A stretch of 64,000 nucleotides of DNA from the NCBI RefSeq assembly GCF_902497775.2, contig NZ_OZ024668.1:3123826-3187825 (forward strand), given 5' to 3'. How positions within the stretch are numbered: the first letter of the stretch is position 1; the number at the start of each line of letters is the position of its first letter. The notes under the pieces are model-generated. The model ran no database searches. It saw only the letters and a program-made list of their open reading frames with translations, and was not told the DNA's origin. Source of the stretch: Pseudomonas fluorescens. Its GTDB lineage: Bacteria > Pseudomonadota > Gammaproteobacteria > Pseudomonadales > Pseudomonadaceae. The position numbers and the translations under genes are program-made. Positions 1 through 64,000 of the stretch are shown in pieces.

Positions 1-730
1 GTTTCAAATCACCAAAGTAGTTTTCCCGACTCGCTTGAAGTACTACGCGATAGCAACTTGCAAAACATTGTTCACGAGAAAGTTCCGGAAACTTCACCCT
101 GGCAACTTCGATCAGGTTTTGTGCATCACTGATGCTTCCCAACCGGTCAAATTGAGCGTCAGCCAAGCTAATGGGAGGAAAGGTTTCAGCCAAGGTCTGA
201 TTCGACCGATAGGTGCCAGGCTGCCAAACAGGCTGCTGGTCCCGGTCTAGCCAACTCCAGAACAGGGCCACGCGCAGGAATTGCTCTTTCTGTTCAGGGC
301 TCAATACGCTGGACAACACTTCAGGCATTACACGAGGGTCATAAAAGCGCAGCAATCCAGACTGGCCTCCCCACTCAAGCTGTGAGAGCCCCTGAAGGGA
401 CTTAACCAAAACATCAAACGGCATAGGTGAAATCAACAGCATGAGGCGAGGTAGATGCCCAACCTGTTCAACCAGTTCTTCCAGCCAGGCTTTATGCCGC
501 CAGTCGTCGAGGTTGATTCGCATCAGAATGGGCGCCTGCGTCAACAGTGCCTCCTCTGGTGTTGCGCTGAACAAAGAAAACCAGGACATGCCCGGCTCCA
601 TGAGACGAAGGGCCGGTAATATGGATATATCCCAGCCTGCTTGATCAACCATGACATCGACATGCCCCACGTTCGCGGAGCCGCAAAGGCTTTCTATCTG
701 CTCGATCCAGCGTGTGTAGTGCTCTTGCAT
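1..730 (-). CDS. DUF4123 domain protein (VgrG effector adaptor), 3' end beyond left edge
   Basis: Reading the minus strand from the ATG at 730 gives 243 codons with no stop, so the gene continues past the left edge. The translation begins MQEHYTRWIEQIESLCG and contains the DUF4123 signature region LLRFYDPRVMPEVL near residue 130, preceded by PMPFDVLVKSLQGL. DUF4123 proteins act in the cytoplasm as chaperone/adaptors that load a specific effector onto the VgrG spike encoded next to them. It starts 10 bases after the vgrG stop, so both are probably co-transcribed, and the cognate effector would be expected immediately to the left of this window. Family assignment is by motif; the cargo cannot be known from here. 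Confidence 0.82.
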   Translation of the reverse strand, partial: MQEHYTRWIEQIESLCGSANVGHVDVMVDQAGWDISILPALRLMEPGMSWFSLFSATPEEALLTQAPILMRINLDDWRHKAWLEELVEQVGHLPRLMLLISPMPFDVLVKSLQGLSQLEWGGQSGLLRFYDPRVMPEVLSSVLSPEQKEQFLRVALFWSWLDRDQQPVWQPGTYRSNQTLAETFPPISLADAQFDRLGSISDAQNLIEVARVKFPELSREQCFASCYRVVLQASRENYFGDLK

Positions 731-740
731 TTTTCTACCC

Positions 741-3140
741 TCAGCCGGCAGTGCGCATGACTGCGCCCGCCGCTTGCGTTTGAGCAATTTTCAGACATTC
801 TTCGCACACCGACTGCGGCAATTCGGGCATGGGGAAACTCTGGCTGGCCGTCGTTTCCCAGACATGCTGGCCCTTGAGGTTAAGCTTGCCGGGGCTGTGG
901 ATGTCGATGGCGCCGGCAGGAGTGATACGGATGTAGCCGCCGCCGCAAGCCAGGGTGATGCCGTTTTTGGCGGTCAGTTGCAGGTGGCCCTGTACCGACT
1001 GCATGGTGATGTCTTGCTGGGCAATCAGATTCAACACGTCGCCGTGGGATTCGATTTCCAGCGGTCCCTTGCCGGACACTAGGCGCATGCCTTCCTGCTG
1101 GGCCAGCAGCGAGATGGCCTGATTCGCGTGGAGGGACAGCCGCTGCGCGGCGGCCAGGTTGATTTCGTCGTTGCTTTGCACGTACATCGCATCGCCGCTT
1201 TTGAGCAGCAGGCTGGCAGGGGTCACCGCACCAATACCTTTTGGGGCACTGAGCAGGATGGCCGAGGCATTCAGGTCTTTGGCGCTGTCCTGAAACTGCT
1301 GCAAGCCGACGATGGCGGGCTGGCGGCTATGGTGGGCCTGAGCGATTTCCTGCCAGTCGGCGATTTGCTGTTTGGCTCCCTGGACCTGACTGGAAGCCGG
1401 CTCCATGGTCAGTACGTCACCGATGGCCTTGGCCTGTTCATCAGCACTGATAAACAACCCTTTCCCGCCCCGAATTGCGCCCCAGCCATCGGTGCGCAGC
1501 TCAAAGCCTTCACCGCGCTTGTGCTTCTGCGCATCGACCAGGTGCCCGAGGTTGAGTTGGCTCTTGCCGCTGTGCTCGGTACTGAGCTTGATGTGCTCCT
1601 GCCCGCGCAGGTCTTCCATGCGCAGCTTATTGTTGGCTGGCGTGCGCAACACATTGCGCGTGTAGTCGCGTTTACCCAACGTCACGTGGTCGGGGTGCTG
1701 GCTGTCGTGCAGGGCGTGGGCGATGTACGGACGGTCAGGGTCACCTTGTTCGAAGGCGATGGCTACTTCGGTGCCGGGGATCAGCGGCAGGTGCAGGCCG
1801 TGGGTGTCGCCCGCGTACGGTCGGGCCAGACGCAGCCAGAGGCTTTCTTCACCGGGTTTCCAACTGTCGCGGTCAAACAGAAAATTGACTTTGTAGCGTC
1901 CTTCAATGTCGATGTGGCCGTAGGGGTCGTGTTCCTGCGGGCTGGTGACGCGGGCCGGGACGGTACCAGCGATTTGCGGCTTGTCTTGCAGCGCTGGGCG
2001 AAAGCACACCGTTTCCGAGTAGGGAATGGCCTCAAAACTGACTTCAAAACTGCGATCCCGAGCGGCACGGGTGATCAGTTGGGTGACCACCGCGCCAGGC
2101 GCAAAGGCCTGTGGCGCGCCACCGGATATTTTGAGCACCTGACCAGGCGCCAGGGTGGCACTGCTACTGATGCCGCTGAGTTGAGTCTGGCCATTGAGAT
2201 AACGCTCGTGACGCAAGCGTGCATAAAAATAACCGCTTTCGCTTTGCAGGTCTTCGTCATGGGCATAAGGGTCGCCCAGTACGGTGTACGGTTCAGCGTA
2301 GTGATAAGCCTCGCCGTAGGTGGTACTCGCACCACGGGTTTGGTCGACGTCGCCATTCAGGTGGGCATTAGCGGTACGGTGGTGGTAAGCACGAATGTTA
2401 ACGTGCTGCTCCACCACTTGATGGCTCGATTGCAGGCTCCACGCCCCGTCTTGCCCGCTGCTGCTCAGACCTGATTGCGGGCGATACGCCAGTGCGACGT
2501 CGAATTGGTAGTGACGCTGGTCATCGTGGAACTCCACCACATCGATTTTCAGGCGTTCGTCGCAGGTAAAGCGGTACCAGATGCCGACGTCGGCCAGCAG
2601 GCGGGAGATGAAGGCTAGGTCGCTTTCGCCATACTGCATGACCTGTTCGCGCTTGGGGTATTCACGCACTAGGTTGAAGAGAAAGTCCTGGCCTTCGAAG
2701 TCGTGGCGGGTACGCAGAATACTTTCAACGATCTGCGGCACCGATTGGTGCTGGTAGATCCGAAATTGCCTGCCTTGGCCAAGCAAGGCCAGGTGCGGTT
2801 CCAGGGTAATTTCGTAGCGGGCTTCATCGACGGAGCCAGACAGGCGTTTAAATCCGGTGACCACGCCGTGCAGCGTGCGCAGTGGCTTGACCTTGGGCGC
2901 ACTCAGGCCCAAAAACGGCAGGTTGTGCGGTGCACCATGCAGGCTGAAACTGGCGTTCTGGCCGAGGACTTTTTCGGCGTCGATGTCGCTGTCGAAGCAG
3001 GTGAATTCAACACGGTAGTTGAACGGTTGGCTCAGGGCTTCTTTGCCCTCGAAAGCGAGGACATCGAGCCGTGCGTCAACGTCGCCAACACTCAGTGTGT
3101 GACGGCTGTGATCGAAAAAAGTGCGCAGTTCGTTGAGCAT
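741..3140 (-). CDS. vgrG: Type VI secretion spike protein VgrG (TssI)
   Basis: The 799-residue product has the usual VgrG layout: an N-terminal gp27-like half (about residues 1-380, with HQSVPQIVESIL and QYGESDLAFISRLLADVG), a gp5-like OB-fold region (HDPYGHIDIEGRYKVNF around 410; LRLARPYAGDTHGLHLPL), and a C-terminal DUF2345-type extension (about 560-770) rich in short beta repeats. The last residues hold a CEEC motif. It forms the trimeric tip of the type VI secretion tube. The start is 2 bases after the stop of the TssK-TssH chimera and the DUF4123 gene follows after 10 bases, so all three look like one operon. The gene itself appears intact, unlike its upstream neighbour. Confidence 0.93.
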   Translation of the reverse strand: MLNELRTFFDHSRHTLSVGDVDARLDVLAFEGKEALSQPFNYRVEFTCFDSDIDAEKVLGQNASFSLHGAPHNLPFLGLSAPKVKPLRTLHGVVTGFKRLSGSVDEARYEITLEPHLALLGQGRQFRIYQHQSVPQIVESILRTRHDFEGQDFLFNLVREYPKREQVMQYGESDLAFISRLLADVGIWYRFTCDERLKIDVVEFHDDQRHYQFDVALAYRPQSGLSSSGQDGAWSLQSSHQVVEQHVNIRAYHHRTANAHLNGDVDQTRGASTTYGEAYHYAEPYTVLGDPYAHDEDLQSESGYFYARLRHERYLNGQTQLSGISSSATLAPGQVLKISGGAPQAFAPGAVVTQLITRAARDRSFEVSFEAIPYSETVCFRPALQDKPQIAGTVPARVTSPQEHDPYGHIDIEGRYKVNFLFDRDSWKPGEESLWLRLARPYAGDTHGLHLPLIPGTEVAIAFEQGDPDRPYIAHALHDSQHPDHVTLGKRDYTRNVLRTPANNKLRMEDLRGQEHIKLSTEHSGKSQLNLGHLVDAQKHKRGEGFELRTDGWGAIRGGKGLFISADEQAKAIGDVLTMEPASSQVQGAKQQIADWQEIAQAHHSRQPAIVGLQQFQDSAKDLNASAILLSAPKGIGAVTPASLLLKSGDAMYVQSNDEINLAAAQRLSLHANQAISLLAQQEGMRLVSGKGPLEIESHGDVLNLIAQQDITMQSVQGHLQLTAKNGITLACGGGYIRITPAGAIDIHSPGKLNLKGQHVWETTASQSFPMPELPQSVCEECLKIAQTQAAGAVMRTAG

Positions 3141-3142
3141 GT

Positions 3143-6127
3143 TCAGGCCTCCATGGCTACGGGCGACGCAGTGCCTTGGGCGTCGGTGAAATGCAGGACA
3201 ATGCCTTCTTCATCGCTGTACCCCAGGGTGACACCGAGGGTTTTCTGCTGGGCGGCCTGGCGCTGCAGCAATTGCTGGCTGAGCACCGGCAGGATCTGCT
3301 GGTTGAGCAAGCTGTCGATGTTGCGTGCGCCCGTGTCGGGTAGCAGGCAGGCGGCCACCAGGGCCTCGTTGAGGGCGGCGTCGATCTGGCAGGTCAACCC
3401 ATAGTGACGTTGCAAACGCTTGGCAACCTGAGCGAGCTTGATCGCGACGATGCGTTTGAGGGCATCGGCTTGCAGCGGGCGGTAGATCAAAGTCTGGAAG
3501 CGCGCCAACAAGGCCGGCTGGAAGTGTTCCCGCAGGATCGGGCGCAGCAACTCGTGCAGGGTGCTGTCCGGCGCGCCGGGGAACTCTTGCAGGCAGGCTT
3601 GCAGTTCATCGCTGCCCAGGTTGGAGGTCATGAGGATGACGGTGTTACGAAAATCGATTTCCCGGCCTTCGCCATCGCGCATGCAGCCACGGTCGAAGAC
3701 TTGATAAAACAGGTTGAGGACGTCACGGTGCGCTTTTTCTACCTCATCGAGCAGCACCACGCTGTAAGGACGTTGGCGCACCGCTTCGGTGAGCACACCG
3801 CCCTGGCCATAACCCACATAGCCGGGCGGCGAGCCTTTGAGCTGGCTGACCGTGTGGGCTTCCTGGTATTCCGAGAGGTTGATGGTGATGAGGGACTTTT
3901 CACCGCCAAACAGCTTGTCGGCCAGAGCCAGAGCGGTTTCGGTCTTGCCGACGCCGCTGGTACCCACCAGCAGGAACACGCCCAGTGGCGCTTTTTCGTC
4001 TGTCAGGCCAGTCTTGGCGGCACGCAGGCGTTGAGCCAAGGCACAGAGGGCGTGGTCCTGGCCGATCACCTGTTCACCCAGTTGTTGCTCCAGCTCCAGC
4101 AGGTTGGCTTGTTCGTCCTTGAGCAAGCTGCCCAGGGGCACGCCGGTCCAGTCGGCAATCACTTCGGCCACGCTGCGGGCGTTGACGTCAAGGGACAGCA
4201 ATGGCTGGTTGCCCTGGGCGTCGCTCAGTTGTTGTTGCAGGTGCCGGCAGGCGTCCATCCGTGGCGGTTCGGCCTGACGCGCATCGAGCAATTGTTGGGT
4301 AAGGTCGAGTTCGTGGCGGTATTGCTCCTCAAGCTCAAGTTGCTGGTGGTTCAGCTCGGTGTGTTGCGCGGCGATGATCGCCAGACGCTCGTCAGCGGGG
4401 CTGCCGCTCAGTTGCTGGTCTTCTTTCAGGGCCTGACGTTCCAACTCCAGGGCGGTCTGTCGGGCCTTGAGGCGGACCAACGGCTGGGGCTCGCAATCAA
4501 GGCTCATGCGCACCCGTGCGCTGGCGGTGTCGAGCAGGTCGACGGCCTTGTCCGGTAGTTGGCGACCGGTCAGGTAGCGCCGCGAGAGGTTGACCGCCGC
4601 CTGGACCGCCGCGTCCAAAATATGCACGCCATGGTGGCTGGCATAACGCGCCTTGAGGCCGCGTAGCATCAGACTGGCGTTGGCGTCATCCGGTTCATCG
4701 ACCTTGACCATCTGGAAACGTCGTTCCAGGGCGGCGTCGCGCTCAAAATACTGTTTGTATTCGCTCCAGGTGGTGGCGGCGATGGTACGCAACTCGCCGC
4801 GCGCCAGGGCGGGCTTGAGCAAGTTGGCGGCGTCAGCACCGCCGGCCTGATTGCCGGCGCCGATCAGGGTGGCATGCCCTAGATCGAGGGCGAAATACTG
4901 GTTCTCCAGGCGCAGCGGAATGGCTGCCGGCACATGGCTGAGTGGCTGCAAAGGAACACCGTCGAGGGCGGCGTTGACCAGGTGATTGACATCGTCCGGC
5001 GTCCCCACCTTGCACAGGCGCGGGAACTGGCTCTGCAACTGTGCGGCCGGCATGCGGCAACGCACCGACAGGTAGAAGTCGGCACCGTCCCTCTCACGCA
5101 GGCGTGCATCGTTGAGTGTGACTTGCCAGCGATTGGCCCCCACTTCCTCCAACTCCAGGGCAATAACCCGCGACGGCAGGCTGGCTTCCAGCAAGGTGGA
5201 AATGGTGCGCATCAGGGGTGGGAATACGCTTTCCAACTGTTCGTGTCGGTAAGCAGGAATACAGTCCAGATCCTGTTCCAGCGAAAACGTCAGCAGGCTG
5301 CCGGCCAGCTTGATCAGCTCCAGGTACACCTGCTCGGGGTGCCGTGCTGGATGCGCCTTGAGGTCGGCCAGTACCGGTTGATAGGTGTTCAAGGCATTGA
5401 GCAGCCAGAACAACGACACATCAGCCACGGCGAAATCCGCCATGCGCTGGTTGCTCTCGCGGCGCATGCCCATCAGCCGTTGGCGCTTGGCAGACAACTG
5501 AGTCAGCAGATTATCCAGTTGAGTCAGCAGCCCTGGATGGGCCGCGAAGCTGAGCAACGGCGGCACGTAATCAGAATCAAGATTCCAGGCACCCTGCCCA
5601 TCGCGCACCAGGCGTGCGACCGGGCAGGTCAGGTAAACAGCATTCTCGTCGTCAGCCAGGCGCAGGGTCAGGACGTACTCCAGCACCCCCATCGACTGCA
5701 CCTCGTCGGCGTAGACATCCTGCACTTGCCGCCAGTCCTGGCGATAACGAGTCGGACGGTCAGCACGTGTGCCGTCGAGCACACAGTTGTTGCCATTGGC
5801 TTGCTCCAGCGGCAACGCCAAGAGCAACGTAGTCTCCTGGGCATCATCGGGCAGCAGACGGGCCAGTTCCAAAGCGGGCGGCAGTCGATCTGCGTGGTCG
5901 GTATCAACCAACGTGCCATCAGGCATACGCACCCGCACATGAGTGGCCTTAAGCTTACCCAGGCGTAAGGCTTGCAGGTCGAACGCCACCCCCTGAACAC
6001 CCCAGGGGTGTACCAGCGACAGATGGGCCACACTCTCGTTAGCCCAGGCCTCCCAGCGTGCCTGCTGCTGGAATTGTTGCGGGGACAGTAAGGCCCCCGC
6101 AGCCCATAGGGGGCGGTCGATTTTCAT
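3143..6127 (-). CDS. In-frame chimera of TssK (baseplate) and TssH/ClpV (sheath-recycling ATPase)
   Basis: The 994-residue frame is open throughout but joins two type VI secretion proteins. Residues 1 to about 417 match TssK, the trimeric baseplate subunit: start MKIDRPLWAAGALLSPQQF, central LLNALNTYQPVL, ending ENQYFALDLG. From about residue 420 the sequence is ClpV/TssH starting inside the first AAA+ domain, just after where its Walker B would be: ATLIGAGNQAGGADAANLL, then the sensor/Arg-finger part (TIAATTWSEYKQYF, ALERRFQ), the coiled-coil middle domain (about 560-650) and a complete second AAA+ domain (GTSGVGKT near 720, VVLLDEVEKAH near 792). The joint lies at 4868-4880. TssK normally runs to about 445 residues and ClpV to about 870, so the last part of TssK and the ClpV N-domain plus first Walker A are missing. 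A deletion fusing two genes is the simplest reading; a single assembly error cannot be excluded. Confidence 0.85.
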   Translation of the reverse strand: MKIDRPLWAAGALLSPQQFQQQARWEAWANESVAHLSLVHPWGVQGVAFDLQALRLGKLKATHVRVRMPDGTLVDTDHADRLPPALELARLLPDDAQETTLLLALPLEQANGNNCVLDGTRADRPTRYRQDWRQVQDVYADEVQSMGVLEYVLTLRLADDENAVYLTCPVARLVRDGQGAWNLDSDYVPPLLSFAAHPGLLTQLDNLLTQLSAKRQRLMGMRRESNQRMADFAVADVSLFWLLNALNTYQPVLADLKAHPARHPEQVYLELIKLAGSLLTFSLEQDLDCIPAYRHEQLESVFPPLMRTISTLLEASLPSRVIALELEEVGANRWQVTLNDARLRERDGADFYLSVRCRMPAAQLQSQFPRLCKVGTPDDVNHLVNAALDGVPLQPLSHVPAAIPLRLENQYFALDLGHATLIGAGNQAGGADAANLLKPALARGELRTIAATTWSEYKQYFERDAALERRFQMVKVDEPDDANASLMLRGLKARYASHHGVHILDAAVQAAVNLSRRYLTGRQLPDKAVDLLDTASARVRMSLDCEPQPLVRLKARQTALELERQALKEDQQLSGSPADERLAIIAAQHTELNHQQLELEEQYRHELDLTQQLLDARQAEPPRMDACRHLQQQLSDAQGNQPLLSLDVNARSVAEVIADWTGVPLGSLLKDEQANLLELEQQLGEQVIGQDHALCALAQRLRAAKTGLTDEKAPLGVFLLVGTSGVGKTETALALADKLFGGEKSLITINLSEYQEAHTVSQLKGSPPGYVGYGQGGVLTEAVRQRPYSVVLLDEVEKAHRDVLNLFYQVFDRGCMRDGEGREIDFRNTVILMTSNLGSDELQACLQEFPGAPDSTLHELLRPILREHFQPALLARFQTLIYRPLQADALKRIVAIKLAQVAKRLQRHYGLTCQIDAALNEALVAACLLPDTGARNIDSLLNQQILPVLSQQLLQRQAAQQKTLGVTLGYSDEEGIVLHFTDAQGTASPVAMEA

Positions 6128-6151
6128 GTCATCGTTTCCCTACGAAGTGGC

Positions 6152-7693
6152 TTAGGCTTTGGCCTTGGGCATCTGCGAAACCAGCGACAAGTTGACGTCC
6201 ATGCCTTCGACCTGGAAGTGCGGCACCGCGTACAGCTTGACGCGGAAGAAGCCGGGGTTGTCTTCGATGTCTTCGACCGTCACCTTGGCATCACGCAGCG
6301 GGTGGGAGGCTTGCAGGTCATCGCCAGGGTCAGTCATTTCAGTGACCAGGCCACCGATCCACTTGTTCAGTTCCAGCTCCAGCAAACGACGGTCCTTGGT
6401 GGTCCCGATGTTTTCACGCTGGATCAGTTTCAGGTAATGGGCGATACGTGAGAGCAAGAAGATGTATGGCAGGCGTGCGTTGATACGGCTGTTGGCCGTG
6501 GCATCGGCGGTGTCATACAGCGCTGGTTTCTGGGCCGAGTTGGCCGAGAAGAAACACGCATAGTCGCGGTTCTTGTAGTACGACAGCGGGATAAAACCAA
6601 GATTGGCGAATTCGAATTCGCGGGTTTCCGGGATCATCACTTCGGAAGGGATCTTCACCTGATTGCCGGTGCCCAGGTCGTACAGGTGAATGGGCAGATC
6701 GGTGACCGCCCCACCCGATTGTGGCCCGCGAATCTGCACGCACCAACCGTTGGTGATAAAGCTCTTGACCATGTTGGCCGCGAAGGCGAACGAAGCGTTA
6801 GTCCACAGGTATTTCTCGTGATCCGAGCCCTTGACGCTTTCGATGTAGTTGAAGCTGCGCACCGGGACAGTGTCCGGGCCATACGGCAGACGACCCAGCA
6901 CGCGGGGCATGAGCAAACCGATATAACGGGAGTCGTCGCTTTCGCGGAACGCCTTCCACTTAATGTATTCGGCCCGGTCAAAGTAGTTGCCGATATCTTT
7001 GATCTCCGCCACTTCTTCCATCGACTGCTTGCCAAAGAACGCAGGACCTACGGAACCAATGAACGGCATGTGCGCCGCTGCCGACACTTTGGAAATATTG
7101 CGCAGCAGAGCAATGTCCTGCGGGCCACGGTCGAACTCGTAATTGGAAATAGCCGCCGCAATCGGCTCGCCACCCGGGGTGTCGTATTCTTGGGTGTAAG
7201 TGTGCAGATACAGACCGCTCTGGGCAATCTCAGGTGCGTCTTCGAAGTCTTGGACCAGATGGTCCTTACTGATATCCAACAGTTCGATACGCACGTTCTG
7301 ACGGAAATCGGTCTGGTCGATCAGCGATTTCACACCGCGCCAAGTCGACTCGACACGCTGAAAGTCGGGATGATGCATGACCGCGTCGAGTTGACGGCTG
7401 ATCTGTGCATCCAGGGATGCGATGTGCTCATCCAGCAGGGTTTTGTCCAGACGCTCGACTTTATGCAACGACTGTTTGAGCAAATCCAGGAAGACACTGA
7501 CGGCCGCAGTGACTCGCTCATCTGCAGACGCTTCGGACAGGGCCTCGGAATTTTGAAACGCTTCGATGCCACTCAACTGCGCAACCGGGCTGAGATTGAT
7601 CTTGGCGAACAACGCGCCATAGACACCTTGGCCACAGTCTGCGTCGTGGGTTTTAGTCTGTTGCGAGGGTGCGGATGATTGTTCTGCGGACAT
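6152..7693 (-). CDS. tssC: Type VI secretion contractile sheath large subunit TssC (VipB)
   Basis: The 513-residue protein is full length for TssC/EvpB. Recognisable blocks include the N-terminal half around HPDFQRVESTWRGVKSLID (about residue 105), the NYEFDRGPQD block near 185, and the C-terminal EREFEFANLGFIPL-like block (ETREFEFANLGFIPL) near 360, ending with the conserved GMDVNLSLVSQMPK tail. With TssB it builds the contractile sheath in the cytoplasm. A ribosome site (AAGGAAG) precedes the ATG. It lies 35 bases downstream of tssB and 24 bases upstream of the TssK-TssH chimera, the usual B-C-K order. The protein looks intact, but its disassembly ATPase is represented only by a truncated fusion in this window. 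Confidence 0.95.
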   Translation of the reverse strand: MSAEQSSAPSQQTKTHDADCGQGVYGALFAKINLSPVAQLSGIEAFQNSEALSEASADERVTAAVSVFLDLLKQSLHKVERLDKTLLDEHIASLDAQISRQLDAVMHHPDFQRVESTWRGVKSLIDQTDFRQNVRIELLDISKDHLVQDFEDAPEIAQSGLYLHTYTQEYDTPGGEPIAAAISNYEFDRGPQDIALLRNISKVSAAAHMPFIGSVGPAFFGKQSMEEVAEIKDIGNYFDRAEYIKWKAFRESDDSRYIGLLMPRVLGRLPYGPDTVPVRSFNYIESVKGSDHEKYLWTNASFAFAANMVKSFITNGWCVQIRGPQSGGAVTDLPIHLYDLGTGNQVKIPSEVMIPETREFEFANLGFIPLSYYKNRDYACFFSANSAQKPALYDTADATANSRINARLPYIFLLSRIAHYLKLIQRENIGTTKDRRLLELELNKWIGGLVTEMTDPGDDLQASHPLRDAKVTVEDIEDNPGFFRVKLYAVPHFQVEGMDVNLSLVSQMPKAKA

Positions 7694-7728
7694 GGTGAAA
7701 AACTTCCTTATTAACGAACCGAGGGCAA

Positions 7729-8232
7729 TTAACGAACGTCTTGTGGGGCCAGAGCAGCCAGTTCGGTTCGTAGCTCGTCACTCAGCGCGTCGTCCTTGAG
7801 GATGCGCTCCAGTTCATGGCGAAAGGTGGCGTTATCCAACAGGTTGGATTTGAGGTCGCGCAGCAGATTGCGCATCGCCAGCAGGGCTCGCAGCTGCGGA
7901 ATTTGCCGCGCCACCTGCTCGGGTTCGAAATCTTTCATGTCTTGGAAACTCAATTCGACAGCGGTGTCGACGTTGTCATCGGCCAAGGTATTTTCAACCG
8001 CCAGTTTCAGGCGCGGAGAGAACTCTGCCAGTACGCTGTCGAAGTTGTTTTTATTGATGCAAACTTTGTTTCTTTCAGACAACGGGCGCTGCTCTTTACC
8101 GTTACTGTAATCCCCCATCACCATCAGCTTAAGCGGCAACTCAATTTTCTTCTGTGCGCCACCGGTGTGTAAGTCGAGCTTGATATTGACCCGCGCCTTG
8201 GGCACTTCATTTTGAAAGCTGTTTGACGCCAT
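7729..8232 (-). CDS. tssB: Type VI secretion contractile sheath small subunit TssB (VipA)
   Basis: The 167-residue product starts MASNSFQNEVPKARVNI and contains LPLKLMVMGDYSNGKEQRPL, both typical of TssB/VipA. I place the start at 8232 instead of an in-frame codon at 8247 because a TGGAGGA ribosome site sits at the right distance from the 8232 ATG. TssB and TssC form the sheath heterodimer. This is the first gene of the minus-strand type VI block; upstream lies about 680 bases without a recognisable gene, which presumably carries the promoter. Confidence 0.94.
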   Translation of the reverse strand: MASNSFQNEVPKARVNIKLDLHTGGAQKKIELPLKLMVMGDYSNGKEQRPLSERNKVCINKNNFDSVLAEFSPRLKLAVENTLADDNVDTAVELSFQDMKDFEPEQVARQIPQLRALLAMRNLLRDLKSNLLDNATFRHELERILKDDALSDELRTELAALAPQDVR

Positions 8233-8911
8233 AAATCCTCCAGACACAATTCTACGAGACGGAAAAACCCCATCACAAAAACCAAGCAGCGCAGAGAAAA
8301 AGCAATACTTGGTGTACCGCAGAGTAGGAAACTGCAGAGAGAAATTCTAGTCAGCTCGCAAGCTTAAAAACAACCTAAATATTCAAGCGTTACGAATCCT
8401 TATAAATTTTGTTTTGTATGTGGGATTTTTCCTAAAGTCTATGAGATTTGTCTGATATTGATCGGCGCGGCAATAACATGCCCCACTCAAAGTACTTTTA
8501 GTGGAGGTGGAGCCAGTCCCACGGAGTGCCTGCGCACGCTATTCAAACACCACCCAGAATGCCGAGAAGGCTCGCGACTACCCGACAGACTATTCAGACC
8601 GAGCACTCCAGCAGAGCCAACCAACGCCCCAAACCACCTAGTGCTCAAACAGGAAACGACAGACAGCCTTCCCCAATTACGCATCCATCTAATGCGAAAA
8701 AATACTGCCAAGTAGTATTTCCGAAAGCGCATTACATCCCAACTCAAAATAGGAAGACCTCACGACAGCAGCTCACGCCTACATGATGGCGCGACACGAA
8801 TAGTTACAAACAGAATCACTCTTTAGATTACTCCTGCGCTATTTAGGAATTTTCCTACATTATTTAGCTCTCCATCTTGTTATAAGCCTCGTTTGAAGCG
8901 ATGGTTTATCT
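8233..8911. other. AT-richer gap with no supported gene
   Basis: Several short frames exist here on both strands, up to 86 codons, but none has a convincing ribosome site, family motif or codon pattern. The stretch is visibly richer in A/T than the flanking genes and probably contains the tssB promoter. I looked for a sigma-54 -24/-12 element on the minus strand; the best TTGGCA match near 8705-8715 has the wrong spacing. Remnants of deleted type VI genes could lie here but I cannot recognise any. Confidence 0.4.
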
Positions 8912-9190
8912 CTAGGCTCTGTACGAAAAGAGCTGTCGCAGACACCGCATTAGACGTTGAAGCAGTAACGACCTGTCGATACGCGTATCCAGGCACGCCT
9001 GACACTCTTTCAAGGTCAAGCCAGCAGATTGAAGCTGTTGCAACAACTTCAGCTGCTGTAGATCCTGATCTGAGCACGCGCGGTAGCCGTTGGCTTGGCG
9101 CGTCGATGAGATCAGCCCCAATTTTTCGTAATAAAGCAGCGTGGAACGGCTCAAACCCACCTTCGTCGCCAGTTCGGAGATGCGATACAT
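8912..9190 (-). CDS. Short MerR-family transcriptional regulator
   Basis: The 92-residue protein begins MYRISELATKVGLSRSTLLYYEKLGL, the winged-helix DNA-binding start of MerR regulators, and continues through NGYRACSDQDLQQLKLLQQL into the recognition/coil region with GLTLKECQACL. MerR proteins are normally 120-150 residues with a long dimerisation coil and effector-binding tail, so this one stops early (after LRQLFSYRA) and may be truncated by a frameshift. A loose dyad (ATAAACT...AGTTAT, 9221-9237) sits 30 bases upstream of the start and could be its own operator. The effector is unknown. Confidence 0.7.
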   Translation of the reverse strand: MYRISELATKVGLSRSTLLYYEKLGLISSTRQANGYRACSDQDLQQLKLLQQLQSAGLTLKECQACLDTRIDRSLLLQRLMRCLRQLFSYRA

Positions 9191-9398
9191 AACCCTTACC
9201 TCGCTCTTTGGCCTGCGACCATAAACTATGAAGTTATAGACAGGTAAAGGGGGATTTGATGGCTTGGGGGGTAATCAAGTTGGCTGTCCAGGGAGCAGAG
9301 CTGATTCTGTAGAGGATTGAGGACGTCCGCTTCTGGCCGTTTTCTGCCTGTCACGAGCAGGTATCCGATAGCTTCCCTTCACACCCAGCAGCCACCGC

Positions 9399-10577
9399 TC
9401 AAACCCGCGCCAGCGCCTGAGCCAGGTCACCCCGCAGGTCCTCGACATCCTCGACCCCCACCGACAAGCGCACCAGGGCATCACCGATGCCCAGTTGCGC
9501 GCGGTTCTCTGCCGGGATGCTGGCGTGGGTCATGATTGCCGGGTGTTCGATCAGGCTTTCGACACCACCCAGGCTCTCGGCCAGGGCGAAGATCTGCACC
9601 GTTTCAAGGAAGCGCTTGGCGCCGGCCAGGTCGCTGTTCAGGTCGAGGGAAATCATCCCGCCAAAACCACGCATCTGCCGCCGCGCCAGCTCGTGCTGCG
9701 GGTGCGAGGCCAGGCCCGGGTAGTAGACCCGCGCCACCTGCGGCTGACGCTCAAGCCATTGCGCCAGTTCCAGGGCATTGCTGCAATGACGCTCCATGCG
9801 CAGGGCCAGGGTCTTCACCCCGCGCAGGGTGAGGAACGCGTCGAACGGCCCGGCGATCGCCCCCACCGAGTTCTGCAAAAAGCCCAGGCGTTCGGCCAGT
9901 TCCGGGTTCTGCCCGACCACGGCAATGCCGCCGATCACGTCGGAGTGGCCATTGAGGTATTTGGTGGTCGAGTGCAGGACGATATCGAAACCCAGCTCCA
10001 GTGGGCGCTGGACCCACGGGCTGGCAAAGGTGTTGTCGGCCACGCAGAGGATGCCGCGCTCGCGACAGATGCGCGCGACGGCGGCAAGGTCGGTCAGGCG
10101 CAGCAAGGGGTTGCTCGGGGTCTCGACCCAGACCATCCGCGTGTCTGCCTCCAGCGCCGCTTCGAATGCCGTCAGGTCCGCCAGGTCGACGAAGCTGAAA
10201 CGATGCCCGGCACTGCGCCGGCGCACCCGTTCGAACAGGCGGAAGGTACCACCGTACAGGTCATTGCCCGAGACGATGTGCGCGCCGGCGTCGAGCAGTT
10301 CCAGCACGTTGGCGATCGCCGCCAGCCCGGAGGCGAAGGCGAAGGCCTGGGTGCCGCCCTCAAGGTCCGCCACGCAGCGCTCCAGGGCCCAGCGCGTGGG
10401 GTTGTGCGAGCGGCCGTAGTCGAGGCCCTTGTGCACCCCGGGGCTCTGCTGCAAATAAGTGGAGTTGGCGTAGATCGGCGGCATCAGTGCCCCGGTGGAG
10501 GGGTCCGGCGCTTGCCCGGCATGGATCACGCGGGTGGCGAAGGCGCGTGGCGCGCCGCTTTCATCGTGCTGACTCAT
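9399..10577 (-). CDS. PLP-dependent cystathionine gamma-lyase / gamma-synthase family enzyme
   Basis: The 392-residue protein belongs to the Cys/Met-metabolism PLP enzymes. Visible motifs are GLDYGRSHNPTR (phosphate-binding Tyr/Arg), ASGLAAIANVL, VWVETPSNPLLR, CVADNTFASP and the PLP lysine in HSTTKYLNGHSDV. Its ATG overlaps the stop of a cystathionine beta-synthase gene by 4 bases, so the two are translationally coupled. That pairing argues for a cystathionine gamma-lyase working in reverse transsulfuration (homocysteine to cystathionine to cysteine). Gamma-lyase and gamma-synthase activities cannot be told apart by sequence alone here. Confidence 0.9.
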   Translation of the reverse strand: MSQHDESGAPRAFATRVIHAGQAPDPSTGALMPPIYANSTYLQQSPGVHKGLDYGRSHNPTRWALERCVADLEGGTQAFAFASGLAAIANVLELLDAGAHIVSGNDLYGGTFRLFERVRRRSAGHRFSFVDLADLTAFEAALEADTRMVWVETPSNPLLRLTDLAAVARICRERGILCVADNTFASPWVQRPLELGFDIVLHSTTKYLNGHSDVIGGIAVVGQNPELAERLGFLQNSVGAIAGPFDAFLTLRGVKTLALRMERHCSNALELAQWLERQPQVARVYYPGLASHPQHELARRQMRGFGGMISLDLNSDLAGAKRFLETVQIFALAESLGGVESLIEHPAIMTHASIPAENRAQLGIGDALVRLSVGVEDVEDLRGDLAQALARV

Positions 10578-11956
10578 GGTAAGGACCTGCGTAAGTGATT
10601 GAGCAAATCGACGCGGGTAATCACGCCGTGAAAGCCCGCAGCGTCTTCAATAATCGCCACCAGCCCACGGTCGAGCTCGGCCTGCAGTTCAGCCAGGCTG
10701 GCGCCGGGCGCCAGGGTTTCCAGCTTGAGTTTGTCGGTCATCGCGCTGGCGACGGTCATGTGAAAGTGCGAAGCGTCCTGGTGCACGCCGAGCAGAATGT
10801 CGGACTCATCGATCACTCCGACCAAATTCTGTCCATTGACCAACACCGGCAGTTGCGACACATCGGCCAGGCGCATGCGCTGAAAGGCAGTAAGCAATGT
10901 GTCGTCGGGGCCGACGCTGATCACCCGGCCATCCTCGAAGCGCCGCGCGATCAGGTCGCGCAAGTCGCCATAACGCTTGCGCGCCAGCAACCCCTGATCG
11001 GTCATCCACTGGTCGTTGTAGACCTTCGACAGGTAGCGGGTGCCGGTGTCGCAGACAAAACTCACCACCCGCTTCGGCTCGGTTTGCTCACGGCAGTAGC
11101 GCAGCGCCGCCGCCAGCAAGGTGCCGGTCGAAGAGCCGCCAAGAATACCTTCGGCACGCAGCAGCTGGCGGGCATGATCGAAGCTCTCCTCGTCGCTGAT
11201 GGAGTAGGCCTGGCGCACACTGGAGAGGTCGGCAATCGACGGAATGAAGTCCTCGCCGATGCCCTCCACCGCCCAGGAGCCGGGCGTGCCGAGGGTGCCG
11301 CTGCGGCTGTACTCGGCAACCACCGAGCCAACCGGGTCGGCCAGCACCATCACCAGGTTCGGCTGCAGGCGGCGAAAGAACCGAGTCAGCCCGGTCAGGG
11401 TGCCGGCCGAGCCGACGCCGACGACGATGGCATCGACATCATGCTGGGTCTGCGCCCAGATCTCCGGCGCGGTGCTGCACTCGTGGGCCAGCGGATTGGC
11501 CGGGTTGTTGAACTGGTCGGCGAAGAATGCGTCGGGGATCTCCTGCGCCAGCCGCGCGGCAACATCCTGGTAGTAGTCGGGATGGCCCTTGCCGACGTCG
11601 GAGCGGGTGATGTGCACCTCGGCGCCCATGGCCTTGAGGTGCAGGACCTTCTCGGTGGACATCTTGTCGGGCACCACCAGCACCACCCGGTAGCCCTTGG
11701 CGCGGCCGACCAGGGCCAGGCCCAGGCCGGTGTTACCGGCGGTGGCTTCGACGATGGTGCCGCCGGGGCGCAGGCGACCATCGCGCTCGGCGGCGTCGAT
11801 CATCGCCAGGCCGATGCGATCCTTGATCGAACCGCCGGGGTTTTGCGATTCGAGCTTGAGGAACAGGGTGCACGGGCCGGTATCGAAGCGGCTGACACGC
11901 ACCAGCGGCGTATTGCCGATCAGTTCGAGCACGGCCGGGCGGGAATCGTTCGCCAT
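10574..11956 (-). CDS. Cystathionine beta-synthase with C-terminal CBS domains
   Basis: The 460-residue protein has a fold-type II PLP domain (start MANDSRPAVLELIGNTPLVR, PLP lysine in NPGGSIKDRIG, glycine loop EATAGNTGLGLAL, GVGSAGTLTGL) followed by two CBS domains (about residues 340-455; TAFQRMRLADVSQLPVLV). The CBS pair indicates a cystathionine beta-synthase and not a simple cysteine synthase. There is no heme-binding N-terminal extension. I chose the ATG at 11956 because AGGTGAC lies just upstream and the extra residues of the longer frame (from 12055) look non-coding. It is the first gene of a two-gene reverse transsulfuration operon. Confidence 0.92.
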   Translation of the reverse strand: MANDSRPAVLELIGNTPLVRVSRFDTGPCTLFLKLESQNPGGSIKDRIGLAMIDAAERDGRLRPGGTIVEATAGNTGLGLALVGRAKGYRVVLVVPDKMSTEKVLHLKAMGAEVHITRSDVGKGHPDYYQDVAARLAQEIPDAFFADQFNNPANPLAHECSTAPEIWAQTQHDVDAIVVGVGSAGTLTGLTRFFRRLQPNLVMVLADPVGSVVAEYSRSGTLGTPGSWAVEGIGEDFIPSIADLSSVRQAYSISDEESFDHARQLLRAEGILGGSSTGTLLAAALRYCREQTEPKRVVSFVCDTGTRYLSKVYNDQWMTDQGLLARKRYGDLRDLIARRFEDGRVISVGPDDTLLTAFQRMRLADVSQLPVLVNGQNLVGVIDESDILLGVHQDASHFHMTVASAMTDKLKLETLAPGASLAELQAELDRGLVAIIEDAAGFHGVITRVDLLNHLRRSLP

Positions 11957-12161
11957 GGAGTCACCTCGCTGCGCAGGTAAAGCCTCGCATCGACCATAGG
12001 CCGGGTTTGCTCCACCCGCAACCGTGCACAGCCAGCCGGTAGGTTTAGCGAGCAAGCGTGCGGGTTGTTAATGCTCCAGGCAGAAAACGCCCCATGGCAA
12101 ATCCCTCAAAGCCACCGTTCGGTGGCAGAATCTGCTCAATTTGATCGTTGTGGAGACCACC

Positions 12162-14021
12162 ATGCTTCGTGCGTTTGAACGAAGGCTCGACCCCTTTCCT
12201 CCTGACGAGGTCCCCCCACCGCCCGAGGGCCTGGCGCGCTTCCTGTGGGCGTGCACACGGGGCGCGCGCGGCTATATTCTCGCGTTTGCGCTGTTGAGTG
12301 CGGGCGTGTCGATCTACGAAGCCTGGCTGTTTGCTTTCCTCGGTCAGGTCGTCGATCTGCTCTCGACCTGGCAGGCCGGTGGTGATGCGGCCGCGCAGGA
12401 AAGCCGCGTGTTGTGGGGCATGGGTTTGATAATGCTGGCCAGCGTCGGGCTGGTGGCATTGCGGACCATGGTGCAGCACCAGATATTGGCGATAAACCTG
12501 CCGTTGCGACTGCGTTGGGACTTCCACCGCTTGATGCTACGGCAAAGCCTTTCGTTCTTTTCCGATGAGTTTTCCGGCCGGGTCACCACCAAGGTCATGC
12601 AGACGGCGCTGGCCGTGCGCGACCTGCTGTTCACTCTGATCGAGATCCTCCCCGGCATTGGCGTGTATTTCATTGCGATCATCGCCCTGGCGGGCGGTTT
12701 CGCGCTGAAACTGATGCTGCCTTTCGTTGCCTGGGTCGTGTTGTTCGGCCTGGCCATGCTGTACTTCGTGCCCCGCCTGGGCAAAGTCGGCCAGGAACAG
12801 GCCAATGCGCGCTCGATGATGACCGGGCGTATCTCGGACGCCTACACCAACATCACCACGGTGAAGCTGTTCTCCCACTCCAGTCGTGAAGCGCACTTCG
12901 CACGCGCAGCGATGGAGGACTTCAAACAAACCGGCTTTCGCCAGATGCGTCTGGTCAGCCAGTTCGAGATCGTCAACCAGGCCTTGGTAGTCGCGTTGAT
13001 CATGGCAGCAGGTGGTTACGCCCTGTGGCTGTGGCACCAGGGTGAGGTCGGCGCAGGTGCCGTGGCGGCGATCACCGCCATGGCGCTGCGTATCAACGGC
13101 ATGTCGCACTGGATCATGTGGCAGATGACTTCGCTGTTCGAGAGCATCGGTACCGTGCAGGATGGCATGGCCACCCTCACCCGCGGCCCCAAGGTGCAGG
13201 ATGCGCCGGATGCTGGTGTGCTGGTGACCTCCGGCGGCGCGGTCACCTTCGACAATGTAAGCTTCAACTACAGTGGCGAACGCCAGGTGCTCGATGGCCT
13301 GAACCTGAATATTCGCCCGGGTGAGAAAATCGGCCTGGTCGGCCGCTCCGGCGCGGGCAAATCCACGCTCATCAACTTGCTGCTGCGCTTCTATGATGTC
13401 GACAGTGGGCAGATTCGCATTGACGGACAAGACATTGCCCAGGTGACCCAAGACAGCCTGCGCAGCGCCATCGGCATGGTCACCCAGGATACTTCACTGT
13501 TGCATCGCTCGATTCGCGACAACATTGCCTACGGCCGCCCCGATGCCAGCGACGCCCAAATCCGCAGTGCCGCGGCCAGTGCCCAGGCCGATGAGTTCAT
13601 CAGCCAACTGAGCGACCGCCAAGGCCACACCGGCTACGACACCCTGGTGGGCGAGCGCGGCATCAAGCTGTCGGGCGGCCAGCGCCAGCGCGTCGCGATT
13701 GCCCGGGTGATGCTCAAGAACGCCCCGATCCTGCTCCTGGACGAGGCTACCAGCGCGCTGGACTCCGAAGTCGAAGTGGCCATTCAGGAAAGCCTCGATG
13801 AGATGATGCAGGGCAAAACCGTGATTGCCATCGCCCATCGGCTGTCGACGATTGCGGCAATGGACCGGCTTATTGTCATGGATGACGGCCGCATCATCGA
13901 ACAAGGTACCCACGCAGAACTGCTGGCAAAAAACGGCATCTATGCGCAGCTCTGGCACCACCAGAGTGGCGGGTTCCTGGGTGAGGATCGGGGGGTGGCC
14001 GAGGTGATGGATCAGGCGTGA
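12162..14021 (+). CDS. ABC transporter, fused membrane and ATPase domains (multidrug/lipid exporter type)
   Basis: The 619-residue half-transporter has an N-terminal transmembrane domain with about six helices (roughly residues 35-320) and a C-terminal nucleotide-binding domain: Walker A GLVGRSGAGKSTL near 393, signature LSGGQRQRVAIARVM near 502, Walker B ILLLDEATSALDSE near 523, and the H-loop in IAIAHRLSTIAAMDR. It would act as a homodimeric inner-membrane exporter; the substrate is unknown. I start at the ATG at 12162 (MLRAFERRLDPF), which has GTGGAG upstream, instead of an earlier in-frame ATG at 12141. It stands alone, and its end overlaps the convergent acetyltransferase gene by 10 bases. 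Confidence 0.93.
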   Translation: MLRAFERRLDPFPPDEVPPPPEGLARFLWACTRGARGYILAFALLSAGVSIYEAWLFAFLGQVVDLLSTWQAGGDAAAQESRVLWGMGLIMLASVGLVALRTMVQHQILAINLPLRLRWDFHRLMLRQSLSFFSDEFSGRVTTKVMQTALAVRDLLFTLIEILPGIGVYFIAIIALAGGFALKLMLPFVAWVVLFGLAMLYFVPRLGKVGQEQANARSMMTGRISDAYTNITTVKLFSHSSREAHFARAAMEDFKQTGFRQMRLVSQFEIVNQALVVALIMAAGGYALWLWHQGEVGAGAVAAITAMALRINGMSHWIMWQMTSLFESIGTVQDGMATLTRGPKVQDAPDAGVLVTSGGAVTFDNVSFNYSGERQVLDGLNLNIRPGEKIGLVGRSGAGKSTLINLLLRFYDVDSGQIRIDGQDIAQVTQDSLRSAIGMVTQDTSLLHRSIRDNIAYGRPDASDAQIRSAAASAQADEFISQLSDRQGHTGYDTLVGERGIKLSGGQRQRVAIARVMLKNAPILLLDEATSALDSEVEVAIQESLDEMMQGKTVIAIAHRLSTIAAMDRLIVMDDGRIIEQGTHAELLAKNGIYAQLWHHQSGGFLGEDRGVAEVMDQA

Positions 14022-14491
14022 GCGTGAACGGCCTCCAACGGCATTCTGTACTCGATAACGCCGGGCTTTTCGGCAATCCAGTCGTATAGCCTTTGCGCGG
14101 TGTGGTTGCTCTGCTGGGTGTGCCAGTAAAGCCGGTCGCAGTTTTTCTCGCGGGCTTGCCCTTGCACGTATTCGATCAGTTGCTTGCCGATCATCTGGCC
14201 GCGTACGCTTGGGCACACGTACAGGTCTTCCAGATAGCAGAAGTCATTGCGGCCCCAGGTTGAACGGTGAAAGACGAAGTGGACGAAACCGCAGAGTTGC
14301 TCGCCAATCGAGGCGACCGCACAGTGCACGGGCTCGCTGCTGTCGAAGAAGCGGGCCCAGGTTGACTGGGTGGTCTCGATGCCCACATCCACCTGGTAGA
14401 ATTCTTGATACTTTTCCCAGCACTCGCACCACTGGTTGAAGTCCTTTTGCTCTACTGGGCGAACCGATAAAACCTGTTGTAGTGCTGTCAT
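14012..14491 (-). CDS. GNAT-family N-acetyltransferase
   Basis: The 159-residue protein has the GNAT core: beta-strand region CGFVHFVFH, then LEDLYVCPSVRGQMIGKQLIEYV, which is the acetyl-CoA-binding Q/RxxGxG/A loop, and YWHTQQSNHTAQRLYDW. Acceptor substrate unknown. The ATG at 14491 is preceded by AAGGA at a good distance, so an upstream TTG was not used. The gene is convergent with the ABC exporter, with stop codons overlapping. Confidence 0.88.
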   Translation of the reverse strand: MTALQQVLSVRPVEQKDFNQWCECWEKYQEFYQVDVGIETTQSTWARFFDSSEPVHCAVASIGEQLCGFVHFVFHRSTWGRNDFCYLEDLYVCPSVRGQMIGKQLIEYVQGQAREKNCDRLYWHTQQSNHTAQRLYDWIAEKPGVIEYRMPLEAVHAHA

Positions 14492-14686
14492 GATCAATCC
14501 TTAATGGCGGTAAAAACGCCAACGTGAACAGGTCGATACCGCACGGTGCAGCACCGACACCAAGAGGCATCAGCCCTCTTGGTGACTTATTTATATCGCG
14601 CCAATGGTCTGGGTTGCCCATCCATTTTTTTGTCATCGACCAGACCAATTACCAATCTCACAGACGACCGACCAGGTTTACCAAGC

Positions 14687-15127
14687 ATGAAGGTACGCCC
14701 CGCAACCGACAGTGACCGAGCGGCCCTCTTCGACTTGCACCGGGCAGCCTTCCACGCCCTCATCGAAGAAACCTGGGGCTGGGATGAGGGCTGGCAGCGC
14801 TCGAATTTTGCAGCGGAGTTCGCACGCACGACCACTTCGGTGCTTGAAGCCGACGGCCAGATTGTCGGCTACCTTCAGGTGCTGGACGAGGAGGATCGGA
14901 TCTATGTCCAGAACATCGCGATTGCAGCAGCGTTTCAAGGCGAGGGCATCGGCACCCACCTGCTAGAAGAGCTGAAGCTGAACGCCGCGCGCCGCAAGGT
15001 GCCCTTGCAATTGGGCGTTTTGCGCACCAACACCTCGGCGCAGAGGCTGTATGAACGTCTGGGGTTTCGCTGGACGGGTGAAACAAGTACCCATATCGAG
15101 ATGTCTTGGGCTGCTAACGGCCAATAG
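14687..15127 (+). CDS. GNAT-family N-acetyltransferase
   Basis: The 146-residue protein shows a GNAT fold: MKVRPATDSDRAALFDLH at the start, GYLQVLDEEDRIYVQNIAI, the acetyl-CoA loop FQGEGIGTHLL, and the C-terminal NTSAQRLYERLGFRWTGET that is typical of the family. The longer frame begins at 14546, but the upstream 47 codons do not look like GNAT sequence, so the ATG at 14687 is preferred. Substrate unknown; it lies alone between two minus-strand genes. Confidence 0.88.
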   Translation: MKVRPATDSDRAALFDLHRAAFHALIEETWGWDEGWQRSNFAAEFARTTTSVLEADGQIVGYLQVLDEEDRIYVQNIAIAAAFQGEGIGTHLLEELKLNAARRKVPLQLGVLRTNTSAQRLYERLGFRWTGETSTHIEMSWAANGQ

Positions 15128-15222
15128 CAGCCCTGCGCGACTGGCAGCAAACAGCCAATATTGAACGGTCTGCGTCGCACGCCAAGTCGGAAAATTGAAT
15201 TGAAAAAAGATCGTCGCAGCAG

Positions 15223-16182
15223 TTAACGCAGTTGCCGTGGTGTTGCGTTCAGCATTTTTTTCATCAGTCGCCGCAGGGATGTGGCATCTCTGTATCCAAC
15301 GTGTTCGGCAATAGTGTCGATTGAGTATTTACTGTTTGCCAACAGTTCCCGGGCTTTATTGGCCTGGACACGCTGAATCAGCCGCAACGGGCTATATCCG
15401 GTGGCCTTGTGGATATGTCGAGACAGGGTCCGCTCTGACAAACCAAAGTCGGATGCGAGTGTGCTGACGCTGATAATCGTCGGTAGCGAAGCCTCAATAT
15501 GAGCCGTCAATTGTGCGATTAATTCGTTCCCCTGGGCCATCATTGCCGGAACCATAAAAGGCGACTGCAGTTGCCGACCATCGATCAGTAGCGCCCGAGC
15601 AACGTCATCTGCCAAAGCTGGGGAGAAATGGCTTCGCAGAAGATGCAACATCAGATCGGTATGACCTAGCGCTGCCCCCGCAGTAATCAACGGCGGGTCG
15701 AGGATCACCATGCGTTCGGCATCTACCTGGCACTGCGGTGCCCACTGCTGGAGTAAGGGAGCCATCCACCACGAGGTGGTTACACAGTGCCCAGCGAGCA
15801 GGTTTGCAGCCTGTAGCACGAATACCGCAGAACATGATGCGGCCACGTTACCCCCGGCCTGCACATGCGCGCGTAATGCCGGAACCAGCAGAGCAATATC
15901 CGCCTGTTGTAATCGATGCTCGATCATGTGGACGTCAGCCACTCCGATGCCGGGGATGATCCAGCAAGAGCGGTCATCAGGGCTGATGGCCAAGGGCTGA
16001 ACCGCAAGCTGCATACCGTGGCCGAGCGTCACGCAATCCGTGTTCAACCCACAGACTTGCCAGCGAGGTACAGCGGTGCCCAGTCGCTGGGCGAGTACGG
16101 CCGCCGTCGAAAGGATATCCAGAGTCAGTGCGACACTGGAGGCAAAGGCGCCAGGCATTACCAGGATCGTGAAGTCATTCAT
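15223..16182 (-). CDS. GlxA-type AraC-family transcriptional regulator (DJ-1/PfpI domain plus AraC HTH)
   Basis: The protein (319 residues from the ATG at 16182) has an N-terminal DJ-1/PfpI-like domain, with the nucleophile-elbow-like ASCSAVFVLQAANLLAG near residue 120, and a C-terminal AraC HTH pair: LASDFGLSERTLSRHIHKATGYSPLRL and the second helix IDTIAEHVGYRDATSLRRLMKK. This is the GlxA/FtrA architecture, usually a transcriptional activator responding to a small metabolite. A GTG at 16218 would add 12 residues; neither start has a clear ribosome site. It is divergent from the tautomerase gene at 16279, a plausible target. Confidence 0.88.
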   Translation of the reverse strand: MNDFTILVMPGAFASSVALTLDILSTAAVLAQRLGTAVPRWQVCGLNTDCVTLGHGMQLAVQPLAISPDDRSCWIIPGIGVADVHMIEHRLQQADIALLVPALRAHVQAGGNVAASCSAVFVLQAANLLAGHCVTTSWWMAPLLQQWAPQCQVDAERMVILDPPLITAGAALGHTDLMLHLLRSHFSPALADDVARALLIDGRQLQSPFMVPAMMAQGNELIAQLTAHIEASLPTIISVSTLASDFGLSERTLSRHIHKATGYSPLRLIQRVQANKARELLANSKYSIDTIAEHVGYRDATSLRRLMKKMLNATPRQLR

Positions 16183-16278
16183 TGACTGATTATGCACGAA
16201 AGATGTCGAATCGGTCACTGGTTGCAGTGGTCGAGAGTTGGCTTAATAACGCTTCCATTTCATCGAGCGCTAACCCGT

Positions 16279-16734
16279 ATGCCAAATATATTGATCAAGG
16301 TGCCTGAAGGTTCTTTTTCTTGCGAACAACGAGTACTGCTGTGCGAAGAGATTACGAAAGTGGCCATCGAGGTCGAGCAAATCGGCGACGATCCACGTCA
16401 ACGGGGTCTGTGCTGGACTCTCATTGACGAAGTGGCTTCTAGCTCCTGGACATGCGGCTCAGTGGATATCAGCGCTCAAGCCATCCCCTGCATTGTGCAG
16501 GTTAAGGTCCCCGGCGGTGTGCTGAATGCGGCCATGCGAAGCGACTATGTGCAGCGTTTGCATCAAGCAGTAACCCGGTCGCAAGCAGCAGACGACCATC
16601 GAATCATCATGACTTCGATCATCCTTGATGAAGTCAGAGATGGCTTCTGGGCAGCCAACGGAGCGATTTGGCATTTGCCCGATTTCATTCAGGCGGCTGG
16701 GTACCGACATCTGCAAGGGCAGCCGGAGCAGTAA
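16279..16734 (+). CDS. Tautomerase-superfamily protein, two-unit type
   Basis: The 151-residue protein starts MPNILIKVPEGSFSCEQRVLLCEEITKV. Proline directly after the initiator Met is the catalytic base of the 4-oxalocrotonate tautomerase superfamily, and the beta-alpha pattern after it fits. A second similar unit follows (about residues 74-140: CIVQVKVPGGVLNAAMRSDYVQRLHQAV...RIIMTSIILDEVRDGFWAANG), so it resembles the fused forms of about 130-150 residues. I chose the ATG at 16279 over an upstream frame because only this start puts Pro at position 2. It is divergent from the GlxA-type regulator. Substrate unknown. Confidence 0.75.
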   Translation: MPNILIKVPEGSFSCEQRVLLCEEITKVAIEVEQIGDDPRQRGLCWTLIDEVASSSWTCGSVDISAQAIPCIVQVKVPGGVLNAAMRSDYVQRLHQAVTRSQAADDHRIIMTSIILDEVRDGFWAANGAIWHLPDFIQAAGYRHLQGQPEQ

Positions 16735-16777
16735 GGCATTAAAGCTCGCAGGACATTTGTCGCGCCACTGCGAGTGG

Positions 16778-17707
16778 CTACTTTGGAGCGCCCCCATGCC
16801 CCCATTCCGGGTCGCCCCCCGAGAGGCAAACTTGCGCATTTGCTATGGAAAGGGCTTCAAGCAGCACCTGCTCCAGGATGGCAAAAAAACATTTGATGTG
16901 AGCCTGTTTCAATGCCTGAGGCCGGGTCACCAGATAGACGTCCATATCTGGAAGTTGGAGATCCGGGAACAACTCGATCAAGTCCTTTGCCAGAATACGG
17001 GGCAGTACTGCCACACCCATTCCTCGCCTCACCGATTCGAGCTGAACCGCGAACGAGTTCACACTGATCTGCGCGCGGTCCAGACCACCGCTTCTTGCCG
17101 CACGCATTTGCGCCAAGGTGTCCAGCGGGGGAAGCAAGGCAATATTGACCGCAGTGGCCGGGGTCACCCCTGGAAACCGCTTCAGATAACCTGCATCGGC
17201 GAAGACTCCGTAGGCGAGCCGGCCTATTGGTCGATAAATCAGCGACGGCTCACCCAGATGAGCTGTACGTACAGCAATGTCGGCCACGCCGCGGACGATC
17301 TTGTCAAAGTCGGCTGTTACCATCAGCTCCACCGAGCAACGCGGGTGCAGAGAAGTGAAGCGACTCGCGGCCTCCAGCACACAAGACGAGAACCCCTCTC
17401 CTGCACTGACCAGAACACTGCCCAATAGCCCTGTGTGTAGCTCGGATACGCCAGCAGCGGTTTGACGCCTCAAGCCAGCTTCCGCAGCCAGGGCAACGTC
17501 CACGAGAGATTGGCCCCGCGAGGTCAACCAGCATCCTTCAACGCCCCGCTCGACAAGTGGCTCGCCCAGTGCGACCTCAAGTTGGGTCAGGCGGCGGGAC
17601 ACGGTAGACGCCGCGATACCCAGCAACTGGCCGGCCTGAAGGAAGCTGCCACGCCGCGAGACTGCCAACAGCAGACGAAGATCGTCCCAATTTGCTTGCA
17701 ACGCCAT
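16778..17707 (-). CDS. LysR-family transcriptional regulator
   Basis: The 309-residue protein begins with a LysR winged helix: LRLLLAVSRRGSFLQAGQLLGIAASTVSRRLTQLE spans residues about 9-45 (split: SFLQAGQLLGIAASTVSRR). The rest is a periplasmic-binding-protein-like effector domain. The ATG at 17707 has a strong GGGAGGA ribosome site; the frame continues upstream to 17746 without support. It is divergent from the broken SnoaL-like gene and the SDR gene at 17.8-19 kb, which are likely targets by position only. Confidence 0.9.
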   Translation of the reverse strand: MALQANWDDLRLLLAVSRRGSFLQAGQLLGIAASTVSRRLTQLEVALGEPLVERGVEGCWLTSRGQSLVDVALAAEAGLRRQTAAGVSELHTGLLGSVLVSAGEGFSSCVLEAASRFTSLHPRCSVELMVTADFDKIVRGVADIAVRTAHLGEPSLIYRPIGRLAYGVFADAGYLKRFPGVTPATAVNIALLPPLDTLAQMRAARSGGLDRAQISVNSFAVQLESVRRGMGVAVLPRILAKDLIELFPDLQLPDMDVYLVTRPQALKQAHIKCFFAILEQVLLEALSIANAQVCLSGGDPEWGHGGAPK

Positions 17708-17823
17708 GCGTTCTGTCCTCCCTGGTCTGCATATGTGCAAACCCATTATGCAGTAGTCGCTATTTTACGGGAGAAGCCTCAAAGGTATATCTACAGGCCC
17801 TCGAAACGAATGGAATGGATTGT

Positions 17824-17964
17824 ATGACTACTGGCCCCAACGACTATGCGGAACGCGCCTCAAGAGCCTTCAATCGCCGTGATGTGGAGGCGATGTTTGC
17901 GCTGGTTTGCGAAGACTTCATCTACCTCGATGGTATGGGATTAGCCGAACAGGGTGAGGGTTGA
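17824..17964 (+). pseudogene. SnoaL/NTF2-like gene, N-terminal fragment only
   Basis: The 46-codon frame starting at 17824 reads NDYAERASRAFNRRDVEAMF then ALVCEDFIYLDGMGLAEQG and stops at once. The pattern A..AFNRRDVEAMFALVCEDFIYLDGMG is the first helix and strand of SnoaL/NTF2-like proteins, which are normally 110-140 residues. The remaining two thirds are absent: the stop codon lies 3 bases before the start of the following SDR gene. A deletion that fused the 5' end of this gene to the ribosome site of the next gene would explain it. It might still be translated as a leader that couples to the SDR gene. Confidence 0.6.
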
Positions 17965-17967
17965 GCC

Positions 17968-19056
17968 ATGCGCAGTGCATTTGTTACTGGAGCAACCGGC
18001 TTGCTGGGCAACAATTTAGTCCGTGAATTGGTCGCTCGTGGCTATACGGTCAAAGGCCTGGTCCGCTCAAGAGCCAAAGGTGAACAGCAGTTCAACAATC
18101 TGCCGGGAGTGGAGCTGGTCGTTGGGGACATGGCCGATGTCGACGCATTCGCAGCATCGCTGCAAGGTTGCGATACGGTGTTTCACACCGCGGCGTTCTT
18201 TCGCGACAACTACAAGGGCGGCAGCCACTGGAAGGAACTCGAAAAGATCAATGTCACCGGTACGCGGGACTTGATTCACCAGGCCTACCGCGCCGGTATA
18301 CGACGGTTCATCCATACGTCTTCCATTGCCGTGCTCGACGGCGCACCTGGAATGTCCATCGATGAGACGTGTCTGCGGGCCGACGCCGATGCGGATGACT
18401 ACTACCGAAGCAAGATCCTCGCCGACCGTGTCGTCTTGTCGTTCCTGGAGCTCCATCCCCAGATGCATGCCTGCATGGTCCTGCCTGGCTGGATGTGGGG
18501 CCCTGCCGACATGGGTCCGACCTCCTCGGGACAGTTGGTCAACGATGTCGTGCACGGTAAATTACCCGGACTGATCCCCGGTAGCTTCTCCGTTGTTGAT
18601 GCCCGCGATGTGGCATTAGCGCAGATTGCCGCTGCCAAACATGGGCGGCGAGGTGAGCGCTATCTCGCAGCGGGCCGGCATATGACAATGCGTGAGCTGG
18701 TGCCTATTCTCGGACGTATAGCGGGCGTCAAGACACCCGTTCGACAACTACCGCTCCCCTTTCTATTCACCTTGGCGGCTGTGCAGGAGATTTATGCGCG
18801 CCTTACCAGCAAGCCCATTCTGCTGAGCATGGCCACGTTGCGCCTGTTGATACGAGAGAAGGGCCGCACCTGTTTCAACCACAGCAAGAGTGAACAAGAG
18901 CTTGGCCTGAGTTTCCGGGCGCTAGAGCTGACAATCGCCGACACGGTGGCGTGGTACCGCGATCACGATTGGTTTGAGAGTCAAACCTTAAATTCCCGGG
19001 ACAGTACTTCTTCCACACTGACCGCACACCAGAACAAGGACGTAAACATACTGTGA
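17968..19056 (+). CDS. NAD(P)-dependent epimerase/dehydratase (extended SDR)
   Basis: The 362-residue protein begins MRSAFVTGATGLLGNNLVREL, with the TGxxGxxG nucleotide-binding loop of extended short-chain dehydrogenases. HTAAFFRDNY, NVTGTRDLIHQA and the catalytic YxxxK (DDYYRSKILAD, about residue 145) follow, and the preceding serine is in IHTSSIAVLDG. The C-terminal substrate domain is present, so the enzyme looks intact. It follows the SnoaL-like remnant by 3 bases and overlaps the phosphatase gene by 4 bases, so it belongs to a small operon facing away from the LysR gene. Substrate unknown. Confidence 0.9.
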   Translation: MRSAFVTGATGLLGNNLVRELVARGYTVKGLVRSRAKGEQQFNNLPGVELVVGDMADVDAFAASLQGCDTVFHTAAFFRDNYKGGSHWKELEKINVTGTRDLIHQAYRAGIRRFIHTSSIAVLDGAPGMSIDETCLRADADADDYYRSKILADRVVLSFLELHPQMHACMVLPGWMWGPADMGPTSSGQLVNDVVHGKLPGLIPGSFSVVDARDVALAQIAAAKHGRRGERYLAAGRHMTMRELVPILGRIAGVKTPVRQLPLPFLFTLAAVQEIYARLTSKPILLSMATLRLLIREKGRTCFNHSKSEQELGLSFRALELTIADTVAWYRDHDWFESQTLNSRDSTSSTLTAHQNKDVNIL

Positions 19057-19616
19057 GTAGGGAAATAATCCTGATGCGTCATGGCCAGCCAAAGCTGGTC
19101 GCAACCGACAAATTGTCAGCGATCGATATGAAAGACTGGATCGAGCAATACAACCAGTCCGAAATAACCAACCAACCCGTGCCGGATGCCAGCATGCAGC
19201 TCGCCGCAACCGCCACGGTAATTGTCTCAAGCAGCGCACCTCGTGCGCTGACCTCCGTCCAGGCTCTTGGTCTGAAGCCCGTCCTCGTCGACGCTCTTTT
19301 CTGTGAAGCGCAACTGCCTTATGGTCACTGGAATCTGCCACGCTTATCGCCGTTTACCTGGGCATTTATCCTTCGAATCTTATGGTTGTGCGGCTACTCA
19401 CGCAGAGTCGAATCCGCCGGCACTGCGAGGATGCGCGCCAGCACGGCAGCTCGACGACTTCAGTCCCTTGCCAGCGAAGGACCGGTTCTGCTGCTCGGTC
19501 ATGGCTTTATGAATCGAATGATCGCCAAACAACTGGTGGCCGATGGATGGATTCGCCAAAAACGTAACGGCAGCCAGTATTGGAGTGCGACGGTGTATCA
19601 ATATGGCGGTGTTTAA
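19053..19616 (+). CDS. Histidine phosphatase-family protein
   Basis: The 187-residue product starts with GTG (overlapping the SDR stop by 4 bases) and carries the phosphoglycerate-mutase-like RHG motif at its N terminus (EIILMRHGQPKLVA) and a later catalytic His in VLLLGHGFMNRMIAKQL. An SSAPRALTSVQAL block carries the second conserved Arg. A hydrophobic stretch LSPFTWAFILRILWLCGY near residue 100 is notable. Histidine phosphatases act on small phospho-metabolites or phosphoproteins; the substrate is unknown. Confidence 0.85.
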   Translation: MSREIILMRHGQPKLVATDKLSAIDMKDWIEQYNQSEITNQPVPDASMQLAATATVIVSSSAPRALTSVQALGLKPVLVDALFCEAQLPYGHWNLPRLSPFTWAFILRILWLCGYSRRVESAGTARMRASTAARRLQSLASEGPVLLLGHGFMNRMIAKQLVADGWIRQKRNGSQYWSATVYQYGGV

Positions 19617-19627
19617 AATGCGGTCTC

Positions 19628-19669
19628 TGTGGGAGCGGGCTTGCCCCGCGAACACGGGCGTAGCCCGTG
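19628..19669. repeat. REP-type element followed by a hairpin
   Basis: Bases 19628-19652 match the common Pseudomonas extragenic palindrome core (GTGGGAGCGGGCTTGCCCCG). It is directly followed by the hairpin CACGGGC-gta-GCCCGTG (19653-19669). It lies just after the histidine phosphatase gene between convergent genes, the usual location for REP sequences, and may also end transcription. Confidence 0.75.
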
Positions 19670-19756
19670 CCAGGCAACTCCATTTCCTGGGAAGGCCTTT
19701 TCGCGGATGGCTGGTGCATAGCCCGCAGGACGCCCCCTGTATGAAGGAGCATTCGC

Positions 19757-20902
19757 TCAAAGCGCCGCATAGACAAGGGATGCTAGCCGGCTAGGGCGCG
19801 GATCAATCATCGAATGGCTGCCCGAGGTCGTGGTGACAAAACCAAAGCTCACTTGCCTTTCGGGATCGGCGAAACTTATCGGCCCGCCAAGCCCGATATG
19901 GCCAAAGGTATCCGGGCCCATTGCGTGGGAAGCCGCCGGGTCGACTTGCTGCTCCAGCATACAGCCTAATCCATAACGCATTGGGCGCATCCATACCCGG
20001 TCCATACCATGACTGTGCTCTCGAGTGAACTCACTGAGCAGTTCGCGACCGATAAAGTTGCCCGCCAGCAATGCACTATAGAAACCGGCCAAGCCGTGAG
20101 CCGTGCCATGCCCACACACAGCCGGTTGCCGATAGGCCCACCAGCGAGGGTCACTGGTTCGTCTGGGCACCATTCCGGGGTTGGTGAAGGCGAATGTCGC
20201 GATGTGCGATGGCTCGTTTTTCAGCACGGTTCGCAATGCTTGCGAGTAAGGATCACCGACTCGCCCCGTAGCACTGTCGAAACGCGCGATACGGTGAAAG
20301 TGCTCTTCGTCCACGCCAAGGTGAACGTCCAAATCATGAGGGTCCAGAATCTCTTCGTGGATAAAGACACAGGGATCTCGTCCGTCCACACGCCGAATCA
20401 ACTCTCCGAGAATCCAGCCAAAGGTGGTGGTGCCGTACCCCAGGTCTGTTCCCGCTTCCCACCAAAGCGGCTCGGCCGCCAGGACCCGCACCATATGCTC
20501 CCAGTCATACATCTTAGCGTTATGGTCGGGTGCTCGCAGCGCCGGCAGGCCCGCAGTGTGGTTCATCACCTGACGCAAGGTGACCTTGGCTTTGCCGTTC
20601 TGGGCGAACTCAGGCCAGTACCGGGCCACTGGCGCATCCAGCTCCAGCTTGCCCGCCTCTACCAACATCAGGACGGCCACCGCGACATAGGGTTTTACAA
20701 CGCAAAAGGTATTGGCCAGCGTATCGCGCGTCCAAGGCCGGGTGCCCTCTTGATCCGCCATACCAGCCCACAGGTCGACCACCCTCTCTCCACCCACTTG
20801 CACGCAGAGCCCGGCCCCACGCTCCTGCGGATCATCAAACATCTCCTCGAACGCCTGCCAGACCGCTTCGAACGGCTTCGCACACATCCCTTGTGCTTTC
20901 AT
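19757..20902 (-). CDS. Beta-lactamase-fold serine-hydrolase family protein with Cys at the nucleophile position
   Basis: The 381-residue protein aligns by eye with class C beta-lactamase/EstB-type esterases: ERVVDLWAGMADQ, the SxxK region, ARYWPEFAQNGKAKVTLRQV, HTAGLPAL, GYGTTTFGWILGELIRRV (Tyr position of the YxN/YxA motif) and the C-terminal FGHIGLGGPISFADPER. At the SxxK motif the sequence reads TFCVVKPYVA: residue 67 is Cys (codon TGC at 20704-20702) and Lys70 is kept. A Ser-to-Cys change needs one base. The start at 20902 has GAGGAG upstream; the longer frame from 21007 lacks support. It is probably a cytoplasmic hydrolase; activity and substrate are uncertain given the changed nucleophile. 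Confidence 0.85.
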   Translation of the reverse strand: MKAQGMCAKPFEAVWQAFEEMFDDPQERGAGLCVQVGGERVVDLWAGMADQEGTRPWTRDTLANTFCVVKPYVAVAVLMLVEAGKLELDAPVARYWPEFAQNGKAKVTLRQVMNHTAGLPALRAPDHNAKMYDWEHMVRVLAAEPLWWEAGTDLGYGTTTFGWILGELIRRVDGRDPCVFIHEEILDPHDLDVHLGVDEEHFHRIARFDSATGRVGDPYSQALRTVLKNEPSHIATFAFTNPGMVPRRTSDPRWWAYRQPAVCGHGTAHGLAGFYSALLAGNFIGRELLSEFTREHSHGMDRVWMRPMRYGLGCMLEQQVDPAASHAMGPDTFGHIGLGGPISFADPERQVSFGFVTTTSGSHSMIDPRPSRLASLVYAAL

Positions 20903-21036
20903 TTCCAAGACTCCTCGTCGTTGAAGTGCTGCCCTTGATACGTGCCGAAGTTGACCATTGGCACCTCTGACAGACGACAAGAAAGATCCCGCCGCCTGGC
21001 AGACCACCCATCAAATAGAAATTGTGTGTGGCGAAC

Positions 21037-22104
21037 TCAACCCCGCGACCGAGTGTGAGAGTGCCCCATGGAGAAACGGTTTGCGCGTTTGTAGGTGCCG
21101 AAGTCATTGAACCGGACACCGGCCTGCGCCATGACTTGATGAGCATAAGGCGCAGTCATCTGCCGAAGATAGAACGGGTCCCTGACAACGAAGTGGTGAA
21201 TACTGTGGGTGCTACCAAAGTTGAAGCAGAACAGTTGAAACGGCCACAACCACCACGCGTTCATGACCTGGGTTTGTTGTAACGCATTGCGCGGGGCAAC
21301 ATCGCCGTAATAGTGCATGTTTGAACTGATGAAAAACAGGCAGAACTGCCGGATCATGTTTGGCGCGATAAGAATAACCACGGCGCCGTTGACGACATCC
21401 ATTAATGCCAGCGTCGTAGCAGAAGGCTGAACCTGCGCCCCCATGAGTGACCCGAGCCCGGTATACAGGTGGTAGCCGAGGAATACATACCAGCACCCCC
21501 AATACAACAGGCCGAACGGTGTATTGAGGCGAATGATTTTGCCTAACAATCTTACCTTTTGCCGCCAGCCCGGAGCAAAAATCGCATTTAGAAAACCAAA
21601 TACAAATCCATCCATCAGTTTCAATAAGCGCAATATGCCCCACGGGTTGCCACTGGTGGTGATCCACGCCTCGACATCCGAATCGGTTCCGGACTCCTTA
21701 TGATGATGAAAATGCAGACTGCGCCTTAGCCAGGGGCTGGGCATTCCCGGCCGAGCCAGCCAGCAAAAAAACATCATGGCATTGTGGGCCAGCGGCTGTT
21801 TTCTGAAATACAGGCGATGAATCAAGTCATGTTCAATTTCATGAATGAACGACGTCAGCAGCGCGTTGATCAAAATACACAGCCATCCGGGGATAACACC
21901 CTTCAGGTAGAGCCCGCCGGTGACGACCATCCCGACCAGGGAAAACACCATGACACTCGCACCCAGAGTATTCTGATACTGCAAGATCGGATAACGCTTG
22001 CGCAGCTCATTTCCATGTTCAGTAATACGCCGGGTTACATGCTCAATCTTTTCCTGATCGGTAGTTGGGTGATCAATTTCGATGGCTTTTTCCAAGACCT
22101 TCAT
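21037..22104 (-). CDS. Membrane fatty-acid desaturase
   Basis: The 355-residue protein has hydrophobic segments near residues 48-70, 73-87 and 195-250 and the three His boxes of membrane di-iron desaturases: HEIEHD at 88-93, HFHHH at 131-135 and HSIHH at 300-304. It would introduce a double bond in acyl chains or act on a related lipid at the inner membrane. It lies 135 bases upstream of the serine-hydrolase-family gene on the same strand and divergent, across a 326-base gap, from the recombinase-like gene. Electron donor and substrate unknown. Confidence 0.9.
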   Translation of the reverse strand: MKVLEKAIEIDHPTTDQEKIEHVTRRITEHGNELRKRYPILQYQNTLGASVMVFSLVGMVVTGGLYLKGVIPGWLCILINALLTSFIHEIEHDLIHRLYFRKQPLAHNAMMFFCWLARPGMPSPWLRRSLHFHHHKESGTDSDVEAWITTSGNPWGILRLLKLMDGFVFGFLNAIFAPGWRQKVRLLGKIIRLNTPFGLLYWGCWYVFLGYHLYTGLGSLMGAQVQPSATTLALMDVVNGAVVILIAPNMIRQFCLFFISSNMHYYGDVAPRNALQQTQVMNAWWLWPFQLFCFNFGSTHSIHHFVVRDPFYLRQMTAPYAHQVMAQAGVRFNDFGTYKRANRFSMGHSHTRSRG

Positions 22105-22430
22105 GCCGTCATCCTCTGCGTGCGTCGGAAAATTACCAGCCTCATCAAGCCGGTCAATTTAATTGTTTGACTTATAAAACAACAGGCATACAAATTCACT
22201 GCGCAAACTCACGCGCGCCACTCAAGAAATACCAAATCGACTGCCTTGCAAAAATTTGCTAGGATTATTTCAAGCTTCAAAATGATAAGACAAATACACG
22301 TCTTTGCAACTGTGTATTTTGGGTGGGCTCAGTGTGACAGGCATTTGTGTAAGGATTTAAGATTTAAGGATTTAGTTACAGTTTGCACACGTCTAGAACG
22401 ACTGTGTACAAGTATTGCCAAGGAGGCACC
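22105..22430. promoter_or_regulatory. AT-rich divergent intergenic region with a 15-base-period direct repeat
   Basis: There is no gene in this 326-base stretch between the desaturase and the recombinase-like gene. It contains TAAGGATTTA twice, at 22350-22359 and 22365-22374, exactly 15 bases apart. Promoters for both flanking genes are expected here. The repeat may be a binding site, possibly for the HTH protein encoded just downstream; that is inference. Confidence 0.4.
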
Positions 22431-22994
22431 ATGAGATTGCATCGCATCAAATATTTCCAGCGCGCTCTACAAGAATCCGAGGGCAGCGTAGAGAACACAA
22501 CGAGCCATGTTGTATTTGACGCCGTGTTTTTCGACGAACCTACAGACAATACCGCGACTCGCGCAGGCCTTGAAAGGCTCATTCTCTACATACAGTGCGG
22601 GGATACTGTGGTAGTGGACAGCATGGCATCGCTCTCCTCCAGTACCGAGCAACTGTGCACCCTTATTCGCCGGCTGATGGAAAAGCAGGTAACGCTAGAG
22701 TTTTTGAATGAAAACCTGGTTTTACGGCATGACTGCCTTGAAGTTGTGGAGCCCATCATTGCAGTAATGGAGGCGCTCGCAGAGTTCGAGCGCGCTACGG
22801 CGAGGGAAAAACAAGCCGCAGGAATTGCTGCCGCAAAGATCCGCGGGTCCTACAGAGGTCGCAAGAAAAAACTGTCTGACAATCAGGTTGTAAGTTTAAT
22901 TGACCGTGCGTGCGCTGGAGAAAGTAAATCTAAATTGGCACGTGATTTTGATATCAGTCGTCAGACGCTTTATCGGTACTTGAGATCGACATAG
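22431..22994 (+). CDS. Serine-recombinase-like DNA-binding protein lacking the catalytic residues
   Basis: The 187-residue protein aligns with resolvase/invertase proteins from the region [20 protein letters not shown] onward, including the long helix [17 protein letters not shown] and a C-terminal [21 protein letters not shown]. The N terminus does not contain the YARVST motif with the nucleophilic serine, and where active enzymes read LDRLGRS it reads SMASLSSS, so the catalytic arginines are gone too. The start at 22431 has AGGAGG 6-7 bases upstream. It is unlikely to recombine DNA; it may be a regulator derived from a recombinase. No recombinase target or mobile element borders are visible. 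Confidence 0.82.
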
Positions 22995-23011
22995 GGGCCT
23001 CCTCAGGCCCC
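22994..23011 (+). terminator. Hairpin after the recombinase-like gene
   Basis: Inverted repeat GGGGCCT-cctc-AGGCCCC begins at the last base of the stop codon. A 7-bp GC-rich stem with a 4-base loop fits a terminator stem, but there is no immediate T run. Confidence 0.5.
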
Positions 23012-23168
23012 TCAGAATCAACATCCATTTAGTGATTTTTTCAGCGAATCTGGGCTTTAATGTCCATGCTTATGAGCAAGCACACGGATTTTGAGTCTGC
23101 CGGAATGTGGATGCACCTGACGGCAGGAACACGTGCTTGGCACTTCTCTAATCAAGGACGAAACGATA

Positions 23169-24248
23169 TTGAAAATAGCGTTCGGCGCTCTGTTGCTGGC
23201 TTGGCTGACGACAATCGCATTGGCTGACGAGAACCCCGTCGGCTTCCAATCTTCCACACTGGCGGATTTGCACAATGGCCGCGCCCTGGAAATGGTGGTC
23301 TGGTACCCGAGTTTAGCTACCGCAGACACGCAGCTGATCGCCGATAATGCAGTGTTTGTCGGGGCTTCTGCCGCTCGGAACGCGCCGCCATCTGCCGGCA
23401 AACATCCATTGGTGGTGCTATCTCACGGATACAGGGGTAACTGGAGCAACCAGATTTGGCTTGCCAGTGCGTTGGCCCAGAAGGGTTACATCGTCGCCGC
23501 AATCAATCACCCGGGCACCACGACTCATGACCGCAGCCCTGCAGCAGCCGCGCAGCTATGGCAGCGGCCCGTTGATGTGCGCCGAGTCATTGACAGGGTC
23601 ACGACACAACCTGAAAAGTATGGCCTGGTCGCCAATGGCCGAATTGCAGTAGTGGGCCATTCACTCGGCGGCTGGACCGCCCTGGAGATCGCCGGTGCTC
23701 GTTTCGATCCAGATCGCTTCGACCAGGACTGCAAAGCCCACCCGCAGTTAGCCAGTTGCACCATTTACGGACAGATAAGCCCCGCAAGCACCTCAGAATC
23801 AAAGGCCGCGCTGGCCGCCGATTGGCGCGATAAACGCGTCACTGCTGTGGTTGCATTGGACATAGGCTTTTCACGGGGCCTAACCAATGAAAGCCTGGCC
23901 GCGCTGCCCGTACCCGCGCTGGTAATCGCTGCTGGCGTACCGTCGCGCGAACTTCCCGCTGAGTTGGAGTCTGCCAACCTGGCCAAACGCCTGCCTGCGT
24001 CGTCAAGCCGATACATCGAGATCAGCGACGCAAGCCATTTCACCTTCATGTCGGTGTGCAAACCTGGCGCGCAGTCCTTGCTCGAAGCCGAAGTACCAGG
24101 CGATGGCATCATTTGCCAGGATGGCGATAACGGCCGCGCTCGTGGGTTGATTCAGCAGCAAATTGCATCACTGATTGCAGCGTTTCTGGCGCAATCTCCC
24201 GCTATCGCATGCGCCGATCCACGGCCTACATGTCCGGCGGCAGGCTGA
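23169..24248 (+). CDS. Exported alpha/beta hydrolase (dienelactone hydrolase-like)
   Basis: The frame begins at a TTG at 23169, preceded by AAGGACG, giving a signal peptide (KIAFGALLLAWLTTIALA) before DENPVGFQS. A GTG at 23133 would add 12 residues and spoil the signal peptide. The mature part has HPLVVLSHGYRGNW (oxyanion region), the nucleophile elbow GHSLGGWTALEIAG and a C-terminal catalytic-His candidate in DASHFTFM. It is about 360 residues, matching the predicted dienelactone hydrolase family of periplasmic hydrolases. Substrate unknown. Its 3' end overlaps the convergent membrane-protein gene by 23 bases. Confidence 0.85.
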   Translation: MKIAFGALLLAWLTTIALADENPVGFQSSTLADLHNGRALEMVVWYPSLATADTQLIADNAVFVGASAARNAPPSAGKHPLVVLSHGYRGNWSNQIWLASALAQKGYIVAAINHPGTTTHDRSPAAAAQLWQRPVDVRRVIDRVTTQPEKYGLVANGRIAVVGHSLGGWTALEIAGARFDPDRFDQDCKAHPQLASCTIYGQISPASTSESKAALAADWRDKRVTAVVALDIGFSRGLTNESLAALPVPALVIAAGVPSRELPAELESANLAKRLPASSSRYIEISDASHFTFMSVCKPGAQSLLEAEVPGDGIICQDGDNGRARGLIQQQIASLIAAFLAQSPAIACADPRPTCPAAG

Positions 24249-25083
24249 AGAGCAGATTGCCTTGATCACTGCGCACCTGAGTCCCTTGCGGATAGTGAAC
24301 AGAGCCGAAATCGACTGCACGGTCCAGGGCGCCCTGCCACATGAACACGTCACTGCCAGGCCTGTTCAGGCGCATGCGCAGCCCGCGCAGTTCCATCCCC
24401 AGCAGCTGGACCGGTGTATCTTCGGACCTCGCCTCCCATCCTCGCTCAGTGGAAAACACCCTCACCGGCCCCGGCCAGATGATGCCACCCAACCGGGTGC
24501 CTGGCGCCAGCATGCATTCTTGCAGGCTCCACTGGGAGAATGTGAAATGAGCACCGAACGGAAAGTTGAACTCGACCTTGCCTGGCTCACATGTCCAGCC
24601 TTCAAGGTCGTGAGTGGACACCGTCTCGACTGTCGCGGTGCCGTGGCTTTGCCATAGCTCCAGACGACGCACACGCATACCCATGATGTTACCCAGCGTG
24701 CGATCAAAGTCGGCGTGCTTCAGGCTCTGCATGCCAAAGGGCACCGGCTCGCCTGCCAGGTTGTCGAAGGGCTCCAGGTTTTCCAGCCGGACCTGCGTGC
24801 CCGCCGGCAGCACCAGGTCGCCCAGCACCTCCTCGTGCTGCAGACGCGGAGTGTGCGCACGCACGTCCAGCCAATGGCCGACCACGATCTTGACGTAGGG
24901 TGCGCTGACCACCGCCAGGCCCACGACCAGAAAGCCGAAGCGCCAACGGCGCGCCAGCATGTAGCGCCGGCAACGCGGGATCAGGAAAGCCACCAGGCAG
25001 GCAATCAGCAGCCAGAGGAAGACCTCGGAGAAGATCAAGATTATGTAGCCGACCACCATGGCCAGCGGATTGACAGGAATCAC
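24226..25083 (-). CDS. Membrane protein of unknown function
   Basis: The 285-residue protein starts at GTG with AAGGACG upstream. Residues about 5-35 and 48-68 form two hydrophobic segments (VGYIILIFSEVFLWLLIACL and FGFLVVGLAVVSAPY) separated by a basic loop, followed by a soluble domain of about 210 residues rich in beta-type sequence (LPAGTQVRLENLEPFDNL, PGTRLGGIIWPGPVRVF). No family is recognised. The soluble part probably faces the periplasm. It is convergent with the exported hydrolase gene. Confidence 0.75.
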   Translation of the reverse strand: MIPVNPLAMVVGYIILIFSEVFLWLLIACLVAFLIPRCRRYMLARRWRFGFLVVGLAVVSAPYVKIVVGHWLDVRAHTPRLQHEEVLGDLVLPAGTQVRLENLEPFDNLAGEPVPFGMQSLKHADFDRTLGNIMGMRVRRLELWQSHGTATVETVSTHDLEGWTCEPGKVEFNFPFGAHFTFSQWSLQECMLAPGTRLGGIIWPGPVRVFSTERGWEARSEDTPVQLLGMELRGLRMRLNRPGSDVFMWQGALDRAVDFGSVHYPQGTQVRSDQGNLLFSLPPDM

Positions 25084-25091
25084 GGACGTCC

Positions 25092-25439
25092 TTGTTAACC
25101 TTGAAACTGACCGCGCAGAGTAAACCAGTCTACGGCGCTATCCCAAGTTCTGGTCACTCAAGGCTCGGCCGCTTAGACGCAGCCATCGCGCACGTTCAGC
25201 GCATCGTCAACGATCTGGTCAAGGAGGGAATGCTGGAGTTTCAGCCCAACCCTCACCATCGCAGGGCGCAGCTGGTTGTGCTTACCGACGCGGGGAAAGA
25301 CGCCTTCACTCTTGCAATGAAACTTCAAGCGCCTTGGATCAACGAGCTTGCGCAGGGCTTGGAGGTTGCGGACATCGAGACGACCTACCGTGTTCTGCAC
25401 CAGCTGCGCAGCAAGCTTGAGCAAGACCAAAGAGACTGA
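25092..25439 (+). pseudogene. MarR-family regulator, C-terminal fragment
   Basis: From about codon 33 the frame reads HVQRIVNDLVKEGMLEF then NPHHRRAQLVVLTDAGKDAF, the recognition helix and wing of a MarR regulator, followed by the usual C-terminal dimerisation helices. The first 30 codons do not match the N-terminal dimerisation/HTH part, so the gene lacks roughly its first 60-70 residues. The deletion lies next to the GTG of the divergent membrane-protein gene. It is probably non-functional. Confidence 0.65.
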
Positions 25440-25578
25440 ACTGTCCATAGGCGGCACAAATTGCCCGGTCGACATCGCAGACAACGAACGCCGCTGTCGC
25501 AATACTGGCACCTGTGCCCCGCGCCAATAGCATCAATTTGATATCATGGCTGTCAGAGTCGAAGTAAGGAACTGCTCC

Positions 25579-26142
25579 ATGATCTCACGCGCGAAAAAAG
25601 CTCTCTCACTGCCTTGCATCCTGCTGCTTGCGGCGATTTCCTCGCAGGCTGTTTCTGGGCAGTTTGTCGTCGATATGCAAAGCGATGAAGGGCGAAAGCT
25701 GGCGCAAACCCTTGGCACCGAAAAGTACCGCTACGCGTTGTTCAGTGAGTTCAGCAAGGACACGCCGTATAGCGCGATTGCGCTCAGCAACTCGGAAGGT
25801 TTCAAGGACGGCGTTGTCGTCTACAACGCTGTTATCAATGCCACTGACAAGGGCGCTCAAATGATCTTCACGCAGTTTGTGGATTGCGCAAAGCCACTAA
25901 CCAATGAGGGCTTTATCGAGGTCAACGATCAGCCGATCAAGGTGTTGTACGAGTGCCGCGAGGAAAAGCCAGGTTCTAAAGTTTCGATCTTTCTGCCGGT
26001 CTCGGATGCCGCGCAAAACTTTATTTATAGCGCCTTCGCCAAGGGTGTTCCGGTGAAGGTCAGGATGGACAAGCACCCCGTCGTTTTTCCTGCGAGCGGC
26101 TTCCTGGATGCATGGAACGTGAGAAACAAGAAGGCTCTTTGA
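25579..26142 (+). CDS. Exported protein of unknown function
   Basis: The 187-residue product starts at an ATG preceded by AAGGAA and has a typical signal peptide (KKALSLPCILLLAAISSQAVSG), so it is probably periplasmic. The mature part contains two Cys residues (VDCAKPL and LYECREE) that could form a disulfide and ends DAWNVRNKKAL. I recognise no family. It lies alone between the MarR remnant and the convergent OmpA-like gene. Confidence 0.72.
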   Translation: MISRAKKALSLPCILLLAAISSQAVSGQFVVDMQSDEGRKLAQTLGTEKYRYALFSEFSKDTPYSAIALSNSEGFKDGVVVYNAVINATDKGAQMIFTQFVDCAKPLTNEGFIEVNDQPIKVLYECREEKPGSKVSIFLPVSDAAQNFIYSAFAKGVPVKVRMDKHPVVFPASGFLDAWNVRNKKAL

Positions 26143-26155
26143 ACAGAAGCCCTCA

Positions 26156-26689
26156 TCATCTGCGCTCAAACTCGTAACCCAGGGTTTGCCCGTGGCTTAC
26201 CCACTCCACAACACCCCGGCGATTGTACTTCAAGTCATCCTTGCCACTGCCCTCGCACACCGGTGAGTGCTCGCCATAGGCGTGCACATTCACCTGCTCA
26301 TACAACGCGCCGTACTTGACCAGGTAGTAGGCGATCATGGCGGCGCGTGCCTGGGCCAGGACGATGTTCTGCTCAGGCGAACCGACGTCATCGGTATGAC
26401 CTTCGACAAACACTTCGGCCTCGGGGTTGGTCACCAGGTAGTTCGCCACATAGGCAAGCCTGGCCTGATAAGCTGGCTCGATCGCCGAGCTGTCGGTGTC
26501 GAAATACACCACCAGGCCGCCCGCCACGTCGGGCTCGTCCGACAGCGCTTGCAGGGCGCGCTGGTTGTTTGCATCAGCCTCGGCCGCTGAGACAAACAGC
26601 GAGCGTTCGGTGGACGTTGCAGTGCTTTTGCAGCCGGTCGCCGTCAGTACCAGCAGAACGGGGAGGATGCAGCGCAGATAACGGTTCAT
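26156..26689 (-). CDS. OmpA-family lipoprotein
   Basis: The 177-residue protein has a lipoprotein signal peptide with lipobox LTATGC (Cys near residue 20) and a C-terminal OmpA peptidoglycan-binding domain: VYFDTDSSAIEPAYQARL, FVEGHTDDVGSPEQNIVLAQARA and YNRRGVVEWV. It likely anchors the outer membrane to peptidoglycan. The start at 26689 (MNRYLRCIL) follows GAGTGG; the longer frame from 26740 adds no family sequence. The DD-carboxypeptidase gene lies 25 bases upstream on the same strand, so the two cell-wall genes may be co-transcribed. Confidence 0.9.
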   Translation of the reverse strand: MNRYLRCILPVLLVLTATGCKSTATSTERSLFVSAAEADANNQRALQALSDEPDVAGGLVVYFDTDSSAIEPAYQARLAYVANYLVTNPEAEVFVEGHTDDVGSPEQNIVLAQARAAMIAYYLVKYGALYEQVNVHAYGEHSPVCEGSGKDDLKYNRRGVVEWVSHGQTLGYEFERR

Positions 26690-26714
26690 AGGCCACTCTT
26701 CAATAGGATCGGTA

Positions 26715-27929
26715 CTAACCAGCGCACAACAGACACACACCTAGCCATTGATACACTTTGAGCATCAGGTAGTCCCATGCCCGGCTGAACCAGTCGCCCT
26801 CTTCTATCGTTTCCATGACCACCAGGGGCTTGGTGGCGACATGCCTTGAGCCGATCTGGTAGTTGACGACACCCACCACCTGCCCCGCCTGCAACGGCGC
26901 GTGAAGCTCCGGGGTATCGACAATGGCGCTTGCCTGCACATCGGCCGAGCGCCCGTAGGGCACACTGATCGTCGGTTGCGCGCCAGCATTGAGCTTGACG
27001 TTGCGGGTATCGCCGAACCACACACGCTTGCTCATGAACACTTCATCGGCCTTGATGGGCGTAACCACCTCGAATGAGCGAAAGCCCCACTTGAGCAGTT
27101 TTTCCGACTCCTGAAAACGCAGCCGATCCGACCTGGCGCCCATGACCACGGCAATCAAGCGGCGCCCGTCGAGCTGCGCAGAGGTGACCAGGCTGTAACC
27201 ACCTGCGCTGGAGTTGCCGGTCTTCAAGCCGTCGACATCCAGGCGGGTACTCCACAACAGGCGGTTGCGGTTGTATTGGTGAACGTTGTTGAAAGCGAAG
27301 GCCTTTTGTTTGTACAAGGCGTACTCCGCCGGCAACTGCTCAATCAACGCCCGGCTGAGCAAGGCCATGTCGCGGGCACTGCTGTATTGACCTTCAGCGG
27401 CCAGGCCATGGACAGTCTTGAACTGGGTATTGGTCAAGCCAAGTTTGCCGGCCTGTTCATTCATCAGGTCGACAAAGGCGTTCTCGCTGCCGGCAACGTA
27501 ATTAGCCAGGGCAATACAGGCGTCATTGCCAGACTGCACCACAACCCCTTTATTGAGGTCATCTACCGAGACCCGATCACCGGGCTTGAGGAACATCAGC
27601 GAAGATCCCTGCAAATGCGGATTTCCCGCAGCCCAGGCATCGTGCTCGATGGTCACGCGATCACTGGCGCTGAGTACGCCGGACTTCAAGGCATAACCGA
27701 TCACATAACTGCTCATGATCTTCACCAGGCTGGCGGGGTCGATGCGCGCATCGGCATTGCCCTGGGCCAGAGCCTCGCCACTTTGATAATCCATCAATAT
27801 CCAGGATTCGGCGGCGACGCCCGGCGCGGCAACAAGGTCTGCTGCCCTCACAGAAAAAGACGCACTCCCCACTAACCACGGTGCAAGTAATACACACAAC
27901 AACCACTTACCAACTGCTGAACCTTTCAT
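26715..27929 (-). CDS. D-alanyl-D-alanine carboxypeptidase (PBP5/6 type)
   Basis: The 404-residue protein has a signal peptide, the SxxK motif at Ser67-Lys70 (DPASLVKIMSSYVIG), the SGN motif in VQSGNDACIALANYV, the KTG motif in DGLKTGNSSAGGYSLV, a PBP5-type C-terminal beta domain and a C-terminal amphipathic anchor (DYLMLKVYQWLGVCLL). It trims the terminal D-Ala of periplasmic peptidoglycan pentapeptides. The ATG at 27929 is preferred because GGGAGCG lies upstream. It is divergent from the LysR gene at 28048. The symbol dacC/dacA cannot be settled from sequence alone. Confidence 0.93.
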   Translation of the reverse strand: MKGSAVGKWLLCVLLAPWLVGSASFSVRAADLVAAPGVAAESWILMDYQSGEALAQGNADARIDPASLVKIMSSYVIGYALKSGVLSASDRVTIEHDAWAAGNPHLQGSSLMFLKPGDRVSVDDLNKGVVVQSGNDACIALANYVAGSENAFVDLMNEQAGKLGLTNTQFKTVHGLAAEGQYSSARDMALLSRALIEQLPAEYALYKQKAFAFNNVHQYNRNRLLWSTRLDVDGLKTGNSSAGGYSLVTSAQLDGRRLIAVVMGARSDRLRFQESEKLLKWGFRSFEVVTPIKADEVFMSKRVWFGDTRNVKLNAGAQPTISVPYGRSADVQASAIVDTPELHAPLQAGQVVGVVNYQIGSRHVATKPLVVMETIEEGDWFSRAWDYLMLKVYQWLGVCLLCAG

Positions 27930-28041
27930 ACGCTCCCAAACTCGACAGCCCAACTCATCAACAACTGCACATGCACTGATGAAGTATTTGTCTGCGGATT
28001 GTGCGCACGCCTATACTATAAATCAATCAACTATCAAGATA

Positions 28042-28065
28042 TCTGATATGCACAGTATTGATATC
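28042..28065 (+). promoter_or_regulatory. LysR-type box GATAT-N11-ATATC overlapping the start of the LysR gene
   Basis: The sequence is TCTGATAT, five variable bases, then GTATTGATATC. Its core GATAT-N11-ATATC is a classic LysR box (T-N11-A inside a dyad). The same 8- and 11-base flanks with a different 5-base centre occur upstream of the nitrilase gene at 29984-30007. A possible -10 (TATACT, 28012-28017) lies upstream, so binding here would block the regulator's own transcription or translation. Confidence 0.65.
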
Positions 28066-28959
28066 GACTCTGTCGACTTGAATTTACTCCGAGTGTTTGT
28101 TGCCCTGATTGAAGAAGGCGGCGCCAGTCGCGCGGCACTGCGCCTGGGCGTGACTCAGCCGGCGGTCAGTGCGGCACTTGCGCGCCTGAGGGAAATTTAC
28201 GCCGACCCGTTGTTCGAACGTACCGGCCGCGGGCTGCGCCCGACCATGCGCGCGAATGAACTGGCGCCGCTGATTGGCGAGGCACTCAACCGCTGCCGGC
28301 AAGCCTTCGCGCTTTCAGTGGGGGGCAAAGACATCAAAGGCCGGACGATCACCATCGGCCTCTCCGATGACAGTGAAATCGCCCTGGGGCAAAGCCTGGT
28401 GGCGCTGATCGATGAACAGCTGCACGGCTTGCGCATCATTTTCCGCCAGACCCATAGCGGCCTGGTCCAGGACATGCTCATGCACCATCAGATCGATATC
28501 GCCGTGTCTGCAGGCGGGCTGTCATCGCCGCTGATTGCCCGCCATCGCCTGGGCCGGGGCAATTACCTGGGCATCGCCGATGCCAACAACAGCATCCCCA
28601 CCAGCGCCGAAGACTATGCCCAGCGGCCGCACCTGTTGGTGTCCTCGGGCGGTTTCGTCGGCATCGTCGACGAAGGTTTGAATGCTGCCGGCTACAAGCG
28701 CAGCATTCGCGCCTCGACCTCACATTTTGCCGCCGTGCCGTTTCTGCTGGTGGGCTCGAACCTGATCACCACGGTGCCCACCCACGCCGCCCGTGCCATG
28801 GAACGCATCAGTACCTTGCAAACCTTCCCCTGCCCGGTGCCCCTGCCCTCCTACGACCTGGAAATCGGCACGCGGGTGGGCAGCAAGCACGACAGCACGC
28901 TGCAGACGGTCAAGTCGCTGATCATTCAACTGGTTGAAGACAGCTTCTGCCTGACCTGA
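28048..28959 (+). CDS. LysR-family regulator, probable controller of the nitrilase gene
   Basis: The 303-residue protein starts MHSIDIDSVDLNLLRVFVAL and has the LysR HTH GGASRAALRLGVTQPAVSAA followed by LARLREIYADPLFERTGRG. The remainder is a LysR effector-binding domain. The ATG at 28048 fits the family start, though no ribosome site is clear; a longer frame from 27979 adds non-conserved residues. The convergent gene downstream encodes a nitrilase, and the shared LysR box (see 28042-28065 and 29984-30007) links the two. The inducer would then be a nitrile or its acid, by inference. Confidence 0.9.
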   Translation: MHSIDIDSVDLNLLRVFVALIEEGGASRAALRLGVTQPAVSAALARLREIYADPLFERTGRGLRPTMRANELAPLIGEALNRCRQAFALSVGGKDIKGRTITIGLSDDSEIALGQSLVALIDEQLHGLRIIFRQTHSGLVQDMLMHHQIDIAVSAGGLSSPLIARHRLGRGNYLGIADANNSIPTSAEDYAQRPHLLVSSGGFVGIVDEGLNAAGYKRSIRASTSHFAAVPFLLVGSNLITTVPTHAARAMERISTLQTFPCPVPLPSYDLEIGTRVGSKHDSTLQTVKSLIIQLVEDSFCLT

Positions 28960-28980
28960 GGCTGGCGCCCAGGTCGCTCG

Positions 28981-29904
28981 CTACTGCTGGAACTTCACCA
29001 AGCTTTTCGCCCGCTCATCAACGAGCAAGGTGAAGACATCCGGGCGCGAATAGTGGCCGACCACATCAAAGTCATAACGCGCCTTGACCAGTTCAGCCGA
29101 GTCGATCTGGGCCACCAGCAAACCGGGGCCGTGCTTCAACGGGCCAGCGATGATCTCGCCCATGGGGCTGATGATCAGGCTGTTACCCTGCATTAACGGA
29201 CGGTCGTCATCCCAGTGCGGCAGGCTGGTGCCCAGGTCACGCGGCGACGGCTGGTACTGGCAGGCACTGATCAGAAAACAGCGCCCTTCATGGGCGATAT
29301 GGCGCATGGATACTTGCCAGTTTTCGCGCTCATCCACCGTCGGTGCGCACCACACCTCGATGCCTTTGGCGTACATCGCCGTGCGCAACAGGGGCATGTG
29401 GTTTTCCCAGCAGATCGCCGCGCCGATCTTGCCCACCGGGGTATCGATCACCGGCAACGTGGAGCCGTCGCCCTGGCCCCAGATCAAACGCTCGCTGCCG
29501 GTCGGCATGAGTTTGCGGTGGTTGGCCACCAGGCCCTGTTCCGGCGAGAAGAACAGCGCCGAGCAGAACAATGAACTGCCGCTGCGTTCGATGACACCGA
29601 CCACCAGGTGCGCGCCGGTGCGTTGTGACAAGGCTTCGAGCTCGGCGGTTTCAGCACCCGGAACATCAATGGCATTGGCAAAATAACGCTCGAAGGCTTC
29701 CCGGCCTTCCGGCAGCCGATAGCCCATGTAGGTGCCGAAGATTTCCCCTTTTGGATAACCGCCCAACAAGGCTTCCGGCATGACCACCAACTGGGCGCCA
29801 GCGGCCTTTATTTCAGACTCGTAGGCAACAATCGCCTCCAGGGTTTTCTGTTTGCCGTCGGGGTGCGAGCCCAGTTGCAGTGCTGCCACAGTAGAGAGTG
29901 TCAT
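28981..29904 (-). CDS. Nitrilase (carbon-nitrogen hydrolase family)
   Basis: The 307-residue protein shows the nitrilase Glu-Lys-Cys triad: Glu in [14 protein letters not shown] (about residue 44), Lys in [14 protein letters not shown], and Cys165 in [14 protein letters not shown]. The GGYPKG and [10 protein letters not shown] sequences favour a true nitrilase (nitrile to carboxylic acid and ammonia) over amidases of the superfamily. It is cytoplasmic. It faces the LysR gene convergently with 21 bases between stops, and its upstream region carries the regulator's box. Confidence 0.92.
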
Positions 29905-29983
29905 GTGTCGTTATTCTTGGGTGATGGATGGTGTGTGCATGCTCCTCCGGCGGTTGATATCGAGCAATCCGTTAAAAACTAAA

Positions 29984-30007
29984 TCTGATATTAGTTGTAT
30001 TGATATC
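29984..30007. promoter_or_regulatory. LysR-type box GATAT-N11-ATATC upstream of the nitrilase
   Basis: The sequence TCTGATAT, five bases, GTATTGATATC is identical in both flanks to the box at the LysR start (28042-28065); only the central five bases differ. It lies 80-103 bases upstream of the nitrilase ATG, a usual activation-site distance for LysR regulators. A second half-like site (TTGATATC) lies nearer the gene at 29954-29961. Confidence 0.65.
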
Positions 30008-30124
30008 AACACCTGCCGCTGGTACGCACACACAAACCATCGCTTTTTACGATGGAACCTATTTTCCATATAATCAAAAAAGCGATGAAAATGACCTCAC
30101 CGAAACACACTTTCAGGTGAAGTC

Positions 30125-30580
30125 ATGAAACTGCAAGCCACCCAAAAATCCTTCGCTGAGCGCGTCGTCCACGCCGTCGGCTTTGAAGTTATCGCCGTGC
30201 TGATCTGCGCGCCGATCGGCGCCTGGCTGCTGAACCGCTCGATGCTGGAAATGGGCGCGTTGGCGGTGATGCTGTCGACCGTGGCGATGATCTGGAACAT
30301 GGTCTACAACGCGGCGTTCGACCGTCTCTGGCCCGTGGGCCGGGTCGCGCGTACGGTCAAGGTCCGCGCCCTGCACGCCGGCGGTTTTGAAACCGGTTTC
30401 GTGCTGATCGGCGTGCCAATCGCGGCATTGATGCTTGATGTGTCACTGGTGCAGGCGTTTTTGCTGGAGATCGGTTTCTTCGCCTTCATGCTGCCGTACA
30501 CCATGGCCTACAACTGGGGCTATGACCTGCTGCGCCAGCGCCTACTGAGCACACCGGTCAGCGTGGCTCGGGCGCAGTAA
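30125..30580 (+). CDS. PACE-family efflux protein (chlorhexidine/biocide type)
   Basis: The 151-residue protein has four hydrophobic helices arranged as two repeats of the bacterial transmembrane pair domain. The repeat starts are SFAERVVHAVGFEVIAVLIC and VRALHAGGFETGFVLIGVP, and both repeats contain E-x(9-12)-P-type and YN/YNW endings (NMVYNAAFDRLWP, TMAYNWGYDLL). This is the AceI/PACE architecture, an inner-membrane proton-driven exporter of biocides or short diamines. An AGGTGA ribosome site precedes the ATG. Polyamine genes nearby make a polyamine substrate conceivable, but that is inference. Confidence 0.9.
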   Translation: MKLQATQKSFAERVVHAVGFEVIAVLICAPIGAWLLNRSMLEMGALAVMLSTVAMIWNMVYNAAFDRLWPVGRVARTVKVRALHAGGFETGFVLIGVPIAALMLDVSLVQAFLLEIGFFAFMLPYTMAYNWGYDLLRQRLLSTPVSVARAQ

Positions 30581-30606
30581 CCGCGTGAGTAATGCGTAGG
30601 GCCCTC

Positions 30607-30623
30607 TTTAGCATCGAGCTAAA
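30607..30623 (+). promoter_or_regulatory. Operator palindrome TTTAGC-N5-GCTAAA upstream of the S24 repressor gene
   Basis: A perfect dyad TTTAGC-atcga-GCTAAA lies 20-36 bases upstream of the repressor ATG and overlaps a possible -10 (TAAATA, 30620-30625). The same dyad with centre ttgac lies at the promoter of the polysaccharide-lyase-like gene (35165-35181). It is likely the autoregulatory operator of the S24 repressor. Confidence 0.65.
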
Positions 30624-30642
30624 TAGTGGCATTCTGCACCCC

Positions 30643-31326
30643 ATGGATATCTACGCGATTCGCAAGCACAACCTGGTGCAGTTGCTCGGCACCCAGCGCA
30701 AGGCCAGCTGTGCCGAACGCTGGGGCATGAGCCCTGCGCACCTGAGCCAGATTCTCTCGACCCGCACGGAAAAAAACCTCGGTGATGAAGTCGCCCGGCG
30801 CATCGAGCAGGCCGAGCGCTTGCCCGCAGGCTGGATGGATGTGTTGCAGGGCGAGGCGGCGCTGCCGGTCAGCGCCAACAAGGCGCTGGCCGGCGAGTTC
30901 GTCACCATCGCCCACTTCGACATTCGCGGCTCCATGGGCAAGGGCACGACCCCGCCCGCCCATGTCGAAGTGATCCGTGACCTGACCGTGCACCTGGACT
31001 GGCTGCGCGGCCAAGGCATCAGCTTTTCCAGCGCGCTGAATCTGGCGATCATCAGCGGCGACGGCGACAGCATGGCCGGCACCTTCAACGACGGCGACCC
31101 GTTGCTGGTCGACCGTGGCATCAACGAGGTGCGCAGCGATGCCATCTACGTGTTCAGCCTCGACGGCGATCTGTTCGTCAAACGCCTGCAGCGCCTGACC
31201 GATGGCGGCTTGCGGATGATTTCCGATAATCCGCTGTATCCGCCGGTGTTGATCGAGGGTGCGGTGCTGGAAAAACTGCACATTCATGGCCGGGTGCTAC
31301 TAGTTTGGAACGCGCGAAGAGTATGA
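30643..31326 (+). CDS. LexA/CI-like repressor (HTH plus S24 peptidase domain)
   Basis: The 227-residue protein has an N-terminal phage-type HTH (ERWGMSPAHLSQILSTRTEKN, shown here in part) and a C-terminal S24 signal-peptidase-like domain with the catalytic Ser143 in GDGDSMAGTF and Lys180 in LFVKRLQRL. Such repressors usually cleave themselves when RecA filaments form, or respond to another signal. A candidate cleavage region precedes the peptidase domain, but the Ala-Gly bond is not certain. The ATG at 30643 lies directly after the palindrome at 30607-30623. A second copy of that palindrome upstream of the gene at 35244 suggests a regulon inside this window. Confidence 0.88.
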   Translation: MDIYAIRKHNLVQLLGTQRKASCAERWGMSPAHLSQILSTRTEKNLGDEVARRIEQAERLPAGWMDVLQGEAALPVSANKALAGEFVTIAHFDIRGSMGKGTTPPAHVEVIRDLTVHLDWLRGQGISFSSALNLAIISGDGDSMAGTFNDGDPLLVDRGINEVRSDAIYVFSLDGDLFVKRLQRLTDGGLRMISDNPLYPPVLIEGAVLEKLHIHGRVLLVWNARRV

Positions 31327-31335
31327 TGACAAAAC

Positions 31336-31356
31336 AACCGACTGCTCTGGTCGGTT
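31336..31356 (+). terminator. Hairpin after the S24 repressor gene
   Basis: Inverted repeat AACCGAC-7 bases-GTCGGTT starts 10 bases after the stop codon. The stem is 7 bp; no long T run follows, so termination strength is uncertain. Confidence 0.5.
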
Positions 31357-31439
31357 AATGAACACTAAACAACAGCAGTAGGATGTGGCGATTCCAGCAA
31401 CGGATTGCTCGACCGAATCCGTGTGACTGAGATCGAATC

Positions 31440-31733
31440 ATGAGCGGTAATCTGTGGGTGTGGGAAGAAGAAGAGCTGCTGGCACTGCGCAAGGCATTTG
31501 CCGCACTCAAGGCCGGTCAACGCCAGACAGACCGGGTGTCCCAGCGGCGTATGGCCGCGGAGCTGGGTGTCAGCGTGACCACCCTCAATGCCTATATGAC
31601 CGGCAAGCGCGCACTGGACATGAAGTTCGCGCTGATGTTCGAACGCCTGACCGGCATCCCCACACGCAGCTACAGCCCGCGCCTGGCTGACGAGATCGAA
31701 AGCAGCAAGCACCCTCACAAACCTGCGGTCTAG
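31440..31733 (+). CDS. Small HTH (Cro/CI-like) DNA-binding protein
   Basis: The 97-residue protein consists almost entirely of a helix-turn-helix: QRRMAAELGVSVTTLNAYMT followed by GKRALDMKFALMFERLTGIP. The N-terminal part (LWVWEEEELLALRKAFAALK) is helical. No peptidase or cupin domain is attached. It lies between the S24 repressor and the putrescine oxidase gene on the same strand and could regulate either; targets are unknown. Confidence 0.75.
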   Translation: MSGNLWVWEEEELLALRKAFAALKAGQRQTDRVSQRRMAAELGVSVTTLNAYMTGKRALDMKFALMFERLTGIPTRSYSPRLADEIESSKHPHKPAV

Positions 31734-31785
31734 AGCCTGCGCGCTGTTCGCGGCCGGGCGTCGCTTGGCCTCATGAAATTTATCT

Positions 31786-31809
31786 GGTAGTTTTTCATGA
31801 AAAAATACC
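31786..31809. promoter_or_regulatory. 24-base near-perfect palindrome upstream of the putrescine oxidase gene
   Basis: The arms are GGTA and TACC at the ends and TTTTTC and GAAAAA flanking a central AT; only one position pair mismatches. TCATGAAA-like half-sites recur just before (31772-31779) and after (31816-31822). The palindrome lies about 24-47 bases before the oxidase start, where an operator for the HTH-cupin regulator encoded at 33134 would be expected. Confidence 0.5.
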
Positions 31810-31832
31810 AATAAAAATTCATGAGGTCCGCC

Positions 31833-33122
31833 GTGTTCAAGCAATCCGCCCAGCATGTCGCCAGCTATTACGCTCAGACCTACCCCGCCGCTCTCCCTCT
31901 GCGCCCTACCCTGCAGGAACGCCTGGATACCGAGGTGCTGATTATCGGCGCCGGTTTCAGCGGCCTGCACACCGCCCTGCGCCTGGCCCTGGCCGGCAAG
32001 CGGGTGACCCTGGTAGAAGCCAGCCGGGTGGCCTGGGCGGCGTCCGGGCGTAACGGCGGGCAGGCGTTGCTGGGCTGGTCGTGCGACATGGCGCCCCTGG
32101 AAAAATCCCTTGGCCAGGAACGCACTCGGCGCCTGTGGGACAGCATGCGCTGGGCCGCCAGCGAGATGCGCGAGTTGCCCGAGCGCCATGGCTTTGCGGT
32201 CGACTACCGGCGCGGCAGTTTGTGGGCGGCGGTACTGCCGCGGCGCGTGGCCATGCTCCATGAGGCCCAACATGAGGCCGAAACCAAATGGGGCTATGAC
32301 CAGTTGCGGGTGATTGAGCGCGACGAGTTGCCCCAGTGGATCGCCAGCCCGCGCTACCAGGCCGCGCTGTATGACGCCGAAGGCGCCCACCTCAACCCGC
32401 TGAAACTGGCCCAGGGCCTGGCCAGCGCCATCGAAGCGGCCGGCGGGCGGATCTTCGAGCAGAGCCGGGTGCTCAGCTACCGCGACACCCCGGCAGGCTT
32501 TGTCGCCCGCACCGACAAGGGCGAGATCCGCAGCGACGTGCTGGTGCTGGCCTGCAACGCCTACATCGACCAGCTCGACCGCCCGCTGTCACAACGCCTG
32601 CTGCCGGTGGGCTCCTATCAGGTGGCCACCGCGCCCCTGGACCCAGCCCTGGCCCGTTCGCTACTGCCGCAAAACAGCTGCGTGATCGACAACCAGTTCG
32701 TCCCCGACTACTTCCGCCTGACCCCCGACCACCGCCTGCTGTTTGGCGGCGGTTGCACCTACCTGGGCGGCATCCCCAAGGACGTTGCCGCCGCCACCCG
32801 CCCGGTGCTGGAGCGGGCCTTCCCGCAGCTGCAAGGCGTAGCGATCGACTACGCCTGGGGCGGCCATATCGACTGCAGCCTGCGCCGCACCCCGGACATC
32901 GGCCGCCAGGGCCAGCGCTACTGGCTGCAGGGTTTCTCCGGCCACGGCGTGCTGCCCACCCTGGCCGGCGCCCGCGCGGTGAGCGATGCGATCCTCGGCA
33001 ACCACGATTTGCTGGCGTTGTACCAGGCCATCGACAACGGCCGCTTCCCCGGCGGCGACCTGCTCGCCGCGCCGCTGGAAGCCGCCGGCAAAGCCTGGTA
33101 CCGCCTGCGCGACACTATTTGA
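31833..33122 (+). CDS. puuB: FAD-dependent gamma-glutamylputrescine oxidoreductase (PuuB-like)
   Basis: The protein of about 429 residues has the FAD-binding Rossmann start EVLIIGAGFSGLHTALRLAL followed by GKRVTLVEA, the DAO-family block WAASGRNGGQALLGWSCDM, and the C-terminal FAD contact GFSGHGVLPTLAGARAV. It matches the family that oxidises gamma-glutamylputrescine (or a similar amine) to the aldehyde. The following genes encode an HTH-cupin regulator and a gamma-glutamylpolyamine synthetase, which supports the role. I favour the GTG at 31833, with GAGG 8 bases upstream; an ATG at 31821 would add four residues. It is preceded by the palindrome at 31786-31809. Confidence 0.88.
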   Translation: MFKQSAQHVASYYAQTYPAALPLRPTLQERLDTEVLIIGAGFSGLHTALRLALAGKRVTLVEASRVAWAASGRNGGQALLGWSCDMAPLEKSLGQERTRRLWDSMRWAASEMRELPERHGFAVDYRRGSLWAAVLPRRVAMLHEAQHEAETKWGYDQLRVIERDELPQWIASPRYQAALYDAEGAHLNPLKLAQGLASAIEAAGGRIFEQSRVLSYRDTPAGFVARTDKGEIRSDVLVLACNAYIDQLDRPLSQRLLPVGSYQVATAPLDPALARSLLPQNSCVIDNQFVPDYFRLTPDHRLLFGGGCTYLGGIPKDVAAATRPVLERAFPQLQGVAIDYAWGGHIDCSLRRTPDIGRQGQRYWLQGFSGHGVLPTLAGARAVSDAILGNHDLLALYQAIDNGRFPGGDLLAAPLEAAGKAWYRLRDTI

Positions 33123-33133
33123 GAGACCCACTT

Positions 33134-33691
33134 ATGGACATGCAGGAAGAAATCGAAAGCCTGGCGATCCTCATCCGCGACCTGCGCAAGCACCGCAACC
33201 TGACCCTCGGCGAACTGGCCGAACGCATTGATCGTTCGGTGGGTTTCTTGTCGCAGGTCGAGCGTGGCCTGTCACGGCCGACGGTGGCCGACCTCACCGC
33301 CATCAGCGAAACCTTGTGCGTGCCCACCACCTACTTCTACAACCTGAGCAAGCCGCGGGAAGTGGATTGGGTCACCCGCCCCGGCGAACGGCGCACCCTG
33401 TACTACGCCGCCGGAGTCACCGACGTGCTGGTCTCGCCCAAGCTCAACGGTGGCTTTTCGATGCTCGAAAGCCACTTGGCGCCGGGCGCCAGCAGCGGTG
33501 ACGGGCACCTGGACGACAGCTCCGAGCAAGGCGGTTTTGTCCTCGAAGGCGAGTTGAGCCTCTGGCTCGACGATGCTCAGACACCGGTCACCCTCTACGC
33601 CAACGACAGCTTCCAGCTACCGCCGCACAGCCAGTTCCGCTACGCCAACTTGACTGAACACACTACCCGGGTGCTCTGGGTATTCCGTTGA
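33134..33691 (+). CDS. HTH-cupin transcriptional regulator (PuuR-like)
   Basis: The 185-residue protein has an N-terminal Xre-type HTH (LTLGELAERIDRSVGFLSQV then ERGLSRPTVADL) and a C-terminal cupin_2 domain (residues about 105-185; SSEQGGFVLEGELSLWLDD). The arrangement is that of PuuR, the putrescine-responsive repressor. It lies 12 bases after the oxidase gene and 23 bases before the glutamine-synthetase-like gene, so it is embedded in the putrescine operon it probably controls. The likely operator is the palindrome upstream of the oxidase gene. Confidence 0.88.
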   Translation: MDMQEEIESLAILIRDLRKHRNLTLGELAERIDRSVGFLSQVERGLSRPTVADLTAISETLCVPTTYFYNLSKPREVDWVTRPGERRTLYYAAGVTDVLVSPKLNGGFSMLESHLAPGASSGDGHLDDSSEQGGFVLEGELSLWLDDAQTPVTLYANDSFQLPPHSQFRYANLTEHTTRVLWVFR

Positions 33692-33714
33692 AACCAAGCG
33701 CAGGATTGCACGTG

Positions 33715-35067
33715 ATGACAACAACAAATGACTGCCCTGATCTGCTTAGCGAAGTACGCGCATTCCGCGCCGAGCATCCTCAGGTGCGTTATGTCGACCT
33801 GATCAGCCTGGACATTCCCGGGCATTTTTATGGCAAGCGCTACCCCATCGACATGCTCGAAAAAGTCGCGGCCGGCAGCGCCCTGAAACTGCCGCAGAAC
33901 TGCGTGCTGCTCGGGGTTCAGGGCGGCTTGCACCCGATTGGCGATTATTGCTTCAACGACGGTGACCCGGACGCGCCACGGCGGCTGATCCCCGGCACCC
34001 TCAAGCCGGTACGCTGGGAGAACCAGCCGTTGGGGCAGATGCTGATCAGTTCCGACGGCACCGCCGCACCGATCGAGTTCGAGCCGCGTGAAGTGCTCGC
34101 GCGAGTGTTGCAGCGCCTGGCACGGCGCGGCATTCGTCCGGTGGTGGCCTTCGAGCTTGAGTTCTATCTGTTCGATCGCGCGCTTAAAGACGGCCTGCCG
34201 CAGTTCCCCCGCGATCCGTTCAGCGGTGATGCCGACGATCAGCCGAACATGCACATCGAGCGCCTGTCGCGTTACTCCGACGTGCTGCGGGAAATGGTCG
34301 AAGCCGCCAATGAGCAAGGCGTGGACGCCAACGTGATTACCGCAGAGCTGGGCCCTGGGCAGTTCGAAATCAACTTCGGCCACTGCGACGACGGCCTGCG
34401 CGCCGCCGACTGGGCCGCACTGTTCTGCCGCAGCACCCGTGGCGTGGCGCTCAAGCATGGCCTGCGCGCCAGCTTCATGAGCAAACCCTACCTGGAGGCG
34501 CCGGGCAGCGGCATGCATGTGCATGTCAGCCTCTACGACCAGCAAGGCAACAACCTGCTGGCCGCCGATGACCAGCGCCCGCTGCGCCACGCCGTGGCGG
34601 GCTGCCTGGAACTGCTGCCGCACTGCATGCCGATTTTTGCCGCCAACCACAATGCCATGCGCCGCTACGGTGCCATGGTCAATGCCGCCAGCCGCGCCAG
34701 CTGGGGTTTTGAAGACCGCGACGCGTGCATCCGCATTCCCGAATCGGATGCGCGCAACCTGCGCATCGAGCACCGCCTGCCTGGCGCCGATGCCAACCCG
34801 TACCTGGTGCTGGCGGCGATTCTCAGTGGTCTGGAGTATGGCCTGGAGGCCGGCAAGGAACCGATCGCGCCGCTCAACGAAGACCGCAGCAGCGGTATCG
34901 ACTTCCCCAAAGATATGCTCGCGGCGGTGGCGGCGATGCGTCATCACCCGGAGGTCAACGAGCGGCTAGGCAGTGAGTTCGTCATGGTCTACTGCGAGAA
35001 CAAGCGCCAGGACCACCTGGCGTTCATGCATGAGGTGAGTGCGCGGGAGTATCGCTGGTTTCTTTAG
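33715..35067 (+). CDS. Gamma-glutamylpolyamine synthetase (glutamine-synthetase family)
   Basis: The 450-residue protein is a glutamine-synthetase-type ligase: VVAFELEFYLFD (metal-binding Glu), TAELGPGQFEINF, the ATP/metal block GSGMHVHVSLYDQQGNNL, ANHNAMRRYG, and the C-terminal IEHRLPGADANPYLVLAAIL. It lacks the adenylylation-site sequence of GlnA. Next to a PuuB-like oxidase it most likely joins glutamate to putrescine or another polyamine using ATP, the first step of the gamma-glutamyl route. The ATG at 33715 is preferred over an upstream TTG at 33688. It is the last gene of the operon. Confidence 0.9.
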   Translation: MTTTNDCPDLLSEVRAFRAEHPQVRYVDLISLDIPGHFYGKRYPIDMLEKVAAGSALKLPQNCVLLGVQGGLHPIGDYCFNDGDPDAPRRLIPGTLKPVRWENQPLGQMLISSDGTAAPIEFEPREVLARVLQRLARRGIRPVVAFELEFYLFDRALKDGLPQFPRDPFSGDADDQPNMHIERLSRYSDVLREMVEAANEQGVDANVITAELGPGQFEINFGHCDDGLRAADWAALFCRSTRGVALKHGLRASFMSKPYLEAPGSGMHVHVSLYDQQGNNLLAADDQRPLRHAVAGCLELLPHCMPIFAANHNAMRRYGAMVNAASRASWGFEDRDACIRIPESDARNLRIEHRLPGADANPYLVLAAILSGLEYGLEAGKEPIAPLNEDRSSGIDFPKDMLAAVAAMRHHPEVNERLGSEFVMVYCENKRQDHLAFMHEVSAREYRWFL

Positions 35068-35146
35068 TCGCGGTGGTAGTCCAGTCAGCGCTTGATGTGT
35101 TGGCTGGACTGGCCTCATCGCGGGTCAAGCCCCACAGCACGACCAA

Positions 35147-35188
35147 TTTAGCTATTGACGAAACTTTAGCTTGACGCTAAATATTAGC
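35147..35188 (+). promoter_or_regulatory. Promoter/operator of the polysaccharide-lyase-like gene with S24-repressor-type palindrome
   Basis: A possible promoter is TTGACG (35155-35160), 17 bases, TAAATA (35178-35183). The palindrome TTTAGC-ttgac-GCTAAA (35165-35181) overlaps the -10 region and is the same dyad as the one upstream of the S24 repressor (30607-30623). Two more half-sites flank it: TTTAGC at 35147-35152 and TTAGC at 35184-35188. Binding would block polymerase. Confidence 0.6.
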
Positions 35189-35243
35189 TCAAGCCCACTT
35201 CCATTTCAGAGAGGGCCCACATCCAAAACCGAAGGAGAAACAC

Positions 35244-35930
35244 ATGAGCGTCAATATCGACCGACTCACCATCACCACCCCGGTGCCCAAGTCCAGCACC
35301 GACCCCACCGCCCTGGAACTGCCCGGCGCCCAGGCGCTTGAACTACTGCCACAGGTGATCGCCACCTTGAGCGATGGTTCGGTGCGCTTCACTGCGCCGA
35401 CCAAGGGCGCCTCAAGCAAAAGCACCCAGCGCACCCGCTGCGAGTGGAAAGAAGCCACCTACTGGTCACTCAGCAGCGCCGCCAAACACCACAACCATCA
35501 GACCATGAGCCTGACCAAGGTCAACTCGGCGCAGAAGGTGGTGATCTCGCAATTGCATGTCAAAAACGACGACAGCCCGGCGGTCAAGGTGTTCTGGAAC
35601 AAGGGCAAGATCACGTATGGTTTTCGCCAGAGCTACAACCAGGCCGCCCCGGCCAGCGTCACCCTGCACGCCAATGTGCCGCTGGGCGCGACGTTCGAGA
35701 TCATCCTCGATGTCACCGCCGAGGGCGTGGTCACCCTCGCCGCCACCTGCAATGGCAGCACCGGCAGCAGCGGCCCGCTGCAGATGGATTCCAGCTGGAA
35801 CAGCCGCACTTTCAACTTCCATGGCGGGGTCTACAACCAACTCGACTACAGCGACAGCACACCTGCCACCGACGGTTCCATCTGCATTATCAGCGCACTG
35901 GCTATTGGGCATCAGTCAATAAAAGCCTGA
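35244..35930 (+). CDS. Polysaccharide lyase family 7-like protein (alginate lyase-like)
   Basis: The 228-residue protein has the pattern of family 7 alginate lyases: an Arg-rich strand RTRCEWKEATYW where active enzymes have R(T/S)E-R, the QLH version of the QIH motif (VVISQLHVKNDDSPAV), and FNFHGGVYNQLDY in place of YFKAGVYNQ. The length fits a single jelly-roll catalytic domain. No signal peptide is visible (start MSVNIDRLTITTPVPKSS), which is odd for a lyase acting outside the cell. A ribosome site (AAGGAG) precedes the ATG. Upstream lies the S24-type palindrome. It is followed by the unknown gene at 36088. Cleavage of alginate is likely but unproven. Confidence 0.82.
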   Translation: MSVNIDRLTITTPVPKSSTDPTALELPGAQALELLPQVIATLSDGSVRFTAPTKGASSKSTQRTRCEWKEATYWSLSSAAKHHNHQTMSLTKVNSAQKVVISQLHVKNDDSPAVKVFWNKGKITYGFRQSYNQAAPASVTLHANVPLGATFEIILDVTAEGVVTLAATCNGSTGSSGPLQMDSSWNSRTFNFHGGVYNQLDYSDSTPATDGSICIISALAIGHQSIKA

Positions 35931-36087
35931 ACACTTCGGAAGGACCCACTGTGTCATCTTGCGTGGTGCGCAACAACTTCACGTACACATTGCGCGCCGC
36001 GCACTACGCACTAGTTGCTCATCGAAAGTCTACCCTGCGACAGTTCGATTGCACCGTTCAGGGTGCACACTTCATAAGGAGATGGAC

Positions 36088-36864
36088 ATGAGCAATATTA
36101 ATATCCGCAACATTGTGCAAAACTGGGTAAGCAGCGGCGCGTCATCTTACGACCTTAAAACACCGGGGGATACCGATCAATCTGCCGCGACAGCCCGAGG
36201 TGTATTTCTGGGGTACGACAGTACAGACCCCCAAGCCTCTGGCATTGCCATCTATACGGATGCACAAAACCTGCCTACAGCGCTGGCCAGCATCATGAAC
36301 CATGTGCAGATTCGGGCCGACTTCCACCCTGCCAACACCTCCCCGGATAAACTGGCTGCAGCCTTTAGCCAGTACATCAATGAAATGGACAAATGCCCCT
36401 TTGTCCATCTCAACTCGAACGAAAGCACAAAACAAGTCTTCCACAGCAAAGACTACAACCTGCTCATTGACCAAATCAGCAATTTGTACAGCAGCTTGGG
36501 TTCACAAGATCTCGACAAGATTAAAAAGTCGATCACCGACATGGCCAAATCCGTATTTGGTCAAAAAAGCTCAGAACAATGGAAAAACCTGTTCAGCCAA
36601 TCCACGCTGGACATGAGCGATCCGCACAACCCGAAACTCTATATTTATTACACCTCGCTACATATGTTCCATCAGCAGAACGGAAAATCAGATGTGCAAG
36701 AGCAGGACTATGAAGTGCGCATGACGACCTACCTGGTCTTACCGGACCAGATCAAGACTTATGCATCGTCGTTGGCCAACCTGGATAAGAAATCCGTCGA
36801 TGATTGGTCCAGGTCTTCGACTTCGCCTGAAGATCCCGGGGTGAAACTCTGCTTCCTGAAGTAA
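36088..36864 (+). CDS. Protein of unknown function in the lyase/protease cluster
   Basis: The 258-residue protein starts MSNINIRNIVQNWVSS at an ATG 6 bases after AAGGAG; another ATG lies 6 bases earlier, too close to the ribosome site. No signal peptide or membrane segment is seen. The sequence is rich in Ser, Asp and Lys, with FLGYDSTDPQASGIAIYTDA near residue 33 and LYIYYTSLHMFHQQNGKS near 190. Base composition is visibly richer in A/T than the neighbouring polyamine genes, suggesting acquisition. I recognise no family. It is flanked by the PL7-like gene and a trypsin-like protease gene on the same strand. Confidence 0.75.
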   Translation: MSNINIRNIVQNWVSSGASSYDLKTPGDTDQSAATARGVFLGYDSTDPQASGIAIYTDAQNLPTALASIMNHVQIRADFHPANTSPDKLAAAFSQYINEMDKCPFVHLNSNESTKQVFHSKDYNLLIDQISNLYSSLGSQDLDKIKKSITDMAKSVFGQKSSEQWKNLFSQSTLDMSDPHNPKLYIYYTSLHMFHQQNGKSDVQEQDYEVRMTTYLVLPDQIKTYASSLANLDKKSVDDWSRSSTSPEDPGVKLCFLK

Positions 36865-36875
36865 TTCGCCTCACC

Positions 36876-36893
36876 GGCGCCCCCCGGGGCGCC
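36876..36893 (+). terminator. GC hairpin between the unknown gene and the protease gene
   Basis: GGCGCCCC-cc-GGGGCGCC is a perfect palindrome 12 bases after the stop of the unknown gene and 8 bases before the AAGGAG of the protease gene. It could terminate or attenuate read-through; no T run follows. Confidence 0.45.
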
Positions 36894-36915
36894 CTCTAGC
36901 AAAGGAGTGACAGGG

Positions 36916-37806
36916 ATGACCATTCACCGCAAAAACTGGCAAGTGACTGACGCGACTGAACCCTCAAGGCCAGTCGACGCTCCCCCACAGCAATCGCTCA
37001 ACACACCCGACTGGACCGAGCTTCGCCGGAAAAACGCGATTGAGCGAGGCCTGCCCGCCCCCAGCGCCGACCTACTCGGCGAAGCCGAGCCGATACACCC
37101 AGCGTTCGCACGCACTTTTGTTCCACCTGATATTTCCCGCCCGCCATATGACGCGATGTGCAAGATTTTCTACCGCAACCACGGTCAGGATTACGTCGCC
37201 AGCGGTTGGATCGTCGAGGCCAACAATGGCAAGGCCATTCTGACTTCAGGGCATGTCGTTTTTGATAAGGGACACTGGTCCAGTGATTTTTATGTCATGC
37301 GCCAATACTCAGCCGGGGACTATGCACAAGTCTTCACTGCACAACACGCAAGTACCCTGAACGGATGGATCAATCAGACCGGGCTGCGGGAGTACTGGGA
37401 CCTTGGCGCGATTATTCCGGACACCCCCGTTCCCCCATCGACACCGTCATTGCATGCGGTCTTTGACTATCAGCCCACCCAGACCCCATTCAATTTCTAC
37501 TATGACCCCGGCTACCCGGCAAAGCCGGCGAATGGTTACGATTTCAATGGCTCGTTACTGTGGCAAAGTGACGGTGATCTCTTGGAAACAAGGGTCCATG
37601 GAACTGAAGTGGTACTAAAGGCCGTCAATACGATGGAACAAGGAAGCAGTGGCAGCCCCTGGCTGGTTTACGACGCTCTGCAGAATCGCTATTACGCCGC
37701 AGGCATGCAGAGTTCTGGTGTGGAAAACTCGCAGTCTTCGTTTTCACCTTGGTTTTCCAGCAGCAACCTAATCGTCCTGCTTAAACACATTGGCATCATG
37801 ATCTAG
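36916..37806 (+). CDS. Trypsin-like (V8/S1 type) serine protease without signal peptide
   Basis: The 296-residue protein has the catalytic triad of chymotrypsin-fold peptidases: His113 in AILTSGHVVFDKG, Asp162 in EYWDLGAIIPD and Ser247 in EQGSSGSPWLVYD. The first 85 residues are polar and proline-rich with no signal peptide, so export by the general route is unlikely; they could be a pro-region. The ATG at 36916 follows AAGGAG by 9 bases; a GTG at 36907 is too close to it. It is the third gene of the PL7-like/unknown/protease cluster. Confidence 0.82.
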   Translation: MTIHRKNWQVTDATEPSRPVDAPPQQSLNTPDWTELRRKNAIERGLPAPSADLLGEAEPIHPAFARTFVPPDISRPPYDAMCKIFYRNHGQDYVASGWIVEANNGKAILTSGHVVFDKGHWSSDFYVMRQYSAGDYAQVFTAQHASTLNGWINQTGLREYWDLGAIIPDTPVPPSTPSLHAVFDYQPTQTPFNFYYDPGYPAKPANGYDFNGSLLWQSDGDLLETRVHGTEVVLKAVNTMEQGSSGSPWLVYDALQNRYYAAGMQSSGVENSQSSFSPWFSSSNLIVLLKHIGIMI

Positions 37807-38162
37807 CCAATCTCTCTGGCGGGGCCGGCTGAACCCGTTCGGCCCCCTTGAGACAAGGATTCGACAAAAACCGCTAAATGTTCGATAGACGCAGGACTCA
37901 TCAATCTGAGCTCAGCAAGCAAGCGTCCCTCAATTGAACTAAGTGCGTCGGCCTTTGAACATCCTCCGTCCCTACCCAGCACCAACCAATCCAGTGAAAT
38001 GTCGAGCGCGGTGGCGATCTGCACCAAATTTTCTACTGTTATCGGTCCCCCCTGAAGCCATCGACCGACTGAACTGGGATGCACCCCTATTTCAACGGCC
38101 AGCGCATACCGTTTGCCTCGACACTTCAGTTCAAGTGCTTGTTTCAGACGATCCTTCAGCAC
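37803..38162 (-). CDS. Xre-family HTH regulator
   Basis: The 119-residue protein contains an Xre helix-turn-helix: LAVEIGVHPSSVGRWLQGGP followed by ITVENLVQIATALDISLDWL, then a short C-terminal helical part. I choose the GTG at 38162 because AAGGAG lies about 7 bases upstream; a TTG at 38183 is inside the ribosome site region. It overlaps the convergent protease gene end by 4 bases. It may control the neighbouring protease/lyase cluster, by position only. A GGGGCCG...CGGCCCC inverted repeat (37821-37846) lies within its 3' end. Confidence 0.8.
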   Translation of the reverse strand: MLKDRLKQALELKCRGKRYALAVEIGVHPSSVGRWLQGGPITVENLVQIATALDISLDWLVLGRDGGCSKADALSSIEGRLLAELRLMSPASIEHLAVFVESLSQGGRTGSAGPAREIG

Positions 38163-38216
38163 TACTGATCTCCTTCTATTCAATCCTTGCAGAAGGGGCT
38201 CCCCTGACCACTTAGC

Positions 38217-39074
38217 TCAGTTGACCAGCTTGTTTTCGAGCCATCGGCAGAAGCTTTGTGTCAGTACATCGCCTTCACTGTTGCGATGTACCAACCACGC
38301 CCATTTGGGACCGCGAATCGCCTGGGTTGTCAGTGCAACCAGTACGCCCTCTTGCCGTGCACGCTCAGCCAGCAACTCACTTACCAATGCGATTCCCAAC
38401 CCTTGACAGGCAGCGTCAAGCAATTGCCCGGGGTCTGAAAAGTTAAGGCCATTCAATCGCTGCCCTACCTCCGAACCGCCTCGAGTATTCCAGTAGCTCC
38501 AGTCCATTTCGCGTTCGCCGTGAAGCGTAGTTCGGACATCGGCGGCAAGCTCAAGTACACCAGGATGACAAGCCGGATACAGCCGATCCTGCAACAACAC
38601 GCGAAAGCTGCAATCAGCCTGGGCGCTGATGTCATCACGTAGCGCGACGTCGATGGTCTGGGTGCTCATGTCCGGGATTTCATCGCTGGTGAACAGCCAC
38701 AGGTCCACCTCCGGGTGCAGGCGGTGAAAGTCGCCCAGGTGCGGCACCAGCCAGTGCCGGGCGAACGCCGGCGTGGTGTTGACCACCAGTTGGTTGGGCT
38801 TGCGGTACTGCTCCAGGCGGCGAATACCCACGGTCAGTTGCTGCAGCATCACCTGGGTGGTGCTGAGCAGGTCATGACCGGCATCGGTGAGCGACACACT
38901 GCGCCCTTCGCGAAAGAACAACGGTTGCTCCAGGTAGTTCTCCAGGCTGCGGATCTGTTGGCTGATCGCCGACTGGGTCAGGTGCAATTCTTCGGCAGCC
39001 TTGTGAAAACTGCCCAGGCGCGCGGCCGCTTCAAAGCCGCGCAAGGTGTTCAACGGTGGCCAGTGTTTCAGCAT
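38217..39074 (-). CDS. LysR-family regulator (GcvA-like), divergent from the agmatine genes
   Basis: The 285-residue protein starts MLKHWPPLNTLRGFEAAARL and has the HTH SFHKAAEELHLTQSAISQQI then RSLENYLEQPLFFREGR, the GcvA/AmpR-like subgroup of LysR proteins. Its effector domain ends with SFCRWLENKLVN. It is divergently transcribed from the agmatine deiminase gene with 125 bases between starts, so it probably regulates the agmatine operon and itself. Confidence 0.92.
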   Translation of the reverse strand: MLKHWPPLNTLRGFEAAARLGSFHKAAEELHLTQSAISQQIRSLENYLEQPLFFREGRSVSLTDAGHDLLSTTQVMLQQLTVGIRRLEQYRKPNQLVVNTTPAFARHWLVPHLGDFHRLHPEVDLWLFTSDEIPDMSTQTIDVALRDDISAQADCSFRVLLQDRLYPACHPGVLELAADVRTTLHGEREMDWSYWNTRGGSEVGQRLNGLNFSDPGQLLDAACQGLGIALVSELLAERARQEGVLVALTTQAIRGPKWAWLVHRNSEGDVLTQSFCRWLENKLVN

Positions 39075-39199
39075 GATCGATAAGCCCAGCTAATCATATA
39101 TCGGCAAAATCCATCGTTTGTTCAGGTGCAAAGCCCAGTTATAGCATGGACTCCCAGGCAGTCCTGCTGAAAACAATTACTTAACTTAAGGTTATTGCA

Positions 39200-40261
39200 A
39201 TGCACAACGACAACGCCAACAACAACGGCTGGTTCATGCCTGCCGAATGGGCCCGGCACGCCGCCACCTGGATGGTCTGGCCGCACAACCAGGCCCTGTG
39301 GGAGTCGACCTGGGGCGTAACCCTGGCCGATGTGCAGGTCGATTTCGCCCGGGTCGCCAACGCCATCGCCCGCTTCGAGCCGGTAAAGATGGTGGTCGAC
39401 CCCAGCGCGGTCAGCCAGGCCCGGGCGCTGTGCGGGGCCAACATCGAGCTGATCGAAATCGCCGTCAACGACAGCTGGTGCCGCGACTCCGGCCCAAGTT
39501 TCATCTGCCACCCGCAACAAGGCCTGGCCGGGGTCAGCTGGCGCTTCAATGCCTGGGGCGGCAAGTCGGCCCATGACCTCGATGAAGGCCTGGCCCGGCG
39601 CGTGCTCAATGACCTGGGCCTGCCGTGCTTCGGCAGCTTTTTGGCCAACGAAGGCGGCGCCATTCATGTCGATGGCGACGGCACGCTGATTACCACCGAA
39701 TCGGTACTGCTCAACCCCAACCGCAACCCGGGCCTGGGCAAACAGGACATCGAGGAAATCTTCCTGCGCCTGCTGGGGGTGAACAAGGTCGTCTGGCTGC
39801 CGGGCGACCCGGATTACGTCACCGGCGACATGACCGATGGCCACGTCGATGGCGTCTGCGCGTTCGCCCGGCCCGGGGTCTTGCTGGTCGATGCCACTCA
39901 CGATAAAACCTCAGTCTACGCCCAGGTGGCCAAAGACAACCGCCGCGCCCTGGAGCTGGCCACCGACGCCCGTGGCCGTGGCTTCGAGCTGATCGACCTG
40001 TACGAAGCCTCGGCTGCGGTCGATACCGACGCCGAAGTGTTCTGCGCCTCCTACACCAACTTCTACCTGTGCAACGACGCGGTGATCATGCCGGCCTACG
40101 GCATCGACGCCGACCAACAGGCGGCCGCCACCCTGCAAAAAGCCTTCCCCGGCCGCACCGTGGTGCCGGTGCAGATCAACCAGCTGGCCCACGGCGGTGG
40201 CGGCGTGCATTGCATCACCCAACAGCAACCGGCCTGGCCCCTGGCGGGAGGCAAGCGATGA
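39200..40261 (+). CDS. aguA: Agmatine deiminase
   Basis: The 353-residue protein belongs to the peptidyl-arginine-deiminase/agmatine deiminase family: WFMPAEWARHAATWMVWP at the N terminus, NDSWCRDSGPSF, FNAWGGKSAHDLDE, FLANEGGAIHVDGDGTLITT, DGHVDGVCAFARPG, and the catalytic Cys338 in GGGGVHCITQQQP. It hydrolyses agmatine to N-carbamoylputrescine and ammonia in the cytoplasm. Its stop overlaps the start of the N-carbamoylputrescine amidase gene by 4 bases, the classic aguA-aguB coupling. Confidence 0.95.
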   Translation: MHNDNANNNGWFMPAEWARHAATWMVWPHNQALWESTWGVTLADVQVDFARVANAIARFEPVKMVVDPSAVSQARALCGANIELIEIAVNDSWCRDSGPSFICHPQQGLAGVSWRFNAWGGKSAHDLDEGLARRVLNDLGLPCFGSFLANEGGAIHVDGDGTLITTESVLLNPNRNPGLGKQDIEEIFLRLLGVNKVVWLPGDPDYVTGDMTDGHVDGVCAFARPGVLLVDATHDKTSVYAQVAKDNRRALELATDARGRGFELIDLYEASAAVDTDAEVFCASYTNFYLCNDAVIMPAYGIDADQQAAATLQKAFPGRTVVPVQINQLAHGGGGVHCITQQQPAWPLAGGKR

Positions 40262-41163
40262 GCGCGCTGACCGTCGCCAGCGTGCAGTTGGCCTGTAGCT
40301 GGAACCTTGAAGACAACCTCGATAAAGCCGAACAACGGGTGCGCGAGGCGGCCTGCGCCGGAGCCAGGCTGATCCTGCTACCGGAGCTGTTCGCCACGCC
40401 CTACTTCTGCATCGAACAATGCCACTCGCACCTGGCGCTGGCCGAGCCTTACGAGCACAGCCCGCTGTTGCAGCGCTTTGCCGCCCTGGCCGCTGAGCTC
40501 AAAGTGGTGCTGCCGCTGAGCTGGTTCGAACAGGCCGGCAATGCCTACTTCAATTCGCTGACCGTGGCCGATGCCGACGGGCGCTTGCTCGGCGTCTATC
40601 GCAAAACCCACATCCCCAACGCCATCGGCTACCAGGAGAAGGAGTACTTCAGCCCCGGCGATACCGGTTTCAAGGTCTGGGACACCGCCGTCGGGCGCCT
40701 CGGCGTGGGCATCTGCTGGGATCAGTGGTTCCCTGAAACCGCCCGCTGCCTGGCCTTGCAGGGCGCAGAAATCCTCCTGTTCCCTACCGCCATCGGCTCC
40801 GAGCCCGGCGCCGCGGCGCTGGACTCACGCGATCATTGGCAACTGACCCAGCGCGGCCATGCAGCGGCCAATATCCTCCCGGTGATCACCGCCAACCGCA
40901 CCGGCGTTGAAGTGGCGCATAGCGATGCCGACCTGCACATGCGCTTTTACGGCTCGTCGTTCATCACCGACCACAAAGGCCGCCTGCTGGCCGCAGCCGA
41001 TCGCGACGCCACCTGCGTGCTGCTGGCCGAACTGGACCTGGCGCACATGCGCGAAGAGCGCCTGACCTGGGGCATCTATCGCGACCGCCGCCCGGAGATG
41101 TACGGCACGCTGTTGAGCCAGGATGGCCGTCACCCGCACACCACCTGGAGGCAAGGCGCATGA
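40258..41163 (+). CDS. aguB: N-carbamoylputrescine amidase
   Basis: The 301-residue nitrilase-superfamily enzyme carries the Glu-Lys-Cys triad: Glu in LILLPELFATPYF, Lys in YRKTHIPNAIGYQEKEYF and Cys153 in GVGICWDQWFPE. The IPNAIGYQEKEYFSPGDTG block is characteristic of N-carbamoylputrescine amidases. It converts N-carbamoylputrescine to putrescine, carbon dioxide and ammonia. It is translationally coupled to aguA and overlaps the start of the polyamine-binding-protein remnant by 4 bases. Confidence 0.95.
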   Translation: MSALTVASVQLACSWNLEDNLDKAEQRVREAACAGARLILLPELFATPYFCIEQCHSHLALAEPYEHSPLLQRFAALAAELKVVLPLSWFEQAGNAYFNSLTVADADGRLLGVYRKTHIPNAIGYQEKEYFSPGDTGFKVWDTAVGRLGVGICWDQWFPETARCLALQGAEILLFPTAIGSEPGAAALDSRDHWQLTQRGHAAANILPVITANRTGVEVAHSDADLHMRFYGSSFITDHKGRLLAAADRDATCVLLAELDLAHMREERLTWGIYRDRRPEMYGTLLSQDGRHPHTTWRQGA

Positions 41164-42163
41164 ACAGCCTGAGAACCCTGATCGCCGTTTCCCTGGCCCT
41201 GAGCTGCAGCCTGGCCGGCGCCGAAGACAAAGTGCTGCGCCTGTACAACTGGGCCGATTACTTTGCCGAAGACACCCTCAAGGACTTCACTGCCCAGACC
41301 GGCATCAAGGTCATCTACGACGTCATGGACAGCAGCGAAACCCTCGAGGCCAAGCTGCTCTCGGGCAACAGCGGCTATGACCTGATCTTCCCGAGCGACA
41401 CCGTGGCCGAGCGCCTGGCCCGCGCCGGCGCCCTGCAAAAGCTCGATCCGGGCAAACTGGAGTACCTGGCGGATATCGAGCCGGGCCTCCGGCGCCTGCA
41501 CCAGCGCTACCCCAACTCGCGCGAGAGTACCGTGCCCTACACCTGGGGCAGCATCGGCCTGACCTACAACCGCGCGGCCATCGAGCAGCGCATCGCCAAT
41601 GCCCCGGTCAACAGCCTCGACCTGTTGTTCAAGCCAGAGAACGCCGCACGGCTGGCTGACTGCGGCATTTCGATGATCGACTCCCCCGACGAAGTGCTGG
41701 CGGTGGCGCTCCATTACCTGGGCAAGGATCCACGCAGCGGCAAGGCCGACGACCTGCTCGCCGCCCGCCAGATGCTGGGGGCGATCAAGCCGTACATCCG
41801 CAAGTTCCAGTCGCAGCCGGTAAAAAGGTCGAGTTCCGCTACCACATCCCGGTGGAGGGCACGACCATCTGGATGGACAGCATGGCCATCCCCGCCGACG
41901 CCGCCCACCCGGAATACGCCTACGCTTTTATCAACTTCGTCATGCAGCCGCAGCAGATGGCGGCTATCAGTTCGTTCACCGGCTACCCCACCTCCAGCGC
42001 CAAGGCACGGCCGCTGGTCGAGCCACTGATGCGTGACAACCCGGACATCTACGTCAGCGACGAAACCTACGCGCGACTGATCCCGGGCAAAGACATTTCC
42101 CAGAAAGACATGCGCGCGCGCATGCGCACCTGGACCACCCTCAAGACTTCCTCGGCCCATTGA
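41160..42163 (+). pseudogene. Polyamine ABC transporter substrate-binding protein (PotF/SpuD-like), internal deletion and frameshift
   Basis: The first frame (41160 to about 41820) gives a signal peptide (NSLRTLIAVSLALSCSLAGA) and the polyamine-binding start EDKVLRLYNWADYFAEDTL, continuing to RKFQSQP. The family then resumes in another frame from 41822 (KKVEFRYHIPVEGTTIWMDS) to a stop at 42163. The open frame from 41160 instead runs on as nonsense to 42029. The two parts sum to about 333 codons against about 365 in the family, so roughly 94-97 bases, covering the ANGD/GYSGD-type segment, are missing at 41820/41821. The gene starts by a 4-base overlap with aguB. It cannot make a normal binding protein unless the sequence is in error. 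Confidence 0.85.
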
Positions 42164-42172
42164 GCCGACACC

Positions 42173-43303
42173 ATGAGTGCCGCACCGATGACACCCCGTC
42201 GCACCTTTCTCAAGCACTTGTCAGTAGCCACCGGCATCGCCGGCTTCGGGCTCGGCCCGCTGCGCCTGGCCATGGCCGCTGACGAGCGCTGGTTCATGCC
42301 CGAAGAAGACCAGGCCCAGCGGAGGATCTTCCTGGCCTTCGCTGCCGCCGACAACGTCTGGGAAGACCAGGCAGACGCGGTCAACACCTGCATCGCGCAA
42401 CTGGCCAGAACCATCGCCAGGTACCAGCCGGTCACCGTGCTGTGCCGTCCCGAAGACCTCAACCTGGCCCGCCAGCAATGCGGCACTAGCAATACCGAGT
42501 TCCTGCCTCTGGCACTGGATGACATCTGGATTCGCGACTACGGCGGCTGCTTCGTGATCGACGACGATGACCACAGCGCGCTGATAGACTTCAACTTCAA
42601 CGGCTGGGGCAACAAGCAACGCCACCGCAACGACAGCCGCGTGGCGGCAACGCTCAGCGCAACCCTGGGCATCCCCTACCTGCAAAGCGAGCTGACCGGC
42701 GAAGGCGGCGGCATCGAAGTGGATGGCCACGGCACGGCGATCATCACCGAAAGCTGCTGGGTCAACGCCAACCGCAACCCGGACTGGAGCCGCAGCGACG
42801 TCGAGGCTGAGCTCAAGGCTAACCTTGGCCTGCGCAAGATCATCTGGCTGCCGGGCATCAAGGGCCAGGACATCACCGATGCGCACGTCGACTTCTACGC
42901 GCGCTTCGTCAAACCGGGGGTAGTAATCGCCAACCTCGACAACGACCCGAACTCCTACGACTACCCGGTGACCCGCAAGCACCTGGACATCCTCAAGCAG
43001 GCCACCGACGCCGACGGCCGCCCCTTGACCGTGCACCTGCTGCCGCCGCCGAGCAAACTGCGCAGCAACCGCTTCACCCGCGACAACCCGGAGTTTGCCG
43101 CTGGCTACATCAACTACCTGCCGATCAATGGCGCGGTGATCGCCCCGCAGTTTGGCGACCCGCAGGCCGACCAGCACGGCAAGCAGTTGCTCACCAAGTT
43201 GTACCCGGGGCGGATCATCGAGCAGGTCAATATCGACCCGATTGCCGCCGGTGGCGGCGGGATTCATTGCGTGAGCAAGAACATGCCCGACACCCGGCAG
43301 TAA
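42173..43303 (+). CDS. Second agmatine deiminase-family protein with Tat signal peptide
   Basis: The 376-residue protein is homologous to aguA but has a twin-arginine leader: TPRRTFLKHLSVATGIAGFG then PLRLAMAADERWFMP. The catalytic parts are kept: DDIWIRDYGGCFVID, FNGWGNKQRHRND, GEGGGIEVDGHGTAIITE, AHVDFYARFVKPG and Cys366 in GGGGIHCVSKNMP. It should therefore work in the periplasm, folded before export. It follows the polyamine-binding-protein remnant by 9 bases in the same operon. Likely activity is periplasmic agmatine (or a related guanidino compound) deimination; that is inferred from the family. Confidence 0.9.
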   Translation: MSAAPMTPRRTFLKHLSVATGIAGFGLGPLRLAMAADERWFMPEEDQAQRRIFLAFAAADNVWEDQADAVNTCIAQLARTIARYQPVTVLCRPEDLNLARQQCGTSNTEFLPLALDDIWIRDYGGCFVIDDDDHSALIDFNFNGWGNKQRHRNDSRVAATLSATLGIPYLQSELTGEGGGIEVDGHGTAIITESCWVNANRNPDWSRSDVEAELKANLGLRKIIWLPGIKGQDITDAHVDFYARFVKPGVVIANLDNDPNSYDYPVTRKHLDILKQATDADGRPLTVHLLPPPSKLRSNRFTRDNPEFAAGYINYLPINGAVIAPQFGDPQADQHGKQLLTKLYPGRIIEQVNIDPIAAGGGGIHCVSKNMPDTRQ

Positions 43304-43349
43304 TCAACCAGCCGCCTTGCTCGCTTGACGGCGTGCGGCGGCAGGCCAA

Positions 43350-43375
43350 TAATAGATCGATCAGTCAGTCTATTA
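43350..43375 (+). promoter_or_regulatory. Palindromic operator upstream of the TetR gene
   Basis: TAATAGA-N12-TCTATTA forms a 26-base dyad ending 11 bases before the TetR ATG. Dyads of this kind with TAGA/TCTA arms are typical TetR-family autoregulatory sites. The dyad overlaps the expected core promoter of the TetR-RND genes. Confidence 0.6.
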
Positions 43376-43386
43376 ATGAGCCAAGC

Positions 43387-43986
43387 ATGAGAACCGTAGA
43401 CCCGGAAAAAGTCGCCGCCAAACGCAAGCAGATCCTCGATGCAGCCATCGAATGCTTCGCGCGCAATGGCTTTCACTCAACCTCGACAGCGCAAATCTGC
43501 GCCGCTGCAGGCATGAGCCCGGGCAACCTGTTCCACTACTTCCCCAGCAAGAACGCGATCATCGAAGCCATTGCCCAGGACGACCAGCATGGCATGGCCG
43601 AGCTGATCGCCCACCACGCCAAAGCCAAGGACAGCCTCACGGCAATCGAGAACATCGCCATCGCCATGATGGAGTTGTGCAGCGACCCCATCTACGCCCG
43701 CATCAGCCTCGAAGTCGCCGCCGAAGCCATCCGCAACCCCGAGGTCGGCACCCTGCTTGCCGTCAATGAGGCCAAGGTCAAGGCCGATCTGCAGGCCTTG
43801 CTCAAGCGTGGCATCGACGCCGGGCAGATTGACCCGACACTGGATGCATCGATGGCCGCGACCTGGTTGATCGCCCTGACCGAAGGCGGCATCGGCCGCG
43901 TCGTGCTTGAGCCGGGCTTCAAGGCCAAAGCCCATAAACCGCTGTTGCGTACGATCATCCGCAGGTTCCTGCAGATTCAGCCATAA
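43387..43986 (+). CDS. TetR-family regulator of the RND efflux genes
   Basis: The 199-residue protein has an N-terminal TetR HTH: RKQILDAAIECFARNGFHST then AQICAAAGMSPGNLFHYFPS, followed by an all-helical ligand domain. It lies 70 bases upstream of an RND membrane-fusion-protein gene on the same strand, and a dyad at 43350-43375 precedes it, so it is probably the autoregulated repressor of the pump. The ATG at 43387 is preferred; the longer frame from 43267 covers the operator. Confidence 0.92.
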   Translation: MRTVDPEKVAAKRKQILDAAIECFARNGFHSTSTAQICAAAGMSPGNLFHYFPSKNAIIEAIAQDDQHGMAELIAHHAKAKDSLTAIENIAIAMMELCSDPIYARISLEVAAEAIRNPEVGTLLAVNEAKVKADLQALLKRGIDAGQIDPTLDASMAATWLIALTEGGIGRVVLEPGFKAKAHKPLLRTIIRRFLQIQP

Positions 43987-44056
43987 GCCTTCCGACATCG
44001 GCCTGTTGCGCTCGCTGTTACCTCCCCTTTGCTGTGCCCACTCGAGATTGATCGCG

Positions 44057-45214
44057 ATGCTATCTGTGCTGCGAGACAAACCCCGCCTGCTGATCCTCGG
44101 CTTGTTGCTACTGCTCGTGATTGGCTGGGTGCTGGTGATGCCTGCCAGCGAACCAACGGACAGCGCCCCTGCGCAAGTGCCTTTGCTCAAGGTCAGCAGC
44201 GTACTGGCCGAACCCGGCAGCGTGAGCCAGACCCTGCACGTCAGCGGCAGCCTGGTAGCCCGTGACGAGGTGGCCATCGGTACCGCACTGCAAGACACGC
44301 GCATTGCCAGGGTATTGGTCGAGGAAGGCGACACGGTGGCGACCGGGCAACTGCTGGCGCAACTGGAAACCGATACCCTCGACGCCCAGGTGCGCCAGGC
44401 CGAGGCCGCCCTCAATCGCAACGCAGCCTTGATCAAGCAGCAGCAAGCGCTCGACATCGAGGCACAGGCCAGCCTGGCGCGGATCAATGAGCTGGGCAGC
44501 ATCGGTGCGGTCAGCGCCCAGCAGCTGGACCAACAGCGAGCCCAGGCCCACGCCAGCGCCGCCGCCTTGGCTGCGGCGCGGGCCGAACATCAGCAAGCCA
44601 TCGCGCAACTGACTGACGCCCGCACTCGCCGCGACAAGGCCGACATCCTTGCCCCGGTCAACGGCATCATCTCCGAACGCCACGCCCGGCTGGGCGCCAT
44701 GGCCGGTAGTGAGCCGCTGTTCAAGCTGATTCGTGACGGGCAACTTGAGCTCGATGGCGAGCTGGCGCAAAGTGCGTTGCAGACGATTCGGGTCGGTACA
44801 GCGGTACAAGTGCAGGTCGCCGGCATGGCCGAGAGTGTCGCCGGCACGGTGCGCTTGCTGGCGCCCAAGGTGGATGCGGGCACCCGGCTCGGGCGCGTGC
44901 GCATCAGCCTCGCGGCAACGGCCGATGTGCGCGCGGGCAGTTTCGCCAGCAGCAGGATCGACACCGGCACCATCGCCGCTGCGGTAGTCATTCCGCTACG
45001 GGCGGTGACCTTTGCCGACGATGGCGGCGCCACCGTCATGGTCCTTGATATCAATGGCCAGGCGCGCGTGCGCAGCGTGGTCCTCGGCCAGCGCAACAGC
45101 CAGCAGGTGCAAGTCAGCAGCGGCCTTGACGCCGGTGAGCGGGTAGTGGCGAGCGCCTCGGCATTCGTGCGCGATGGCGACGTGGTCAGCCTGGCACAGG
45201 AGTCGGGGCAATGA
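44057..45214 (+). CDS. RND efflux membrane-fusion (periplasmic adaptor) protein
   Basis: The 385-residue protein has an N-terminal membrane anchor (LLILGLLLLLVIGWVLVMP), a lipoyl-like half-motif (VEEGDTVATGQLLAQLETDT), a coiled-coil hairpin (about residues 100-180) with the second half-motif KADILAPVNGIISERHARLG, and the beta-barrel/membrane-proximal domain. This is the MdtA/MexC type. It overlaps the pump gene by 4 bases. It bridges the inner-membrane pump to an outer-membrane channel, for which no gene lies in this operon. Confidence 0.93.
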   Translation: MLSVLRDKPRLLILGLLLLLVIGWVLVMPASEPTDSAPAQVPLLKVSSVLAEPGSVSQTLHVSGSLVARDEVAIGTALQDTRIARVLVEEGDTVATGQLLAQLETDTLDAQVRQAEAALNRNAALIKQQQALDIEAQASLARINELGSIGAVSAQQLDQQRAQAHASAAALAAARAEHQQAIAQLTDARTRRDKADILAPVNGIISERHARLGAMAGSEPLFKLIRDGQLELDGELAQSALQTIRVGTAVQVQVAGMAESVAGTVRLLAPKVDAGTRLGRVRISLAATADVRAGSFASSRIDTGTIAAAVVIPLRAVTFADDGGATVMVLDINGQARVRSVVLGQRNSQQVQVSSGLDAGERVVASASAFVRDGDVVSLAQESGQ

Positions 45215-48200
45215 GCCTGGCGATATCGTCCTGGGCCATTCGGCGGCCCATCCCTACCCTGGTATTGTTCCTGGTACTGGCCGTGGTCGGCTGGGTGTCC
45301 TTTGTCGGCCTGCCGATCAACGCTAATCCACGGGTCGACTTTCCAGTGATTACCGTTGCCGTAGTCCAGGTCGGTGCCGCGCCGAGCGAACTTGAGCATG
45401 CGGTCACCCAGCGGGTCGAGCGTGCAGTGTCCGGCCTGGCCGGCATCCGTCACATCACCTCGACGATCGCCGATGCCATCTCGGTAACCACGGTGGAGTT
45501 CCAGCTTGGCGTCGACCCCGACCGCGCCGCCAATGACATCCGCGATGCCATCGGGCAAATTCGCGCGGACCTGCCGCAGACCATCGAAGAGCCCCTGGTC
45601 ACCCGCATTGATGTCGAGGGCGGGGCGATCCTCAACTATGCAGTCAAATCCGGCGCCCGCAATGCCGTGGACCTGAGTTGGTTTGTCGATGATGTACTCG
45701 GCCGGGAACTGCTCGGCGTGCCCGGGGTGCAAAAAGTGCAGCGCCTGGGCGGCCTGGAGCGTGAGGTCAGGGTCGAACTCAAGCCCGAGCGCCTTGAGGC
45801 ACTGGGCATCTCTGCCGACCAGGTCAACACCCAGCTGCTGCACAGCAACAGCAACGTGCCAGGCGGGCGGGCGATTCTCGCCGACAGCGAGCAGTCCATA
45901 CGCACACTGGGCAGCGCTCTGACCGTTACGGCCCTGGGCGACACCCCCATCGCCCTGCCGGACGGCCGCTGGGCACGCTTGAACGAGCTGGCCAGCGTGG
46001 TCGATGGCGCCGGCGAAATGCGCTCGCTGGCGCGCCTGAACGGTGAGCAGGTCGTCGGCTTTGCCGTGTTTCGTGCCAAAGGTTCCAGCGATACCCAGGT
46101 GGCCGCAGGGGTAGAGGCGGCGCTACAGCGCCTGCAGCAACATCATCCGGACATCGAGATCCAGCAGGTTGCCTCGCTGGTCGACTACACGCTGGCCAGC
46201 TACAACGCCGCGATCATGACCCTGATCGAAGGCGCGCTACTGACGGTGCTGGTGGTGTTGCTGTTCCTGCGCAACTGGCGCGCGACCCTGGTGGCGGCCA
46301 TCGCCCTGCCCTTGTCGATCCTGCCGACCTTCGCGGCCATGGCCTGGTTTGGCTATAGCCTCAACAGCATCACCTTGCTGGCCCTGACCCTGGTGATCGG
46401 CATCCTGGTCGACGATGCGATTGTCGAAATCGAGAACATCGAACGTCACCTGGACCAGGGCAAGCGCCCTTACCAGGCCGCCATTGACGCCTCGGACGCC
46501 ATCGGCTTCGCCGTGGTGGCAATAACCGCGACCATTGTTGCGGTGTTCTTGCCGGTGAGTTTTATCGGTGGCTTTGTCGGCCAGTATTTCACCCCCTTCG
46601 GCATTACCGTGTCGGCAGCGGTGCTGACCTCGCTGCTGGTGGCCCGGCTACTGACGCCACTGATGGCCGCCTACTTGCTCAAGCCCAAGTCGATCGAGCA
46701 TCGGCACCGGGCAACGCAAGCGCCCACTGGCTTGCTCGCTCGTTACCTGCGCCTGCTTGAGTGGGCACTGGCGCATCGACGCAAGAGCCTGGTGATTGCG
46801 GCGGCTTTCCTGCTCGCCTCGTTTGCCCTGGTACCGCTGCTGCCGTCGGGCTTCATGCCGGTCAGCGACACCAGCCTGAGCCGCATCGATGTGTCCCTGC
46901 CGCCTGGCACGCCCCTGGCGCAAACCGACCGGACGCTGCAACAGATGGCTGCGACACTGCGCCAACAGCCGCAGGTGATGTTCGTCTTCAGCACCGCCGG
47001 CGGCGAAGATGCCTCCGGCGCCACCGATGTCGCCAGCGGCCAATTGCTGGTGCGCCTGGTGCCGCCCGAGCAGCGCGAGATGAGCCAGAAGGCGTTTGAA
47101 CACGCGCTACGCCCGATCCTTGGCCAGTTCGCCGATGTGCGCTTTGCCTTTCGCAGCGACAGTGCGGCGCGGGACGTCTCGGTAATTCTCGTCGGTGCCG
47201 ATGCCCGGCAACTGTCCCAGGCCGCTTACGCGCTGCAAGGCGATATGCGCATGATCAAGGGCTTGGCCAATGTCCAGGTCAATGAGCCCTTGCCGCGCCC
47301 GGAACTGTTGATCCGCCCGCGCCTGGATGAGGCCGCCCGCTCCGGTGTCAGCGCCCAGGCCATCGGTACCGTAGCGCGGATCGCCACCTTGGGGGATATC
47401 AATGCCAATTCCGCGCGATTCAACTTCCCCGACCGCCAGGTACCGATCCGCGTGCAACTGGCCGAGGCGCAGCAAGGCGATCTCGACACCCTGCGCAACC
47501 TGCGGGTGGCCAGCGACAACGGCGGCACGCTGGCGCTGCACAGTGTCGCCGACATCGACTACGGCAGTGGCCCGACAAGGATCGAACGCTTCGACCGGCT
47601 GCGGCGAATCTCGGTGGACGCCGACCTCGCCGGGGTAACCCTCGGCGCGGCGCTGCAAGCGATCCAGGCCACCCCCACCTTGCAACACCTGCCCCCCGGT
47701 GTGCGCGAGGTGGAATACGGCGACGCCGAGTACATGAATGAAATGTTCGAGAAATTCGCCACGGCCATGACCTTCGGCATCCTCATGGTGTTTGCCGTGC
47801 TGGTCCTGCTGTTTCGCGACTTCCTGCAACCGCTGACCATCCTCGTCTCCCTACCCCTGGCGGTCGGTGGTGCGATCGGCGGCCTGCTGTTGTATGGCGC
47901 CGCCATCGACCTGCCGGTGGTGATCGGTTTGCTGATGCTGATGGGTATCGTCACCAAGAACTCGATTCTGCTGGTGGAATTCATCATCGAAAAACGCCGC
48001 GCCGGCATGCCCCGGCACCTGGCACTGATGCAATCGGGCGCTGAACGGGCCAGGCCAATCGTGATGACCACCATCGCCATGGTGGCCGGCATGATTCCGG
48101 CAGTCCTCAGCAGCGGCGCCGATGCCGGCTTTCGCGCGCCCATGGCGATTGCCGTCATCGGCGGGCTGGTGACATCAACCTTGCTCAGCCTGGTCTTCGT

Positions 48201-48339
48201 ACCGGTGGTGTTCAGTTATATGGACGACGTGAACAACTGGTTGGCCCCGCGCCTGGCGAAACTCACTTCCGTGACCGCGCAAGACCGTATTGCGGCGCAA
48301 CAGCAACTCACCAAGGCAAACAATGATCAGCCCCGGTGA
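45211..48339 (+). CDS. RND efflux pump (HAE/AcrB superfamily)
   Basis: The 1042-residue protein is full length, with 12 expected helices and two large periplasmic loops. Conserved marks are the start SSWAIRRPIPTLVLFLVLAV, GVQKVQRLGGLEREVRVEL, the TM4 proton-relay LALTLVIGILVDDAIVEIEN with its Asp pair, and the second-half MGIVTKNSILLVEFIIEK with the TM10 Lys. Sequence style is nearer to MdtB/MdtC/CusA-like HAE1 pumps of broad specificity than to AcrB itself. Substrate unknown. It is translationally coupled to the adaptor gene. Confidence 0.93.
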   Translation: MSLAISSWAIRRPIPTLVLFLVLAVVGWVSFVGLPINANPRVDFPVITVAVVQVGAAPSELEHAVTQRVERAVSGLAGIRHITSTIADAISVTTVEFQLGVDPDRAANDIRDAIGQIRADLPQTIEEPLVTRIDVEGGAILNYAVKSGARNAVDLSWFVDDVLGRELLGVPGVQKVQRLGGLEREVRVELKPERLEALGISADQVNTQLLHSNSNVPGGRAILADSEQSIRTLGSALTVTALGDTPIALPDGRWARLNELASVVDGAGEMRSLARLNGEQVVGFAVFRAKGSSDTQVAAGVEAALQRLQQHHPDIEIQQVASLVDYTLASYNAAIMTLIEGALLTVLVVLLFLRNWRATLVAAIALPLSILPTFAAMAWFGYSLNSITLLALTLVIGILVDDAIVEIENIERHLDQGKRPYQAAIDASDAIGFAVVAITATIVAVFLPVSFIGGFVGQYFTPFGITVSAAVLTSLLVARLLTPLMAAYLLKPKSIEHRHRATQAPTGLLARYLRLLEWALAHRRKSLVIAAAFLLASFALVPLLPSGFMPVSDTSLSRIDVSLPPGTPLAQTDRTLQQMAATLRQQPQVMFVFSTAGGEDASGATDVASGQLLVRLVPPEQREMSQKAFEHALRPILGQFADVRFAFRSDSAARDVSVILVGADARQLSQAAYALQGDMRMIKGLANVQVNEPLPRPELLIRPRLDEAARSGVSAQAIGTVARIATLGDINANSARFNFPDRQVPIRVQLAEAQQGDLDTLRNLRVASDNGGTLALHSVADIDYGSGPTRIERFDRLRRISVDADLAGVTLGAALQAIQATPTLQHLPPGVREVEYGDAEYMNEMFEKFATAMTFGILMVFAVLVLLFRDFLQPLTILVSLPLAVGGAIGGLLLYGAAIDLPVVIGLLMLMGIVTKNSILLVEFIIEKRRAGMPRHLALMQSGAERARPIVMTTIAMVAGMIPAVLSSGADAGFRAPMAIAVIGGLVTSTLLSLVFVPVVFSYMDDVNNWLAPRLAKLTSVTAQDRIAAQQQLTKANNDQPR

Positions 48340-48769
48340 AGTAACGCACAGAACTGATGCTACCGGCCTATAAAAACCGCGTCAGCGTGCAGTATTAGCG
48401 AACACCGGGTTGTGCCCCCCCATGAATCGACAGATTAACTTTCAGACTACAACATGAGCACCCGCAAACAGCAGATATAACGCCAATTGAATTTGCCTGA
48501 AATAACGTTACAGCGACTGCCGATAGCGAACAGCCCGGGAGTCACTGATTATCTTAAGGCGCCCGCTCTACGCCGGCCAATTGCCGGCTCCATGGCCTGC
48601 TCTTATTGCTCTCGAAGTTGCTCTTCGGGCTTCGCCGTGCGCGCGACAAAACTGTAAAGCTTTTGAATAACTACGGCACTAACAGAGTTTTACATTCTGC
48701 ACACGGATGATAACAACGAAGCCCAGTACTCTGATCAAACTTAAAACCACGAGAACACGCTAAGCCACC
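48340..48769. other. Intergenic region without a recognised gene
   Basis: Nothing with coding character is seen in these 430 bases; the longest ATG frames are a few codons. The region should carry the terminator of the RND operon and the promoter of the MipA/OmpV gene, but I cannot assign a convincing -35/-10 pair or terminator hairpin. Confidence 0.4.
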
Positions 48770-49555
48770 ATGAAGACGACAAGGATTTACACTGCATTGA
48801 CCGGCATTTGCCTGGTGACCGTTTCAGCGCAGTTATTGGCTGAGGATTGGCAATTCACCCTGCAAGGCGGCGCTGCCAATGCCCCCCGTTACAGCGGCAG
48901 CAGTGAGCGCTCAACGACACCGCTGCTCGGCTTCGAGATCGAAAGCCCTTATGGTTTCTTTCTGCGGGACAAAGGCCTGGGCTGGAAACAGGATTGGGAC
49001 GATGCCAGTTTCAGCACCTACATCGGCACCAGCGACGAACGCAAGGACCGCAAGAAAGGCTATCGCGGCTCCGACCGTCTGCGTGGCATGGGTTCGATCA
49101 AATCCCGCGCCCTGGTGGGCGTGGAAGGGTCCTATACCTGGGGGCCGGTCACCTTCGGCGCGACCTTCGAAAATGCGCTGAAAAAAGACAGCAACAAAGA
49201 CACCGGCTCCGCCTACCAGACCCTCGAACTGAGTATCGGCACCTCGTTGTACGAGGGTGATTTCGGCAGCCTGACCGGCAACGTCAATGCGCTGTTTGGT
49301 GACGCCGACTACGTCCGCACCTGGTATGGCGTCAGCCAGCAGCAAGCCGCCAACAGCCGTTTTGCCGCGCACAAGACCCACGGCGGCCTGGTCAGCCAGG
49401 GCGTCAACCTGACCTGGAGCCTGCCACTGGGCGAAAATACCAGCCTGCATACCCTGCTGGATGTACAGAACCTTTCCGGGCATGTGAGTGACAGCCCGAT
49501 CGTCGAGCGGCGGGTACAAACCTCCATCGCCAGCGTGCTCGAGTACAGCTTCTAG
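48770..49555 (+). CDS. MipA/OmpV-family outer-membrane protein
   Basis: The 261-residue protein has a signal peptide (IYTALTGICLVTVSAQLLA) and the MipA/OmpV pattern: WQFTLQGGAANAPRYSGSSE, PLLGFEIESPYGFFL, the YRGSDRLRGMGSIKS block, and a C-terminal aromatic residue (SVLEYSF) as expected of an outer-membrane barrel. MipA is a scaffold for murein synthesis in E. coli, while OmpV-type members may serve other uptake or structural roles. It stands alone after the RND operon. Confidence 0.9.
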   Translation: MKTTRIYTALTGICLVTVSAQLLAEDWQFTLQGGAANAPRYSGSSERSTTPLLGFEIESPYGFFLRDKGLGWKQDWDDASFSTYIGTSDERKDRKKGYRGSDRLRGMGSIKSRALVGVEGSYTWGPVTFGATFENALKKDSNKDTGSAYQTLELSIGTSLYEGDFGSLTGNVNALFGDADYVRTWYGVSQQQAANSRFAAHKTHGGLVSQGVNLTWSLPLGENTSLHTLLDVQNLSGHVSDSPIVERRVQTSIASVLEYSF

Positions 49556-49680
49556 AACGCCCTTGCGCCCTGGGGCCTGCATTGCAGGCGCCCCGGGCAG
49601 CCTCGACAGCGCTGTTTGACAACCGCGCGCGCCAGACCGGAACATGAGCCCCTTCCAGCACTCACCAGGAGGTTCATCCC

Positions 49681-50520
49681 ATGAGCAAGGCACCCTATGT
49701 CCCGCCTCGGGTCTGGCAGCACGACGCGCCGTCGGGCGGCGAGTTCGCCAACATCAACCGCCCGGTGGCCGGACCGACCCACGACAAGGCCCTGCCCGTG
49801 GGCAAACAGCCCCTGCAACTGTATTCCCTGGCTACGCCCAATGGCGTGAAAGTCACCATCCTCCTCGAAGAGTTGCTGGCGCTCGGACATACCGGCGCCG
49901 AATACGACGCCTGGCTGATTCGCATCAGCGAAGGTGAGCAGTTCTCCAGCGGCTTCGTCGAGATCAACCCCAACTCGAAGATCCCCGCCCTGCTCGACCA
50001 CAGCGTGCAACCACCTATCCGGGTGTTCGAGTCGGGTTCGATCCTGCTCTACCTTGCGGAAAAATTCGCCGAGTTCCTGCCCACCGACCTGGCCGCGCGT
50101 ACCGAGACCCTTAACTGGTTGTTCTGGCAGATGGGTGCCGCGCCCTACCTGGGCGGCGGCTTCGGCCACTTCTATGCCTACGCGCCAGAGAAGTTCGAAT
50201 ACCCGATCAACCGCTTCACCATGGAAACCAAACGCCAGTTGGACGTGCTTGATCAGCGCCTGGCACACAACACGTACCTGGCCGGCGACCGCTATACCAT
50301 CGCCGATATCGCCGTCTGGTCCTGGTATGGCCAGCTGGCCCTGGGCAGGCTGTATTCGGCGGGCGAGTTCCTCGGCGTGCAGGACTACACCCACGTGCAA
50401 CGCTGGGCACAAGCGATTGCCGAGCGCCCGGCAGTGATCCGTGGCCTGCGGGTCAACCGCACCTGGGGCGATGAAGGCAGCCAGGTGACGGAGCGGCATT
50501 CGGCGCAAGACCTGGACTGA
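49681..50520 (+). CDS. yghU: Glutathione S-transferase-like protein, YghU type
   Basis: The 279-residue protein matches YghU-type nu-class GSTs: PYVPPRVWQHDAPSGGEFAN at the start, INRPVAGPTHDKALPVGKQP, the thioredoxin-fold part LYSLATPNGVKVTILLEELL and INPNSKIPALLDHS, ESGSILLYLAEKF, and the helical C-domain with YTIADIAVWSWYGQL. Such enzymes bind two glutathiones and show disulfide-bond reductase activity. AGGAGG precedes the ATG. It is cytoplasmic. Confidence 0.93.
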   Translation: MSKAPYVPPRVWQHDAPSGGEFANINRPVAGPTHDKALPVGKQPLQLYSLATPNGVKVTILLEELLALGHTGAEYDAWLIRISEGEQFSSGFVEINPNSKIPALLDHSVQPPIRVFESGSILLYLAEKFAEFLPTDLAARTETLNWLFWQMGAAPYLGGGFGHFYAYAPEKFEYPINRFTMETKRQLDVLDQRLAHNTYLAGDRYTIADIAVWSWYGQLALGRLYSAGEFLGVQDYTHVQRWAQAIAERPAVIRGLRVNRTWGDEGSQVTERHSAQDLD

Positions 50521-50584
50521 TCGGGGGCGCTGGGCAAAAACGTCTAGGCTGAACCTCTCCCCATCACGGATAGAGGCCTCACCT

Positions 50585-51820
50585 ATGCCGTTGTCACGCC
50601 TGCCCTTCACCGTTGCCCTTGGGCTGTCGCTTGCCTGCACCCTTGCCAACGCTGCCGAGCCCGCGCCCAAAGACTTGCTCAAACAGGCCGAGGCCGAACG
50701 CCCGGCCTACCTGGAAACCCTCAAGACCCTGGTATCGGTCGATACCGGTACCGGTACCGCGGACGGCCTCAAGCAAGTCAGCGCCCTGCTGGTCAAGCGC
50801 CTGCAAGCACTCGGCGCCAAGGTCGAAACCCACCCAGCCACGCCGTCGGCAGGCGACAACATCGTGGGTACCTTCAAGGGCAACGGCAACAAAAACTTCT
50901 TGCTGATGGTGCACTACGACACCGTGTTCGGCCCCGGCACTGTCGCCAAGCGCCCGTTTCGCAGCGAAGGCGAGCGCGCCTACGGCCCCGGCGTTGCCGA
51001 TGCCAAGGGCGGCGTGGCGATGATCCTGCACGCAATCAAACTGCTCCAGGAGCAGGAGTTCAAGGGCTACGGCACCCTCACCGTGCTGTTCAACCCCGAT
51101 GAAGAAATGGGTTCGGCCGGCTCAAAACAGAGCATTGCCGAACTGGCGCGCAAACATGACTACGTCTTCTCTTATGAGCCACCGGACAAGGACGCCGTCT
51201 CCGTCGCCACCAACGGCATCAACCGCCTGAGCCTGGAAGTCAAAGGCCGCTCTTCCCATGCCGGCTCCGCACCGGAACAAGGCCGCAATGCCTTGACTGA
51301 ACTTGCCCACCAGATCGTTCAGCTCAAGGACCTGGGCGACGCCAGCAAAGGCACTACCGTCAACTGGACCCTGGCCAAGGCGGGTGAGAAAGCCAACATC
51401 ATCCCGGCCCTGGCGACGGCTGAAGCCGACATGCGCTACTCCGACCTCAGCGAGCCTGACCGCGTGCTTGCCGATGCCCAGCGCATCGCCCGCACCCCGT
51501 TGATCGCCGAGACCGAAACCCGCGTCACCCTGCAAAAAGGCCGGCCACCACTGGCGAAAAACGAAGCCTCTGAAGCCCTGGCCACAACCGCCCAGCAGTT
51601 GTACGGCGAGATCGGCATGAAGATCGAACCGATCGCCATGCGCTTTGGCACCGATGCCGGCTATGCCTATGTACCAGGCAGCGCCAAGCCGGCGGTGCTG
51701 GAAACCATGGGGGTGGTTGGCGCCGGGTTGCACGCTGACGATGAATACATCGAGCTTGCCAGTATCGCGCCGCGGCTTTATTTGACGGTGGCAATGATCC
51801 AGAGGTTATCGAAAGAGTAG
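50585..51820 (+). CDS. Exported M20-family peptidase (glutamate carboxypeptidase/CPG2-like)
   Basis: The 411-residue protein has a signal peptide ending at about ANA-AEP and the M20 zinc-peptidase pattern: LLMVHYDTVFGPGTVAKRPF (metal His, catalytic Asp), GPGVADAKGGVAMILHA (bridging Asp), LFNPDEEMGSAGSKQSI (catalytic Glu pair), the dimerisation domain with RSSHAGSAPEQGRNA, and the C-terminal metal His in GLHADDEYIE. This closely follows carboxypeptidase G2 of Pseudomonas, which removes C-terminal glutamate from folates in the periplasm. Folate activity is inferred from family only. Confidence 0.92.
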   Translation: MPLSRLPFTVALGLSLACTLANAAEPAPKDLLKQAEAERPAYLETLKTLVSVDTGTGTADGLKQVSALLVKRLQALGAKVETHPATPSAGDNIVGTFKGNGNKNFLLMVHYDTVFGPGTVAKRPFRSEGERAYGPGVADAKGGVAMILHAIKLLQEQEFKGYGTLTVLFNPDEEMGSAGSKQSIAELARKHDYVFSYEPPDKDAVSVATNGINRLSLEVKGRSSHAGSAPEQGRNALTELAHQIVQLKDLGDASKGTTVNWTLAKAGEKANIIPALATAEADMRYSDLSEPDRVLADAQRIARTPLIAETETRVTLQKGRPPLAKNEASEALATTAQQLYGEIGMKIEPIAMRFGTDAGYAYVPGSAKPAVLETMGVVGAGLHADDEYIELASIAPRLYLTVAMIQRLSKE

Positions 51821-51835
51821 AATCGCCGCTCTAGC

Positions 51836-51864
51836 GCGCAAGGGATCACCTGCATCCCTTGCGC
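51836..51864. terminator. Strong hairpin after the M20 peptidase gene
   Basis: GCGCAAGGGAT-7 bases-ATCCCTTGCGC is a perfect 11-bp stem starting 16 bases after the stop codon. A short run of T follows only after ten bases. It is a likely transcription terminator. Confidence 0.65.
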
Positions 51865-51889
51865 AACCCCGCCTTTGAATGATCAATGG

Positions 51890-52234
51890 ATGATCCTGTT
51901 GAAACCCCTCAAGCACCGTTTTCTCGCCATCCTCATGCAGGTCGATCTCAACATTACGATCTGGACCGGCGGCGTCTACATGATCTGGGTTATGTTCGAC
52001 CGTGATGCAACGCGGTACTTCGAAACCTACGTGGTCTTTGCCATCACCGGCCTGTGTTTGTTCTTCTTTACCGCGCTGTTTGTGCGCTGCCCGGAATGCA
52101 ACAAGTCCATGCAGCATCTCTACAAGCCGGGCGATGGACTGTTGATGCACCGAGGATTAATGCCCCACGAGATCTTCACCCAGAAGCTGATCGAGTGCCC
52201 TGCGTGCAACCAGGTGGTGAAGTTTCGCGATTAG
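51890..52234 (+). CDS. Small membrane protein with a zinc-ribbon-like tail
   Basis: The 114-residue protein (from ATG 51890; a TTG at 51875 would add five residues) has two hydrophobic segments (ITIWTGGVYMIWVMF and YVVFAITGLCLFFFTALF) followed by a cytoplasmic tail with paired CPxC motifs, RCPECNKSM and ECPACNQVV, spaced about 34 residues, that could bind zinc. Function unknown. It lies directly after the terminator of the M20 gene and is convergent with the next gene. Confidence 0.65.
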   Translation: MILLKPLKHRFLAILMQVDLNITIWTGGVYMIWVMFDRDATRYFETYVVFAITGLCLFFFTALFVRCPECNKSMQHLYKPGDGLLMHRGLMPHEIFTQKLIECPACNQVVKFRD

Positions 52235-52242
52235 CGCAAGCT

Positions 52243-53232
52243 TCAGCCCTGCGGCGCGATACGGAATTTTTCCAGGCGGTCCAGCCCCACGCCGTAGAAG
52301 AACGAAAACGGTCGCCCGGCCTGATAGGCGAAGTTGCTGCACAGCTCACGCACGCCCTGGCGCCCGGCATCGGCCATGTCGAAGGGCTGATACGGGTGCT
52401 CGCCGAGCGATCCGAATTCAATCGACAGCCAGGACGATCGAAACTTGCCATAGGACATTTCACTTCCCACGCTGACCTTGAGCCCACCGGCTTCAAGGCG
52501 CTCGCGCAGGTCACGGTCGTCAAAGTACAGGCTCGCCGGCACACGCAAGGTCAATTGCTCGTGGGTGAGAATGTCCATGTCGCCTACCAGCTGTGCGCTG
52601 TCGGCCTTGAAGCGGGTAATGATGAACGGCAATGCCGTCTGCACGAAGCTGTCGACCTGACAAATGACCTCGCCACTGACCGTACGGTTACCGCCAAAGG
52701 CATGGCGCCGCTCGCGGTCGCTGACCAGCGTGTTGAGGCTCACTTCGTACGGCAAATCTAACCACAGGGTCAACGACTTGCGCCCTATGGCCGCAACGCT
52801 GGCGGGGGCCGGGCCGACTTCCCGGCCCGCTTTGTTCAGGCGCTTGGCCTGGCTGTAATCAAGCGTCAGTTGCACACTGGAGACCACGGCCTTGCGCGCT
52901 TGCAGGATGGCCTCGAGCTGACTGCTCAAGCCCTGGCGCTGGGCGGGGCTCAAAGCGCTTTCAGCACCACGCAGCACCACTGTGTCACTGCGCTGGGGCG
53001 CCAGCTCGACCTGCAGCCGCTGGGTATCGATTTGCTGCGCTGCCAACAACTGCTCAACAGCCTGCAGATACACCTCATGCAGTTGTGTAGCGTCATATCG
53101 AGGATGGGCACCGCCCTGGAATTGCAGCTCAGCCAGCACCACCCTGGGTTCCTTGAACAGCGCCACAGCGAGCAGCACACACAACCCAACACCCAGCCCG
53201 ACCATCAGCTTCCATGCCGCGCTTTGACTCAT
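52243..53232 (-). CDS. Membrane-anchored protein of unknown function
   Basis: The 329-residue protein has one N-terminal membrane segment (LMVGLGVGLCVLLAVALF) and a large, probably periplasmic domain with alternating helix and strand. Visible stretches include EAILQARKAVVSSVQLTLDY and CSNFAYQAGRPFSFFYGVGL. The gene starts at an ATG with AAGGAG 11 bases upstream. No family is recognised. It is convergent with the small zinc-ribbon-like protein gene, 8 bases apart. Confidence 0.72.
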   Translation of the reverse strand: MSQSAAWKLMVGLGVGLCVLLAVALFKEPRVVLAELQFQGGAHPRYDATQLHEVYLQAVEQLLAAQQIDTQRLQVELAPQRSDTVVLRGAESALSPAQRQGLSSQLEAILQARKAVVSSVQLTLDYSQAKRLNKAGREVGPAPASVAAIGRKSLTLWLDLPYEVSLNTLVSDRERRHAFGGNRTVSGEVICQVDSFVQTALPFIITRFKADSAQLVGDMDILTHEQLTLRVPASLYFDDRDLRERLEAGGLKVSVGSEMSYGKFRSSWLSIEFGSLGEHPYQPFDMADAGRQGVRELCSNFAYQAGRPFSFFYGVGLDRLEKFRIAPQG

Positions 53233-54098
53233 TACCCGCCTGCTCCTTGATACTGATTATCGGCTCAATGCCGGACGCAGGTCCGGGCCAGGGCGTGGAT
53301 GATAACCGTCATTGCGCCAGTGACGGTTATCATTTGGTTTTTCACGGAATCTTGGGGAATATGATCCTTGGGTTGGTTTGGGGAGGCTGCGAGCTTATCC
53401 ATTCGATGTGGCGCCTGCCGCCGAAGGGTACTGCGCACCACCCCCCTCCAGACACCTACGCTCAGCCTCCTGAAGTCGCGAAGTTACGGGCGGCGCCTAC
53501 ACGGGCGTATCTGCGAAATCAAAGTATGGCGAAGCCATACTGACGCCGAAGCTACGGCCGACTTGCTTGATCTTGATCTTGATGTTCATGCACGCACTTC
53601 CAGGCGCCGCCAAAGGCGACTTCAGGAGGCTGAGCGTAGGTGCCTGAAGGGGCATTCGGCGGCAGCCGAAGACGCGAGACGTAGACTTGGCGTAGCCAGT
53701 CGTAGGCCGCGATGCCCCGGAGGGTGCCGTAGCGAGGGGACCCGAAGCGCAGCGTAGGGCCGTATGCAGGAGCAAGCGGTTTTGCCTACTTCTTCCCAAG
53801 AGAAAAGTAGGCCGCCGTAAAGGCGGAAGGGGCCGCCAGCGGCACCACATGGAATGGATAAGCTCGCAACCGCAACCGCAGCAGCAGCCTCAACCTCCCA
53901 ATCCAGGAATCATATCCCCCAGGATTACGTGAAGAGCCTATCACTTTGCCGATGCCCGGCTGGCGACAACGCGAGTCTGCACCACCACGGCGCCTGTCGA
54001 TTCACCCCGGCGGCGGCCCGGCCAATGCGAGTAGCCATCCTCCCCCTCCCGTCATAGCATGCTTGCCTATCGGTCGACACGCCAAACGGACTTGGAAG
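53233..54098. repeat. Non-coding region with a large inverted repeat and repeat-family sequence
   Basis: This 866-base stretch has no convincing gene. It holds a perfect 26-base inverted repeat (53454-53479 and 53616-53641) whose outer flanks also pair (CTGCCGCCGAA near 53414 against its complement near 53660), and a small hairpin GTATGGC-gaa-GCCATAC at 53524-53540. The part from 53650 to 53850 resembles dispersed intergenic repeats commonly seen in Pseudomonas genomes, with blocks such as GTAGGCCGCCGTAAAGGCGG. Frames within it read as low-complexity peptides and were not annotated. Confidence 0.6.
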
Positions 54099-55160
54099 AT
54101 GAACGCCAACACACAACTCGACGCCAGCACCCTGGGCCTGAACGAACAACGCCTGCGTGCCCTGGCCCACCGCGATACTCTGGAAACCTGCAGCATCGAG
54201 CAACTGCGCGACGTGCAACTACGCCGCCTGCGCTGGTCGCTCAAGCATGCCTGGCGCAACGTGCCCTGGTACCAGCATCAGTTCGAAGCCCTGGGACTGC
54301 ACCCGGAGGATCTCCAGCAGCTTGACGACCTCGCCCGCTTTCCGTTTATCGGCGATGCCGAGTTGCACCATCACTACCCTTTCGAACTGTTCGCCGTGCC
54401 CGCCCACCAGGTCGTGCGCCTGCAGGCCTGCAATGACGGCAGCGCCCGCTCGCCGGTGATTGGCTACACACGCAATGACCAGGAAGTCTGGGCGGCACTG
54501 GTCGCGCGTTCGCTGCGCGCCGCTGGTGCCCACGCCGGCGACCGCCTGTACGTACTCGGCGAGCAGGACGGCTTAAACGCCAGCGGCGGCCTTCAGTTGG
54601 GCGCCGAGCGCCTGAACTGCGCGCTGATCCCCCTGACGGCGCGCCAGGCCAGCCAGCAGGTGCGCCTGCTGTGCGACTTCCAGCCACAGATGCTGGTGGC
54701 CACGCCTGCGCAGCTGCTGACCCTGGCCAATGAACTGGAGCGCCAGCACATCGCCGCGCCAGCGCTGTCCCTGCGCATGGCCCTGCTTGGTCCGCAACCG
54801 TGCAGCACGACCCTGCGCCAGGAGCTGGAGCAGCGCCTGGGCATCCAGACCCTGGCGCTGTACGGCGTACCGGCACTGATGGACCCGGGGATCGGCATGG
54901 AGTGCCTGGAAACCCGCGACGGCGTGACCCTGTGGGAAGACCATTTCTATCCGGAAATCATCGACCCGGACAGCGGCACACCCCTGCCCGACGGCAGCTT
55001 CGGCGAGGTGGTGCTGACCAGCCTGAGCCGCGAGGCGCTGCCGATGATCCGTTACCGCACCGGCGATATCGGCCGCCTGCTGCCTGGCACTACCCGCAGT
55101 ATGCGCCGCCTTGAACGCCTCACCGGCAACAGCGCCAACACCTTGCGCCAGAGCGCCTGA
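54099..55160 (+). CDS. PaaK-like adenylate-forming protein lacking P-loop and C-terminal domain
   Basis: The 353-residue protein is clearly related to phenylacetate-CoA ligases: WRNVPWYQHQFEALGLHPED, GYTRNDQEVWAALVARSLRA, YGVPALMDPGIGMECLETRD, LWEDHFYPEIIDPDSGTPLP and YRTGDIGRLLPGTTRSMRRL. Two things differ. The ATP-binding loop that reads SSGTTGKP in active enzymes is ACNDGSARSP here. The protein ends right after the position of the hinge, so the C-terminal AMP-binding subdomain (about 80 residues) is absent. It is likely unable to form an adenylate and may be a pseudoenzyme or a decaying gene. It is followed after 14 bases by a PaaE-like reductase gene. Confidence 0.82.
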   Translation: MNANTQLDASTLGLNEQRLRALAHRDTLETCSIEQLRDVQLRRLRWSLKHAWRNVPWYQHQFEALGLHPEDLQQLDDLARFPFIGDAELHHHYPFELFAVPAHQVVRLQACNDGSARSPVIGYTRNDQEVWAALVARSLRAAGAHAGDRLYVLGEQDGLNASGGLQLGAERLNCALIPLTARQASQQVRLLCDFQPQMLVATPAQLLTLANELERQHIAAPALSLRMALLGPQPCSTTLRQELEQRLGIQTLALYGVPALMDPGIGMECLETRDGVTLWEDHFYPEIIDPDSGTPLPDGSFGEVVLTSLSREALPMIRYRTGDIGRLLPGTTRSMRRLERLTGNSANTLRQSA

Positions 55161-55174
55161 ACAGGACCCGGTCA

Positions 55175-55945
55175 ATGACTACCATGCACTTGTTGAAAGT
55201 CGCCGATATCCGCCGTGAAACCGCCGACACCGTCTCTATCGCCTTTGACGTACCAGCGCACCTGGCCGCGACCTACCAGTTCCAGCAAGGCCAATACCTG
55301 CAACTGGAGGCGCAATTGCAAGGTGAAGCGGTACGACGCTCTTATTCGATTTTCAGCGCCCCTACCGACGGTGAACTGCGGGTAGCAATCAAGCATGTGC
55401 CGCAGGGCCGTTTCTCAAGCTATGCCAACACCCAACTGGCGGTGGGCGACGCGTTGCTGGTGATGCCACCGGCAGGCTCGTCCTACCGGCCGCAGACGCA
55501 AGCGGCGGTCCATCATTGCCTGGGCATGGCTTCAGGCAGTGGCATCACCGCGCTGCTGCCGATCATCAAGACCACCCTGGAAAACGATGAGCGCAGCCGC
55601 TTTACCCTGGTCTACGGCAACCGCGACCGCGCCAGCATGTTGTTTGCCGAGCGCCTCGATGCACTCAAGGGTGTGTATGCAGAGCGTCTGCAGTTGATCC
55701 TGCTGTTCAGCCGTGAAGCCAACCACAACGGCTTGCCGTCCGGGCGCCTGGACATCGCCACCTGTGACGCGCTGTTTCGTGAATGGGTTGATGTCAGCCT
55801 GCTCGATGCGGCGTTCATCTGTGGCCCACAGGCCATGGTCGAAACGGTGGGTGGGGCGCTGAAGGATTACGGCCTGGCAGCCGAGCGCCTGCATTTCGAA
55901 CGTTTTGCCGAGCCTCAACCGCTGCGCGAGGCACTGCCCTCCTGA
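55175..55945 (+). CDS. PaaE-like FAD/NAD(P) oxidoreductase without ferredoxin domain
   Basis: The 256-residue protein has the ferredoxin-NADP reductase fold: FAD site RRSYSIFSAPTDGELR, a GRFSSYAN stretch, the NAD(P) glycine motif CLGMASGSGITALLPIIKTT, and CGPQAMVETVGGALKDYGL at the C terminus. It follows the reductase part of PaaE (ring 1,2-epoxidase reductase), but PaaE continues for about 100 residues with a plant-type 2Fe-2S domain that is missing here. It could pass electrons to a separate ferredoxin or oxygenase. It is co-directional with the PaaK-like gene, 14 bases downstream. Confidence 0.85.
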   Translation: MTTMHLLKVADIRRETADTVSIAFDVPAHLAATYQFQQGQYLQLEAQLQGEAVRRSYSIFSAPTDGELRVAIKHVPQGRFSSYANTQLAVGDALLVMPPAGSSYRPQTQAAVHHCLGMASGSGITALLPIIKTTLENDERSRFTLVYGNRDRASMLFAERLDALKGVYAERLQLILLFSREANHNGLPSGRLDIATCDALFREWVDVSLLDAAFICGPQAMVETVGGALKDYGLAAERLHFERFAEPQPLREALPS

Positions 55946-55991
55946 ACCGCGCGGGCCTTGCGCTGCCAGGCAGCGCAAGGCGAACGTGCAC

Positions 55992-56711
55992 TCAATCGCG
56001 GTCGCGATGGTCGGCGACGCCGCGCATCCAGTAGCCCTTGCTACGCACCAGTCGACGTTGAATCGAACAGGCCTCAGTCAGGTAATCACGCACCTCATTG
56101 ACACTCTGCGCTTCGCCGGCGATCCAGAACTGCCCGACCCCCGATGGCAACTGCAGGTTGTCGATACCCTTGAGCAACAGGTTGCTACCGGCCGGATGCT
56201 CATCGCGAAAGTACCACTCGCAATTGACTGCGGCCAGCGAATCCAGCGCTTGCAACTCGGTCATGCTCGCAGCCTCCAGCACCACCAGGGCGCGGTCGCC
56301 CGGCGCCAGGCTCTCAAGGATGCTCATCACCGCCGGAGTGCCGGTTTCGTCTGCGGCCAGCAGCATCCACTCGGCATCTTCCTGGGGCTGAAAACCACCG
56401 CGCAACGCCGAACAACCGATCTGATCGCCGAACTGCGCCTGCTCGACCCAGCGCCCCGCCGGGCCATGGTCATGGCGGACGAAGTCGATATCGACGTTAC
56501 CCGACTGCGGGTAGTGGCGGCGGATGGTGTAGGCGCGGCTGACCTGGCTGCCACCGGCGGGCAGGAACAGCTTCAGCCATTGCGACGGCTGGCACGCTTG
56601 CGCGGTGGCGAACAGGTCGCTCTTGAAGGTGACACGCCGCACCAGCGGCGTGACATCGCGGATATCGATCACATCGAGGTTGTACTTCAACTTCTTGCGA
56701 AACTCGAACAT
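55992..56711 (-). CDS. Siderophore-interacting protein (flavin-dependent ferric reductase)
   Basis: The 239-residue protein belongs to the SIP/ViuB family: VRRVTFKSDLFATAQACQPS, the flavin motif SRAYTIRRHYPQSGNVDIDF with VRHDHGPAGRWVEQA, MLLAADETGTPAVMSILESL and WIAGEAQSVNEVRDYL then KGYWMRGVADHRD. These enzymes reduce ferric siderophores in the cytoplasm using a flavin and NAD(P)H or ferredoxin. The ATG at 56711 follows GGAG and lies 13 bases after the EmrB-type gene stop, so it is probably the last gene of the efflux operon. Confidence 0.92.
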   Translation of the reverse strand: MFEFRKKLKYNLDVIDIRDVTPLVRRVTFKSDLFATAQACQPSQWLKLFLPAGGSQVSRAYTIRRHYPQSGNVDIDFVRHDHGPAGRWVEQAQFGDQIGCSALRGGFQPQEDAEWMLLAADETGTPAVMSILESLAPGDRALVVLEAASMTELQALDSLAAVNCEWYFRDEHPAGSNLLLKGIDNLQLPSGVGQFWIAGEAQSVNEVRDYLTEACSIQRRLVRSKGYWMRGVADHRDRD

Positions 56712-56724
56712 GAATACTCCAGAT

Positions 56725-58254
56725 TTACTTGGCTTTCGCCTTGGGTGAACGGGCCAGCCAGACAATGGCCAGGACAGCGCAAAACAGCCACGCGCTGGCG
56801 AGGGAGAAATCGTTCAGGGCCAGCATGTGGGCCTGACGGTCGATGGTTCGCGCCAGCGACTCCAGCGCGCCCTGGGCCGACAGCCCGAGGTTGTTAAGGT
56901 TGTCCTGGGCCTGGGCGCTCCAGTGGTCGAACGGGGTCATGCGCTCGGCCAGGTCAACCTGGTGCTGACGCGCGCGGTGATCCCAGAAGGCCGGGCCGAG
57001 CGACACCGCGAAGCTGGCGCCGGTCATGCGCAAGGCGTTCTGCAGGCCGAGGGCTGCCGGAATCTTCTCCGGTGGCAGGCGCGACAGCGAAATCGCTACC
57101 AGCGGGGTGAACAGGAACGCTGTGCCAGCGCCCATCAGCACCGAGTTCCAGCCGATGAACTGAATGTCCAGGTTGGTCTCGAAATACATGCGCCACAGCG
57201 ACGCGCCGATCCAGCAAATGAACGCCATGCTCGCCAGCACCCGCGCATCGGTATGCTGCATCAGCCTGCCAATGAAGGGCGCCAGCACCACCCCGGCGAT
57301 GCCCAGCGGCGCGGTGGCGATACCGGCCCAGGTCGCGGTGTAGCCCATTTCGGTTTGCAGCCACAGCGGCACCAGCACCAGCGAGGCGAAGTACAGGGCA
57401 AAGCCCAGGCTCACGCTCAGGGTACCGATGGCGTAGTTGCGTTCCTTGAACAGGCGCAGGTCGAGAATCGGATGCTGCGCGGTCAGCTCCCAGGTAATCA
57501 GCGAGGCGAATCCCAGCACGGTAATGACCGCCAGCACGCGAATCGGCGTGGCGGAGAACCAGTCCAGGTCCTGGCCCTTGTCGAGCAGGATCTGCAGCGA
57601 ACCGACGGCGACCATCAACAGCAGCAGGCCGACCACATCCACCGGCAATTTGCGCGTGGGGTTGTCGCGCCCGCGAAGCACCTGGCCGAGGCTCAGCAGA
57701 ATGAAGATGCCAACCGGCACGTTGATATAGAAGATCCACGGCCAACTGATGTTGTCGGTCAGATAGCCACCGAGGATCGGCCCGCACACCGGTCCCAGGA
57801 AGGTGGTCATCGACCACACCACCAGCGCCGTGGTGCGCCGCGCGGGCGGAAAGATCGCCACCAGCAGCGCCTGCGACAACGGCGCCAGGGGGCCGCAAAC
57901 GGCACCCTGGAACACCCGGAATACCAGCAACGAGGTCAGGTTCGGCGCCAGGCCGCAGCACACCGAGGCCAGCACGAACAACACCACGGCACTGAGGAAC
58001 AGCTTGACCTGGCCAAAGCGCTGGGCCAGCCAGCCGGTGAGCGGCAGGCCGATGGCCAGGGAGATGCTGAACGAAGTCAGCACCCAGGTGCCCTGGTCAG
58101 GGGCCACGCCGAGGTTGCCGGAAATGGTCGGCACCGCGACGTTGGCGATGGTGGTGTCGAGCACCATCATGAAGTTGGCCATGCCGATCGCCAGCGCGCC
58201 GAGGACCAGCGTGCCACCGCTCAATGGCTCGATGGGACGCTTGGCGCTGCTCAT
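56725..58254 (-). CDS. MFS multidrug exporter, EmrB/DHA2 type (14 helices)
   Basis: The 509-residue protein shows the DHA2 pattern: MVLDTTIANVAVPTISGNLG in helix 1, SFSISLAIGLPLTGWLAQRF, the motif-C-like WSMTTFLGPVCGPILGGYL and WPWIFYINVPVGIFILL. It is an inner-membrane proton antiporter that works with the EmrA-type adaptor encoded upstream, overlapping by 4 bases, and the outer-membrane channel before it. Substrate unknown; the adjacent aromatic hydroxylase suggests phenolic or hydrophobic compounds, by inference only. Confidence 0.93.
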   Translation of the reverse strand: MSSAKRPIEPLSGGTLVLGALAIGMANFMMVLDTTIANVAVPTISGNLGVAPDQGTWVLTSFSISLAIGLPLTGWLAQRFGQVKLFLSAVVLFVLASVCCGLAPNLTSLLVFRVFQGAVCGPLAPLSQALLVAIFPPARRTTALVVWSMTTFLGPVCGPILGGYLTDNISWPWIFYINVPVGIFILLSLGQVLRGRDNPTRKLPVDVVGLLLLMVAVGSLQILLDKGQDLDWFSATPIRVLAVITVLGFASLITWELTAQHPILDLRLFKERNYAIGTLSVSLGFALYFASLVLVPLWLQTEMGYTATWAGIATAPLGIAGVVLAPFIGRLMQHTDARVLASMAFICWIGASLWRMYFETNLDIQFIGWNSVLMGAGTAFLFTPLVAISLSRLPPEKIPAALGLQNALRMTGASFAVSLGPAFWDHRARQHQVDLAERMTPFDHWSAQAQDNLNNLGLSAQGALESLARTIDRQAHMLALNDFSLASAWLFCAVLAIVWLARSPKAKAK

Positions 58255-59432
58255 CGATCGTTCCTCGATACGCTCAGTTTCGAGCCTTGCAGGTTCTCGG
58301 CAATGATCCGGTTGACCAACGCTTCGCTGCCGCTACCAATGTTGCCGTAGACCTCGGTGTTGTCCTGGACGCTGGTCGGCGCCTGCTCGTCCGGCTCACC
58401 AAGGGTGGCCTTGGCAGTCATCGACAAGCCGATGCGCAGCGGGTGGCGCAGCACTTCTTCGCGGTCCAGGGCGATGCGCACCGGTACCCGTTGCACCACC
58501 TTGATCCAGTTACCGGTGGCGTTCTGCGCCGGGATGGTGGCGAACGCCGCGCCGCTGCCGGCTTCAATGCCCTGGATACGGCCGTGGTAAACCACGTTGT
58601 CGCCATACAGGTCGGCAAACAGTTCGACCCGCTGGCCGACCTTGATCTGGCCCAGTTGCGACTCTTTGAAGTTGGCTTCGACCCAGACCTTGTCCAGCGG
58701 CACCAGGCCCATCAGCACGGTGCCCGGTTCAATGTGCTGGCCCACTTGCACCGCACGCTTGGTGATCAGGCCGTCAACCGGCGCCGGCACCTTGGTCCGC
58801 GCCAACGCCAGGTAGGCTTCGCGCACACGCTCGGCGGCGGCGGCCACCTGCGGATGGTTTTCCACCGTGGTGCCCTGGATACGGGCCTGCAGCCCGACCA
58901 GCTTGGCCTCGGCCGCACGCAGGCCCGACTGGGCGATCTGCGCAGCTTCTTCGGCATGGTGCAGGTCTTCGCCGGAGACACCGCCCTGGGCGATCACCGA
59001 ACGACGCCGTTGCAGGTCCTGGTTGGCCCGGTTGGCTTCGGCCTGGCGCAGCTTGACCTGGGCGAGCAGGTCGTTCTCTTCGGCGAACAGGCTGTTGACC
59101 GTGCGCACGGTCAGGGCCAACTGGTGAGTGGCGGCGTCCAGGCTCAGGCGCGCATCGGCCGGGTCGATCTCGACCAGGGTGTCGCCGGCCTTGACCGTGT
59201 CGGTGTTCTGGATGTTTACCGCCGTGGCGGTACCCCGCACCTGGGCGGAAATCAACACCACGTCGCCCCGTACATAGGCGTTGTCGGTGCTTTCATAGAG
59301 GCGGCCATACACCCAGTACCACAGGCCGGCGGCCACGGCCGCGGCCAGGGCAACCAGGGTAATGAGCAGGAAAATCGGGCCGCGGCGCGACTTGGCCGGA
59401 GCCGGGGCTGGGGTTTGGGTGGCGTCAGTCAT
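58251..59432 (-). CDS. EmrA-type membrane-fusion protein
   Basis: The 393-residue protein has a single N-terminal membrane helix (GPIFLLITLVALAAAVAAGL), the lipoyl-type start DNAYVRGDVVLISAQVRGTA, a coiled-coil hairpin (about residues 100-200) and RTKVPAPVDGLITKRAVQVG after it, as in EmrA. The ATG at 59432 follows CAGGAAC; the upstream extension to 59510 overlaps the channel gene and is not supported. It overlaps the outer-membrane gene by 8 bases and the EmrB gene by 4, so the three form a coupled tripartite efflux operon. Confidence 0.93.
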   Translation of the reverse strand: MTDATQTPAPAPAKSRRGPIFLLITLVALAAAVAAGLWYWVYGRLYESTDNAYVRGDVVLISAQVRGTATAVNIQNTDTVKAGDTLVEIDPADARLSLDAATHQLALTVRTVNSLFAEENDLLAQVKLRQAEANRANQDLQRRRSVIAQGGVSGEDLHHAEEAAQIAQSGLRAAEAKLVGLQARIQGTTVENHPQVAAAAERVREAYLALARTKVPAPVDGLITKRAVQVGQHIEPGTVLMGLVPLDKVWVEANFKESQLGQIKVGQRVELFADLYGDNVVYHGRIQGIEAGSGAAFATIPAQNATGNWIKVVQRVPVRIALDREEVLRHPLRIGLSMTAKATLGEPDEQAPTSVQDNTEVYGNIGSGSEALVNRIIAENLQGSKLSVSRNDR

Positions 59433-60894
59433 GGGAGGTTCCTGCAAGCGTAGTGGAGTTCTGATCAGCTTCTTTCCAGCCGCCGCCGAGCGCGCGCAGC
59501 AAGCCGGCATGGTTTTGCAGCGCCGAGGTCTTCAACTGGACCAGTTGCATGCGCGTGTCGAGTACCCGGGTCTGGGCGTCGAGCACATGCAGAAAATCCG
59601 TGAGGCTTTGCCGGTAGCGCAGGTTTTCCAGGTCGTAGACCTGTTCGGCCTCATCCAGCCCCTGCACGGTTTTCAGGCGCTGGCCCTCGATGGCACGCAG
59701 TTGCGAGACATGCCCGGCCACTTCACTCAGGGCGTTGACCAGGGTCTGGTTGTAGCCGGCCACGGCTTCGGCATAACTGGCCTGCTGGGCCTGGTATTGA
59801 CCACGCAAACGCCCGGCGTCGAAGATCGGCAAGGTCACCGCCGGGCCCACGCCATAGGTGCGGCTGTCGTGGTGGAAGAGGTTCTGGAAGCTGAAGCTCT
59901 GGAAACCTGCGAACGCGAGCAGGTCGATGTTCGGATAGAACGCCGCCCGGGCTGCGCCGATACGCTTGCCTTGCGCTTCGACGCGCCAGCGCTGGGCGAC
60001 CACATCGGGCCGGCCACCGATCAGCTCGGCCGGCAGATGCCCGGGCAAGGCCACGCTATGGCGCGGATCGGCGACCCTCGGCTGCCATTGCTCACCCCAA
60101 CCCGGGCCCTTGCCGGCCAGGGCCGCCAGGCGCAACTGGTAGCCACGGGCGGCGCCTTGCAGGCGCGCCTGCTCGGCTTCGAGCAGAGGGATCGGCCCGC
60201 GTGCCCGTACCACGTCAACCTGAGTGCCCAGGCCAGACTTCAGCCGGTTCTCACTCAGTTGCAGGATGCTGCGGCGTTGTTCCAGGGTCTGGTTGACGAT
60301 GGCCTGCTGCTCGAGTACACCGCCCAAGGCGAACCAGGTTTCCACCAGGCTGCCACTGAGCGCCAGACGGGCAACCGCCTGATCGGCCTCGGCGGCGCGC
60401 AGGCTGCCCACCGCCGCTTCGTTCAAGGAACGATTGAGGCCCCACAGGTCGAGGTTGTAACGCCCTTGCAGCAGTGCCTGGCCGTCGGTGTGCCACACCC
60501 CGGCTTCATCGGCGCCGGTCTTGTAGTGCTGCGAATCCTGGCTGCGCAGGATCTGGGTCATGGCCGACAGGCTCGGCCGGGTGTTGGCCAGACTGATGCC
60601 GGCATCGGCTTGCGCCCGCTCGATGCGCGCACTGGCAATCGCCAGGCTTGGCGAGGTGTCCAGGCCGGCAGCCAGCAGGCGATTGAGGTCGGCGTCGTTG
60701 AAGCTCAGCCACCAGCGATCATCCGCCGGAGACGAGGGCTGGGTTGCGGCGTGCTCGATGTCCAGACCGGCCTCGAGCTGTTCGGGTGACAAGGGTTTTG
60801 GCGGTTCAGGGCTATGCCCGGGGCTGACGCAGCCTGGCAAGGCCAGCAGCAGACAGATCGCCAGCCAATGCTGAAGCGAATAAGAGGATTCCAT
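59425..60894 (-). CDS. Outer-membrane efflux lipoprotein (NodT/OprM family)
   Basis: The 489-residue protein has a lipoprotein signal peptide with lipobox LALPGC and two repeats of the outer-membrane efflux (TolC-like) helical domain. Recognisable are WWLSFNDADLNRLLAAGLDT, NTRPSLSAMTQILRS, the mid motif VQ-R-type GRPDVVAQRWRVEAQGKRIG and FYPNIDLLAFAGFQS. It forms the outer-membrane channel of the EmrA/EmrB-type pump encoded downstream. The ATG at 60894 follows AAGGA; the longer frame from 60948 would run into the operator region. It is divergent from the LysR gene at 61005. Confidence 0.93.
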   Translation of the reverse strand: MESSYSLQHWLAICLLLALPGCVSPGHSPEPPKPLSPEQLEAGLDIEHAATQPSSPADDRWWLSFNDADLNRLLAAGLDTSPSLAIASARIERAQADAGISLANTRPSLSAMTQILRSQDSQHYKTGADEAGVWHTDGQALLQGRYNLDLWGLNRSLNEAAVGSLRAAEADQAVARLALSGSLVETWFALGGVLEQQAIVNQTLEQRRSILQLSENRLKSGLGTQVDVVRARGPIPLLEAEQARLQGAARGYQLRLAALAGKGPGWGEQWQPRVADPRHSVALPGHLPAELIGGRPDVVAQRWRVEAQGKRIGAARAAFYPNIDLLAFAGFQSFSFQNLFHHDSRTYGVGPAVTLPIFDAGRLRGQYQAQQASYAEAVAGYNQTLVNALSEVAGHVSQLRAIEGQRLKTVQGLDEAEQVYDLENLRYRQSLTDFLHVLDAQTRVLDTRMQLVQLKTSALQNHAGLLRALGGGWKEADQNSTTLAGTSHD

Positions 60895-60947
60895 CACAAC
60901 ATCCTTGGAGGGTTGGGTTGCAACGGGATGATAGGTAGCCCCTGACA

Positions 60948-60964
60948 TATTGAAAATTGCAATA
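60948..60964. promoter_or_regulatory. Candidate LysR-type box between the efflux operon and its regulator
   Basis: TATTG-N7-CAATA is a short dyad in the 110-base divergent gap, 40 bases before the LysR start and 54 bases before the channel gene start. Short arms make it a weak call, but position and dyad symmetry fit a LysR site. Confidence 0.35.
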
Positions 60965-61004
60965 AACCGAGACTAGACTTGCGTTTTTTGCAAAGGACTG
61001 CGAG

Positions 61005-61901
61005 ATGAACCTGCCTGATCTGAACCTGCTGCTGACCTTCGATTCGATGTTGCGCGAAGGCAGCGTCACCGGCGCCGCCGAGCGCATGAACCTGAGCATT
61101 CCAGCCATGAGCCGGCGCTTGTCGAACCTGCGCGAAGCCATGGGCGACCCGCTGTTCGTGCTGGCCGGACGCCGCCTGGTGCCCACCCCCCTGGCCCTGG
61201 AGCTGGCACCCCAGGTGCACAACCTGCTCGAAGAGGCGCGCAATGTGCTGGGCACTAAACAGAAGCTCAACCTGGGCACGGTAAAGCGAGTATTCACCCT
61301 GCGCACCGAGGACGGATTCACCGGTGCCTGGGCCCTGCGCCTGAGCCAGCGCGTCGCGCAACAGGCGCCGCATGTGACCTTGAGCTTCATGTCCCAGGGC
61401 AACGAGGATGTCGCCGCCCTGCGCGACGGCCTGATCGACCTCGACATCGGCATCGCCGGGCCGCTGGGGCCGGAGGTGTACAAGCAGCGCCTGTACATCG
61501 ATACCTTCGTTGGCGTGGTCAACAACCAGCATCCGCTTGCGCGCCAGAGCAGCGTCAGCGCCGAGGACCTGGTGGCCTTCCCGCACCTCTCGGTATCGCG
61601 CCGCGGCCGCACCCGCGGGCCGCTGGACCTGGAGCTGGAGAAACTCGGCTTGCAACGCAAGGTGCAACTGGTGGTCCCGGGCTTTCAGGCGGCCATGCAA
61701 CTGGCCAGCTCCTCGGACATGATCGCGGTGATCCCCAGGCGCTTCGTCGAGTGGTCGCTACCGCTGCTGCCGCTGCATATCTTCGCGCTACCGGTAGAGA
61801 CCCCCGGCGGCGAGTTCTGCCAGGCCTGGCACCCCCGCGTGAACAACGATCAGGTACATCGTTGGTTGCGGCAGCTGGTGCAGGAATGCTCCTCTAGCTA
61901 A
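61005..61901 (+). CDS. LysR-family regulator of the divergent efflux operon
   Basis: The 298-residue protein begins MNLPDLNLLLTFDSMLREGS with the HTH SVTGAAERMNLSIPAMSRRL then SNLREAMGDPLFVLAGRRLV, and has the usual effector domain (SVSRRGRTRGPLDLELEKLG). It belongs to the NodD/LinR-like group by its N terminus. It is divergently transcribed from the OMF-EmrA-EmrB-SIP operon, 110 bases away, the usual arrangement for a LysR activator and its target. Confidence 0.92.
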   Translation: MNLPDLNLLLTFDSMLREGSVTGAAERMNLSIPAMSRRLSNLREAMGDPLFVLAGRRLVPTPLALELAPQVHNLLEEARNVLGTKQKLNLGTVKRVFTLRTEDGFTGAWALRLSQRVAQQAPHVTLSFMSQGNEDVAALRDGLIDLDIGIAGPLGPEVYKQRLYIDTFVGVVNNQHPLARQSSVSAEDLVAFPHLSVSRRGRTRGPLDLELEKLGLQRKVQLVVPGFQAAMQLASSSDMIAVIPRRFVEWSLPLLPLHIFALPVETPGGEFCQAWHPRVNNDQVHRWLRQLVQECSSS

Positions 61902-62162
61902 ATCGGCCAGTTTGCGGCGGGCGCAAAATGCGAGCGCCCCGCAGCCGCCCCTGCACTCAATAAAACCGCCCACAGTAGCCAGCGACGAAAAGCGCCCACA
62001 ACCCCCCCTCCAGGCAATCGTAGATTGCACGTTTAGAAATTTACATTTGGTCACACTCCTCTCTAAGTTGTGCTCCGTGCAACCCAGCATTAACCCCATA
62101 ACAACGGCGCGCCACCAATGGGCAACCAGTGCGCGTGGTTTTACTGATACCGGAGTAGACTA

Positions 62163-63695
62163 ATGATGGATCGTAATGGCTTCTCTCTTGATCGTCGGGG
62201 CCTTCAAACCTCGCAGGAGTACCTGGCAAGCTTGAGGGATGGCAGGGAAGTCTGGATCAATGGCGAGCGCGTCGAGGATGTCACCGAACATCCGGCGTTT
62301 CGCAATGCGGCGCTGATGAACGCACGCTTCTACGATGCGCTGCATGACCCCAAACTGCGCGACAAGCTCACCATCGAGATCGACGGTGCCCCTGGCCTGC
62401 GCTGCCACCGCTTCTTTCAGGCGCCACGCACGGTCGAAGAACAGGTTGCAGCCCGCGACGCGATCGCCGAGACCGCGCGCCTGAGCTATGGCTGGATGGG
62501 CCGCACCCCGGACTTCAAGGGCGCCTGGATCGGCACCTTCGGGCCTAACCGCGACCTCTATGGCGAGTACGCCGAAAACGCCACCCGCTGGTATAACTTC
62601 AGCCGTGAACGCCTGCCGTTCATCAACCACGCCGTGGTCAACCCTCCGGTAGACCGCAACCAGGACCCGAACACCTCCAACGTGTTCGTGCGTGTCGACG
62701 AAGAAACCGCGGACGGTCTCTACATCAGCGGCGCCAAAGTGGTAGCCACCGGCGCGGCACTGACCCAGTACACCTTCGTTGCTCACTACAACGTGATGTA
62801 CCAGGACAAGAAGTACTCGCCGATCTTCATGATCCCCACCGGCGCAAAGGGCGTGAAGTTGATCTGCCGGACCTCTTACGAGCAGGCGGCGAGCAAGAAC
62901 GGCAGCCCGTTCGACTACCCGCTGTCGAGCCGCATGGACGAGAACGACTGCATCCTGATTTTCGACCGCGCCTTCGTGCCATGGCAGGACGTGTTCATGT
63001 ATGGCGTAGAGATGTCCAACAGCTTCATCCAGAAGTCCGGCTTCTTCGGCCGTACCCTGATGCACGGCTGCACTCGCCTGGCGGTGAAGATGGACTTCAT
63101 CTGCGGGCTGTTCCTCAAGGCCGTGGAAATCTGCGGTACCCGCGACTTCCAGGGTGTGCAGGGCGCGGTGGGCGAAGCCATTGCCTTGCGCCACATGCTC
63201 TGGGGCCTGTCTGACTCCATGGCCTATCGCACCGAAAACTGGAACGAGGAATTCCTGCTGCCCAACCTCGAATCGGCATTGGCCTACCGCGCCACCGCCG
63301 GTGATGCCTACAGCCGGGTGATCAACCTGATCCGCAAGACCGTGGCCAGCGGCCTGATCTACCTGCCATCCCACGCCAAGGACTTCCTCAACCCCGAGGT
63401 GCGCCCCTTCCTCGACCAATACGCCCGCGGCTCCAACGGCATCGGCGCCGAAGAACGGGCCAAGACCCTCAAACTGCTCTGGGACGCGATCGGTACCGAG
63501 TTCGGTTCGCGCCACGAACTGTACGAGGTCAACTACTCCGGCAGCTACGAGAAGAGCCGCCTCGACACCCTGCACATTGCCAGCCATTCCGGGCGTACCG
63601 ATCAAATGCGCGCCCTGGCCGAGCAGTGCATGGCCGAGTACGACCTCAATGGCTGGACCGCGCCAGACTTCAAGAAGGCCTACGCGGCGCGTTGA
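62163..63695 (+). CDS. 4-Hydroxyphenylacetate 3-hydroxylase-family flavin monooxygenase (oxygenase component)
   Basis: The 510-residue protein matches the HpaB/PvcC family of FADH2-dependent monooxygenases: YLASLRDGREVWINGERVED, the stretch RLSYGWMGRTPDFKGAWIG, FINHAVVNPPVDRNQD, MDENDCILIFDRAFVPWQDV and GLIYLPSHAKDF. These enzymes hydroxylate a phenol ortho to its OH using reduced FAD delivered by a separate reductase. No HpaC-type reductase is seen in the window. ATG codons at 62163 and 62166 are both possible; GGAG lies about 9 bases before the first. The substrate may be 4-hydroxyphenylacetate or another phenol. Confidence 0.92.
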   Translation: MMDRNGFSLDRRGLQTSQEYLASLRDGREVWINGERVEDVTEHPAFRNAALMNARFYDALHDPKLRDKLTIEIDGAPGLRCHRFFQAPRTVEEQVAARDAIAETARLSYGWMGRTPDFKGAWIGTFGPNRDLYGEYAENATRWYNFSRERLPFINHAVVNPPVDRNQDPNTSNVFVRVDEETADGLYISGAKVVATGAALTQYTFVAHYNVMYQDKKYSPIFMIPTGAKGVKLICRTSYEQAASKNGSPFDYPLSSRMDENDCILIFDRAFVPWQDVFMYGVEMSNSFIQKSGFFGRTLMHGCTRLAVKMDFICGLFLKAVEICGTRDFQGVQGAVGEAIALRHMLWGLSDSMAYRTENWNEEFLLPNLESALAYRATAGDAYSRVINLIRKTVASGLIYLPSHAKDFLNPEVRPFLDQYARGSNGIGAEERAKTLKLLWDAIGTEFGSRHELYEVNYSGSYEKSRLDTLHIASHSGRTDQMRALAEQCMAEYDLNGWTAPDFKKAYAAR

Positions 63696-63737
63696 GGCCC
63701 CCGCATAACTGAGCCGTGATTGTCGTCGCGGGGCTGT

Positions 63738-63766
63738 CGCTCGCAGGCCCATCTCGCCTGCGAGCG
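63738..63766 (+). terminator. Hairpin after the monooxygenase gene
   Basis: CGCTCGCAGGC-ccatctc-GCCTGCGAGCG is a perfect 11-bp stem with a 7-base loop, 43 bases after the stop. No T run follows, but position and stem strength suggest a terminator. Confidence 0.6.
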
Positions 63767-63817
63767 TCGCCCTTGCGCACGTGCGCCGCGCGCTTGAATT
63801 TGCGCACACCTGCATGT

Positions 63818-64000
63818 ATGAATCCTTTCAGCGCTGCTGATGGATACACCTTAGAAGAACATTTCCAGCTTGTCGGCTGCGTTATCTGCAAAGGTCCATT
63901 GCGTGGTTGCGCGATGTGCAACCTGGACCGAATGAGTCCCGTGGAAAGTAATCCAGACCCGCGCGCAGAGGCCCATTGTTACTGTTTCACCAATAATGCT
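63818..64000 (+). CDS. Start of a Cys-rich protein cut by the right edge
   Basis: From the ATG at 63818 the frame stays open for all 61 codons to the end of the window. It reads MNPFSAADGYTLEEHFQLVG followed by CVICKGPLRGCAMCNLDRMS, giving a CxxC-x6-CxxC pattern that could bind zinc, and later HCYCF. No family can be assigned from this part. A clear ribosome site is not seen, and the start follows the monooxygenase terminator by about 50 bases. Confidence 0.4.
   Translation, partial: MNPFSAADGYTLEEHFQLVGCVICKGPLRGCAMCNLDRMSPVESNPDPRAEAHCYCFTNNA

Follow-up and report, generated by a model that had tools for sequence, protein, structure and literature searches.

TssK is a baseplate protein of the T6SS and ClpV/TssH is the ATPase that recycles its sheath. 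The two are products of separate genes, and a complete T6SS comprises tssA, tssB, tssC, tssE, tssF, tssG, tssJ, tssK, tssL, tssM, clpV, hcp, and vgrG. According to PMC6300606, the TssK head domain contacts TssL and TssM, and PMC5048182 describes the N-terminal domain of ClpV (residues 1-163 in EAEC) as sufficient for TssC binding. PMC3390384 covers HSI-II-like loci of plant-associated Pseudomonas that are incomplete or lack clpV, and PMC4235733 a P. syringae tssB that may be frameshifted. A search of the open-licence literature returned no papers on TssK fusions of the kind described below.

The window, a 64,000-nucleotide stretch of Pseudomonas fluorescens DNA, contains a 994-codon minus-strand ORF with an ATG start and without an internal stop (Table 1). 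The names of the nearest ClpV relatives likewise place the genome in Pseudomonas, and probably in the fluorescens group. The initial annotation had read this ORF as TssK running into ClpV, and profile searches agreed: positions 1-399 of 429 of the TssK profile PF05936 correspond to chimera residues 18-418 (408 bits), followed by positions 291-848 of 852 of the ClpV profile TIGR03345 at residues 420-966 with 780.7 bits, below the equivalog cut-off of 884.95 bits. The joint was mapped by alignment to Pseudomonas sp. M47T1, which has the genes unfused, and falls between fusion nucleotides 1257/1258 (window 4871/4870), inside the junction zone first proposed (4868-4880). The frame stays open across the joint, with neither a stop nor a frameshift, either of which had been named as evidence against a fusion.

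Table 1. Features of the chimeric ORF and neighbouring genes in the window
Feature	Position in window	Strand	Basis
tssK'-'clpV chimeric ORF, 994 aa	3143..6127	-	ORF and profile matches
TssK part, residues 1-419 of 451 (M47T1 numbering)	4871..6127	-	alignment to M47T1
ClpV part, from residue 314 of 888 (M47T1 ORF numbering)	3143..4870	-	profiles and alignment
deletion joint, ~2 bp microhomology 'CA', 4,092 bp missing relative to M47T1	4870..4871	.	alignment
vgrG, 799 aa, starting 2 nt past the chimera's stop	741..3140	-	ORF and profile
presumed DUF4123-like adaptor gene, running off the window start; start codon by eye	1..730	-	putative assignment
tssC, open	6152..7693	-	ORF and profiles
tssB, open	7729..8247	-	ORF and profiles

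On the TssK side, the shoulder and neck (approximately residues 1-315 in EAEC) are present within a single continuous match over residues 1-418 that has small gaps, and the same residues cover positions 1-412 of the 445-residue chain in the solved structure 5m30 (family PF05936/TIGR03353). Unlike a full-length TssK, the chimera lacks the last 32 residues, which lie in the head domain and are the C-terminal end that had been reported as missing, and it continues into ClpV instead; of the 130 residues in the solved C-terminal domain 5m2y, only 1-97 are matched. On the ClpV side, M47T1 carries its first Walker A at residue 238 and its first Walker B at residue 307, and both are absent from the chimera, which resumes at residue 314, just past the Walker B as initially described. 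Residues 1-313 are gone and with them the N-terminal, TssC-binding domain, so that the reported loss of the N-domain and the first Walker A extends to the first Walker B. What is left contains the end of the first AAA+ domain, the lid, the middle region, and the second AAA+ domain with its Walker A/B pair at fusion residues 722 and 791; in place of the two AAA+ modules of ClpV/TssH (TIGR03345), each with a Walker A and B, only the second pair is retained. The earlier description of a complete second AAA+ ring therefore holds for the second domain, and this half would be better described as that domain together with the stump left of the first one. By these alignments, both proteins are broken within folded domains, namely the TssK head and the first AAA+ domain of ClpV.

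The nearest clusters found that lack the deletion were those of Pseudomonas sp. M47T1 (L102/L148), which is the closest intact one, and of P. violetae (L068/L150/L151). Identity to M47T1 is 93.6% over the segment that begins upstream of tssB and ends at the joint, and 91.7% over the segment that continues from there through vgrG; the two alignments are separated by 4,092 bp of M47T1 sequence. At the protein level, the TssK half is 95% identical to M47T1 TssK over 419 residues and the ClpV half 95.7% identical to M47T1 ClpV over 575 residues. The stretch missing here holds the last 32 tssK codons, a 226-aa ORF (tssL), a 598-aa OmpA-like ORF, a 163-aa ORF (hcp), and codons 1-313 of the 888 in clpV, although the true M47T1 clpV start may be a few codons inside the 888-codon ORF; tssL and hcp of M47T1 are named by position, backed by DotU and Hcp family matches in the corresponding stretch of our strain's own paralogous cluster. 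Relative to this syntenic relative the locus carries an internal deletion, as a T6SS deletion remnant should, and the frame is kept, in agreement with the in-frame deletion proposed at the outset. The deletion had been thought to have removed everything between the two genes; it took tssL, the OmpA-like gene, and hcp, and also the ends of tssK and clpV themselves. Within the strain's own genome, the lost stretch is represented only by a 72% paralog at C1:2288798-2292891 and five short patches.

Since a paralogous cluster exists in the genome, an assembly artefact also had to be weighed, in which the 4.1 kb are really present and were collapsed, or two clusters were mis-joined. We judge this very unlikely. 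The genome is a single contig of 5.97 Mb listed as 100 complete, and the aligned parental sequences, read by eye, have only the 2-bp 'CA' in common at the joint, so there is no repeat to collapse. The 4,092 lost bp are divisible by 3, which would occur by chance in 1 case out of 3. Moreover, both halves are nearest to one lineage (M47T1, 92-94%), far above the 78-79% seen with the own paralog, and a mis-join of the strain's own clusters was rejected for this reason.

The expectation that tssK and clpV are normally separate genes was upheld by all 80 named clpV loci, which are the best-scoring of 534 confirmed stretches, include the M47T1 reference, and lean to intact loci. In each of them TssK extended to at least residue 449, ClpV began no later than residue 6, and tssL and hcp matches lay between; the best OmpA-like match also lay between tssK and clpV in 79 (the exception being L096). 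Within this survey, tssK was cut near a contig end in L068 and L078, TssK N-terminal matches were incomplete or split in L096 and L143, and a stop interrupted the ClpV alignment of L145 and the Hcp alignment of L127. The DNA of the fusion was matched at E ≤ 1e-150 in 51 of 398 Pseudomonas genomes, own genome included; among the matches listed at this threshold, for which mostly one or two candidate places were scored in each genome, nucleotide 1258 was spanned by the own match only, and all others end at nucleotide 1258 or before, or begin at 1257 or after. Protein searches gave 25 matches to query residues 1-420 among 7995 scored candidates, none of which is the chimera of the window, and with the whole protein as query (8000 candidates scored) none of the best 120 of 7990 matches covered more than 63% of its length. 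The same chimera, which the initial annotation had suggested looking for in other genomes, was thus absent from the matches listed in both kinds of search, and a conserved fusion architecture was rejected on the combined evidence of the 80 loci, the 398 genomes, and the listed protein matches.

Most of the T6SS cluster extends outside the window. Along the minus strand, vgrG is followed by a DUF4123-like gene, a pair of lipoprotein genes accompanied by a short duplicated piece of the effector N terminus, the gene for a DUF2235-like effector of 779 aa, an ORF of 422 aa, tssM, tssA, tssF, tssG, tssJ, and tssE, and then by a 372-aa OmpA-like gene, a 232-aa ORF, and transposase-like ORFs; the DUF4123-like adaptor and most names beyond the window, the DUF2235-like effector among them, are presumptive assignments. 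The transposase-like ORFs (L040:12787-13646), identified by eye, lie just past the far end of the cluster. One in-frame stop splits tssM (L039:5263-8691 in the own genome) into 822 and 319 codons, compared with an open frame of 1124 in P. violetae, and the remaining compared genes of the cluster are open. Family searches of the own genome found no DotU or Hcp match in the chimera's cluster; with tssK and clpV truncated and fused and tssM interrupted, this cluster falls short of a complete T6SS. The genome as a whole has 4 TssK, 3 DotU, and 3 Hcp matches and two ClpV matches above the cut-off besides the fusion, and because of these the chimera's cluster appears to be redundant in kind. A paralogous cluster in the same genome (L038) has the genes unfused. 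A further TssK-DotU-Hcp cluster was seen at G000:C1:2740451-2743112, near which the own-genome ClpV search gave no match.

We therefore consider it highly probable that the locus is a young deletion remnant, in which a deletion of ~4.1 kb made a non-working relic of a redundant T6SS. A single event with almost no end homology, in one of four TssK-bearing loci, would have removed the tssK tail, tssL, the OmpA-like gene, hcp, and the clpV head, the reading frame being kept by chance. The resulting protein would probably neither dock the baseplate nor recycle the sheath, and the cluster would thereby be unable to fire by itself. Neither half is likely to have kept a working role, because TssL, a contact of the TssK head, is gone and both the TssC-binding domain and the first Walker A/B are absent. 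The initial annotation had allowed for a dead remnant or a protein with a new combined role; the loss of tssL and hcp, the stop in tssM, and the cut domains point strongly toward the former.

A working chimera would have a combined or altered role, for example as a TssK trimer bearing the ClpV D2 motor or as a regulator of the strain's other T6SS of the same type. Its long open frame, the retained second Walker A/B pair, and the unfused paralogous cluster in the same genome speak for such a protein, and so does the pattern of substitution. Compared with M47T1, dN/dS was 0.071 for the tssK part (419 codons) and 0.063 for the clpV part (575 codons), values like those of intact pairs. With L070 as outgroup, nonsynonymous and synonymous changes in the two halves numbered 19:94 on the own branch, compared with 25:94 for M47T1 (Fisher p = 0.50). 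With each of four further outgroups (p = 0.12-0.62), the own branch again had the lower nonsynonymous share. Under a simple model, the neutral share of the own branch was 0, with upper bounds of 3.7-6.4%. Neither dN/dS nor branch counts thus revealed in the two halves the relaxed selection to be expected of a remnant. The purifying-selection check suggested initially found both halves constrained relative to M47T1, which fits a recent deletion and would also fit a constrained chimera. Recency is favoured because of the tssM stop and the missing genes, and the deletion is probably recent. Against a working chimera stand the breaks within the TssK head and within the first AAA+ domain of ClpV, the lost or broken partner genes of the cluster, and the lack of a relative with the same architecture among the loci, genomes, and protein matches listed. 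We consider such a protein extremely improbable, and give equally scant credence to its more specific form, an expressed and selected TssK trimer scaffold with a ClpV D2 motor that modulates the strain's other T6SS of the same type and has been under purifying selection since the fusion.

Rates of neighbouring genes were uneven. With two of four outgroups tssB appeared faster on the own branch (N,S of 6,6 versus 3,30 and 6,14 versus 2,18), and the effect was absent with the remaining two. The dS of tssC to M47T1 was 0.086, compared with 0.33-0.40 for tssB, tssK, clpV, and vgrG, which suggests recombination at tssC; single-gene rates in this cluster therefore need care.

Joins involving TssK were found repeatedly. 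Of the 25 matches to query residues 1-420, all of them long proteins that contain TssK, 22 have it fused to another protein of this cluster type at varied breakpoints, a number that does not count independent events, as some joins are common to several proteins (e.g., P0005-P0007 and P0021-P0023) and some are metagenomic and could be assembly errors. The partners are VgrG (7), TssC (7), ClpV (2), TssA (2, in one case with part of TssM in the middle), TssM (1), TssF (1), an OmpA-like protein (1), and a DUF2235-like effector (1). The remaining three carry what we take to be a UvrC-like tail (P0001), a tail without a match (P0003), and what is presumably a phage-primase-like tail (P0012). Two database proteins, P0004 and P0019, likewise combine an N-terminal TssK and a C-terminal ClpV, and they break elsewhere, which argues further against a working chimera: in M47T1 numbering, P0004 has TssK to ~396 and ClpV from ~724, downstream of the second Walker A (TssK identity 50%), and P0019 has TssK to ~290 and ClpV from ~524 (TssK identity 48%). 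By their breakpoints and identities, both are events separate from that in the window. A protein of Pseudomonas mohnii (P0002), also a Pseudomonas, has a TssK similar to ours (86%) and differs in joining TssK 1-250 in frame with VgrG from residue 129; it occurs on contigs of up to 6.8 Mb. PMC11751169 is cited in this connection for aeruginosa. Some of the long TssK-containing proteins are named plainly, e.g., 'baseplate subunit TssK', and given how TssK joins recur, names alone can overcount working T6SSs. The single locus is of little weight, showing how a redundant T6SS cluster dies. Elsewhere, G024 gave a partial TssK match without a match to cluster proteins, G078 had distant tssB/tssC only, and G077 had a distant T6SS whose TssK is divided between two frames.

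Compatible with the remnant reading is the proposal that the machine was lost and the cargo kept, that is, that the in-frame join persists as vgrG, the adaptor, the effector, and presumed immunity genes stay expressed, for another T6SS or for self-protection. The downstream genes should still be translatable, since the join preserves the frame and the retained 3' end of clpV includes a ribosome-binding-like sequence (GGAGG, within the clpV end as in M47T1, with vgrG beginning just past the chimera's stop), and vgrG and the effector genes might serve another T6SS of the cell. The open vgrG, DUF2235-like effector, and better-matching lipoprotein have 94-97% amino acid identity to M47T1 (adaptor 77%), and vgrG has a dN/dS of 0.07 against M47T1. 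Recency alone accounts for open cargo genes, though, and a second deletion within a cluster of this type shows that preservation of the frame is not required: in G025, another Pseudomonas (L155:8602-10155, G025:C23; 69-genome sample), tssB-tssC-tssK(1-291) is joined out of frame to tssE. We hold retention of the cargo as the reason for the in-frame join to be possible but rather doubtful. In-frame joins might be favoured for the expression of downstream vgrG, effector, and immunity genes; without selection on the frame, in-frame and out-of-frame internal deletions would be expected at a ratio of ~1:2.

The region behind vgrG also differs between the two strains. The DUF2235-like effector gene is preceded here by two lipoprotein genes and the duplicated effector N terminus (L039:10017-13703), and M47T1 has four lipoprotein copies at the corresponding place; these differences suggest a changing immunity/effector array.
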